Part shown: positions 1 to 36,889 of the stretch, piece after piece | Layout: every line of letters starts with the position of its first letter | Numbering within the stretch: the first letter of the stretch is position 1 | Source: a virus | Direction: 5' to 3' (one strand) | Virus record (IMG/VR): IMGVR_UViG_3300021091_000195 | Coordinates: 1 to 36,889 of that record | Length of the DNA stretch: 36,889 bases | Program-made: the position numbers and the translations under genes | Notes under the pieces: model-generated | Told to the model about the DNA's origin: nothing | Seen by the model: only the letters and a program-made list of their open reading frames with translations | Database searches by the model: none

Positions 1-453
1 GTTGGCCACTACCAACTCAGCGTTCGATAAACCCTGGGTGACTATGTTGCTAATTCTACCGTATTGGTCAACGGTAATGACAGGTACGGCTACCTGGGGA
101 TAACCATTACCATATGTACCTGCTCCGACCCCAGTGACACCCAACGAAATTGTTGGTGTCATTCCCTCGCCCTGGTTATTAGTAACTACAATACCAGCGC
201 CTTGGTATACATTCTCTACGTACTCCCCTGTGGTGTTGTCCCCGAGGGTGATTACTTTGGCTTGAAAGGTGTTGGTGTTGGCATTGTAAATCAATACATA
301 ACCATCGGCAAGGGAAAGGGCTTCAACGTCTTTTAAAGAACGTAAAAGCGTATCACTTGCTATAGAATTTTTAACAACAATAGAAGCTGCGTTCTGCGAC
401 CCTTGAGTCACAGAAATAGTTGTACCTTTTTTACCTTTTACGGTTACAGCCAT
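1..453 (-). CDS. Tail fibre-like protein, 3' end cut by window edge
   Basis: An open frame of 151 codons starts at ATG 451-453 on the minus strand and runs off the left edge, so only the N-terminus is visible. It begins MAVTVKGKKGTTISVTQ and contains the segment VITVDQYGRISN. That motif recurs in distal tail fibres of T4-like marine phages, where it precedes the repeated shaft. Its ATG directly follows the stop of the upstream structural gene (TAAATG), so the two are probably translated together from the late promoter at 808-815. It is likely a long fibre or fibre-adaptor protein. Host specificity cannot be judged because the C-terminal receptor-binding part lies outside the window. Confidence 0.75.
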   Translation of the reverse strand, partial: MAVTVKGKKGTTISVTQGSQNAASIVVKNSIASDTLLRSLKDVEALSLADGYVLIYNANTNTFQAKVITLGDNTTGEYVENVYQGAGIVVTNNQGEGMTPTISLGVTGVGAGTYGNGYPQVAVPVITVDQYGRISNIVTQGLSNAELVVAN

Positions 454-783
454 TTATCTGGTGACCTCAGGCAGAACTGTTATGATTCCTTCGATAACTC
501 TTAAAGTTTGCGAAGCATTGGATACTTCTAAATCATAAACGTAGCGCCCAGGTCTCAAATTTGCTGTAGAAGCAGCTGAAAGAGATATGATTATTTCCCC
601 ATTAGCGGGGCTTGTAATATTTGCATTAAGCGTGGTTGCATTGGAAGAGTAGTACGAACGGCGCATTTTTGATGCTGCGGTATATGTTGTGAGATCATTG
701 GGATTACCGTCGTCATCATTGAAGTTTATTGTAACCGTGAATGTAGCGCCCTGCTCTATAAGTAGATTGGAAGTTACGGCCAT
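454..783 (-). CDS. Small virion structural protein (tail fibre-associated)
   Basis: A 109-residue protein starting MAVTSNLLIEQGATFTVTINF. It has alternating hydrophobic/polar residues, the segment GEIIISLSAASTANLRPGRYVYDLEV and no enzymatic motif. This looks like an Ig-like or beta-sandwich domain, and similar small proteins sit beside fibre genes in T4-like marine phages. The pattern resembles BppU-type N-terminal domains of siphophage baseplates, but I cannot confirm homology. It is the first gene after the late promoter at 808-815, 25 bases upstream of its ATG, and it abuts the partial fibre gene. Probable role: fibre attachment or decoration. The function is inferred from position and composition only. 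Confidence 0.65.
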   Translation of the reverse strand: MAVTSNLLIEQGATFTVTINFNDDDGNPNDLTTYTAASKMRRSYYSSNATTLNANITSPANGEIIISLSAASTANLRPGRYVYDLEVSNASQTLRVIEGIITVLPEVTR

Positions 784-807
784 AGTGATTCCCTTATTCG
801 ATTGTAT

Positions 808-815
808 TATTTATA
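808..815 (-). promoter_or_regulatory. T4-type late promoter (TATAAATA)
   Basis: The minus strand reads TATAAATA exactly, the -10-like late box recognised in T4 by the gp55 sigma factor with gp33 and the sliding clamp. It lies in the 89-base gap between two structural genes, 25 bases before the ATG at 783 and just after a terminator. It should start a separate late transcript for the distal fibre genes. Confidence 0.8.
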
Positions 816-832
816 ATAAAGGGAAAGTAACG

Positions 833-855
833 AAAAAGGGCCCGAAGGCCCTTTT
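833..855 (-). terminator. Rho-independent terminator with UUCG loop
   Basis: On the minus strand a 9-bp stem AAAAGGGCC/GGCCCTTTT closes a TTCG loop and ends in a run of five T. The C(UUCG)G tetraloop is exceptionally stable. It lies just past the stop of the 98-residue fibre-like gene and should end the upstream transcript before the next late promoter restarts. The A/T-flanked stem could also work on the plus strand. Confidence 0.85.
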
Positions 856-872
856 CTAAGAAAAATTATTTT

Positions 873-1169
873 TTAATTAAGATCAACCCAGGCATTACCG
901 TCGTAGCCTTGAAATTTAGTGTTAGAAAGTACTAACATTCCAGCTAACGGTACTGTAATTGTAGCATTTCTTGCTGCATCGCTTTCAAATACAGAAATTT
1001 TTATAGTACCAGGTTTAATTTCATTAATAGCCGAGACTACATTACTTTTAATTGTAGTCTGAAGATTAGATAAAATACCTACATTAGAATTTACAATACT
1101 AGAGGCTGTATTAGCAGCAAGATTGGTTACCCCGGCTAATGTTTCCGGTCTTCTTCCTAGATATCCCAT
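873..1169 (-). CDS. Small tail fibre/structural protein
   Basis: A 98-residue protein starting MGYLGRRPETLAGVTNLAAN. The N-terminus resembles the MAYIGRAPLSG start of the 338-residue protein at 4257-5273, a common virion-attachment leader in T4-like marine phage fibres. The middle segment SNLQTTIKSNVVSAINEI matches SNLTTTNKGNLVAAVNEV in the 69-residue protein at 5625-5834. The C-terminus (FQGYDGNAWVDLN) resembles the end of many short phage fibre proteins. No enzymatic residues are seen. It is the last gene before the terminator at 833-855 and follows the 2OG oxygenase pair. Probable minor fibre subunit, with shared modules pointing to local duplication and shuffling. Confidence 0.7.
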   Translation of the reverse strand: MGYLGRRPETLAGVTNLAANTASSIVNSNVGILSNLQTTIKSNVVSAINEIKPGTIKISVFESDAARNATITVPLAGMLVLSNTKFQGYDGNAWVDLN

Positions 1170-1191
1170 TTTTTACCTGATAGTTTGTTAG

Positions 1192-1791
1192 TTATTGAAA
1201 TTCCATCCATCCTGTCATTATATATTTAGCGCCTGAGAGCGGGGGATTACCGCGGTGGGCCCAAGGAAAGTTAGGAGGAAATATAATTATTCGACCTTTT
1301 TTAGGGGGATATCTTTTACTTAAATATATAAATTCTGTCTCTCCCCCCTCTTCTACCTCATTTAAATAAACAATATAAACCCCTACTCTTCTCGAATAAG
1401 GAACATCTCCATCTTCACAATGCCAAACATGATACCCTTCCCCGGGTAAAGTCTTCTGAACTTTATACGAATAGATAGTATGCTTGGCATACTGGGCTAG
1501 TACGTCGAATTTTTTAAGATAAATTGGATAACATACATCCCAGAACGCTTTATTAAATTCACTAATAACCGGGGTTAAATTTTCATATGTAAAGTTTATT
1601 TCTTCAGAGGTTCTAGGATTAAGGACGGTGGAATTATCACTTTTTACTGAGGAAGCAGCTTCATTTCTTTCCCAGGTTTTATTGTTTACTGCACACCACT
1701 CATAATATTCAATTACCCTATCACACCAGGTAGGGGGTAGATAGTCATCAAATACACCTACAAAATTATCATCAATAGTATATGAACTCAT
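1192..1791 (-). CDS. 2OG-Fe(II) oxygenase, HxE variant
   Basis: A 199-residue protein of the 2-oxoglutarate/Fe(II)-dependent dioxygenase (prolyl 4-hydroxylase-like) superfamily. Candidate iron ligands are H124 and E126 in YHVWHCEDGD and the distal H179 in FPWAHRGNPP. K189 (GAKYIMTGW) is the likely 2-oxoglutarate carboxylate contact. The usual HxD is HxE here. The core strands RRVGVYIVYLNEVEEGGETEF and GRIIIFPP fit the jelly-roll fold. T4-like marine phages often carry such genes among tail fibre genes, but substrates are unknown; hydroxylation of a fibre or host surface protein is a guess. It lies two bases from a second, more canonical oxygenase (1794-2399). The fold assignment is firm, the substrate is not. 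Confidence 0.88.
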   Translation of the reverse strand: MSSYTIDDNFVGVFDDYLPPTWCDRVIEYYEWCAVNNKTWERNEAASSVKSDNSTVLNPRTSEEINFTYENLTPVISEFNKAFWDVCYPIYLKKFDVLAQYAKHTIYSYKVQKTLPGEGYHVWHCEDGDVPYSRRVGVYIVYLNEVEEGGETEFIYLSKRYPPKKGRIIIFPPNFPWAHRGNPPLSGAKYIMTGWMEFQ

Positions 1792-1793
1792 AA

Positions 1794-2399
1794 TTATCTA
1801 AATGCGGGCCCTGTTATCCAAACTACCAAACTTATTCTAGTACCTTTAGTTACTGGTGTAACTCTATGTAAGATATAGCTTGGAAAAGCTACAACCAAGC
1901 CTCTTTTTTTTGTAACGGTAGTTATTAACGAACTACCGTATAATTCTAAATCACCGCCCTCGTAATCTTCGGGGTCAGAAAGTTGTAAAACCATGGAAAG
2001 TTTGCGAGGAGCAAGAGTATTTTCTGGACCAGAAGAAGTATCTATGTGCCAGGTATAGTGACCTTTATCATCACTATTATAAATGGTAAATTGCATGTGT
2101 TCATTAAAACCAAATAAATCATATCTATAAAATTTACCATTTAAACATCTTGCAATATAAGCTAATCGATCATAAAGCCAGCTTGAATCAGCAGTAAGAT
2201 CAATCCAAGATGTACTGGAAGTTCTTATATCAGGGGAAATTATATTAGAACTTGAGACCTTTGCAGCATCTATTTGACGAGATTTACCGATAGAAATAAT
2301 ATCTTCAATTTCTTTATCGCTAAATCCATTTTCCCAAGTGACATAAGTATGATCCCCCGTACCATAGGTAGGAGACGGGGAAAAAATATATGTAGACAT
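1794..2399 (-). CDS. 2OG-Fe(II) oxygenase, PKHD type
   Basis: A 201-residue 2OG-Fe(II) oxygenase with a complete canonical centre: H118 and D120 in HYTWHIDTS, distal H178 in SYILHRVTPV and R188 in GTRISLVVWITGP. The layout HxD...H...R with LSMVLQLSDPEDYEGGDLEL matches PKHD-type hydroxylases. It is probably cytosolic; no signal peptide is visible. It sits directly upstream of the HxE oxygenase and downstream of the collagen-like Gly-X-Y protein. Because prolyl hydroxylases act on collagen-like sequences in other systems, hydroxylation of that neighbour is a testable idea, but nothing in the sequence proves it. The two oxygenases are distantly related, so a recent tandem duplication is unlikely. 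Confidence 0.9.
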   Translation of the reverse strand: MSTYIFSPSPTYGTGDHTYVTWENGFSDKEIEDIISIGKSRQIDAAKVSSSNIISPDIRTSSTSWIDLTADSSWLYDRLAYIARCLNGKFYRYDLFGFNEHMQFTIYNSDDKGHYTWHIDTSSGPENTLAPRKLSMVLQLSDPEDYEGGDLELYGSSLITTVTKKRGLVVAFPSYILHRVTPVTKGTRISLVVWITGPAFR

Positions 2400-2437
2400 A
2401 TTTAAATTATAAACTCAAATCAAATTTTATTCAATAC

Positions 2438-3910
2438 TTATTGCCTATTCCAAGATACTTGAACGCTACCATCAGTTACCCCGCCACCTACAGTGAGAGC
2501 TACTTGTTGTCTTCTTGAAAAATTTACAGCTGATTGTGAGTTTGGAGCTGTATTAGTTCCAGGTTGACCTAACCCACCGGCTTTACCAGGCCATGTATTA
2601 GGCGCGGCTTGACCTGCAGTTCCATTTGTTGCACCAGTACCGGGTAGGCCAGTTGGTCCTTGCCCACCAGGCTGCCCGGGCTGCCCTTGGGCTCCTGCTG
2701 AACCAGCTTGTCCTGGGGAACCTTGTGTACCTAAAAAACCGCCATTACCCCCTGTACCGCTTATTGCATTATATATTATATAGCTATACCCATTAGCAAG
2801 TGCAGTAAGAGTTTGTGCTCCACTAGAGCCACCTTGCCCTCCGTGGCCGCCAAGCTGTGAGACACCTGGGTTTCCGGGATTACCAGCCACAACATTGGTT
2901 GTTAGAGAAGAGCCTGCGTTTGCTGGACCGAAAAAGATAAAGTTACCAAGAGGATTTGTACCTCCTCCATTACCACCACTACCCCCTGGCCCGCCAGGTC
3001 CTCCGGCACCCCCTGATCCGGGTTGTCCTCCTGTGCCAGGTTGCCCACCGCCTCCCGGTCCTCCAATTCCCCCAGGGTTACCTGCGATACCGCCTTGACC
3101 CCCTTGACCGCCTGGGCCACCAACGCCAGCTGTACCGCCTTGACCTCCGGGCAAAGGAGAAGCAGCAAAGTTTATATTTCCAAACGCGGAAGGATTACCT
3201 GCATTACCGGCCGATCCAGGCTGACCTTGGGTTCCAGGTTGTCCTTGCCCGCCAGGCTGCCCGGGCTGACCATTAGCCCCAACGCTACCAGGCCAAGTGT
3301 TAGGGGCTGAAAACCCGCTTTGGCCAGGTTGGCCCCCGGTTCCGGAACCGCCACCGCCACCTGAGCTACCTGGATTACTAGGCTGGCCAGCGCTACCTGC
3401 CCCGCCTGACTGCCCTGGGCCCCCGGTACCGCCACTGCCCCCTGGACCACCCGGGGGCTGAAATATATCTCCCCCAATCCCGGAACTACCACTAGTAGCG
3501 TTAGAGTTTGTATTCACTGAAACAGGAGCCCCAAACGGAGCGGAGTTATAAGGGGCGTTAGTTACCCCACCGCCACCGCCACCACCACCACCTGATCCAG
3601 CTGGCAGACTACCTTGGCCGGGGTTTCCAGCACTACCACCTGGGCCGCCTTGGCCCCCTTGGCCCCCTTGACCGCCTGGACCTCCAACCCCGTTGTTACC
3701 ATTAGTCCCTGGTTGTCCTGTTGCACCAGGGGCCCCATCATTACCGTTCGCACCAGGGCCGCCAGCATTACCCGCTCCAGGTCTAGCAACCACGCTAGCG
3801 GTTCTTATACCTAAAGGCGCTTGAAAGGTAAAATTACCTGCTGTATTGTAAGACGCCTGGCCCCCTGGTGCTATCGAACGTCTTAATGTACTTGCGAACC
3901 CTAAAGGCAT
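2438..3910 (-). CDS. Glycine-rich collagen-like tail fibre/adhesin
   Basis: A 490-residue protein dominated by Gly, Pro, Gln, Ser and Asn. A short non-repetitive head (about residues 1-45, MPLGFASTLRRSIAPGGQAS...) is followed by long tracts of GGPGGQGGQGG, GQPGTQGQPG and similar Gly-X-Y or polyglycine-II-like repeats to about residue 455. A compact tail ends GGGVTDGSVQVSWNRQ. Gly-rich repeats of this kind occur in T4-like adhesins such as gp38-type tips and in marine phage fibres, and form extended triple-helical or glycine-sandwich structures. It is likely an exposed receptor-binding or fibre component. The high-GC repeats create several shadow ORFs on both strands. Neighbours are fibre genes, a thioredoxin-like gene and two oxygenases. 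Confidence 0.8.
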   Translation of the reverse strand: MPLGFASTLRRSIAPGGQASYNTAGNFTFQAPLGIRTASVVARPGAGNAGGPGANGNDGAPGATGQPGTNGNNGVGGPGGQGGQGGQGGPGGSAGNPGQGSLPAGSGGGGGGGGGVTNAPYNSAPFGAPVSVNTNSNATSGSSGIGGDIFQPPGGPGGSGGTGGPGQSGGAGSAGQPSNPGSSGGGGGSGTGGQPGQSGFSAPNTWPGSVGANGQPGQPGGQGQPGTQGQPGSAGNAGNPSAFGNINFAASPLPGGQGGTAGVGGPGGQGGQGGIAGNPGGIGGPGGGGQPGTGGQPGSGGAGGPGGPGGSGGNGGGTNPLGNFIFFGPANAGSSLTTNVVAGNPGNPGVSQLGGHGGQGGSSGAQTLTALANGYSYIIYNAISGTGGNGGFLGTQGSPGQAGSAGAQGQPGQPGGQGPTGLPGTGATNGTAGQAAPNTWPGKAGGLGQPGTNTAPNSQSAVNFSRRQQVALTVGGGVTDGSVQVSWNRQ

Positions 3911-3912
3911 GA

Positions 3913-4239
3913 TTAGCTATTTTTTCTACTTAAAGATAAAAAATTGCTATCTGATTGAATGTCGGCTAAATTTGTAAAATAACCACGGGGCCACTGACTT
4001 GGGCTTAAATCTAAATCCATATTTGTAAAGACAACAATTGGAAAATCATTTATATTAGCATCAGGAAACCAATCGTTTAGGGTACTTAATACGGATTCAT
4101 GCTGTGCTTCGTCATTATACTGTAGAAGTGTGTACTTAACGTTATTATTTTTTAGCCATTCTAATACGCGATAGCACTCCTGGGCATTAGATGTCCACCC
4201 AGTATAAAGAAAAATGTCGTCTATCTTAGATACTGCCAT
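3913..4239 (-). CDS. Degenerate thioredoxin/glutaredoxin-fold protein
   Basis: A 108-residue protein. The N-terminal strand DDIFLYTGWTSNAQECYRVLEWLKNNNVKYTLLQY follows a glutaredoxin beta-alpha-beta outline, and NDFPIVVFTN resembles the cis-proline strand of that fold. The CxxC site is absent: the corresponding stretch is TSNAQEC with one cysteine, so a normal redox reaction is doubtful. It is encoded two bases from the Gly-rich adhesin, inside the fibre cluster, and is presumably expressed late with it. It may be a structural chaperone or a virion protein using the fold as a scaffold. Fold assignment is tentative; the absence of CxxC is directly seen. Confidence 0.55.
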   Translation of the reverse strand: MAVSKIDDIFLYTGWTSNAQECYRVLEWLKNNNVKYTLLQYNDEAQHESVLSTLNDWFPDANINDFPIVVFTNMDLDLSPSQWPRGYFTNLADIQSDSNFLSLSRKNS

Positions 4240-4256
4240 TAAAATCTCCTTGATCT

Positions 4257-5273
4257 TTAAATAATAACATCCGATATTGCATGAGTACCGATGTATCTGA
4301 CCCCACCGTTAGGTGAAAAGAAAGTTAAAACATCGGTATTTCCAGCTAATATTGATAGCTGTGGTAAAGCATTTTCAGTATAAACAGCACTGGTTACGTT
4401 AATAGTATTACTACCAAAAACCTGGGTAGCAATCAATGTAATTGGCATTGTAAAGGGTACCGTAGGGTGGTTGGTAAAAGTAAAGGTAACATTACCAATT
4501 AGGTTTGCTCTATAAATGTTACCTTGAGAAAGATCTATATTAACAGTAGCTCCAGCAGCGGTTCCAATGTTTCCAAGATTGGTAATTAGCTCTTTATAGC
4601 TAGAAACATAAGCATTGCTTATTGCAGAGTTTGTAATAGTAACGTTAGCTATGTTACCGGTAACATTACTACCTAAAACCGTGTTTATAATAGTAGCGTT
4701 AGCTATGTTACCGGTAACATTACTACCTAAAACCGTGTTTGTAATAGTAGCGTTAGCTATGATACCGGTAACATTACTACCTAAAACCGTGTTTGTAATT
4801 GTACCGTTGTTTATTGTTCCTTCCAGTGTACCGCTTACATTACTACCTAAAACTGAATTGGTAAGTATAACATTACCTGTAGTATTATTAAGTAAAACAT
4901 TAGATACTATAGAACCGTTAATTGTAACATTGTTTAGGGTAAGGTTATTACCGGTAAGGTTATTAATAGAGGCTATACCACTACCTCCTGTAGATACAGC
5001 TGTACCAGTATTGCCTAAAATAATAGCGTGAAAAGACTGCGCAGCGTTAGGTGCATTTGTAAATAATAAATTATTACCATTTACGTTATAATCAACCGCT
5101 GGCTCTAAAACCTGTCCGTCTAATACAGCAATCATCACGTAAGGGGAACCAGGTATAACAGCTTCAGTCAGATAAGTTATCGCAAAAGTATTTGTATTAG
5201 AATTGAACTGCGCTTCTATACTGTCTATTTTACGAAAATCACCTGATAGGGGTGCTCTACCAATATAAGCCAT
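4257..5273 (-). CDS. Tail fibre protein with 18-residue repeats
   Basis: A 338-residue fibre-like protein. The N-terminus MAYIGRAPLSGDFRKIDSIEAQFNS (to about residue 100) resembles the conserved head domain of marine T4-like structural proteins. The centre carries repeats based on NTVLGSNVTGNIANATI, three close copies plus a longer 22-residue divergent copy, a pattern typical of beta-helical or pentapeptide-like shafts. The C-terminus (about 225-338) includes NIDLSQGNIYRANLIGNVTFTFTN and resembles the fibre end domain found in many phages. It is likely a distal fibre or tail-tip component. The repeats are encoded by 54-bp near-identical DNA units, so copy number can change by recombination. 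It lies between two small structural genes and the thioredoxin-like gene. Confidence 0.75.
   Translation of the reverse strand: MAYIGRAPLSGDFRKIDSIEAQFNSNTNTFAITYLTEAVIPGSPYVMIAVLDGQVLEPAVDYNVNGNNLLFTNAPNAAQSFHAIILGNTGTAVSTGGSGIASINNLTGNNLTLNNVTINGSIVSNVLLNNTTGNVILTNSVLGSNVSGTLEGTINNGTITNTVLGSNVTGIIANATITNTVLGSNVTGNIANATIINTVLGSNVTGNIANVTITNSAISNAYVSSYKELITNLGNIGTAAGATVNIDLSQGNIYRANLIGNVTFTFTNHPTVPFTMPITLIATQVFGSNTINVTSAVYTENALPQLSILAGNTDVLTFFSPNGGVRYIGTHAISDVII
4627..4860. repeat. 54-bp tandem repeats inside fibre gene
   Basis: The block acctaaaacc recurs at 4671, 4725 and 4779, a period of 54 bases (18 codons). A further diverged copy at 4845 is spaced 66 bases away. Units share cgttagctatg-taccggtaacattactacctaaaacc with few mismatches. 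All spacings are multiples of three, so the reading frame is kept. These are coding repeats and not a CRISPR array. Confidence 0.9.
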
Positions 5274-5282
5274 TTAATATCC

Positions 5283-5615
5283 TTAGGTAATTTCTAAAAG
5301 AGACATTACAACATCCATTGATGCTGATGTATCGGATTGAACTTCAATACGGTCTCCTGTAATCATAACAATTTTTTGTTCTCCGCCAACTACTACTAAA
5401 GAACTACCTGTTGGAATGGGAGCATTTTTTATTAAAAAAACAGAGCTAGTTGCATTGCGAAGTAGCGCTGATCCTTGAATTTCATTTGTATATGTATTTG
5501 TGAATACCAAACCAATAAGCGTTGTAGATGTATTTGCTGCAACGATATAGCTACCTACAACTACGTTTGCATTGCCAACGTTGGATGATACTCTTCTTGT
5601 AAATAAACTTGCCAT
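5283..5615 (-). CDS. Small virion structural protein
   Basis: A 110-residue protein starting MASLFTRRVSSNVGNANVVVGSY. It is rich in Val, Thr, Ser and Asn with beta-strand periodicity (TTLIGLVFTN, SSLVVVGGEQKIVMITGDRIEVQSD) and has no catalytic motif. Proteins of this size and style occur next to fibre genes in T4-like marine phages and are usually virion-associated. The segment GDRIEVQSDTSASMDVVMSLLEI fits a beta-sandwich edge. It probably belongs to the fibre or baseplate periphery and is co-transcribed with both neighbours. A specific function is not recognisable. Confidence 0.65.
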   Translation of the reverse strand: MASLFTRRVSSNVGNANVVVGSYIVAANTSTTLIGLVFTNTYTNEIQGSALLRNATSSVFLIKNAPIPTGSSLVVVGGEQKIVMITGDRIEVQSDTSASMDVVMSLLEIT

Positions 5616-5624
5616 TCTATCTCC

Positions 5625-5834
5625 TTAACTTAGCGCAATGACAAACGGAAGAGGGTCAGCACCATCAGTAAAATCTTTTTTTACCTCATTAACTGCAGCT
5701 ACTAGATTACCTTTATTGGTTGTTGTTAAATTTGAAACCACACCAATATCGATATTAAGGTTAGAAAAGTTACCATCCACCTCGAAGTTTGTTAGCGGGG
5801 TTCCTTTTACCTGTCTTAAAATAATCGTAGCCAT
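5625..5834 (-). CDS. Short tail fibre N-terminal-like protein
   Basis: A 69-residue protein starting MATIILRQVKGTPLTNFEVDGNFSNLN. This is the standard leader of many marine phage tail fibres (ILR-VKG--L---EVD-NF-NLN), normally the virion-attachment end. It is followed by SNLTTTNKGNLVAAVNEV, shared with the 98-residue protein at 873-1169, and stops shortly after. It is therefore either a free-standing adaptor or a fibre reduced to its attachment domain. Its ATG overlaps the stop of the 76-residue gene upstream. No frameshifted continuation is visible downstream, so I treat it as intact and short. Confidence 0.65.
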   Translation of the reverse strand: MATIILRQVKGTPLTNFEVDGNFSNLNIDIGVVSNLTTTNKGNLVAAVNEVKKDFTDGADPLPFVIALS

Positions 5835-6064
5835 TAAATTCCTTTGTCTACCTTTTGTAAAAAGGATGTAAACATTTGTTTAAGTTCCTGTATATCGTTC
5901 TTGATATTATTTATCTCTAAATTTATGCTATCAATTGCTTGCTTATTATTCATAAGCACGGCTCTTTGCGTTCTAACATTTATTTTATTTTGATCATCTA
6001 AAACAATAATAGCTTTTGAATGAGGATCTCTAACCAAATTTGGATGATCTTTAACTTTTAACAT
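5834..6064 (-). CDS. Small coiled-coil protein, conserved hypothetical
   Basis: A 76-residue protein read from ATG at 6064 (MLKVKDHPNLVRDPHSKAIIVLDD). A longer frame from a TTG at 6082 would overlap the upstream gene and is less likely. The N-terminal motif VKDHPNLVRDPHSKAI recurs in T4-like marine phages near structural genes. The C-terminal half (SINLEINNIKNDIQELKQMFTSFLQKV) has heptad-like spacing and should form a coiled coil. It lies between the 614-residue structural protein and the short fibre leader. A trimeric linker or assembly factor is possible, but the function is unknown. Confidence 0.6.
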   Translation of the reverse strand: MLKVKDHPNLVRDPHSKAIIVLDDQNKINVRTQRAVLMNNKQAIDSINLEINNIKNDIQELKQMFTSFLQKVDKGI

Positions 6065-6068
6065 TCTA

Positions 6069-7913
6069 TTATTCAAGAGCAATAATTCTTAAATCTTTAA
6101 CTTTAGGTGCCTCTGCTCTACTGGTTGAAATAAGTACAATTTTAAAAATAATAGCTGTAAACTCGCTAAGATTATCTAAAACTTTTTCTATTTCTGTATA
6201 TTCCCCAGTAGAAGAAGTTGGTAGTGTACCTAAACTAAGCTCTGTAAATTCTTTGCTATCAATTATTGATTCTTCACCAATACTTTGAGTCTTAAAATAA
6301 ACTTTAACATCCGCGCTAGCTGGTTTAGAGATGTTTAACCTAGTAACTATAGCTGTGGAAGGATTAGCAAGTTCAATTTTTCTAGTAATATATTTGGCTT
6401 TAGCAGTACCTCCAGTACTAGCTTCTTCGGCAACATAAGATGGAAAATATTTTAGTGTTATAGGACTACCGTTAGGTTCTGTACTAGCAGCTGGAATTGT
6501 AAAAGTTGTGCCGTCAGTGGCCACATTTACAAGCCTAAATGTACCGTTGTTAGCTGATTGTGATGCACCGGAAATTTCTATAAAAGCCCCTTGCTGCATA
6601 GTTTTAACATTAGCTTGAGTTGCTCCTCCACCAATTGTAACAACCCCGGTACTTGCAAAAGAAATTAATGTGTTAGCGCTTGCAATAGTTTTTATATCTA
6701 AACTAAGGTTATCTGTACTGGAAGGGTTATTAATATCATTAGTAATAAAATTTATACTTGACAAAGACAAATCTATTTTTGGTGAAAGGTAGCTATCCGT
6801 GGTAGATAGATTTAACCGATAAGCAAAACTGTCTTGACTTGATAGCGAGAGGAGTGTATTTTCATCATCTACAATTATTTTTTCCCCATTATATGTATTT
6901 GTGTTTGTTCCATTTACTACCTCAAATCCAGAAATATTATATCCTGTATCTGTTGTTTTAGCTCTATAGGTAATAGATGTCCCAGTAGGCTCAATTTTTG
7001 AAATTGCTGGGTATGTAACGGAATAAGGATGCTGGGAGGTAGCGGTAACGGTAGCACCCCCAAAACTTCCAAATTTTATATCAGCTAAATCACCAGCAGG
7101 TATGGTTAGTAATACAGTATAGGAATCATATTTTGCATTAGCAACAGTAAGGTAGGTACTTGGGACAATATTTTGATACAAGATACCATTATACCGCACT
7201 ATAGCATTTGCATTAGCTAGTACTTCTAAATCACCTGTTAGGTTAAAAAACTTAACTTTTGCGCCGTTTGCAAACCCATGATTTGGATGTTTTACTTTAA
7301 CTACAGGGGAACTAGCATAAGAAGTAAAAGGATCCTTTGGCAGTAACTTATAGGTGAGACTGTTTTGTAGCCCTTTTTTAAGTTTAAGATCAATAGTAGC
7401 AGAAGTGCTGGTAAAGTTGGCTCTATAAACTTTATACTTTATATCTTTTGAATTATCCATCTCCCAGGAAACGCCGTTTTGAGTTTTAAACAACACCCCA
7501 CCGGTTGGATCCTTCGAACCAATAACAGCATTAGTGATTAAATCAACATTACCTTTTTCTGAAACATAAACCCTATATTTTTTAGTATCGGATGTAAGTA
7601 CAAAAGAATAAATTCCTGAAGTTACGTAAATGGGTTCAGCAAATGTAAAGGTAGTAGCGGTATAAGCATTAGAAGAAATGTTAACATTACTAGGTGATAA
7701 AGTTACTACGGAGTTAGGAATAATTTTTCTACTAGGTACTCCGTTTTCTAGCGTTCGGAGAGAGAGCTCTACCGGGTAATCAGAGCTTTTATCACTAAAA
7801 TAAACATCAATTTTTGTTAAATAAAGAGCACGGTCTACAATAAAAGATTGAGCAAGGGAGTCTACAAACCCGCCTAAGCCTGTTCCCGCATCTGTTGCAA
7901 TTCTAGTTGTCAT
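6069..7913 (-). CDS. Large baseplate/tail structural protein (gp10/11 position)
   Basis: A 614-residue protein starting MTTRIATDAGTGLGGFVDSLAQSFIVDRALYLTKIDVYF. The AQSF...LTKIDVYF...V-L-LRTLENGVPS module is a beta-sandwich signature found in T4-like marine baseplate or fibre-connector proteins. Later segments (NHGFANGAKVKFFNL, TITLKYFPS) are also beta-rich. It follows the gp8-like and DUF4815-type genes, which is where T4 carries genes 9-12, so a gp10/gp11-like role linking baseplate wedges to fibres is plausible. I do not see direct sequence identity to T4 gp10, so no symbol is given. Six bases separate it from the upstream 1520-residue gene. Confidence 0.65.
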   Translation of the reverse strand: MTTRIATDAGTGLGGFVDSLAQSFIVDRALYLTKIDVYFSDKSSDYPVELSLRTLENGVPSRKIIPNSVVTLSPSNVNISSNAYTATTFTFAEPIYVTSGIYSFVLTSDTKKYRVYVSEKGNVDLITNAVIGSKDPTGGVLFKTQNGVSWEMDNSKDIKYKVYRANFTSTSATIDLKLKKGLQNSLTYKLLPKDPFTSYASSPVVKVKHPNHGFANGAKVKFFNLTGDLEVLANANAIVRYNGILYQNIVPSTYLTVANAKYDSYTVLLTIPAGDLADIKFGSFGGATVTATSQHPYSVTYPAISKIEPTGTSITYRAKTTDTGYNISGFEVVNGTNTNTYNGEKIIVDDENTLLSLSSQDSFAYRLNLSTTDSYLSPKIDLSLSSINFITNDINNPSSTDNLSLDIKTIASANTLISFASTGVVTIGGGATQANVKTMQQGAFIEISGASQSANNGTFRLVNVATDGTTFTIPAASTEPNGSPITLKYFPSYVAEEASTGGTAKAKYITRKIELANPSTAIVTRLNISKPASADVKVYFKTQSIGEESIIDSKEFTELSLGTLPTSSTGEYTEIEKVLDNLSEFTAIIFKIVLISTSRAEAPKVKDLRIIALE

Positions 7914-7919
7914 TTAATC

Positions 7920-10900
7920 TTACCACCCGTTAGTAAAAGTATCAGTAGCTGCAGCCACGGCACCGGCACCTGATGCACCATATCCCCCACCACCGGCTTC
8001 TACATATCCTAGTGTTGTAGCGGCTGCATAGGCATTGGTAGCAGCTGCAATACCGGAAGGACTATCAGTCCATTGCCCGGTAGCTACCCCGGCAGCATAA
8101 AAATTAATTTGATCCGCTGTATACGACACTGCTGGTGCCGATCCTTCCGCTGCTGCTCTATTGACTTCATTTGTAACAGCAGTTATAGCGTCTCTCACCC
8201 CATCATATACACTAACTACATGAGTCCAGGCTGCTTCGCCCGCTGCTGCAGTAGGTGAACTAGCAACAATATTATCTTTAACCACCTGCACAAATAAATC
8301 TCCAGGTACGTTGGTTGCAGTAAGTACGTTTAGTGCTGAACCAGCGGTACCATCGGGGTCACCTATAAAGTTAAATGATTTATCGCCTGTTGTGCCGTCT
8401 CTATACGCCGGTATATTAATAGAAACAGGGTTACCTCGGAAATCAGTTCCCTCAATTGTTACTGCACTGGGTGACTGAATACCATCATAGCCAGAAAAAG
8501 TAGAAGGATTATAGGCTATTGCAGCTGCGTCATTAACATTTTTAAGAATATTTTCTTTTAAAAAGTTAGTTAACGTAATACCTTCAGCGGTACCAACTGC
8601 TACTCCAGCAGCGACAGCCACAATATAATCTGATAATCCTGGAGCATAAGCGGTGGCAGCTGGTGTAGATGTAGATGGGGTACCGACCAGATTGGTACCA
8701 GCTGGTGCGGTGTAGTTGTCGGTAGACGGTGTTTCTTTTTTAATAGAACCATCTACCACGAAAACAGCCTCTGCTAAAGACTCTTTGTTTTCAGAGTTTG
8801 TAGGAGAATCGGTCAATCTAAACTTAACTAAACCTGCAGGTATTTTAAAAGTATCTGATGGTGTGTATTTGAATACGCCTGTAATTGCGCCTGCTTCATC
8901 AGAAAAAAGATTACCCGGAGAAACAAAATCATCTTTACTAAAAGAAATATATGCATTACTTTCCAGGGTAGCTTTACCAGTCATATGGCAACTGGTTGTG
9001 ACGTCATACCCGCCAAAGAAGGCATAGTATTTTGTCCTCGGCTTTAACCTTTTAGCTTCAAAATTAATTGTAACTGCTCTTACAAAAGGTAGAATCGCAG
9101 TGCTTCTTTCCGATTCATTTGATTGATCTGTTATAATATAACCGTAAGGAATTTGACTGGTAAGCTGTTTGCCTTCTGATTCGTACCAAAACTTTTTCCA
9201 GCTATTCCAAACCGTACCGTATATTTTTTCTCCGACTGCATCTGGAATAAGGCTGTCATACTGACCGTCATCATTTTTAAATACCAGGGGTTTGGAGGTA
9301 AGCTCAAAAAACACGTCCCCTGGGGGGTTAAGTGACATAGTGCCTACAAATGTATATGTATCAAAAGGATTAACACTCTCGGTAGTACTTGCAAACGGAT
9401 TTTCTACTAAAGATGAATGGGTGTAATTAAGTACTGCGGTAGTACCGACTTTAGCATAACCATTGGATGTTCTTGCAGCGTCGGTGCTACTTATTTCTTC
9501 AAACTGTGAGTTGCGTGTAGAATATGACGGTCTTAATTCCCCGGTAGAAAAATCCATAGCTATTTTATAATCTGAGTTGCGAATATCACCGACCCCGTGA
9601 CCTTTAAAAGCATCAACAATAAATCCGTTTTTAAATCTATCCAAGCCAAAAGTATCTTTAACAGTAAATACCGCTGTATCTAACTCCAACAGGGTAAGTG
9701 TTGTGTAGTATTCAAGGTTAGTAATTCTAGTATCCAGCTTACCGATATCCTGCATGGTGTAGCGTTTTTGATCTACCGGTTTAAATGTAGAATCTTTTAA
9801 GATATCAAAACCATATGCTGGATGCTCAATAATATATAACGCCATTGAGTCATTAGGAGTTGCAGGTTCAACGGGATCAAGTGAGCTAACCCCTTCTTTA
9901 TACGTAAATTCACCCTTACTGCTTACATATATCTTATCTGATCGCGGTAGGTAGTAATCAAAGTCACAAATAAAATCACTACTTAAATCTAAAAAGTCTG
10001 ATATAACGCCGCCAGTAGCAGTTGTAAAACTAACTCCTGTGTCCCCGATCCGGGATCTAAAATCTAAACAATCCCTAAGTTGATAAGTTCTACCCTGATT
10101 AACAAAAGTAGATATATCTTCATAATCAGGATAAGAGTTTGCACTAAAATAATCACCCGTTGAATGGGTATGGTATTTAAAGCCAATTCTTATAGGCCCG
10201 GTTGGCTCAGGGAACCCAGGTTTTAATTTTATTTTAGATACACCGTAGTATGTAGTTGTTTGATTTGTATCTAAAGTATACCGACTGGTAATGTCAGTTT
10301 CGCTTACAGAATAATAAGGGGTACCAAAAGCATTGGCTGACATTTTAACGTTTGACAGCTCATACACATCTGCCTTACCAAGGCTTATAACGGTAGCTCT
10401 TGCATCCGTTTCTGCGGTATAGTCAGTGGTAGTGTAGGTACGTGTTTTTGTTTTTACTGTAGGGTTAGATTTATTAATAGTTGCAAATAAAAGTACATCT
10501 TGAGTCGATAACCCGTAGTCATATAATTTAAAATTAACAGTAGCAAAGTTACCCGGTGTTGGGTTTGTGTACTTGTTGGCATCTATTGCATAGATGTTAC
10601 CTGTATGTACTCCGGAGGTAATCACTGCAAAGAACCTACCATCAGAATGACTTGCAAACGTTTCCCCGGTAGCAGTTAAAGTTATTGTAGTATTACCTGC
10701 GGTAAGGGTAGAAGGAATAACTCTTCTTGTTCTATAGGTAATATCAGAAATAGACTTTATAACTTTTTGCGGAAATTCAAAAACTAAAGTATGATTAGTA
10801 ACATCGTTAAGATAGGATTCATTTCTAGTAAAGGTAACCCCTGAAGTATCAATACCGGAATATAAAGAAGCAAGGGTGAGAGTTGTAGTATTGGATATAG

Positions 10901-12482
10901 ACTCTACTCTATAAGATACGGTAGTAGTACTAAAAGTAACATAGTCACCAACTTTTAATTCTGTAGTGTAAAGTGTGTTGACCCCGGTAATTAAATTTGA
11001 ATTATTAATAACGCTTACAGTACCAGTAAGCGTTTTGGCTGCAGGTACAAGATCTGCAGTAAAAATAGGGGAGGAATAACCAGAGTCAGATATATTAGAA
11101 GTGAAAAAACTTTTAGCATCACGCTCAAAGGTATACCCTTTAATCATTGACACATCAAAGATGTAATTTTTAAACGTGGACGTTTTAGAATAAACGTTAC
11201 CGGAATTAACTTCAAACCCTACAACTTTAGCATTACCAACCAAAGTACCCGAGGGAACGCCGTGGGACTCTTTATATCGATCGTATAGCCCTACGGTGGT
11301 GTAGTTGGAAGTAAAGTTAGGAATTGTGTAAAGATTACTAGTAAGGGTGTAGTTACCAAAGGGCGTTCTAATAACTGCATTTGTAACTAATGTATTATCT
11401 CTAGGTTTATTAAAGATTAAGTACTTGTTAAAAATAGTAGATACTTCATACCCTCTTACATAGCTCTTACCAGGTCTAAGTACTGCAATACCTTTGCTTT
11501 CAATTCCGCCATTAGCGGCTGTGAGATAGCCGTCTAAATGCTCATCATCTTTTAAATGTTCAATGTATGATAAACCAAAGGGTGTTACTGTATAATCCCC
11601 GGACTCATCATAGGTTCTTCTTGCAAATTCATCTTGTAAAAGATTGTATCCTGGTTTATCAACCAAAGATACTAGTACCCCATTTTCAACCCTTAACAGC
11701 TCAATAAAGTTATCAGAATCAGTAATACTTGTAACAGATCTTTTTTGCAGGGTGAGTTCTATTTCTAATCTATCTGCGCCCGGGGCAAAATAGTTAGCGC
11801 TACCTAGAGCAGGATCTAATAAAGTTGAATCATCATCTGAGGTAGTTAATGTCTCGGAAACAGCTAATCCTACTTTAAAAGTAGGGGTAGCACCGTATTT
11901 GTCAAGTATTAGTGTTTGTGGAGTTACTAATACAAAATTATCTTTTATATAATAGACCCCGCGATCAATTTTTACCGCGTGAGCTTTACCCGTGGCCGCT
12001 GTTGCATCAACTTGAACGGAAATAGAAGTACCAGAATCACTTGTAGTTAGTATTTCGTTAGCATCAAATACTACGTTAGAGGCGGAATTGCCAGCAGAAA
12101 TATACTTAACGTAAAGAGTAGGAAGGTCAGAGTTTTCAGCTGCAATAGTAGTCTGAATCTCTCCTTTAACCCCGGATGTCTGCCCGGTTACCTGTCTACC
12201 AATTAACTCCTCTATAACGCTTGCTGTAGGTACAGAATTTAATGAGGTTGTTAGTTTAACGTAGTTAAAATTTCTATCATAAAATGTGTTACCTGGAATG
12301 ACTAAAGAACCGTTTTTAAAAACGTGATCCCCAAATCGGCTAATTTGTTTTTGTAAAATAGTCTGAAGCTGATTAAGCTCTCTTGCCTGTACGGCATATC
12401 CAGGCTTAAACAAAATTCTATAGAATTTTTTATCTTCAGAGTAATCGTCAAAATAAGGATCGGTGTTAAGATCAATCGCCAT
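7920..12482 (-). CDS. Giant baseplate structural protein, DUF4815 type
   Basis: At 1520 residues this is the largest gene in the window. The N-terminus DPYFDDYSEDKKFYRILFKPGYAVQARELNQLQTILQKQI is the hallmark of the DUF4815 family of T4-like marine phages. These are tail or baseplate proteins that replace or extend T4 gp9/gp10. The body is beta-rich with many Thr/Ser/Val segments (ITGVNTLYTTELKVGDYVTF). Residues from about 1230 on are Ala/Gly/Thr-rich and end GGGGYGASGAGAVAAATDTFTNGW, a flexible or fibrous tail. It sits between gp8 and the 614-residue protein in a co-directional unit. Family placement is confident; its exact baseplate location is inferred from gene order. Confidence 0.8.
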   Translation of the reverse strand: MAIDLNTDPYFDDYSEDKKFYRILFKPGYAVQARELNQLQTILQKQISRFGDHVFKNGSLVIPGNTFYDRNFNYVKLTTSLNSVPTASVIEELIGRQVTGQTSGVKGEIQTTIAAENSDLPTLYVKYISAGNSASNVVFDANEILTTSDSGTSISVQVDATAATGKAHAVKIDRGVYYIKDNFVLVTPQTLILDKYGATPTFKVGLAVSETLTTSDDDSTLLDPALGSANYFAPGADRLEIELTLQKRSVTSITDSDNFIELLRVENGVLVSLVDKPGYNLLQDEFARRTYDESGDYTVTPFGLSYIEHLKDDEHLDGYLTAANGGIESKGIAVLRPGKSYVRGYEVSTIFNKYLIFNKPRDNTLVTNAVIRTPFGNYTLTSNLYTIPNFTSNYTTVGLYDRYKESHGVPSGTLVGNAKVVGFEVNSGNVYSKTSTFKNYIFDVSMIKGYTFERDAKSFFTSNISDSGYSSPIFTADLVPAAKTLTGTVSVINNSNLITGVNTLYTTELKVGDYVTFSTTTVSYRVESISNTTTLTLASLYSGIDTSGVTFTRNESYLNDVTNHTLVFEFPQKVIKSISDITYRTRRVIPSTLTAGNTTITLTATGETFASHSDGRFFAVITSGVHTGNIYAIDANKYTNPTPGNFATVNFKLYDYGLSTQDVLLFATINKSNPTVKTKTRTYTTTDYTAETDARATVISLGKADVYELSNVKMSANAFGTPYYSVSETDITSRYTLDTNQTTTYYGVSKIKLKPGFPEPTGPIRIGFKYHTHSTGDYFSANSYPDYEDISTFVNQGRTYQLRDCLDFRSRIGDTGVSFTTATGGVISDFLDLSSDFICDFDYYLPRSDKIYVSSKGEFTYKEGVSSLDPVEPATPNDSMALYIIEHPAYGFDILKDSTFKPVDQKRYTMQDIGKLDTRITNLEYYTTLTLLELDTAVFTVKDTFGLDRFKNGFIVDAFKGHGVGDIRNSDYKIAMDFSTGELRPSYSTRNSQFEEISSTDAARTSNGYAKVGTTAVLNYTHSSLVENPFASTTESVNPFDTYTFVGTMSLNPPGDVFFELTSKPLVFKNDDGQYDSLIPDAVGEKIYGTVWNSWKKFWYESEGKQLTSQIPYGYIITDQSNESERSTAILPFVRAVTINFEAKRLKPRTKYYAFFGGYDVTTSCHMTGKATLESNAYISFSKDDFVSPGNLFSDEAGAITGVFKYTPSDTFKIPAGLVKFRLTDSPTNSENKESLAEAVFVVDGSIKKETPSTDNYTAPAGTNLVGTPSTSTPAATAYAPGLSDYIVAVAAGVAVGTAEGITLTNFLKENILKNVNDAAAIAYNPSTFSGYDGIQSPSAVTIEGTDFRGNPVSINIPAYRDGTTGDKSFNFIGDPDGTAGSALNVLTATNVPGDLFVQVVKDNIVASSPTAAAGEAAWTHVVSVYDGVRDAITAVTNEVNRAAAEGSAPAVSYTADQINFYAAGVATGQWTDSPSGIAAATNAYAAATTLGYVEAGGGGYGASGAGAVAAATDTFTNGW

Positions 12483-12492
12483 AGGTTGCCTA

Positions 12493-15066
12493 TTAGTACT
12501 TAATTACTGTTTTAATTGAAACTGCTTGTTCGTTGCTTGGTATAAATGCTTTTTTATTGTCAATATATAAAAGCTCACCTGAATATTTATTCACCTCTGG
12601 ATCAGTGACCCGGGTAACGGTAAATGATTGGCTTGTGGGTGCTTGTAAAATATCGCCTACAGTAGGTGATTGCCCGGTAATGGACTGTAAAAGCGCACCC
12701 TGGGTTGTTCTAGATACAATAACAAATTTTGCACTATCTGAAATTCTTGTAAGTATTAAATCATCTACAAATATAGCAGTATTAATTACACCAGATACTA
12801 ACCAACAGGCTGAGCCGGTAGACAGAGGGTAATTTTCTAAAGAACTATATTTTTCAATATCTTTTATAATACCGTACTGTCTGTAATCACTATCTATATT
12901 AAAACCTTGATTTTTGTCATCTGCAATAGTAGAATAAAATGCTAGAGAGCGAGAGTAAAGTTCTCCTGGAGCGTCTCTACCGTGACCTTTAAATGGTGGT
13001 AGTATTGCTCTAGCTACAGCACCGAACCCTGTGCCTGAGATAATAACATTCGCTCTTGTATAACCCGTACCCGGTGATACAATTGTTACGTTAGCAAGTC
13101 TGCCGTTTAAGAGACTAGCGGTAGCAATAGCACCGGTACCGTCCCCGCTAATAGTTATATTAGCGTTGCTATAGTCGTACCCCCCGGATACTACTTTAAT
13201 TGCATAGATTGCGCCTCTTTTAGCTAACAGCTCACTATCGGCTTGAAAGGTATTTAAACTACCGAAGTTAAGATCTGCTCTTAATTCAGCTCCCGTACCG
13301 TCCCCGGCTACGTTAATCTCAGCATATGTATATCCAATACCTCCATCCTCAACGGTTGCCCCCACAATTTTGCCGTTTTCTATAATTGGAGATATCAAAG
13401 CTTCTGATTTTTCTGTCAGTATAGAAGCTGTAGCACCTGACCCATCGCCGTTAATAGTAACGTTTGGAGAGGTTGAATAGCCAGATCCAAATTTAAGCTC
13501 TGCACTAGCATTTGCTTGAGAGCCTGAAAATGTAAAAAATACATTACCTAAAAGAACGTTTCCAGATGTATGAGTTGGGGCAGTAGTATTTGATTGGTAG
13601 TCGTTGATTACATGGCTAACGGTGTAAAGTTTGCTTGCATTAGCTACTTGATTACCAACCGTATATGTTGTATTAGCTGCCCACCCAACACCAATTGTTA
13701 CGGAAGGCGTCTGTGTATAACCTTTACCAACATTTGTAACTATAATTTTTGAAATAGCATTATTAGACACTACCGCGTAAGCAGCCCCGTTAGAACCGGT
13801 ACCTGATATAGAAATAATTGGAGCGTAGAGATAACCTGTGCCGCCGTTAGTAACATTAATAGATTTAATTATTCCATCTAAAATAATCTTATCAATATTG
13901 CCGGTAGCGGTAATGTTAGCGTTACCCGTGGCTGTAGTACCGGCGTATTTAAATACACAGTTGCCGTTGATTTCTGAGCCAACGGTATGTACGGGCCCGG
14001 CGCCATTAGCAGTAAAACCTGACTGTGTAACAATATAAATGTTATTTAAAAAAGAATAGTACGTCCCCTGGGTAACTTGTTCAATACTTGACCAGTTGGT
14101 GGGATTGCTAAAAGGGGGGTCAATTACAACGTTAGCCGAAGAGTACCCCCCACCAATACTGGTAACGTTTGCTCTTACAATAAATCTAGGATCTTGATTG
14201 AGATAACCGTCCCCTTGAATGGTTGCAAATGCATAGGTATAGCCAGAGCCAGAAGTGTCTACTACTATATTTTTTATCTCACCATCAGAATAATACTGGC
14301 TTTTTAGAGATGTAATTACCGGTATTTGCGTTGTGGAAACAAATTTATTTCTTAAAGAAACTGGAACGGTATACATGTATTTCCATTTATACCCATCACT
14401 CGTTCTAAATGGCTCAACAACCGTTTCTGTAGGGTTAACTGTTGAAGTTAGGCCCCCGTTATTGTCAATACATTTATAGACATTAAAGTCAGCTGTCATT
14501 ACGTAGAACTGCGCTGTTTGTAAATTAGCAGCACCAGAGTCGGCATAATTTAAGACTGCTACTGCATTGGCCCCTGTACCGTAGGTATCGGTAATAATTA
14601 CGTTGGGTGCGACATTGTAGCCATAGCCCCCGTCAAGCAAGGTAAGGCTAACAATTTGCCCACCGCTTACAGAGGCGGTAACATTACCCCCCACTCCATT
14701 GCCCCCAGAAATAGTTACGTTTGGGGTAAGGGAGTAATTTGTTCCCCCGGAGATTAAATTAATTCCTATAATCTGATCAGTATAAAGATCGTCATACATA
14801 TCATATACTGTACCACTGGTCCAATTTATTCTATCTATAACATAAGCAACATCAGTAGATTTAATTTCTTTAAAACAAATTATATTTCTTCTAGTTTCTC
14901 TTTCATACTCAATACTATCTTTAGGGGAAGGAGGAAGGCTTTCATTTACCCAGGAAAGAGTAGAGCCAAGAAAATAATAATACTTGCTTGATCGTGTTAA
15001 AATATCACGATAAACAGAGTCAGCTACACTTTTAAAAAGTGCTGGTTTAAGTATTAAAGTTGGCAT
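12493..15066 (-). CDS. 8: Baseplate wedge protein gp8-like, repeat-expanded
   Basis: An 857-residue protein. The N-terminal part (SVYRDILTRSSKYYYFLGSTLSWVN, FKEIKSTDVAYVIDRINW) and the motif TSDGYKWKYMYTVPVSLRNKF match gp8 wedge proteins of T4-like marine phages. T4 gp8 is about 334 residues, so this is far longer. The excess is a series of degenerate repeats of the type GGTGY-YAP-ISISGTGSNGAAYAVV, inserted before and after the YKWKYMYT core. The C-terminus (DIEKYSSLENYPLSTGSACW...) looks like a normal globular end. Position after gp6 and gp7 agrees with T4 order. The repeats may form solenoid domains projecting from the baseplate. Confidence 0.75.
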   Translation of the reverse strand: MPTLILKPALFKSVADSVYRDILTRSSKYYYFLGSTLSWVNESLPPSPKDSIEYERETRRNIICFKEIKSTDVAYVIDRINWTSGTVYDMYDDLYTDQIIGINLISGGTNYSLTPNVTISGGNGVGGNVTASVSGGQIVSLTLLDGGYGYNVAPNVIITDTYGTGANAVAVLNYADSGAANLQTAQFYVMTADFNVYKCIDNNGGLTSTVNPTETVVEPFRTSDGYKWKYMYTVPVSLRNKFVSTTQIPVITSLKSQYYSDGEIKNIVVDTSGSGYTYAFATIQGDGYLNQDPRFIVRANVTSIGGGYSSANVVIDPPFSNPTNWSSIEQVTQGTYYSFLNNIYIVTQSGFTANGAGPVHTVGSEINGNCVFKYAGTTATGNANITATGNIDKIILDGIIKSINVTNGGTGYLYAPIISISGTGSNGAAYAVVSNNAISKIIVTNVGKGYTQTPSVTIGVGWAANTTYTVGNQVANASKLYTVSHVINDYQSNTTAPTHTSGNVLLGNVFFTFSGSQANASAELKFGSGYSTSPNVTINGDGSGATASILTEKSEALISPIIENGKIVGATVEDGGIGYTYAEINVAGDGTGAELRADLNFGSLNTFQADSELLAKRGAIYAIKVVSGGYDYSNANITISGDGTGAIATASLLNGRLANVTIVSPGTGYTRANVIISGTGFGAVARAILPPFKGHGRDAPGELYSRSLAFYSTIADDKNQGFNIDSDYRQYGIIKDIEKYSSLENYPLSTGSACWLVSGVINTAIFVDDLILTRISDSAKFVIVSRTTQGALLQSITGQSPTVGDILQAPTSQSFTVTRVTDPEVNKYSGELLYIDNKKAFIPSNEQAVSIKTVIKY

Positions 15067-15522
15067 TTAAGTAACGGAAACGATCCAAGAGACCCCAACA
15101 ACATCAGAAACACCTTTAGCAACCGCAGGGTACACTGTTCTACAAAGCATGGTCCCGGTTGCAGCACCGGATGTGTTAAAAATTCCAGCTTCTGTAAGAG
15201 TACCTGTACCTGTGCCGGCCGGAAAAGAAGCTGAGTAAGTAATTGTATTTGAAGAAGGTGTGCCGCCTGCTACCGTTAAAGCTACGCGAGCAATCTCCGT
15301 ACCTAAGCCCGTATCACCAGAGGTAGCAGTAACGTTACCAGTACCAACGGCCATGTGGCTCATTACCGCGTCAGTGTTTGAGGCCATTCTACTTGTAATA
15401 AACGCCTTACCGGCAGTCACTACAAGATTGGAAACGGTAATGATTTCTTGTTTTCCGTCAGAAGTTGTTTTGGTAATAACAAGCTCACCTTTAAGCTTGA
15501 TAACCTCGTTAACACAACTCAT
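15067..15522 (-). CDS. Tail fibre-like/collar structural protein
   Basis: A 151-residue protein starting MSCVNEVIKLKGELVITKTTSDGKQEIITVSNLVVTAGKAFITSRM. The pattern VSNLVV-AGK-FI--R-, then MSHMAVGTGNVTATSGDTGLGTEI and TLTEAGIFN, is found in small tail proteins of many marine podo- and myophages. It gives a beta-sandwich that decorates the tail or baseplate. It lies between the gp7-like and gp8-like genes, where T4 has no gene, and has its own late promoter 24 bases upstream. That may allow extra copies relative to the wedge proteins. The exact role is unknown. Confidence 0.65.
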   Translation of the reverse strand: MSCVNEVIKLKGELVITKTTSDGKQEIITVSNLVVTAGKAFITSRMASNTDAVMSHMAVGTGNVTATSGDTGLGTEIARVALTVAGGTPSSNTITYSASFPAGTGTGTLTEAGIFNTSGAATGTMLCRTVYPAVAKGVSDVVGVSWIVSVT

Positions 15523-15545
15523 AAAATCTCCTAATTGTTATTCTT

Positions 15546-15553
15546 TATTTATA
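15546..15553 (-). promoter_or_regulatory. T4-type late promoter (TATAAATA)
   Basis: An exact minus-strand TATAAATA in the 38-base gap between the gp7-like gene and the 151-residue gene, 24 bases before the ATG at 15522. The sequence taggag lies close before that ATG. It would boost late transcription of the 151-residue gene, gp8 and the large baseplate genes. Confidence 0.8.
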
Positions 15554-15560
15554 CCACATC

Positions 15561-16991
15561 TTAAGGCGGATTAAGGACAACGGTAATAGAATCTGTAACC
15601 GTAATCATATCGTCTTTTAACAAATCTAATAATTTAAATGTATCGGTTAGTTCTGTTATAATCTCTATTTGATTTTCTAATGTATAATCAGCAAATAGTC
15701 TTGTTCCTGCTGGGTGCAATAATTCTAGCAAAGCTTTTTTATAATCAGATAACCTTTCCTCTACTCTTACTAAGTAAGAAAAGGGCTGGTAGTAGGCATT
15801 GTCTTGTAAGTAAATTTCATCGCTTATGAACCCGTTGTTTGTTTCATAATACCCGGGGTATTTTGCTTTACCCCCAACTCTTACAATCACTGAACCATCT
15901 ACCGGGGTTCCTGTAATGGCGCCTGTATCGGAGGAGAAAGAACCTAAAACAGTGCCGACGTAAGATGCTTCAAAAGCGGTTGGGGCGTAGTCTGTTATAT
16001 TAATAGTACCAAAGTCAACCAGACCAAGCATTCTATCAGTTACTAAAACACTATTAGGTGTAGAAATAGCATCCGTGCCTGTTACCGCTATTAAGGACTC
16101 TGCGGACAAATAAGCATAAAAATCTACGGAATAATTAAGACCAAAACCAAAAAGCTGAACTACTCTAAGACCGCCGGTCGGGGTAGTTTTAATTACTTTT
16201 AAAAGGGCACCAATACCATTACCTGAAGTAACGGAAAAAATATTACCCGGTTTAAAATTAGCTCCTGAGTCTACTATTTCTACAGCAATAGGCACACTCT
16301 CAACAACTCCCCTATAAGGATTACCTACTATTGGAATATTACCAAATTCAGCACCATATTCAATTACATCGCCTGGTTGGATGTTGAAATTTTTAGTATC
16401 ATCAATAAAAAATTCAAACGTATCGGGGCTTGTTTGAGGGATGTTATTGATTAATTCTACAACTTCTCTTTTTTTAAGAATTTGTAATTGTATTTTACTG
16501 GTAGGGGTAATAAGAGTTACAATTTGATTTTCTATATCAGCCGGGTCCCCTACAAGAGTTCTTAAAAATATAGAAGAGTTTCTTACCCAACGTCCGTCAG
16601 AAACTTTTAGTACTTGTCTGGAAGGATAAATTACATCTGATTTTTTATTAAATAAAAGCTTAAAAAAGAGTTCGTACGAACTTTCATTACCCTTATTATT
16701 ATAAAGAGATTTAAGTTGCTTTACTGTAAACCTTTGATCCGAGGTAAGCGTTCTAGGTATTTTTTCCCCGTAAAGTTGCAAAAATCTTTCAATAAAAGAA
16801 TTTATAGTAGTGTCTATATCATTATATGATCTTTGATTTTGAATGAGTTCTTGCGCATATTGATCCTGTTCCAGGTATTCATAGTAAGCTCTTAAGAAAG
16901 CAACAAAAGTGGTATAATCACTTCTGATGAACTCAGGAAGTTGATTTTGAAAAACCTTAGAAAGCTTTTGTTTTATTCTTGTTGTGGTCAT
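15561..16991 (-). CDS. 7: Baseplate wedge protein, gp7 position
   Basis: A 476-residue protein starting MTTTRIKQKLSKVFQNQLPEFIRSDYTTFVAFLRAYYEYLEQ. The helical N-terminus with FVAFLRAYYEYLEQ...DIDTTINSFIERFLQLYGEKIP, then YNNKGNESSYELFFKLLFNK, is characteristic of the gene-7-position wedge protein in T4-like marine phages. A beta-rich middle (about 170-390) and a helical end (LVRVEERLSDYKKALLELLHPAGTRLF) follow. T4 gp7 is about 1032 residues, so this is a much shorter lineage-specific form, and I assign the symbol from order (25-6-7-8) and the N-terminal pattern. Its start overlaps the gp6 stop by four bases, indicating coupled translation. Confidence 0.7.
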   Translation of the reverse strand: MTTTRIKQKLSKVFQNQLPEFIRSDYTTFVAFLRAYYEYLEQDQYAQELIQNQRSYNDIDTTINSFIERFLQLYGEKIPRTLTSDQRFTVKQLKSLYNNKGNESSYELFFKLLFNKKSDVIYPSRQVLKVSDGRWVRNSSIFLRTLVGDPADIENQIVTLITPTSKIQLQILKKREVVELINNIPQTSPDTFEFFIDDTKNFNIQPGDVIEYGAEFGNIPIVGNPYRGVVESVPIAVEIVDSGANFKPGNIFSVTSGNGIGALLKVIKTTPTGGLRVVQLFGFGLNYSVDFYAYLSAESLIAVTGTDAISTPNSVLVTDRMLGLVDFGTINITDYAPTAFEASYVGTVLGSFSSDTGAITGTPVDGSVIVRVGGKAKYPGYYETNNGFISDEIYLQDNAYYQPFSYLVRVEERLSDYKKALLELLHPAGTRLFADYTLENQIEIITELTDTFKLLDLLKDDMITVTDSITVVLNPP

Positions 16992-18835
16992 ACAGTAACT
17001 GCAGAAACTGATATAGTAATGCCTTGCTCTACGGATGCATCGGTATTTTTAATGCTGCTATCATAAGTTATTATCTCATTTCTCACTGGAACTATATCAA
17101 AACTTTCTCGCTGATATGTTGCGTAAAATTTTATATCAAAATAACCCGATGCAAAAGCTACAGGGGTAAATTTTTCTAAAGTTAAAATACCGGTAGCATA
17201 ATCTATTTGACCGATATTAGTAATTTTTAATTCTGTAAGGGTATTGAAAATAGCTACCGTTCCTACCCCGTCATAATTAACAGGAGAGGGTGCAATATCT
17301 TTAATAATTACTGTTGTAGCAACCCCTGAAACATTTATAAAAAATCTTGATGATCTTAAATCTCCTGGGTGCACTCTTCCATTAAATTTAATTGTGTTTG
17401 CGGATTTAAAACTATTTTCCACATTAAGAATAGGTACTACCTCACGCATACCGGTAACATCAACGGTAGTACTTAAAATAGAGGAATCAACACCGCTTAT
17501 AGTTTCTACAAGATCAGAAGCGTAGAAGCTTTTATCAAATTTATTTAAATAATTGTTAAAATAATCAACAATAGCGCTTCTAATTTGACTATTAATAGTA
17601 GAAGAGGTAGAGTCTGTTCTAACATTATCATACTTTACATTAACCTGTAAATTAACATATAAAAAGTTAGGATCTACAAATTCTGGATTTATAGTAAGTG
17701 TTTGTTTTTTATCTAAAAGAACATTTAAAATTTCATTTTTAGTAGCAAGCGGTATTGTAGCACCGTAGAAGGGCTTGGCCGAAATAAAAACTTTACCGTA
17801 AGTAGGAGGATCATTTTCCTCCCCACCCCACACTGTAATAGTTTCTATATCAGGATATGAACTTCTAATAATAGCTGAAAAGTCACCAGCTGTTACGGCT
17901 CTATTTCTTGAGGTATTAAATAACGGGGCGTTAAATTTAATTGATGTTATTGACTCTTGAGCGGCACCCCCCGACGAAGGCGATAATGTGGTAATGGTAA
18001 TATTGGTTGAACCACCGATAGCTCCAGAGGCTGCAAAGGTCTGGGTGGTAAATATATTAGACACATTACCAGCGGTGCCTTGAGTGACGAGGTACTCTAA
18101 TATAACAATGTTTCCGGCGGCTAGTTTTTTGCCGATAACACCGTCACCAAAATAAATTTGATAGAAGCCTAGCGGGTTTTGCTCTAAAAAATAAACTTTA
18201 GAATCCGTGGTTAATAAAGAAATATCATCAGCTCTTGTATAAACCTCTAACGTAGAGTCAGAAGAGGAGGTTTGAATTTTTACAGTAAGTGTAGTGGTAT
18301 CAACACCGGTGTTAGGTATTTCAAATTTTTCCCCCGGGCCAGGATTAGCAACTGTATAGCGATATGTTAAAGGTGTGCCTTCTTTAATTTCTAGGCTTTC
18401 AAATGTATATACACCGTTGGTAGGGGTAATGGTTACATCTTCTGTTGTTACAAATGTAAAGGCAGTTTCACCAACAGTGGTAGTAAACGGAAAAAATTTA
18501 TCTATCGTTAAAGAAGCAGGACTACCGGGGGGACTATTTACTGTGAGATCGACAATAGCAGTTGCGCCTCTAGCAGAGTACGGTGTGTATCCTAAATGTT
18601 TAGCTATTGATACCGCTGACTCTCTCTTAACAGCTGAATCTAAAAACATCTCATTAGCAAGCATATTTGCTAGATAAGCATTGTAGTGGGTATTATATGA
18701 CAAGACATCTAAAAGAACTGATAGACTAGAGCCTTCAAAATCATAGTCAGTAAACTCATTTTGGCTTTGTAAAAATGTTTTTAAGTTTGTCTTGATTTCA
18801 TCAAAATCAAGCTCTGCTATTCTTAGATTAGGCAT
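16988..18835 (-). CDS. 6: Baseplate wedge protein gp6
   Basis: A 615-residue protein, close to the 660 of T4 gp6. The N-terminus MPNLRIAELDFDEIKTNLKTFLQSQNEFTDYDFEGSSLSVLLDVLSYNTHYNAYLANMLANEMFLDSA is the strongly conserved gp6 signature shared with P2 gpJ-like wedge proteins. The centre SSYPDIETITVWGGEENDPPTYGKVFISAKP is the other conserved block. gp6 dimers form the iris around the hub that reorganises on contraction. It starts at the base where gp25 stops and overlaps gp7 by four bases. Confidence is high. Confidence 0.93.
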   Translation of the reverse strand: MPNLRIAELDFDEIKTNLKTFLQSQNEFTDYDFEGSSLSVLLDVLSYNTHYNAYLANMLANEMFLDSAVKRESAVSIAKHLGYTPYSARGATAIVDLTVNSPPGSPASLTIDKFFPFTTTVGETAFTFVTTEDVTITPTNGVYTFESLEIKEGTPLTYRYTVANPGPGEKFEIPNTGVDTTTLTVKIQTSSSDSTLEVYTRADDISLLTTDSKVYFLEQNPLGFYQIYFGDGVIGKKLAAGNIVILEYLVTQGTAGNVSNIFTTQTFAASGAIGGSTNITITTLSPSSGGAAQESITSIKFNAPLFNTSRNRAVTAGDFSAIIRSSYPDIETITVWGGEENDPPTYGKVFISAKPFYGATIPLATKNEILNVLLDKKQTLTINPEFVDPNFLYVNLQVNVKYDNVRTDSTSSTINSQIRSAIVDYFNNYLNKFDKSFYASDLVETISGVDSSILSTTVDVTGMREVVPILNVENSFKSANTIKFNGRVHPGDLRSSRFFINVSGVATTVIIKDIAPSPVNYDGVGTVAIFNTLTELKITNIGQIDYATGILTLEKFTPVAFASGYFDIKFYATYQRESFDIVPVRNEIITYDSSIKNTDASVEQGITISVSAVTV

Positions 18836-19236
18836 TATCTTAGTCTATTTAAAGTGGTTGTTACTGTAATAGGTCTTTCAAAATTATTAAGCGCAAACTC
18901 TACCGTTACATCTATAGAGTTCTCATCCGGTTTATCAATAATTGAAAGGTTTATTAACCTTGCCCTGGGCTCGAATTTTTCTAAAGTGTCTTTAATGGTT
19001 TGTTCCATCGCAGACCGTATGATTGGATTATAATTTTCAAACAATAATGATGATATTTGACACCCTATTTCAGGGTGAAAGGGGCGTTCGTAGTTTTTAG
19101 TTAATATTAAATTACGAACAGCTGCCTTTACCGCGTTTTCATTTGATATTTTAGCAACATCATATGAAACTGGGTGCTTGGTGAAAAGCAGATTAAAATC
19201 TGAAAAATCTCTAACTGTTCGGTTAATTGTAATCAT
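18835..19236 (-). CDS. 25: Baseplate wedge protein gp25
   Basis: The start is set at ATG 19236 (MITINRTVRDFSDFNLLFTKHPVSYDVAK), giving 133 residues, the family's usual size. A longer frame from TTG 19260 overlaps the PAAR gene and adds eight unconserved residues. The gp25 pattern is clear: DFNL-FTKHPVS-DV, then AVKAAVRNLILTKNYERPFHPEIGCQISSLLFEN. This is the EPR-type motif (ERPFHPEIG) shared by T4 gp25 and type VI TssE sheath initiators. It joins the wedge and starts sheath polymerisation. It lies between the PAAR gene and gp6 as a compact unit. Confidence 0.92.
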   Translation of the reverse strand: MITINRTVRDFSDFNLLFTKHPVSYDVAKISNENAVKAAVRNLILTKNYERPFHPEIGCQISSLLFENYNPIIRSAMEQTIKDTLEKFEPRARLINLSIIDKPDENSIDVTVEFALNNFERPITVTTTLNRLR

Positions 19237-19249
19237 AATTATATTTATG

Positions 19250-19513
19250 TCAGTTTGCAAACGTATCGGAAGAACCGGTTGCGGCGTGTCCGCAAGAAGC
19301 TTGATCTCCCTGTCTACAAACTCTTATTCCTCCCGCAAAAACATTAGTAGATGCTTGAGTCATTGTTGGATTAGCGTGTAAGCCGGTACCGTGTCCTTGT
19401 ACTGCATCTCCAAGTACCGCTACCAAACTTCCATTGCAATATACGGAAGATTGACCGCCGCCTAAAATTGTACCACCGGCTGTATCAACTCCAACTCTAG
19501 CTACCCCTGGCAT
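19250..19513 (-). CDS. PAAR spike-tip protein (gp5.4-like)
   Basis: An 87-residue PAAR-fold protein starting MPGVARVGVDTAGGTILGGGQSSVYCNG. Cys and His residues (YC, GHGTGLHA, VCRQGDQASCGHA) are placed to bind a metal at the cone apex, as in PAAR tips of T4 gp5.4 and type VI secretion. It would cap the gp5 beta-helix and pierce the outer membrane. Its ATG overlaps by one base the stop of the spike gene it should sit on, which favours co-assembly. A T4-like order would put it near gp5, as here. Confidence 0.9.
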   Translation of the reverse strand: MPGVARVGVDTAGGTILGGGQSSVYCNGSLVAVLGDAVQGHGTGLHANPTMTQASTNVFAGGIRVCRQGDQASCGHAATGSSDTFAN

Positions 19514-21729
19514 TATGCTAGACTCGTTAGCCCGGTGCTATGTCTTTTATCATTTAAAAATGTAAGCAGCTCCCCCCTGTTGGCAGCATCACTTTTATAA
19601 GACACATGGATCCAGGGCATACCGGTTCCATAGGTTTTATACTCTAAAAGAAACTGATCGTATTTTAAAAGAGGGGCAATTTTTTTAGCAATTTCAAAAT
19701 AGTCTGATTTAGCTGCCCCTTTAAACTGCATATCTACCGCTAAACCTAATGGGTGTTGGGATGTTGAGGACGATGAGCCAGCCTGTCTAAAGGCAGATGT
19801 AACAAACATGTTTGGAAATACCGCTAAAATAGGCTCTAAAATGTTTAATGCTACCCCTTGTAAATTAAATACTATTTCCCCGTAAGTAAGACCGCGCTGG
19901 GCTACCACCGCGGTTCTAGTAACTGCTGCTTTAGAGGAAAGCATACCTAATGTATAATGTTTTGATAATTGATAATTTTCTGGCAAATAAGTTTGATTTT
20001 TAAGAGAGGGATCAGGTGTAGCAACCTTTGGGGTACCGGGTGCTGGAGATGCTTTTTCTGACTCAACTACTACCGTGGGTGTAGTTTCTTCAGCAGCTGC
20101 TATACCTGTTTGTTCAATCTCTTTCTTTTGTTTATCGGCTTCAGCAGGATTGGATGCATCCTCAGTTTTATAAGAAGATCTATCTAAGTAGTTAGGTTGA
20201 ACCGGGTCTGGGATAGTAGTAGTTTCTTGTGCTTTTCTAATATCAGTAAGCAATCCAATATTTGAAGACTGAGCATATTTTGAATCTTTTGAAGAAGCAG
20301 CAGTACCAGACTGCATGTAAAAAGCAGAACCATCATTATTAATTGTACCCCCGGCTTTTATATTATGTGTGCTATCAGTCTGTACAAAAGTATCTTTTGA
20401 TCTTACAAAATGGCTCTTTAAGGCTTGGGAGTAAATATTATTATTGGCTTTAAAATTAATATCAGTAGATGATAGAAAAGCATTTACATCGCCTTTAAGG
20501 TTCAAGTTTACATCAGCTTCTATATTTACGTTAGCACTGTGTAGATTAATTTCTTCTTTTGCAGAAATGTCAACCCGGCCGGCGGCCTGCATGGTAATAT
20601 CATTAAAACATTTAAGGTTAACGTCACCCTCAACCTCTATGGCTGCGTCTCCTCCAATAAAAACTTTTACTTCGCCTCTAACTGAAACGGACGCTGACCC
20701 GGTAATTGAAATATACCCGTTTTTGTCAACAATTTCATATGAACTACCTTTTGTTCGACGTACAATTGAGCCGTTGGCATCTATTTCAAAAAAAGTACCT
20801 GATTTATGATATACATGTATACGTTCGGCCCCGGGTGTATCATCCAACTCTACAATATGACCGCTTTCAGACTGAATGGTTTTATTATAAGGATATTCGG
20901 CATTAAACGGTATCGTAGGTTGTTCCCAGCTTTGCCCATTTGGAAGTTGAATACCAGTTAAGCGTTCTTTAGTTTTTTCTTGGACTACAGTACCACTAAC
21001 CTCCCCTTGCGCCAGTCTATTTACCTCAGACTTACCGCTATACTCTTTTGTGGGGTAGGTTGCAGTTGGATCAATAAAACCTTTAGTTTGAGTAATTAAT
21101 TTTTCTTGATTTTCTTCTGCTTTTATGTTAAAGTTTCTAGCTTCTGTAAATGCTTTACTAGCAATAGATGATGAAAAAGCTGCGTCAATTTGTGAACCAG
21201 TCAGAATGGCTGGGTTAGGGATTGTCTGAGGCGGTATAACCCCTTTAGTAAATAGATCATTTACAAATCCTGTAAGCCTAGAATCTATTCCTTTTGTTAC
21301 ACCATTTAAAACTGCTACAGAAAGATTATCTTTTAGAGTGTTTAAATTTATAGCGCTTGCAAGATCAGGGGGTAAGCTATTTTCTAAATTATAAAGTACG
21401 TTAAATAAAAGCTTGTTGGTAGTAGATTGAGCAAGCTTGTTCTCAACCAACGACCCTATAGTACCTTTAATTGTATCAGAATTAAAATTCTTAGCTACCA
21501 AATCAACAGGGTTATTTGGCCCAATTATTTTGGCAGGAATATCAGTTAGTTGTTGATTACCGGTTTCATCAATACTTTTAACAATTGATGGACTTTGCTC
21601 CAGCACCGCTTTTTCTATAGCTTGATTTACAATTACCCGGGCTGTAGGAGGTAATTTAGTAAAGTCAACCGTGCTTGATATTCTATCAAACAGGGTTGAT
21701 GCTAGATTTTGAGATACTTGTTCGCTCAT
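19513..21729 (-). CDS. Spike beta-helix protein with C-terminal M15 peptidase (gp5C-like)
   Basis: A 738-residue protein. Residues 1-280 are mostly helical and low-similarity. From about 285 (SESGHIVELDDTPGAERIHVYHKSGTFFEIDANGSIVRR) it becomes the VgrG/gp5C-type triple-stranded beta-helix, with repeats such as VRGEVKVFIGGDAAIEVEGDVNL to about 475. A Pro/Thr/Lys-rich linker follows. From about 644 an M15 (VanY/D-Ala-D-Ala carboxypeptidase-like) domain has TSAFR, SQHPLGLAVD (H659, D666), E696 and PWIHV (H708), the zinc and catalytic pattern of that family. T4 gp5 carries its lysozyme internally and no peptidase. This protein overlaps the OB/lysozyme-like gene by four bases and precedes the PAAR tip. 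Likely role: cell-puncturing needle with peptidoglycan cross-bridge hydrolysis. Confidence 0.82.
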   Translation of the reverse strand: MSEQVSQNLASTLFDRISSTVDFTKLPPTARVIVNQAIEKAVLEQSPSIVKSIDETGNQQLTDIPAKIIGPNNPVDLVAKNFNSDTIKGTIGSLVENKLAQSTTNKLLFNVLYNLENSLPPDLASAINLNTLKDNLSVAVLNGVTKGIDSRLTGFVNDLFTKGVIPPQTIPNPAILTGSQIDAAFSSSIASKAFTEARNFNIKAEENQEKLITQTKGFIDPTATYPTKEYSGKSEVNRLAQGEVSGTVVQEKTKERLTGIQLPNGQSWEQPTIPFNAEYPYNKTIQSESGHIVELDDTPGAERIHVYHKSGTFFEIDANGSIVRRTKGSSYEIVDKNGYISITGSASVSVRGEVKVFIGGDAAIEVEGDVNLKCFNDITMQAAGRVDISAKEEINLHSANVNIEADVNLNLKGDVNAFLSSTDINFKANNNIYSQALKSHFVRSKDTFVQTDSTHNIKAGGTINNDGSAFYMQSGTAASSKDSKYAQSSNIGLLTDIRKAQETTTIPDPVQPNYLDRSSYKTEDASNPAEADKQKKEIEQTGIAAAEETTPTVVVESEKASPAPGTPKVATPDPSLKNQTYLPENYQLSKHYTLGMLSSKAAVTRTAVVAQRGLTYGEIVFNLQGVALNILEPILAVFPNMFVTSAFRQAGSSSSTSQHPLGLAVDMQFKGAAKSDYFEIAKKIAPLLKYDQFLLEYKTYGTGMPWIHVSYKSDAANRGELLTFLNDKRHSTGLTSLA

Positions 21730-22802
21730 CCTATTAGACTGTTAAGATCTTTCTTTTCGTTTTGATATCTTGTTCTTACTCCGGCGATTATGTTTTGACC
21801 GCTGGACTTAAAGAACGATTCTACATTTTCTATTTTATATTTTGAAACTAACTCTACTATATCTTTGTCTGATAACTGGGCTTTGTCTTTTAACGGCTCT
21901 GTAAATATACTTGTTTTATTAGGTCCAAATTGTACTGCTGTTGACCAGACTAGATCTTGAACGGCAGGGCCAAATTGAGTTAGATCTAACCCCTTGCGCT
22001 TGAGGTTATTAATCATAACATCATAATATTTTGTTTGCGTATAGTCGTGCTGATCTTTTTTAAATTCTTCTGTCTTTGTCGAAGCAATTTCTTTCCATTT
22101 AGCATCGAACGCCGGGGTAGCTGGTTTTAGACCTTCAAATAAAGAACCAAATTTAGAGTACTGAAGGTAAGATAGTAATGGGGAATTCTTACCAGAAGGT
22201 CTAGCTTTACCACTAGGCGTAAGCGGGGGTAAATAAGAAGCAAATTGATAAGTTCCGTACGATGCCCCTCCAAAATCATTTGAGGTATTATAGGCATTTA
22301 TTGTACCAGGGCCTTTGCCCCCGGTTTCATATTTTTCTGATGTCTTACCCAATTCCCAACCCGGTACCGGAGGCACGCCTGATTTAACTGGATTACCCGA
22401 TCCGTCTACAACAGGATTACCAGAACCATCTACTATATTACTTGTTCTTGTATTCTCAACTTCTTTTACTTCTTCAACTTGTTTAAAAGCTATTGTTGGT
22501 GCTTTGCTTCCAATGGTACCAAATATAGCGGGCTGCTGCATATCATTACCGTCTAAAAAGAAACCTATAACCCAGGTACCGGGCATAGGTCCCACTGGTG
22601 CTATACCAATACCAGATAAGGCTGCTGAATTAATTGGTTGTATCGGTATTGCCCAAGGTAAATCTTCGGTAGGTATATCTATTTTACTGTCGGAATGATA
22701 TCCGTAGATACGCACTCTTACTCGACCCATTTTTTCTGGGTCCATACGGTCTTCCACCACACCTAAAAACCAAACAAAGCCGTCTTGATTAAAAATTTTC
22801 AT
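21726..22802 (-). CDS. 5: Baseplate hub OB-fold plus lysozyme-like protein (gp5 N-terminal part)
   Basis: A 358-residue protein. Residues 1-100 form the gp5/VgrG OB-fold: VWFLGVVEDRMDPEKMGRVRVRIYGYH, LPWAIPIQPINSAA, PGTWVIGFFLDG, QQPAIFGTIG. A linker holds a direct repeat (VDGSGNPV twice, about 124-139). Residues from 157 to the end (YETGGKGPGTINAYNTSNDFGGASYGTYQFASY ... VQDLVWSTAVQFG) resemble a lysozyme-superfamily glycosidase, with E159 the candidate acid. T4 gp5 has OB, lysozyme and beta-helix in one chain that is cleaved on maturation; here the beta-helix is the next gene, joined by a four-base overlap. The glycosidase assignment is by motif pattern; activity is untested. Confidence 0.82.
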   Translation of the reverse strand: MKIFNQDGFVWFLGVVEDRMDPEKMGRVRVRIYGYHSDSKIDIPTEDLPWAIPIQPINSAALSGIGIAPVGPMPGTWVIGFFLDGNDMQQPAIFGTIGSKAPTIAFKQVEEVKEVENTRTSNIVDGSGNPVVDGSGNPVKSGVPPVPGWELGKTSEKYETGGKGPGTINAYNTSNDFGGASYGTYQFASYLPPLTPSGKARPSGKNSPLLSYLQYSKFGSLFEGLKPATPAFDAKWKEIASTKTEEFKKDQHDYTQTKYYDVMINNLKRKGLDLTQFGPAVQDLVWSTAVQFGPNKTSIFTEPLKDKAQLSDKDIVELVSKYKIENVESFFKSSGQNIIAGVRTRYQNEKKDLNSLIG

Positions 22803-24142
22803 ATTGTACTATTAAGAGCATCTTTAACAATTTCCATTGTCATAGTATGCTTGTAAAGATTGATTTTATGTCTGAGTGCAGTAATGATATAATTACCTGA
22901 GTAGTATTTATCCTCGTTGGTTTTAGTTGAGTCTGAGCTTGCTTTCGGTGAAACATCAGGAAAGCTAAAATAAATCATTGCTCCAACCTCGGCATCGGTT
23001 CTACCTGGCACAGTAAGATTTAATTTAAAGTTAGCTAGCTCCATCATATTAGACATTCTATTTCCATAAATGTCTGGCATTCTTTCATTTATATTTTTTT
23101 CTAAATTATGTAGACCAGGATGAATAGGGTAAAATTTTATGTTTGTAATAGGGTTACGTGGTGTTTCGTTAGCAAAGATAGGTATGGATTTTGTACCCTG
23201 GGAGTGTTGGTAAGTTTTAAATTTCTCTACGTGATCATAATCATGAAATTCATATTTTTTATTAACAACATCTAAAGTTATAAGCCTGTTGGCTAAATAG
23301 CCGTTGCTATAATTTTGTAAATGATCAGATGTCTTTACTACATCAAATTGTTCTACCTGAAACATTTTTTCATTTAAGTCATCAGTGCCCCTAGCCACAT
23401 TATTAGGTGCATAATTGTATTTACCAAGTGTTAGCTTACCGGTTAAATTATTAAGATCAAAAATTGATTCTACTGAACCGAAATAGAACTTTTTGTTAGT
23501 TTCAAAAAATAAAAAATTACAGGCTTTACCTTCTTTAGGTATTGCCTTGCTTGCGCAAAAATTAATACACTTAAAAGGTGTCCAGCCCGGGCTAACAAAC
23601 TTAATTGAATTTTCTGTCTTGGTAAATATTTCTAAAGCAGTAGAATAGGTAGAAAGCTTTAAACTCTCCCCGCTTGCTTCTAAAGTTCTTTCTGTTTTTA
23701 AATAATCTTCATACAGCCTTTTAACAACTTCGTCTATTTTACCTGAAAAGCTTTTAGAGAGTGAGGTTAGAGTATCAATTACCGCCTCTTTAGATATAAA
23801 ATGCAAGGTATAGAGCTGGGTGTTAAGATCGGTTACAATAGCCCTATCACTAACAGCAAATATTCTAAACATCTTATAAATGTAGGAATCCAGTGAGGGG
23901 GTGCGAATTTTCATTACTAAATACTCGTCACCAACAATTGGCATTTCTTTAATTAAGTTTGTACTGTCAGATAATTGAATATTACCGTGTACAAAATTAG
24001 AGAAAATATCTTCGTAAAGATTAAGTTCAGAAAGGTAGTCTTTTATGCTATTGTACCTTCCATCAGTAGTTACAATAGCCAATAATTCTATATCTACGGC
24101 CCCAGCGGACTGTAAAGGTACTAAAGCGTTAGGTGTTGTCAT
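22799..24142 (-). CDS. 27: Baseplate hub protein gp27
   Basis: A 447-residue protein (T4 gp27 is 391). Segments VDIELLAIVTTDGRYNSIKDYLSELNLYEDIFSNFVHGNIQLSDSTNLIKEMPIVGDEYLVMKIRTP match the tube-like beta-barrel half of gp27 hub proteins, and SPGWTPFKCINFCASKA and YYSGNYIITALRHKI are further conserved blocks. gp27 trimers adapt the sixfold tube to the threefold gp5 spike. It lies between gp53 and gp5 with four-base ATGA overlaps on both sides, so production is coupled. An internal GATAAATA (22905-22912) near its end is probably a chance late-box resemblance. Confidence 0.9.
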   Translation of the reverse strand: MTTPNALVPLQSAGAVDIELLAIVTTDGRYNSIKDYLSELNLYEDIFSNFVHGNIQLSDSTNLIKEMPIVGDEYLVMKIRTPSLDSYIYKMFRIFAVSDRAIVTDLNTQLYTLHFISKEAVIDTLTSLSKSFSGKIDEVVKRLYEDYLKTERTLEASGESLKLSTYSTALEIFTKTENSIKFVSPGWTPFKCINFCASKAIPKEGKACNFLFFETNKKFYFGSVESIFDLNNLTGKLTLGKYNYAPNNVARGTDDLNEKMFQVEQFDVVKTSDHLQNYSNGYLANRLITLDVVNKKYEFHDYDHVEKFKTYQHSQGTKSIPIFANETPRNPITNIKFYPIHPGLHNLEKNINERMPDIYGNRMSNMMELANFKLNLTVPGRTDAEVGAMIYFSFPDVSPKASSDSTKTNEDKYYSGNYIITALRHKINLYKHTMTMEIVKDALNSTI

Positions 24143-24630
24143 TTGTTAATAACGCTATCAAACTCACTAACAATAGTTGAAACTAACTCGGACTTAATAA
24201 TTTTAATTCTTCTTTTTTCTTCATTAAGTCTATCTTCATAAGTAAAATTTGAAATAGGTGTTGAGCCTACTTCAGTGCTATTTACAACATACCCATTGAC
24301 ATCCTCAAAATGATGGGTGGCGTAAATGTTAGCATATTTACCTTCGCAAAAGCGCACTAAAGAATTAGTATCTAACGGCCAATCAAATCTAGGATCTACT
24401 ATTTCATTAGCATGTAAAATAACCCAGTGAAGGGTCGGGTCGTTATAAAAGAGATCAGCTAAAATTTCAGGCGTTTCACCATCTCTAACATCGTACGTAT
24501 CAAAAAAAGCAGTATTATTTACAATCTCAGAAACAAAAGCATTACGCCTTAATATATCAGGTACTACTTGCCCGGTGCGATAGTCATCTAAGGTGTATGA
24601 AATTTTAGGAAATTTTTCAAAATAAGACAT
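24139..24630 (-). CDS. 53: Baseplate wedge protein gp53
   Basis: A 163-residue protein, near the 196 of T4 gp53. Conserved pattern: MSYFEKFPKISYTLDD, VSEIVNNTAFFDTYDVRDGETPEILADLFYNDPTLHWVILHANEIVDPRFDWPLD. The TPE-LAD--Y-D---HW-I---N-I-DP-FDWPL block is diagnostic of gp53, which has a LysM-like core and clamps adjacent wedges together. Its start overlaps the gp48 stop by one base (TAATG) and its stop overlaps gp27. Confidence is high. Confidence 0.92.
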   Translation of the reverse strand: MSYFEKFPKISYTLDDYRTGQVVPDILRRNAFVSEIVNNTAFFDTYDVRDGETPEILADLFYNDPTLHWVILHANEIVDPRFDWPLDTNSLVRFCEGKYANIYATHHFEDVNGYVVNSTEVGSTPISNFTYEDRLNEEKRRIKIIKSELVSTIVSEFDSVINK

Positions 24631-25730
24631 TAGTACCCTTCCTTAACTCTTTCTTTTGTTAAAATTTCCACTTCTTGGAATGTTAGCGACATTCTTACTT
24701 CTACCGGTTTACCATCATCAAACGTTGAGTATGCATCACCACCATAATCTACATTCATACTAGTACATACACAGGATGAAATTTTGTTTAAAAATTCGTT
24801 TTCTCTATCTCTATAATAATATTTAATTTCAAACTCTGAGGGGTAAATATAAAAAAGCCCTGAGGCAGAAAGCTCCGGATGCATATGAAACTTAAATAGG
24901 TCAATAATATTTTTTACATTTTGCATTTCTGCCGGGCTTGCAGGCATAAAGGTGTGACGAAAATTAAATGTTCTAAAATCTACTGACTCAAAAAACTGTT
25001 CTTTAAAAGAGTTAGTTTTTTGTTTTGTACCGAGCTCTAAGAGTCTACCCCCCTGGGCCACGCCTACGTTTTGTACTGCTTTTACTATACCGGTAATCAT
25101 AGCGGCGGATGCATCTTTAGGTAAATCAGGTGAAAAAGTATCAACAGCTGAAGACCCCCCTGCAAGAAGTCCCCCTAAAGTGCCTACTGATTCAGACTGA
25201 TAATTTATGTTATATTTTACGCTAGGTGTTTCTTGAATGTGTAAAGTAATTACATCGGATAATCTTTTTAAAGTATCTTCTTTTAATATACCGGCTTTTT
25301 GAAGTACTTTAGAAGAAGCATATCCCGCAAAGGCCCCAGTTGCAGTACCAATAATAGCTTTAGTTGTTTTAGTTTTGTCTCCAAGGCCAGACAGAACACC
25401 GGACAAACCCCCGGCCTGGGCACCTGTGATGGTGCCTGAAGCTGTAATAGCTCTACCTGTCTCGTTTGGATTTAATCTATTTTGGCCTTCACCAACTCTT
25501 ACATTATTAAAAGTTTCTTGAAATCCCCCGTTACTTTTATTAAATTTAGACTTACCTCTAACATTAATAAAAAAAGCAATGTAATGTTGTAAATCATCGT
25601 TTACACCTAGACCTAGGGGGTAGGTATGATTAGCTACTTTATACTTGTTTCTTGCAATATTTTGAAATTTAGACTCAAAAGATCTCCGTCTTTCATCTAC
25701 GGCATCGGTAGGAACAGGGGAGTAAGCCAT
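24630..25730 (-). CDS. 48: Baseplate tail-tube cap gp48
   Basis: The start is ATG 25730 (MAYSPVPTDAVDERRRSFESKFQNIARNKYKVANHTYPLGLG), with GGAGATCTA before it; upstream codons of the longer open frame cover the late promoter and are unlikely to be translated. The 366 residues match T4 gp48 (364). Recognisable parts are YPLGLGVNDDLQHYIAFFINVRGKSKF, the Gly/Ala-rich segment around 105-150 and NFRHTFMPASPAEMQNVKNIIDLFKFHMHPELS, a tube-protein-like region. gp48 caps the hub and starts the tail tube with gp54. It is the first gene after the late promoter at 25763-25770, heading the baseplate operon. Confidence 0.88.
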   Translation of the reverse strand: MAYSPVPTDAVDERRRSFESKFQNIARNKYKVANHTYPLGLGVNDDLQHYIAFFINVRGKSKFNKSNGGFQETFNNVRVGEGQNRLNPNETGRAITASGTITGAQAGGLSGVLSGLGDKTKTTKAIIGTATGAFAGYASSKVLQKAGILKEDTLKRLSDVITLHIQETPSVKYNINYQSESVGTLGGLLAGGSSAVDTFSPDLPKDASAAMITGIVKAVQNVGVAQGGRLLELGTKQKTNSFKEQFFESVDFRTFNFRHTFMPASPAEMQNVKNIIDLFKFHMHPELSASGLFYIYPSEFEIKYYYRDRENEFLNKISSCVCTSMNVDYGGDAYSTFDDGKPVEVRMSLTFQEVEILTKERVKEGY

Positions 25731-25739
25731 TAGATCTCC

Positions 25740-25747
25740 GATAAATA
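25740..25747 (+). promoter_or_regulatory. Near-consensus late promoter (GATAAATA), rightward
   Basis: Plus-strand GATAAATA differs from the late consensus only at the first base and lies 28 bases before the gp4 ATG at 25775. It is the only late-like box upstream of the rightward cluster and is back-to-back with the leftward box at 25763-25770. Confidence 0.6.
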
Positions 25748-25762
25748 TGAATGATAATGTAA

Positions 25763-25770
25763 TATTTATA
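25763..25770 (-). promoter_or_regulatory. T4-type late promoter (TATAAATA), leftward
   Basis: An exact minus-strand TATAAATA, 33 bases upstream of the gp48 ATG. It should drive the long baseplate transcript 48-53-27-5-spike-PAAR-25-6-7. It forms a divergent pair with the rightward box 16 bases away. Confidence 0.82.
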
Positions 25771-25774
25771 CTGT

Positions 25775-26221
25775 ATGTACAAGACAACTTATAAAGGACG
25801 TTACAGGCTCAGAAACTATCCAAAATATAAAGGAGACACAACTGATATAGTTTACAGGTCTTCTTGGGAGCTAAAGTTTATGAGGTGGTGTGACACAAAT
25901 GATTCCGTACTTGAATGGGGCTCGGAGACCGTTATCATACCGTATGTCTCCCCGGTAGATGGAAAAATACATCGCTATTTTGTAGATTTTTTTGTAAAGA
26001 TTAAAAACAAAGACGGTACAATTCAGAAATATTTAGTAGAAATAAAACCTGAAAAATTTACAAAGCCTCCAGAAATCCCTAAAAAGAAAACTAGAAAATT
26101 TATTGATGAGGTTTTTCTTTATGGCACCAATCAAGCAAAATGGAAAGCTGCTAACGAATTCTGTTTTAACCAAGGCTGGAAATTTTTAGTGCTAACCGAA
26201 AAAGATTTAGGTATAAGTTAA
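25775..26221 (+). CDS. 4: Head completion nuclease gp4
   Basis: A 148-residue protein, like T4 gp4 (about 150). YKGRYRLRNYPKYKGDTTDIVYRSSWELKFMRWCD is the family signature. A TnsA-like PD-(D/E)XK layout is visible: E32 (SSWELKF), D71 (RYFVDFFV), then E89-I-K91 (YLVEIKP). gp4 is needed to finish filled heads before tail joining. It is the first gene of the rightward cluster, divergent from gp48, with only 44 bases between the two ATGs. In T4, genes 2, 4, 53 and 5 are adjacent and co-directional; here the strand switch falls between 4 and the 48/53 block, a rearrangement relative to T4. Confidence 0.9.
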   Translation: MYKTTYKGRYRLRNYPKYKGDTTDIVYRSSWELKFMRWCDTNDSVLEWGSETVIIPYVSPVDGKIHRYFVDFFVKIKNKDGTIQKYLVEIKPEKFTKPPEIPKKKTRKFIDEVFLYGTNQAKWKAANEFCFNQGWKFLVLTEKDLGIS

Positions 26222-26225
26222 TTAA

Positions 26226-26786
26226 ATGGCAAACGTATTTGATACACTAAGAACTAAAGCTGGTGACACCCAGCGCTCGGTGCAATGGTATCAAACCCAA
26301 GTTAGAAAACTTGGCTCTATTAACCGTAATAAGCTATTAAGAGAAGGTAGGCTTACCAATGTTATATTGCCTGGTAAGATGTACATGTTTTTTTATACGC
26401 CAAAGCATAAAGAAACCCTACCTTATTATGATTTGTTCCCTCTAGTGCTACCGTTTAGAAAAGTACCAGGAGGATTTTTCGGGTTAAACTTACATTACTT
26501 ACCTTATATTATTCGTTTTAGAATATTAGGAATTTTATCTGATTATGCAACTGATGAAAAAATTGTTGAAGAGACAAGATTAAGATTAAACTGGAAAATA
26601 CTATCTAGTACATCCAGATTAAAACCGGTTCAAGCTTGTGTGAAGCATTATTTGTTTGAAAATGTAGATTCCAGATTTTTAGAAATACCGTACCCCGATT
26701 GGGTGGTAGCCTCTCAACTTCCAGTAGAAATGTTTGAAAAGCAAAACAAATCCGATATCTGGAACGATTCAAGGAAAAAATTCTAA
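26226..26786 (+). CDS. gp2-like protein (putative DNA end protector)
   Basis: A 186-residue protein starting MANVFDTLRTKAGDTQRSVQWYQTQVRKLGSINRNKLLREG. The core PGKMYMFFYTPKHKETLPYYDLFPLVLPFRKVPGGFFGLNLHYLPYIIRFRIL is highly conserved among T4-like marine phages (PGK-Y-F-YDPK-K--LPYYD-FPLV). Its place next to gp4 matches T4 gene 2, whose product protects packaged DNA ends, so gp2-like is my best call. T4 gp2 is longer (about 274 residues), and I cannot confirm direct homology, so the symbol is left empty. The ATG lies four bases after the gp4 stop and its stop overlaps the gp54-like ATG. Confidence 0.55.
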   Translation: MANVFDTLRTKAGDTQRSVQWYQTQVRKLGSINRNKLLREGRLTNVILPGKMYMFFYTPKHKETLPYYDLFPLVLPFRKVPGGFFGLNLHYLPYIIRFRILGILSDYATDEKIVEETRLRLNWKILSSTSRLKPVQACVKHYLFENVDSRFLEIPYPDWVVASQLPVEMFEKQNKSDIWNDSRKKF

Positions 26787-27391
26787 TGCCAGCTCACTAT
26801 TCTTTACAAAAATTTAAATCCCAGGTATTGGGTAAGGGATTAGCTAAACCTAATCGTTTTGAGGTCTTTATACCACCACCACAAGGGTTACAAAGCGGGC
26901 GCGCGGGGGGTGATATAGTCTCGCTACTATGTGAACAAGCTAGTTTTCCAATGCTTACAATTAACACTAAACCTTTTAAAATATATGGACCATCTTACCA
27001 ACGCCCAACAGGTATTGAGTATGGTGGGGAAGGGTTACCCTTTACCTTTCATGTGGATAGAGAAATGAAGGTTAAAACATTTTTTGACGAATGGATGCAA
27101 TTAATTGTTAATAAAGATACCTTTAATGTAACTTATCAAAGAGAGTATATTACTGATATTACAATTAAACAATTAGATGAGGCAGACAATGTGACGTATA
27201 CAGCTGTATTGAAAGATTCTTTTCCGCGAAATTTAAACTTAATGGACTTGAATCATAGTGCACAAAGCCAGACTCATCGACTAACTGTTTTATTTGCATA
27301 TAGAAAATGGACCACTGTGTCCGGTAGTTTAACAGGAGGCACTGGAACAAGCTCTCTCTTTGCTGGACCAAGATCTGTTACATTTGTATAA
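26786..27391 (+). CDS. 54: Baseplate-tail tube initiator, gp54/tube-like
   Basis: A 201-residue protein of the tail-tube fold starting MPAHYSLQKFKSQVLGKGLAKPNRFEVFIPPP. Conserved points are the CEQASFPMLTINTKPFKIYGPSYQRP segment, FTFHVDREMKVKTFFDEWMQLIVN and the YQREYITDITIKQLDE strand. gp54, gp48 and the tube protein gp19 share this fold. The pairing with gp48 and gp26 and the absence of gp18/gp19 in the window favour gp54, although T4 gp54 is longer (about 320). A gp19 paralogue is the alternative. Its start overlaps the preceding stop by one base. Confidence 0.72.
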   Translation: MPAHYSLQKFKSQVLGKGLAKPNRFEVFIPPPQGLQSGRAGGDIVSLLCEQASFPMLTINTKPFKIYGPSYQRPTGIEYGGEGLPFTFHVDREMKVKTFFDEWMQLIVNKDTFNVTYQREYITDITIKQLDEADNVTYTAVLKDSFPRNLNLMDLNHSAQSQTHRLTVLFAYRKWTTVSGSLTGGTGTSSLFAGPRSVTFV

Positions 27392-27407
27392 TACTTTGGA
27401 GTGAATA

Positions 27408-28103
27408 ATGGGATTACCTATATTAGATGTACCTACATATGAACTTGAGTTACCGTCAACTAATAAGCTAATAAAATTTAGGCCATTTTTAGTTAAAGAG
27501 CATAAAATTTTAATGACCCTTTCAGATGCTGATGGGGTTGAAATTTCTCGGGTAATAAAAGAATTAATTGACGCATGTACTTTTAAAAACTTAAACGTTG
27601 ACAAGCTTTCCAACTTTGATGTAGAGTTTATTTTTCTTAATTTAAGATCTAAATCAATAGGTGAAAAAGTTGACATTATTGTAAATTGTCCTTGTGGGTT
27701 TAAAATAGATCACAGTATTAATTTAAACGATATAAAAGTAATTAGAGAAGAAAGCTTTACCAATAAAATTCAGTTAAGGCAGGGGATTGGGGTAATAATG
27801 AGATACCCTACGTTTGAAGAAAATGTTCAAATTTTAGATAATTTAAACAACTCAGTTGTGTTTGATATAGTAGCTAAATGCATTGATAGTATCTATACAG
27901 ATAAAGAATTTTTTGATAGGACTATGTTTACGGAGCAAGAAGCTCAAGATTTTTTATCCCAGCTTACTAAAGCAGAATTTGAAAAGATAGAGGAATTTTT
28001 TCTTAAAATGCCAAAAGTAGTACAACAAGTAGAAACAGTTTGCCCGGAATGTAAGGGTGTAAATAAGGTAGAAATGAAAGGGCTTGAAAATTTTTTCGTA
28101 TAA
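27408..28103 (+). CDS. 26: Baseplate hub/tail assembly protein gp26
   Basis: A 231-residue protein of the T4 gp26 family (T4: 208). It has the N-terminal segment LPSTNKLIKFRPFLVKEHKILMTLSDADGVEISRVIKELIDAC and a four-cysteine zinc site, C94/C96 (NCPCGFKI) with C212/C215 (VCPECKGV). The last codons are GAA AAT TTT TTC GTA TAA. They contain the slippery heptamer T TTT TTC (28091-28097), from which a -1 shift continues into the next ORF. In T4, gp26 works with gp51 during hub assembly; here the pair may be produced as gp26 and a gp26-gp51-like fusion. A TTTGGAG-type ribosome site precedes the ATG by nine bases. Confidence 0.85.
   Translation: MGLPILDVPTYELELPSTNKLIKFRPFLVKEHKILMTLSDADGVEISRVIKELIDACTFKNLNVDKLSNFDVEFIFLNLRSKSIGEKVDIIVNCPCGFKIDHSINLNDIKVIREESFTNKIQLRQGIGVIMRYPTFEENVQILDNLNNSVVFDIVAKCIDSIYTDKEFFDRTMFTEQEAQDFLSQLTKAEFEKIEEFFLKMPKVVQQVETVCPECKGVNKVEMKGLENFFV
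28091..28097 (+). promoter_or_regulatory. Candidate -1 frameshift slippery site U UUU UUC
   Basis: The heptamer T TTT TTC is in the correct phase of gp26 (codons TTT 28092-28094 and TTC 28095-28097), two codons before the stop. Slipping back one base re-pairs both tRNAs on TTT TTT and continues CGT ATA ACT into the next ORF. AAAGGG (28077-28082), eight bases upstream, could act as a stimulatory Shine-Dalgarno-like element, as in dnaX. No clear downstream hairpin is visible. Confidence 0.7.
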
Positions 28104-28297
28104 CTCTTTCTCAGGATAATTTAGCTAATTTCTATAGAACAAATTTTTCGTTAATGCAGTTTCACAAATATTCATTAACGGAATTAGAAAATATGCTGCC
28201 CTGGGAAAGAGAGATATACGTTACATTATTAATAGATTATATTAAAGAAGAGAACGAAAAACTTAAACTTAAACAACAGCAGGCCAGAAACATATGA
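28097..28297 (+). CDS. Frameshift ORF, gp51-like extension of gp26
   Basis: Sixty-six codons in the -1 frame relative to gp26, ending at TGA 28295-28297. The frame is open only from 28088, after an in-frame TGA at 28085, and has no ATG, GTG or TTG until ATG 28154. The first 19 codons (RITLSQDNLANFYRTNFSL) are thus untranslatable unless read by a -1 shift from gp26, giving a fusion of about 296 residues. The downstream part (MQFHKYSLTELENMLPWEREIYVTLLIDYIKEENEKLK) resembles tail assembly chaperone extensions and is gp51-like by position. A 47-residue product from ATG 28154 is an alternative. It overlaps the tape-measure-like gene as ATGA. Confidence 0.7.
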   Translation, partial: RITLSQDNLANFYRTNFSLMQFHKYSLTELENMLPWEREIYVTLLIDYIKEENEKLKLKQQQARNI

Positions 28298-30099
28298 GTA
28301 AAAATACCGCCAGACGACTTGAAGAAATGGATAAGTCTTTATCCGGTATAAACGTTTCATTAACTAAGTTTGAAGATACTTTAAAAAAATTAGATTCATC
28401 TTTAGAGAAGATTGCTACATCTTTAGGTCGTAAAGAACAGCCATCCAAAGGCGGTTTTAATTTTAATTTATTTTCTGGTAATCAAAAATCTGTCACTAAT
28501 ACCGGTAATGCTGGTGGTGATAAATTGATGACTGAGCTGAGAAATGCTTTAGATAAAAATCATAAAGAAAGTTTTAAAATTTTTCAGAGTATGGAATCTC
28601 TTCTTAAAGGTATTGATGAAAAGCTCGGAAAACAAGCCGAGGGTGGTGGCGGTGGGTCTCCTTTACCGGCGCCAGTACCATCTCCCGGTACTCCCGATAA
28701 AGCAAAAAAAGGAGTTCTTGGAAAAGTAGGGAGCGTCTTGGGTAAGGTTGCACTTCCTCTTGCTGCCGTTATGGCTGGAATGGAGGCACATTCTGGTTAT
28801 ACAAAAGCCGGGGAAACATTAGATTTAGAACCAGGACAAGAACCAACTTTTGGACAAAAACTAGCTGGTGCGGGCGCTGGGGTAATGTCTGGATTAACCT
28901 TTGGTATGATTGATGAAAAAAAGATGGCTCACACCTTAGCGGGTACTGGAAAGGGTAAAGAGTATGCCGCAGCAGAGCAGGCAAAAATTTCCGGCTTATC
29001 GTCCGGGGGAGATATGTTTGACAGTGGCCCGGCTCCCGATCTCGGCCCAGTTCAAGCAGCAGCCCCTGAAGCTAAAACTTCTAAACCAGTTGGCTCTGCT
29101 GCAGCAGCAGCCCTGGAAGCTACGGTTTCCAAGCCTGCAGGTAAAGAGACTAAGTCTGCATCTGTATCCACACCTGCTGCATCTAAAATACCTTCAGCTT
29201 CTAAAGGCCCATCAGCTAAAGAAAAAATGCAAGGTGAAGAAAATTTACAAAAATTAGAAGAAAAAGAAGCCGAGCTTCAAACTGTTCAACGTGAATATAA
29301 AGATGAAATAGCCAAGGCTTCAGAAAAACTTGCTAATGATACTAAAAATTATCCGCAAGGTTTTATTGATGATCCTTCAGATCCAGAATACCCAAAAGAA
29401 TTAAAAGCTGTTGATGATAAGTATAAACCAAAAATAGAAGCTTTGAAGAAAGAAATTTTTACACTTAGTAAGGCCCCTGGTATAGAAGGAGCAAAAAAGG
29501 CTCAAGCAGCTGCTGATGCCGAAGATGATGAAAAGCCATCTATAACCCCTAAAACAAAAGTAACTGGGGGTTCATCGGTTGAAAAAACAACCTCAACGGA
29601 AACGGTTACCGGTGGTGGAGAAACAACTTCTAAGCGTACATTAACACCGGAAGCAGAAGCTGCTCAAAAAGAGCTTGCCGGTATTGATGACAAGCAGGCT
29701 GCAGAAAAGAAACAAGTAATAGATAAATTAAAAGCAGAAGGTAAAATTACAGGAGGACCTGAAGCGTCTGATTATGAAACTATACCGGAACTAAAAGAAT
29801 TAAAAACTAAACAAGATGCAGAGCTAGCAGCTATCTCTGCTAAAATTGATTCTGGTACTAACTATGAAACTTCTACAATTGCACCACCACCTCAAACCAC
29901 CACTACAGCAACCACTGTCTCTTCACTTTCAGCTGAGAATAAAGACTTATCAATGGAAGCTTCTAAAGGCGGGGCACCTTCTGTAGTTTCATCTAATAAT
30001 GTTCAAAATAATAATACTACCAGCTTTACCCCGTTTAAACCATTACCCCGGGGTGGCTTAAGTAGTCTCGAACGTAAGCAAGATACTGTTTCGGCATAA
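28294..30099 (+). CDS. Tape-measure-like protein (gp29 analogue)
   Basis: A 601-residue protein with tape measure character. The N-terminal coiled coil (ARRLEEMDKSLSGINVSLTKFEDTLKKLDSSLEKIATSL) is followed by a Gly/Pro linker, a hydrophobic stretch (VGSVLGKVALPLAAVMAGM, about 144-163) and long Ala/Lys/Glu/Pro-rich helical or disordered regions with coiled-coil spacing (EENLQKLEEKEAELQTVQREYKDEIAKASEKL). T4 gp29 has 590 residues, so the length predicts a T4-sized tail at about 1.5 angstrom per residue. Its position directly after the frameshifted gp26 ORF mirrors the lambda G/GT-H order. No sequence identity to gp29 is seen by eye, so the symbol is left empty. A terminator follows immediately. 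Confidence 0.6.
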   Translation: MSKNTARRLEEMDKSLSGINVSLTKFEDTLKKLDSSLEKIATSLGRKEQPSKGGFNFNLFSGNQKSVTNTGNAGGDKLMTELRNALDKNHKESFKIFQSMESLLKGIDEKLGKQAEGGGGGSPLPAPVPSPGTPDKAKKGVLGKVGSVLGKVALPLAAVMAGMEAHSGYTKAGETLDLEPGQEPTFGQKLAGAGAGVMSGLTFGMIDEKKMAHTLAGTGKGKEYAAAEQAKISGLSSGGDMFDSGPAPDLGPVQAAAPEAKTSKPVGSAAAAALEATVSKPAGKETKSASVSTPAASKIPSASKGPSAKEKMQGEENLQKLEEKEAELQTVQREYKDEIAKASEKLANDTKNYPQGFIDDPSDPEYPKELKAVDDKYKPKIEALKKEIFTLSKAPGIEGAKKAQAAADAEDDEKPSITPKTKVTGGSSVEKTTSTETVTGGGETTSKRTLTPEAEAAQKELAGIDDKQAAEKKQVIDKLKAEGKITGGPEASDYETIPELKELKTKQDAELAAISAKIDSGTNYETSTIAPPPQTTTTATTVSSLSAENKDLSMEASKGGAPSVVSSNNVQNNNTTSFTPFKPLPRGGLSSLERKQDTVSA

Positions 30100-30100
30100 A

Positions 30101-30125
30101 AAAAGGGGCCTTGCGCCCCTTTCTT
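30101..30125. terminator. Bidirectional terminator between convergent genes
   Basis: Stem AAAGGGGC/GCCCCTTT (30102-30109 with 30115-30122) closes a five-base loop. The plus strand continues TTTCTTATTTTTT and the minus strand continues in a T-run (TTTTTTTATGCC), so it can end both the rightward tail cluster and the leftward gp32 unit. Confidence 0.85.
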
Positions 30126-30372
30126 ATTTTTTAGTTTCTGCTTTCTTAGGTGCTGCTTTTTTCTCAGGTGCTTTTTTCTCCACCTTCTTTACCTCTCTAC
30201 ATCCATCGGCTTCTGTTTGCCCGTCTTTACAGGGCTTTTTAACATTAGCTTTAACAGGAGGTTCTTGCTTTTTCTGAGCTTGCTTGGCAGGAGGTGATGC
30301 TTTTTTTTCTGCTTGGGCAAAGGTAACAGTTGTAAAAGAAAGTAAAACTGCAGTAAGTATAGTTTTAATCAT
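30124..30372 (-). CDS. Small secreted Lys/Ala/Pro-rich protein
   Basis: The start is ATG 30372 (MIKTILTAVLLSFTTVTFAQA), overlapping the gp32 stop by eight bases; a longer frame covers gp32's end in another phase. The 82 residues begin with a typical Sec signal peptide (about 1-21, cleavage after FAQA). A mature region rich in Lys, Ala, Pro and Glu follows (EKKAPEKKAAPKKAETKK), with two cysteines (KPCKDGQTEADGCREV). The mature part would be basic, disordered and periplasmic. It resembles the 52-residue peptide at 34583-34741, likely a paralogue. Its role is unknown; envelope binding or lysis modulation is speculative. It is the last gene of the gp32 transcript. Confidence 0.75.
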   Translation of the reverse strand: MIKTILTAVLLSFTTVTFAQAEKKASPPAKQAQKKQEPPVKANVKKPCKDGQTEADGCREVKKVEKKAPEKKAAPKKAETKK

Positions 30373-31258
30373 CGTTAGCCAACTTTGCAAAATAGGAAAG
30401 AGATTCATCATCATCATCTAAATTAAACTCCTTTTTAGGTGCAGGCTTAGCAGCAACTGCTTTAGGTCTTTCTTCCGGGAGTTCAGTGTTTTCAGCGCGC
30501 GGGGTACCGCTAGGTGGTGAAAGAACACTTTCAAGCTTTGCTTTCAATTCCTCGTATGTTTTAAAATGTTTAGGATCTAGAAATTCTTGTAGTGAGTGTT
30601 GTTTGTTCCACACTTTTTCTAAATCACTGTCATCTTCTGAGAGGGCAGAAATACTTTCAAACTCAGATTTATCATAATTGCGATAACCTTCTACATTACG
30701 AATCTTCAGTTTAAAGTTTGCACCTTTCCAAAAATCAAAAGGATTAACTGGCTCCTCATCCTCGTACTGAGGTTGCATTGCGTCTTTAATTTTATCAAAA
30801 ATCTTCTTTCCAAACTTATAGAGAAATACCTTACCTTCGTTTTCAGGGTGGGCTGGATCTTTAACAATATAAATGTTGGACACGTAGGTAAGGCGACGTT
30901 TTTGTTTGCGGGCAATATCTTTGTTTGCCTCAGTGCCTGAATTCCAAAGCTCAGTATTAAGTTCGGATACAGGATCAGGTTTACCTAAAGTCGTTAATGA
31001 ATTTTCAATATACCATTTACCGGTAGGACCTTGGAAGCCATGATTCCAAACTCTTACCCAAGGTAAATCTTCACCTTTAGGTGGGGGTAAAAAACGAACC
31101 ACAGCATAACCATTACCAGCCTTATCAACTTCAGGCTGCCAAAAGCGGTCGTCTTTTTGTGATTCTTGTTGCTGGGGGGTCGCAATCTTTTCTACTTCTT
31201 TCATTAAGGAGTCGAAAGTACCGCGATTCTTTTTGAGTGTTGAAAAGTCTAATGCCAT
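30365..31258 (-). CDS. 32: Single-stranded DNA-binding protein gp32
   Basis: A 297-residue gp32 (T4: 301). Conserved core: YAVVRFLPPPKGEDLPWVRVWNHGFQGPTGKWYIENSLTTLG, KQKRRLTYVSNIYIVKDPAHPENEGKVFLYKFGKKIFDKI, NPFDFWKGANFKLKIRNVEGYRNYDKSEF. The N-terminus (LDFSTLKKNRGTFDSLMKEVEK) holds the cooperativity domain and the C-terminus is acidic (DDDDESLSYFAKLANDD). The protein has no cysteine, so the T4-type zinc site is absent. It coats ssDNA and recruits gp59/gp41. Upstream lie a sigma70-like promoter and an embedded late box, with a leader of about 49 bases and a GGAG ribosome site. Confidence 0.95.
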   Translation of the reverse strand: MALDFSTLKKNRGTFDSLMKEVEKIATPQQQESQKDDRFWQPEVDKAGNGYAVVRFLPPPKGEDLPWVRVWNHGFQGPTGKWYIENSLTTLGKPDPVSELNTELWNSGTEANKDIARKQKRRLTYVSNIYIVKDPAHPENEGKVFLYKFGKKIFDKIKDAMQPQYEDEEPVNPFDFWKGANFKLKIRNVEGYRNYDKSEFESISALSEDDSDLEKVWNKQHSLQEFLDPKHFKTYEELKAKLESVLSPPSGTPRAENTELPEERPKAVAAKPAPKKEFNLDDDDESLSYFAKLANDD

Positions 31259-31314
31259 GTTATTCTCCGTATATGCGTTGTATAGTTACGTATAAAATGC
31301 TTATCCACCTTATC

Positions 31315-31343
31315 ATTATATACCTTTATTTATAGTAAATCAA
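31315..31343 (-). promoter_or_regulatory. Sigma70-like promoter for gp32
   Basis: The minus strand has TTGATT (31338-31343), a 17-base spacer, then a perfect TATAAT (31315-31320). Expected transcription starts near 31307, leaving a leader of about 49 bases before the gp32 ATG at 31258. This would allow early expression by host RNA polymerase before late genes are on. Confidence 0.78.
31327..31334 (-). promoter_or_regulatory. T4-type late promoter nested in gp32 promoter
   Basis: An exact minus-strand TATAAATA inside the 17-base spacer of the sigma70-like promoter, 69 bases before the gp32 ATG. The same stretch could serve both early and late transcription, as T4 gene 32 also uses several promoters. 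Confidence 0.72.
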
Positions 31344-31996
31344 CTCACTACTAAGTCACTTTGGTAAAGTTCTGCTATCTGTGTATGTGGATATGACCAG
31401 AAGTGCTTGGTAATAATTTCACCTTTCCAAAGAAATTGTAACTCCTCATCCTTTAAGTCTTGTGAAATAGGGTATTGGTTATGTTCAATATGATTCATCT
31501 TTGGAATCATTACTAATTCATTTTCTGGGTTCATTCTAAACATCCAGAAATGATGATCATAACCTTTTGAATAATGCCCAACGTGTTTTAATTCTCTATG
31601 TACTGAAGGTACAGAGATGAAGCCTTGTTTTGAAATCGTCTGTAAGAAACGAAAAGCTGAGGGCGGGTAATGTAAATCTTCTACAGTATGGCAACACAAA
31701 CTAAAATCAAACTTACCGTGTTCATTTACAAATTCTAAAATTGGCTGCCAGGTTCTTTCTTCGTGTAAATCTAGTTGAAAATGTAAAGATGAGGATGGAA
31801 GCAGTTTGTAATCAACCGTTGCATCCACAACAGGAAGTGACCAAGGGGCGGCGGCTGCGCCAACATCTATAACAGTAAATTTTTCTTTTTTTCTTTTTTC
31901 AAGTAAAAAATGTGCTATAGGATCTCTATCTAAAAGATAAGTATAAAAGCCGGTTTGACTTTTACCGTTCCCATCGTAAAAATTTTCAAATATCAC
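31340..31996 (-). CDS. SAM-dependent methyltransferase-like protein
   Basis: A 218-residue protein starting at GTG 31996 (MIFENFYDGNGKSQTG). The class I methyltransferase motif I is seen in FTVIDVGAAAAPWSLPVVDATVDYK, with later features FDFSLCCHTVEDLHYPPSAFRFLQTISKQGFISVPS (motif IV and post-strand helix) similar to small-molecule or sugar-linked methyltransferases. The usual GxGxG is GAAAA, so SAM binding is likely but not certain. The substrate is unknown. It overlaps the 60-residue gene upstream by 11 bases, and its 3' end overlaps the -35 element of the gp32 promoter. It is not a recognisable DNA methyltransferase (no DPPY/NPPY). Confidence 0.6.
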   Translation of the reverse strand: MIFENFYDGNGKSQTGFYTYLLDRDPIAHFLLEKRKKEKFTVIDVGAAAAPWSLPVVDATVDYKLLPSSSLHFQLDLHEERTWQPILEFVNEHGKFDFSLCCHTVEDLHYPPSAFRFLQTISKQGFISVPSVHRELKHVGHYSKGYDHHFWMFRMNPENELVMIPKMNHIEHNQYPISQDLKDEELQFLWKGEIITKHFWSYPHTQIAELYQSDLVVS

Positions 31997-32168
31997 TTTT
32001 ATATAATTGTTTTTCGTCTAGGTCGTATAATTCATCTTCTTCCACATCTTCATCGTCATTATCTACTAGTTCGTAAATTTGTTTACGATGCTTGCTGGTC
32101 TTATCTGAACCTTTTACAACTTTGTGAATCTTTTTTTCTCTATCAAATTCAAAACCCTTGGTCTTCAT
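31986..32168 (-). CDS. Small acidic conserved hypothetical protein
   Basis: A 60-residue protein with a basic N-half (MKTKGFEFDREKKIHKVVKGSDKTSKHRKQIYELV) and an acidic C-half (DNDDEDVEEDELYDLDEKQLYKSDI). It has no membrane segment or recognised domain. It lies in the replication/late-transcription cluster, where T4-like phages keep many short regulators. A strong AGGAGGT lies 15 bases before its ATG, inside the end of the upstream 39-residue gene. The charge asymmetry could suit nucleic-acid or clamp interaction, but no function can be assigned. Confidence 0.65.
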   Translation of the reverse strand: MKTKGFEFDREKKIHKVVKGSDKTSKHRKQIYELVDNDDEDVEEDELYDLDEKQLYKSDI

Positions 32169-32177
32169 TTTAAAAAA

Positions 32178-32297
32178 TTAATTACCTCCTTTAATTAACC
32201 CAACTACCTTATCCTTTATAGTTTGTGCCCAAGCGGGTTGTGGAACATGCCAACCTATAAAAGCGCCTACTACAATCCAAAAAATAGTTTCTAACAT
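32178..32297 (-). CDS. Small membrane protein, 39 residues
   Basis: Read from ATG 32295-32297 to TAA 32178-32180: MLETIFWIVVGAFIGWHVPQ, then PAWAQTIKDKVVGLIKGGN. One hydrophobic helix (about 3-17) is followed by a Pro/Ala/Trp turn and an amphipathic basic tail. Its ATG overlaps the stop of the 73-residue coiled-coil gene (TAATG), and a strong ribosome site for the next gene lies at its end. The same type of short protein recurs in marine T4-like phages. It is likely an inner-membrane protein of unknown role; a small lysis or superinfection factor is possible. Confidence 0.68.
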   Translation of the reverse strand: MLETIFWIVVGAFIGWHVPQPAWAQTIKDKVVGLIKGGN

Positions 32298-32518
32298 TAG
32301 ATTTCTCCCTCTTTGTCTGGAATAACAATATAAGGCCATGCTGTAATTCTTTTACTCATTTCTGATTGATTTTGAGCCATTTTTATAAGAAAACGCTGTG
32401 TATCTTTTAGATGATCGGATAATGAAGAGACGCTATCTTGAAGTAAGCAGATTTCTTTTTCTAATTCAGAAATTCTATCCCTGGTTAAGTCCAACTGCTC
32501 TTCTAAAAATTCGGTCAT
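32297..32518 (-). CDS. Small coiled-coil protein, conserved hypothetical
   Basis: A 73-residue protein, MTEFLEEQLDLTRDRISELEKEICLLQDSVSSLSDHLKDTQRFL and onward, with clear heptads from about residue 5 to 50 and a non-helical end (ITAWPYIVIPDKEGEI). It should form a coiled-coil oligomer. Its start lies 44 bases inside the end of gp59 in another frame, and the ribosome site is weak (AAAAGAAAAAT), so the exact start is uncertain. The gene ends as TAATG with the 39-residue membrane protein. No function is recognisable; a partner for replication or late-transcription proteins is suggested only by location. Confidence 0.6.
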   Translation of the reverse strand: MTEFLEEQLDLTRDRISELEKEICLLQDSVSSLSDHLKDTQRFLIKMAQNQSEMSKRITAWPYIVIPDKEGEI

Positions 32519-33089
32519 ATTTTTCTTTTTTAAAATTTAAAAACGGCGCGTACTTTTTAATCAGCCTGGAAAGATCTGGCCATATTAAATCTGTATTTAA
32601 AACTCTATCTAATTCGTCAGTAAAAGGTATAATTTTATTTAAGATAACTAGCGTTTCAATTGAAACATCATTCCTTAAATACATCTTTATTATATATGGA
32701 TGTTGTTGATTTTGAGAAACAAGTAAATCTTCAAACTTAATTTCTTTTTTACCTGAAAAAATAATAAGTTTTTCTATTTCTTTTTCAAACGTATAGGATA
32801 AAGATTCTATACGTTTTTTCCATCCCATGTAACGATCTCTAGCTTCAGTATCAAATACCCCACCCCATCGATCACCGGATACAAAATTTGCTACTAAAAA
32901 TTCTACTACGTCTTTATCCGAGTACTGCTCAGCCACCCTTCTAATAGCAATTAAATCTCTACGTTTCAAAAAAGATTGTTTTGACGCCCGCACCCGGCCT
33001 TGCAATTTAATAGCATCATATTGATCGGTAGTAAAATGTAACCTTAGTGCTAAGTAGTACCGATAAACCTCAAACGGCTCCATAATCAT
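32475..33089 (-). CDS. 59: Helicase loader gp59
   Basis: A 204-residue protein (T4 gp59: 217). Conserved pattern: MEPFEVYRYYLALRLHFTTDQYDAIKLQGRVRASKQSFLKRRDLIAIRRVAEQYSDKDVVEFLVANFVSGDRWGGVFD, the diagnostic gp59 N-terminal domain, then a helical C-domain. gp59 loads helicase gp41 onto gp32-coated forks. The first ATG (33089) overlaps the gp33 stop; a second in-frame ATG two codons on is equally possible. Order 33-59-(small genes)-32 matches T4 logic. Confidence is high. Confidence 0.92.
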   Translation of the reverse strand: MIMEPFEVYRYYLALRLHFTTDQYDAIKLQGRVRASKQSFLKRRDLIAIRRVAEQYSDKDVVEFLVANFVSGDRWGGVFDTEARDRYMGWKKRIESLSYTFEKEIEKLIIFSGKKEIKFEDLLVSQNQQHPYIIKMYLRNDVSIETLVILNKIIPFTDELDRVLNTDLIWPDLSRLIKKYAPFLNFKKEKYDRIFRRAVGLNQG

Positions 33090-33346
33090 ATAGGTAAATG
33101 GCCACGGGGCTTTATCATATTTGCCTGCTCGGCTTCAATCTGTATTTTTTCTTTTAGTTTTTGATTAACCAACGGTCCTACGGCTTCAATATCAATATCC
33201 ACCTCATTACAATAATTAATTATTGCATCCATATAGGTGATATTAAGTTTTGTTACCATTCCATCAATGTACAAAGCAAATTCGTTTGGAGACCGAAATC
33301 TTTTTGTAATTATTAAAGCATCTGTAAGTTGTTCTTTTTCGTCCAT
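33086..33346 (-). CDS. 33: Late transcription co-activator gp33
   Basis: An 86-residue protein. The segment FALYIDGMVTKLNITYMDAIINYCNEVDIDIEAVGPLVNQKLKEKIQIEAEQANMIKP aligns in pattern with T4 gp33, which has FIIEKMVEEFGMSYLEAT and later IIEKIQSEAIDENLLRPS. gp33 bridges RNA polymerase and the sliding clamp at late promoters with gp55. T4 gp33 is about 112 residues, so this form is shorter at the ends. Its presence fits the TATAAATA boxes in this window. It lies upstream of gp59 with a four-base overlap, as in T4. Confidence 0.85.
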   Translation of the reverse strand: MDEKEQLTDALIITKRFRSPNEFALYIDGMVTKLNITYMDAIINYCNEVDIDIEAVGPLVNQKLKEKIQIEAEQANMIKPRGHLPI

Positions 33347-33657
33347 TATACAAAGAAAATTATACCTAGCATTATAGCTTGTATTGCAAAACCTACTCCA
33401 ATAGTAACTACCATCAGCATATCTTTAAGTATAGCTGATCTAAAGAAAAATATCAATAACGACATCCAAAGTAAAAGAATAATATCAAGCGGGGGCATCT
33501 TTTCTGATAATCCAGACATGATGGCTAAAAAACTTGGCACTGTGGCCATATTAAGTAAGACTACCCCAAGCCAGGACAAGGTATCAGCTGTAGTTTTAGA
33601 AAACGTATCAGTAAACGTTTTTAATTTTTGCACAATTGAATTAAGCTTTTCTTCCAT
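33346..33657 (-). CDS. Three-helix membrane protein (holin candidate)
   Basis: A 103-residue protein with a soluble N-terminus (MEEKLNSIVQKLKTFTDTFSKTTAD) and three hydrophobic segments: about 26-47 (TLSWLGVVLLNMATVPSFLAIM), 56-75 (PLDIILLLWMSLLIFFFRSA) and 80-103 (MLMVVTIGVGFAIQAIMLGIIFFV). It directly follows a SleB-type hydrolase with one-base overlap (TAATG), a typical endolysin-holin arrangement, so a holin role is plausible. T4's holin t looks different. Similar membrane proteins sit beside gp33 in other marine T4-like phages without proven function. Confidence 0.55.
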   Translation of the reverse strand: MEEKLNSIVQKLKTFTDTFSKTTADTLSWLGVVLLNMATVPSFLAIMSGLSEKMPPLDIILLLWMSLLIFFFRSAILKDMLMVVTIGVGFAIQAIMLGIIFFV

Positions 33658-34193
33658 TATACCCTCTCACCGTAAAAAATATGTCTTCCAATTTTTGTAA
33701 TCTTAGGTTTATTCCAATTAGGCTGGATGTAATCAGCGTGATAGTACATTGCCTTATGTAAGGAAGGTAATCTATAGTTTTCTAATAGTACTTTTTTTGC
33801 CACCTCCATTGATTCTGTATAATGGGATGCACTTCTAGGTACTTTAGGACCTTCTTCACAATACCATGAAAATTGACAAATAATTTTACTATAGACCACG
33901 TTTTTCTGAAATACTACACCGCAAATATCAGATGGAAATTTACCTGACTCTACTCTATTAAGAGTAACCTGGGCTACTGCAACCTTTCCTTCAAAAGGTT
34001 CTTGTGCAGCCTCAAAGTAAATGTTTTTGGCCAAGCATGTAAGTTGCTTTTCTCTTTCAGCCATAGAAATGGGAGTTGAATTATACTTAAAAGTTTTAAG
34101 ATAATTAAACTTGTTGTTAGTAATAGTCATTACACCGGTAAGTACTATAGCTAGTAATACTACCTTTATAAGAATGTTTATTGGTGTTACCAT
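33657..34193 (-). CDS. SleB-type cell wall hydrolase with N-terminal anchor
   Basis: A 178-residue protein. Residues 6-24 (NILIKVVLLAIVLTGVMTI) form one transmembrane or signal-anchor segment. The rest is Hydrolase_2/SleB-like: REKQLTCLAKNIYFEAAQEPFEGKVAVAQVTLNRVESGKFPSDICGVVFQ, with E61 (NIYFEA) the likely catalytic acid, plus CQFSWYC and HKAMYYHADYIQPNW. SleB-family enzymes cleave glycan strands of peptidoglycan. The anchor suggests a SAR-type endolysin released on membrane depolarisation by the downstream membrane protein. AAGGAG lies six bases before the ATG. The start could be internal, but the anchor argues for this one. Confidence 0.82.
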   Translation of the reverse strand: MVTPINILIKVVLLAIVLTGVMTITNNKFNYLKTFKYNSTPISMAEREKQLTCLAKNIYFEAAQEPFEGKVAVAQVTLNRVESGKFPSDICGVVFQKNVVYSKIICQFSWYCEEGPKVPRSASHYTESMEVAKKVLLENYRLPSLHKAMYYHADYIQPNWNKPKITKIGRHIFYGERV

Positions 34194-34210
34194 TGGTTCT
34201 CCTTCTTAGG

Positions 34211-34234
34211 GGGGATGTCGTAAAGACCATCCCC
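34211..34234 (-). other. Intergenic hairpin before SleB gene
   Basis: On the minus strand GGGGATG (34228-34234) pairs with CATCCCC (34211-34217) across a ten-base loop. It lies between the 89-residue gene and the SleB gene. No T-run follows; AAGGAG and the ATG come next, so it is more likely an mRNA processing or stability element, or a weak attenuator, than a full terminator. Confidence 0.5.
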
Positions 34235-34245
34235 TTGTCGTTAGA

Positions 34246-34515
34246 TTACTTCTTGGTGGTAGCTTTATGTTCTACCGGGATTTGAGAAACGAAGCCATTT
34301 AAGGTTTGAGCCTTAGCAATAATATCGGCTTCGGAGGGATAGGCTGGAAAGCCTGGGTGATCTGGAGGTACTTGACCTGCATGTCTAGCATTTTCTACCT
34401 TGACTTGCCAGTCATTGCCAATGAGTTCACGTTTTCCATAATAATCTTGCTCCAGCATTGTTTGCGCCATTTTTAAAAGTTCAAGGCGAATCTCGAACGG
34501 TGTCATATTACTCAT
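34246..34515 (-). CDS. Conserved hypothetical protein of T4-like marine phages
   Basis: The start is ATG 34515 (MSNMTPFEIRLELLKMAQTMLEQDYYGKRELI), with GGAG nine bases upstream; a longer frame includes terminator sequence and is rejected. The 89-residue protein has a helical N-terminus and the segment PAYPSEADIIAKAQTLNGFVSQ. The pattern TPFEIRLELL-MA--MLEQDYY recurs widely in T4-like marine phages, generally without assigned function. It is soluble, with no signal or membrane segment. It is preceded by a terminator hairpin, suggesting a separate promoter that I could not locate, or read-through. Confidence 0.72.
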   Translation of the reverse strand: MSNMTPFEIRLELLKMAQTMLEQDYYGKRELIGNDWQVKVENARHAGQVPPDHPGFPAYPSEADIIAKAQTLNGFVSQIPVEHKATTKK

Positions 34516-34542
34516 GTTTACTTCTCCTTTGTGTATGTGTGT

Positions 34543-34569
34543 AAAAAACAGGTGGTTTAAAGGTCCACC
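34543..34569 (-). terminator. Rho-independent terminator after secreted peptide gene
   Basis: On the minus strand GGTGG (34565-34569) pairs with CCACC (34551-34555) across a nine-base loop, followed by TGTTTTTT. The stem is short, so termination may be partial. It lies just past the 52-residue secreted peptide, ending the tmRNA-peptide unit. Confidence 0.6.
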
Positions 34570-34582
34570 CAAACCTTATTAA

Positions 34583-34741
34583 TTACTTCTTAGCTGCTTC
34601 TTTTTTCTCAGCAGGCTTGGCTGCATCTTTCTTTACTTCAGCTTTCGGAGCATCTTTTTTCTCAGCCGGCTTAGCAGGAGCCTGAGCAAGAGCTGCAATG
34701 GTAAAAGTAGAAGCAACAATAGCGGCGATAATTGATTTCAT
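34583..34741 (-). CDS. 52-residue secreted Lys/Ala-rich peptide
   Basis: Read from ATG 34741 to TAA 34583. A Sec signal peptide (MKSIIAAIVASTFTIAALAQ) is followed by 32 residues made almost only of Ala, Lys, Pro, Glu and Asp. KPAEKK appears twice, and the peptide ends EAAKK. AAGGA lies six bases before the ATG. The protein at 30124-30372 has the same design (signal ending in AQA, then K/A/P/E repeats), so the two are probably paralogues. The mature peptide would be periplasmic and disordered. It is the first protein-coding gene after the tmRNA and probably shares its transcript. Function unknown. Confidence 0.75.
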   Translation of the reverse strand: MKSIIAAIVASTFTIAALAQAPAKPAEKKDAPKAEVKKDAAKPAEKKEAAKK

Positions 34742-34765
34742 TTTATTTCCTTATAAATTAAAAAA

Positions 34766-35048
34766 TTTACAACTCCACATCAGCTCGTCACCATCGATAC
34801 TATCTAAGGCCACCTTCTGAGGTAAGGAGATAGTCACCAGGCAAGGACTTACTAATTCGTTCTGGTTGATTCTGTTGCCAAGTTCAACCAGAAAAACTCC
34901 GGTCAGCGTTTAGGCTGCCAGTGCAAATCTTTCGTCGTTTGCGTTTAACGTTTTGTTTCTTCGGCTGAGCAGTCCCAACCCTAACGGCTTTCACATTGCC
35001 GAGTCGTCTATCTCTCTACTCATTGCCCTGTCGAGTCTATTCACCCCC
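34766..35048 (-). ncRNA. tmRNA coding piece (tag-bearing)
   Basis: The 5' end is set at G 35048 by acceptor-stem pairing. The piece holds the D-like TCGAC, the tag frame (34942-34910) and a strong 9-bp hairpin TCTGGTTGA/TCAACCAGA (34884-34892 with 34861-34869) just after it. GTAAG...CTTAC and other short stems that could form pseudoknots come next. CAATGAG and ACGACT near the 5' end can pair with TTTATTG and AGTCGT of the acceptor piece, which would form helix P2. The 3' end is not visible; AGTTGTAAA at 34766-34774 before a T-run is a plausible boundary. Confidence 0.85.
34910..34942 (-). CDS. tmRNA proteolysis tag ANDERFALAA
   Basis: A resume codon GCA (34942-34940) starts A-N-D-E-R-F-A-L-A-A followed by TAA. 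The TTAAAC just before it and the LAA end match tmRNA tags in general. The C-terminal ALAA is the ClpXP recognition end. With the alanine loaded on the tRNA-like part the tag would read AANDERFALAA. The ANDER-F/Y-ALAA form is typical of betaproteobacteria, unlike cyanobacterial tags. Confidence 0.88.
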   Translation of the reverse strand, partial: ANDERFALAA

Positions 35049-35094
35049 ATCAGAAGCATACCACACTACTGCAACATACAATTAGATATGCTTT

Positions 35095-35290
35095 TGGTGG
35101 AGGTGGGGGGATTCGCACCCCCGTCCAGAACACTTTTCAATAAACTTCATACGACTATAAATTAAGCATTCTACAACGGTGTAAGTACAATCGTTTACCA
35201 CTACAGTAATCGTTAACTTACCGTATCTACCCTTTGTAGATAGGGACGTTAGTTAAACGTCTTTCTCTGCCATGCTTAAGTTATAAACAG
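35095..35290 (-). ncRNA. tmRNA acceptor piece
   Basis: The 3' end is CCA at 35097-35095 with discriminator A 35098. The T-arm (35106-35122) and acceptor strand are clear. Upstream, AGTCGT and TTTATTG can pair with the coding piece. Further upstream are a perfect 7-bp hairpin TATCTAC/GTAGATA, a 6-bp hairpin GACGTT/AACGTC, GTAAGT/ACTTAC, and a long-range 8-bp stem TTAAGCAT/ATGCTTAA (35272-35279 with 35162-35169) enclosing them. These may form a pseudoknot-like domain. The mature 5' end is uncertain; 35290 is the expected late-promoter start. Confidence 0.82.
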
Positions 35291-35296
35291 TAGTAA

Positions 35297-35304
35297 TATT
35301 TATA
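35297..35304 (-). promoter_or_regulatory. T4-type late promoter driving tmRNA
   Basis: An exact minus-strand TATAAATA. Transcription would begin near 35290, just before the acceptor piece. No sigma70-like promoter was seen here, so the tmRNA is probably made late in infection together with virion genes. Confidence 0.78.
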
Positions 35305-35352
35305 TAACCTTAATCTCAACCCCCAACATATAAATTTTAACGTTAAGGCAAT

Positions 35353-35451
35353 AGAAAATCCACTAAGATTACTGGGTTTCGGTAAAAAACTTTACCGTAA
35401 CAGAAAATTAATTAAGATTACTAGATTTTGGTAAAAAAACGTTACCGTTAC
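35353..35451. repeat. Tandem imperfect ~50-bp duplication
   Basis: Copies at 35353-35401 and 35402-35451 are directly adjacent. Both read agaaaat, then taagattact, then ggtaaaaaa, a few bases, ttaccgt and ac, with scattered substitutions and a one-base gap. The right copy encodes the C-terminus of the secreted protein at 35408-35740; the left copy is non-coding. Each holds a GGTAA/TTACC inverted repeat that could fold. The rest of the stretch from there to the tmRNA promoter shows no gene. Confidence 0.8.
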
Positions 35452-35740
35452 GCCCTGAGGCAATAATACACAAGTAACTATTATTTTCAACACTTAATAA
35501 TGCAGTAAATGTTTCACTTTTTTTATTATAAAACAAACTAAACATCCGCTCAGCTCCATCTGCCACATCTTTACCAATAAAGATCGGTACCTCGTCAAAA
35601 TGTTTTATAAAGTCTAAGGCTTTTGGAGATAATTCACATACAATGGGTAATAAGGCATTAACTGCTGTATCTTTAGCCTGTAACGGTTTGATAATTATTA
35701 GACTCGTAAAGATCGCGATAATACAAAAGATTCTTAACAT
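35408..35740 (-). CDS. Small secreted protein of unknown function
   Basis: The start is ATG 35740 (MLRIFCIIAIFTSLIIIKPLQA) with AAGAGA eight bases before; the longer frame lies within the nuclease gene. The protein is 110 residues. A Sec signal (about 1-22, cleavage after LQA) is followed by KDTAVNALLPIVCELSPKALDFIKHFDEVPIFIGKDVADGAERMFSLFYNKKSETFTALLSVENNSYLCIIASGRNG. Two cysteines in the mature part (about 35 and 92) could form a disulfide in the periplasm. No family is recognised. Its 5' end overlaps the nuclease gene by 68 bases, and its 3' end lies in the tandem duplication, with the tail KSSNLN encoded by the repeat. Confidence 0.65.
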   Translation of the reverse strand: MLRIFCIIAIFTSLIIIKPLQAKDTAVNALLPIVCELSPKALDFIKHFDEVPIFIGKDVADGAERMFSLFYNKKSETFTALLSVENNSYLCIIASGRNGNVFLPKSSNLN

Positions 35741-36344
35741 AATCGTCTCTTTTTTGTTTAAAAATTTGTGGTGGGTTATCATCCACAGAAACTAGAATGA
35801 CGATTTTACTCACTGGTATTTTAAACTGCTCTTCAAACATAATTGCGTATGCCGAGCATTGCATAAAATAATTTTCTATATACTCTTCTTTTTTAGGTCT
35901 AGAAGATGTCTTAAAATCTATAATTGATAGGTTACCATCAAACTCACCGATACAATCCACTGTACCCGCCAGCCTTAGATGATCGGAGTACATACGAGTT
36001 TCTTGAGCATGTATATTATTTATTTGATGTAAAACGGTCTTGAATTGTTCAAAACGTTCTTTCTCTATAGGAGTACGAAATTCAACCTCTTTATTGTCGA
36101 GATAATTCTCACATAATTTATGAAATGCAGTACCTCTTGTAGATGCGGCCGTGGTAATTTTTTGTGCCTGTTCATGACCAATTTTATTTCGCCACTCTTG
36201 AATACCGCGTTTACTGTACTCAGAAAGAACGGTAGTAACCGAAGGGTATTTGTTACCCTCCGGTGTTAAATAGTAACGTGTACCGTTTTCGTTTAGTTGT
36301 TTTAATTTAGGAACTTCACGGTCAAGCTTTACATGATGAAACAT
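35673..36344 (-). CDS. PD-(D/E)XK nuclease (RecB/Cas4-like)
   Basis: A 223-residue protein with the RecB-type nuclease layout: H75 in RGTAFHKLCENYL, D130 in LAGTVDCIGEF, D143-F-K145 in LSIIDFKTSSRP and Q162/Y166 in MQCSAYAIMFEE. Single-domain exonucleases like this are common in marine T4-like phages and may act in recombination, host DNA degradation or genome processing. There is no helicase domain or Fe-S cysteine cluster, so it is not a typical Cas4/AddB. It lies six bases after the GH19 gene and overlaps the secreted-protein gene. Activity is well supported by motifs; the pathway is not. Confidence 0.85.
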   Translation of the reverse strand: MFHHVKLDREVPKLKQLNENGTRYYLTPEGNKYPSVTTVLSEYSKRGIQEWRNKIGHEQAQKITTAASTRGTAFHKLCENYLDNKEVEFRTPIEKERFEQFKTVLHQINNIHAQETRMYSDHLRLAGTVDCIGEFDGNLSIIDFKTSSRPKKEEYIENYFMQCSAYAIMFEEQFKIPVSKIVILVSVDDNPPQIFKQKRDDYVKNLLYYRDLYESNNYQTVTG

Positions 36345-36349
36345 AATGT

Positions 36350-36889
36350 TTAATGATGCCCTGAAAGCACCTCTATAGCGTGATTGTAATGTTTGATTCT
36401 ATCTTCTAAACCTATAGTACCACCGTTAATTTTTTTAGTAAGTGTCATTATATCATTAGCATCGGCAAACTGATTAAGTTTATTTCGCGCCCAAAACCAG
36501 CAGGCAGAATGAATGGCGTAGTAAGGATCTAAAAGTAAATCAGGGTCTTCTAGTAAAGTTTCATCTTGAAAGAGCGCCTGAGAACAGGCACGATAATTAT
36601 CTTTACCGGTTAGTTGAAGTAGCCCGCGACCTCGATATTTCCAACCGTCACCAGTTTCTTCTGCCCCATTACCCATTCTACCCCCGTAGGATTTATTTGC
36701 GATAGCCTGGGGGTTACCAGCATACCGCTCAGCAATCCCGGCCGGGTAACGCTGGGGCCAGAGTTTAGTTAAGGTGGCGGCTTTATAATTTAGATTTTCT
36801 TCTAACATCGAAAACCCGCCTGATTCATGAGCGCATTGAGCAACGAAAGCTGCCACGCGCTGTATGGTGCTGATTTCGTATTGAGGTAA
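36350..36889 (-). CDS. GH19 chitinase-like endolysin, 5' end cut
   Basis: The frame is open through the right edge; visible codons start LPQYEISTIQRVAAFVAQCAHESGGF, a family pattern (LP-Y-I-T--R-AAF-AQ-AHESG-F), so the start codon lies outside. The GTG at 36856 would cut this conserved segment. The catalytic Glu is in AHESGGF (visible codon 22), followed by NLNYKAATLTKLWPQRYP, GDGWKYRGRGLLQLTGKDNY and AIHSACWFWARNKLN. GH19 endolysins cleave peptidoglycan glycan strands. It is likely the main lysis enzyme or a second one beside the SleB-type hydrolase. About 179 residues are visible; the family is usually 180-220. Confidence 0.9.
   Translation of the reverse strand, partial: LPQYEISTIQRVAAFVAQCAHESGGFSMLEENLNYKAATLTKLWPQRYPAGIAERYAGNPQAIANKSYGGRMGNGAEETGDGWKYRGRGLLQLTGKDNYRACSQALFQDETLLEDPDLLLDPYYAIHSACWFWARNKLNQFADANDIMTLTKKINGGTIGLEDRIKHYNHAIEVLSGHH

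Follow-up and report, generated by a model that had tools for sequence, protein, structure and literature searches.

A phage tail-gene cassette pairing a glycine-rich candidate tip adhesin with two 2OG oxygenases that may modify it

Introduction

Prolyl 4-hydroxylases act at X-Pro-Gly sites and bind 2OG through a lysine located ten residues beyond the distal histidine; the enzymes of Bacillus anthracis and chlorella virus PBCV-1 both carry an HxD centre. An HxD...H...R centre is found in the PKHD-type hydroxylases PiuC (9ghl) and Sbal_3634 (3dkq). According to excerpts of the respective papers, the B. anthracis prolyl 4-hydroxylase prefers the Y-position proline of synthetic collagen peptides (PMC8968730), whereas virus-encoded collagen hydroxylation in mimivirus and chlorella viruses concerns Gly-X-Y or other viral proteins (PMC8968730, PMC9301287). 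The excerpted text of PMC9301287 calls the viral use of prolyl 4-hydroxylase cryptic, and that of PMC3368898 describes bacteria and viruses as being without hydroxylases for Y-position proline. Among phage proteins, Pam3 gp24, whose fold and role are treated in the available part of PMC9608196, and gp38 of Salmonella phage S16 are glycine-rich tail proteins, the known tips combining a TNF-like or other domain with a glycine-rich, receptor-binding part.

Here we describe a locus of a T4-like phage in which a gene for a glycine-rich protein of 490 residues (P0003) is followed by genes for two 2OG oxygenases of the HxD (P0002) and HxE (P0001) types. The window, that is, the whole stretch of DNA analysed, comprises 36,889 nucleotides. 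2OG-Fe(II) oxygenases are common in aquatic phages, and the subset considered here is linked to a specific candidate substrate, namely an X-Pro-Gly-rich adhesin. It is probable, in our view, that the three genes constitute a tail-adhesin cassette in which two dedicated hydroxylases modify a glycine-rich tip protein, where the substrate role, the modified residues, and the benefit are what we infer. The mimivirus and chlorella virus systems, by contrast, operate in eukaryotic hosts, involve no phage adhesin, and have a different gene layout.

Results and discussion

The cassette resides in a tail-gene cluster, away from genes of DNA metabolism. On the minus strand, a gene for a tail-fibre-like protein (4257..5273), with tail fibre and virion structural matches among the phrogs, and P0004 (3913..4239; 108 aa) precede P0003 (2438..3910), which is read before P0002 (1794..2399; 201 aa) and P0001 (1192..1791; 199 aa), the gaps between the three being 38 and 2 bases, respectively. 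A further gene on the same strand (873..1169; 98 aa), with weak phrog matches to tail or unknown proteins, is the last before a terminator-like hairpin (833..856, minus strand) of 10 pairs and a T-rich tail. Transcription of the adhesin and oxygenase genes as a single unit, which the earlier note had stated, is plausible given the short gaps, the shared strand, and the hairpin after the next gene. There is a promoter-like site inside the 38-base gap, although the number of such sites (17 versus 12.5 ± 3.4 expected) does not clearly exceed chance. The late-promoter motif TATAAATA occurs at chance level (5 found versus 6.7 expected).

Both enzymes score above the Pfam cutoff for 2OG-FeII_Oxy_3 (9.1e-17 for P0002 and 1.5e-10 for P0001). 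P0002 contains H118-x-D120, H178, and R188, and its closest solved structures by sequence are the PKHD-type hydroxylases 3dkq (5.1e-9) and PiuC (1.8e-8), with prolyl 4-hydroxylases as next-best PDB matches; sequence relation and the H-x-D...H...R centre thus agree with its earlier assignment to the PKHD type. P0002 departs from PiuC and Sbal_3634 in its link to a phage adhesin and to another oxygenase. By contrast, all four PDB matches of P0001 are prolyl 4-hydroxylases (best 2.9e-6), as are all six matches of the HxE profile (best 5.5e-11), and the closest solved structures of P0001 are those of the B. anthracis (3itq, 5hv0) and PBCV-1 (5c5t) enzymes. With these it shares the lysine at distal His +10 (K189), which 81 of the 82 unique HxE-type sequences possess, but it differs in being phage-encoded, in having a second enzyme alongside, and in its HxE centre (H124-x-E126, H179). 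Because the triad is H-x-E...H instead of the standard H-x-D...H, in P0001 as well as in all 28 unique linked relatives, we refer to this protein as prolyl-4-hydroxylase-like and do not file it as a standard prolyl 4-hydroxylase.

The HxE centre had been considered unusual. It does differ from the usual HxD, but it is a fixed trait and no oddity: the 53 unique linked enzymes comprise 28 with H-E-H-K, 24 with H-D-H-R, and one with H-D-H-M, and a tree of 190 shows just two changes of the HxE state. On these two observations we reject both a sequencing error and a degenerate centre. It could be argued that the HxE centre is weak or dead and that P0001 acts to assist or scaffold its partner P0002, as the divergence from HxD and the nearly invariable pairing of the two types would allow. 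However, drift would be anticipated in a pseudoenzyme, whereas the 28 linked HxE-type enzymes retain H, E, H, and K without exception and the state is stable on the tree; furthermore, W-H-x-E relatives are present in bacterial genome contigs. We hold this explanation to be very improbable.

Relatives of P0003 were defined by an N-terminal pattern, LRRTIxxAG, and a C-terminal signature, W-x-x-Q, both picked after the linked loci had been seen. Of the 27 loci obtained by scanning with the adhesin's own N-terminus as anchor, 23 were informative, and all 23 have an oxygenase nearby; when the search seeds are left out, the count is 19 of 19. One HxE and one HxD enzyme sit beside 30 of the 31 informative adhesins, and only the HxD type is found at locus L054; accordingly, the HxE variant noted next to a PKHD-type enzyme can be described more precisely as one member of a pair that travels together. 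Since single linkage on shared non-cassette proteins fuses 25 of the 27 cassette loci, we give no number of independent phage backgrounds. To test whether a generic tail neighbourhood causes the linkage, we used P0005 as a neutral anchor gene: all 6 loci with the adhesin contained oxygenases, as did 6 of the 34 without it (p = 2.4e-4). Loci L192 and L202, whose upstream sequence is short and which would qualify solely by containing both genes, were left out of this count; their admission yields 7 of 7 (p = 7.6e-5). The excess thus persists at P0005, which disfavours a generic neighbourhood as the cause, but after correction for relatedness three independent pairs remain, all favourable but too few for significance. 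Consistently, L168, the closest foreign contig by the neutral gene, carries neither the adhesin nor either of the two enzymes. The co-occurrence of oxygenases with the glycine-rich gene in relatives, named in the earlier note as a check, thus holds from several anchors.

These results bear on the possibility that the oxygenases are ordinary auxiliary genes for DNA repair or small-molecule metabolism, mere hitch-hikers in a part of the tail region that varies, and do not act on the adhesin. A DNA-repair role has indeed been proposed for phage 2OG-Fe(II) oxygenases (PMC9146016, in the part available), related cyanophage oxygenases sit elsewhere, for example, between gp23 and gp3 and beside uvsW, and relatives of both enzymes are also found without the adhesin: among the best 80 of 137 loci with HxE-type relatives in cellular genome contigs, a qualifying glycine-rich gene is seen in L289 only (79 of 80 without). 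The linked enzymes, however, are mostly confined to a few clades of the tree, the pair follows this adhesin type almost without exception, oxygenases are far rarer at the neutral anchor when the adhesin is missing, and the X-Pro-Gly enrichment described below is specific to the adhesin family. Hitch-hiking therefore appears unlikely. P0003's own sequence retrieved only its own virus from the viral contigs, a tblastn search of the phage collection with the low-complexity filter on gave no match, and the exact cassette was not seen in 12 regions (8 from isolates) among hundreds of oxygenase-match records, the closest arrangement being that of the pelagiphage HTVC033P; the cyanophage S-RSM4 likewise shows a looser version.

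Glycine makes up 34% and proline 10% of P0003 (N-terminus MPLGFASTLRRSI, C-terminus VQVSWNRQ). The longest strict run with Gly at every third position extends over 21 triplets, compared to a maximum of 13 across 1000 shuffles, and runs of at least six triplets span 237 residues (shuffle maximum 75), which rules out chance periodicity. Open reading frames, composition, Pfam, and shuffles together confirm that a Gly/Pro-rich protein of 490 residues adjoins the two oxygenases. P0003 holds 24 xPG and two GPx sites, and in the adhesin family proline accounts for 2.9% of residues at X and 19.8% at Y (2934 triplets). Per 100 Gly, the family has 14.0 xPG versus 3.0 and 1.6 in comparison proteins (p = 2.3e-12). 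The fold itself may contribute to the Y preference, because other Gly-rich proteins also favour xPG over GPx (127:50, six collagen-type rows set aside). L192 encodes both enzymes, yet has only one Y-position proline in 24 triplets.

The glycine repeat could signify that P0003 forms a homotrimeric rod of genuine collagen type, in which hydroxyproline would raise the melting temperature as in animal collagen. Unbroken Gly-X-Y runs in the family are long (137 triplets in L249), the relative L247 passes the Pfam Collagen cutoff (31.7 bits, 1.3e-7), and the PDB matches of P0003, although weak, are mostly collagens. P0003 itself, however, remains under that cutoff (PF01391; E = 0.016, 15.4 bits versus 27.2), and Gly is frequent at the X or Y place; of the collagen-like description given earlier, the periodicity stands, whereas Pfam does not place P0003 in the collagen family. 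In monomer models of low overall confidence, both ends of P0003 are predicted confidently only as strands of one beta-sandwich, which also argues against a rod; the Gly region of the adhesin models has pLDDT below 50. With both ends predicted in one sandwich, the Gly-X-Y stretch may extend outward and return. The top structural match of the L192 model is likewise at odds with a rod, being the fibre of phage Pam3 (Z 5.7; 29% identity over 83 residues at rmsd 2.3), although the unrelated C4b scores within 1 of it (Z 4.8). Foldseek on the same model gave a best E of only 2.2, and the P0003 model matches other sandwiches, with Pam3 absent from its list. Taken together, a collagen rod seems rather unlikely. 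On a weak model, P0003 is possibly a tip adhesin of the TNF-like/glycine-rich kind, whose Gly-X-Y part may form a tip of the polyglycine-II type and not a linear collagen helix. P0003 differs from Pam3 gp24 and S16 gp38 in having no predicted N-terminal helical shaft, a far longer Gly-X-Y part with many Y-position prolines, and an adjoining oxygenase pair.

The retention of these genes together in related viruses suggests that the host-gripping part of the tail undergoes a chemical finishing step in some phages. The adhesin is most likely the substrate of the enzymes, both of which would hydroxylate it before it folds. P0001 (HxE/Lys) most likely hydroxylates Y-position proline (X-Pro-Gly) on the nascent Gly-X-Y chain, and P0002 (HxD/Arg) most likely carries out a second hydroxylation of P0003, directed at Asn/Gln in the X position or at other prolines; the receptor-contact tip would thereby become more stable or bind differently. 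Modification of the fibre by enzymes of its own operon, as originally proposed, is consistent with the co-occurrence and the X-Pro-Gly enrichment, whereas the linear collagen helix is doubtful. More tentatively, it is possible that the genes represent an adhesin-finishing system that is passed between phages as a single unit, with HxE/Lys acting on Y-position Pro and HxD/Arg on X-position Asn/Gln of a polyglycine-II tip, and with infectivity dependent on O2 and 2-oxoglutarate.

If the proposed hydroxylation is real, phages would post-translationally modify their receptor-binding tips, and, within the open-access PMC full text, this would be the first hydroxylation system for a bacteriophage adhesin. 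It would account for some of the many 2OG oxygenase genes carried by phages, the excerpted claim of PMC3368898 on Y-position proline hydroxylases would need revising, and tips made in E. coli without both enzymes would be incomplete.

The gene preceding that of the adhesin, P0004, returned no family in a family search, and a role as a glutaredoxin-like helper is unsupported (glutaredoxin match, E = 0.58). Nevertheless, P0004 has alignable relatives, which occupy the same place in L003, L084, L085, and L054 and lie directly after the adhesin in L002.

A candidate Gly-X-Y adhesin gene adjoins two 2OG oxygenase genes

The window is an IMG/VR virus record of 36,889 bases, whose minus strand carries T4-like baseplate and tail genes together with three genes in the order P0003, P0002, P0001, separated by 38 and 2 bases. 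P0003 (2438–3910, minus) encodes the candidate tip adhesin (490 aa, 34% Gly), in which glycine periodicity greatly exceeds that in shuffles, whereas P0002 (1794–2399, minus) and P0001 (1192–1791, minus) encode HxD/Arg and HxE/Lys oxygenases, respectively, both passing the Pfam cutoff for 2OG-FeII_Oxy_3. The reading frames, Pfam cutoffs and periodicity confirm the neighborhood described in the earlier note. A terminator-like hairpin is placed one gene beyond the oxygenases. In L167, a second contig of this virus, the oxygenase genes are identical (0/606 and 0/600 bases differ), and P0003 has two base and amino-acid changes.

Co-occurrence, a check proposed in that note, was assessed from three anchors. 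Among oxygenase relatives, a Gly-X-Y ORF was present in 32 of 160 loci (one found via P0003), a rough figure only, because many loci are short, several represent the same virus and only the best 80 matches per search were considered; among the matches listed, it accompanies the closest relatives of P0002 (L002–L006) and P0001 (L083–L085). A scan with the adhesin N-terminus alignment A3 yielded 27 loci, four ending at or just past the gene. All 23 remaining loci encode an oxygenase on the adhesin's strand no more than 600 bases away, as do 19/19 when the four A3 seed contigs (L247, L250, L257, L267) are omitted, these 19 still containing near-copies (L251–L253, L258–L260, L263/L264, L265/L266). 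Since every A3 seed was oxygenase-linked, subfamily bias is possible. At the neutral gene P0005 (best 80 loci, of which 61 extend upstream by 5.4 kb or more; 40 remain once repeats of anchor protein and state are removed), an oxygenase occurs in 6/6 loci with a W-x-x-Q adhesin, one being the window's own virus, versus 6/34 without (Fisher p 2.4e-4); correction for relatedness leaves three independent pairs with none against, too few for significance. Adhesin and both enzymes are jointly absent from L168, whose P0005 is 83% identical to that of the window.

Across all loci, 32 adhesins were distinct over their first 80 residues, 31 of them informative (L254 lies at a contig end). Both enzyme types accompany 30 of these 31: 25 initially, and five (L186, L202, L255, L267, L271) following tblastn of gaps and cut ends. 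The sole exception, L054, has the HxD type alone. The 31 include the window's virus twice (L161, L167), a single gene cut in two different ways (L003, L004) and the near-copies L258/L260. Enzyme order is variable, and the enzymes precede the adhesin in L015, L186, L191, L192 and L202.

Catalytic centers and phylogeny

Within 2 kb of an adhesin lie 53 of the 212 unique oxygenases, with the centers H-E-H-K (n = 28), H-D-H-R (n = 24) and H-D-H-M (n = 1); Lys accompanies HxE in 81 of 82 unique sequences. A quick tree was built from 190 rows after redundancy was reduced at 95%; some of its branches are long, and two clade supports fall below 80. On it, the HxE state changes twice. Adhesin-linked rows make up 21/27 of a large HxE clade (SH-aLRT 89), 5/6 of a smaller one (support 53) and 21/26 of an HxD clade (support 72), with three falling elsewhere. 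Unlinked rows of the large clade are either near a contig end (L007, L035, L051, L064, L086) or, in L087, next to a 237-aa Gly-rich protein without the W-x-x-Q end. PDB matches of P0001 (4/4 sequences) and of the HxE profile (6/6) are prolyl 4-hydroxylases (P4H) only; P0002 matches PKHD-type enzymes best and P4H next. Given the conserved centers, the two state changes and the P4H-only matches, HxE is a lineage trait rather than the oddity previously suggested, and the HxE enzymes are probably active. Such centers are functional in other 2OG oxygenases.

Proline placement in the candidate substrate

Across the 2934 triplets of the 31 linked adhesins, with near-copies counted, Pro occupies 2.9% of X and 19.8% of Y positions, and Asn 34.4% of X; in 14 unlinked Gly-X-Y proteins, two of which (L254, L262) are members of that adhesin family from truncated contigs, Pro accounts for 26.7% of X and 2.3% of Y. 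Median X-Pro-Gly (xPG) per 100 Gly is 14.0 in linked adhesins (n = 31) versus 3.0 and 1.6 in other Gly-rich proteins with an oxygenase within 2 kb (n = 22) or none (n = 21), respectively (p 2.3e-12), and the density of Gly-Pro-X (GPx) does not differ between linked adhesins and the others (p 0.29). Total xPG:GPx is 765:52 versus 166:483. Without six collagen-type rows (L021, L022, L025, L026, L037, L038) the latter becomes 127:50, so part of the Y preference belongs to glycine-rich proteins generally; the distinguishing feature of the adhesin family is xPG density. P0003 has 24 xPG and 2 GPx, and its X position prefers Gln to Asn; hence, Asn is no universal target. L192 has both enzymes, yet only one Y-Pro in 24 triplets. 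X-Pro-Gly is the P4H site (PMC8968730). An earlier study (PMC3368898) detected no preference for Pro in Y among non-animal collagens and stated that the enzyme is absent from bacteria and viruses.

Linkage and xPG enrichment partly support, and sharpen, the suggestion that the fibre is modified in-operon. P4H works on unfolded chains. Most likely, we infer, the adhesin is the substrate and both enzymes would hydroxylate its nascent Gly-X-Y chain prior to folding, P0001 acting on Y-Pro and P0002 on a second site, which could benefit tip stability or change receptor contact.

Three long phage collagens (L021:1–2895, L022:2–2869, L025:2–2872) lie ~0.8 kb from an HxD-type oxygenase and have Lys in Y in 86/265, 133/244 and 138/247 triplets, respectively; X-Lys-Gly is the lysyl hydroxylase site.

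Predicted fold of the adhesin

The AlphaFold model of P0003 (pLDDT 44.9, pTM 0.33) has confident strands only at 17–43 and 458–487, and that of the relative L192 is similar (pLDDT 55.6, pTM 0.42). Structural matches of both models cover the two ends together as one sandwich. L192 best matches fibre gp24 of phage Pam3 (Z 5.7, rmsd 2.3, 83 residues, 29% identity), with the unrelated C4b less than one Z below (4.8) and the ALK glycine-rich domain at 3.2; the P0003 list is headed by gamma-carboxylase (Z 7.2), with C1q/TNF-type domains at ~5, and does not contain Pam3. Values of Z below 8 are not decisive. We tend to favor a tip whose chain loops outward and returns, rather than a linear collagen rod; the runs of 137 triplets in L249 argue for the rod. 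Pam3 gp24 is described in PMC9608196 as a TNF-like and glycine-rich receptor-binding tip requiring a chaperone. The gene preceding the adhesin gene, P0004 (3913–4239, minus; 108 aa), has alignable relatives flanking the adhesin in five other contigs; family searches assigned it to no family, and a chaperone role by analogy with Pam3 gp25 would be a guess.

Wider occurrence

Virus-encoded hydroxylases adjoining a Gly-X-Y protein are already known, and the phage case is a variant; we found no report of the same arrangement in phages among open-access papers. Cultured phages hold looser arrangements. Ahead of two genes annotated as 2OG oxygenases, pelagiphage HTVC033P (L280:1817–7300), a culturable test case, encodes two 34% Gly proteins in which X-Pro-Gly is scarce (6 and 7 sites); the one Gly-rich protein tested against PF21722 is Gly_rich_2 (2.4e-27). 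In S-RSM4, a fibre containing a short Gly-rich segment precedes an HxE oxygenase, and in S-RS29 and Syn33 oxygenase homologues lie between head and tail-completion genes. Among the best 80 bacterial genome loci, the arrangement occurs in L289 only, an 11.6-kb contig with oxygenase matches that is assigned to a Verrucomicrobiales MAG and may be of phage origin, binned along with the MAG; its 359-aa Gly-rich protein (4419–5495) ends in VSWEAQ.

In L177:1–5956, a collagen-like fibre (PF01391, 6.1e-20; S74 chaperone domain) precedes an HxD oxygenase and two glycosyltransferase-family-2 proteins, of which one also contains DUF6445 and the other a methyltransferase domain; L175:2399–5956 has the same three enzymes, a set that suggests hydroxylation then glycosylation.

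The window also carries a phage-encoded permuted tmRNA (34819–35187, minus; tag ANDERFALAA by ARAGORN), above the Rfam cutoffs for tmRNA_permuted (131.9 bits) and beta_tmRNA (96.6 bits), which may point to a betaproteobacterial host.
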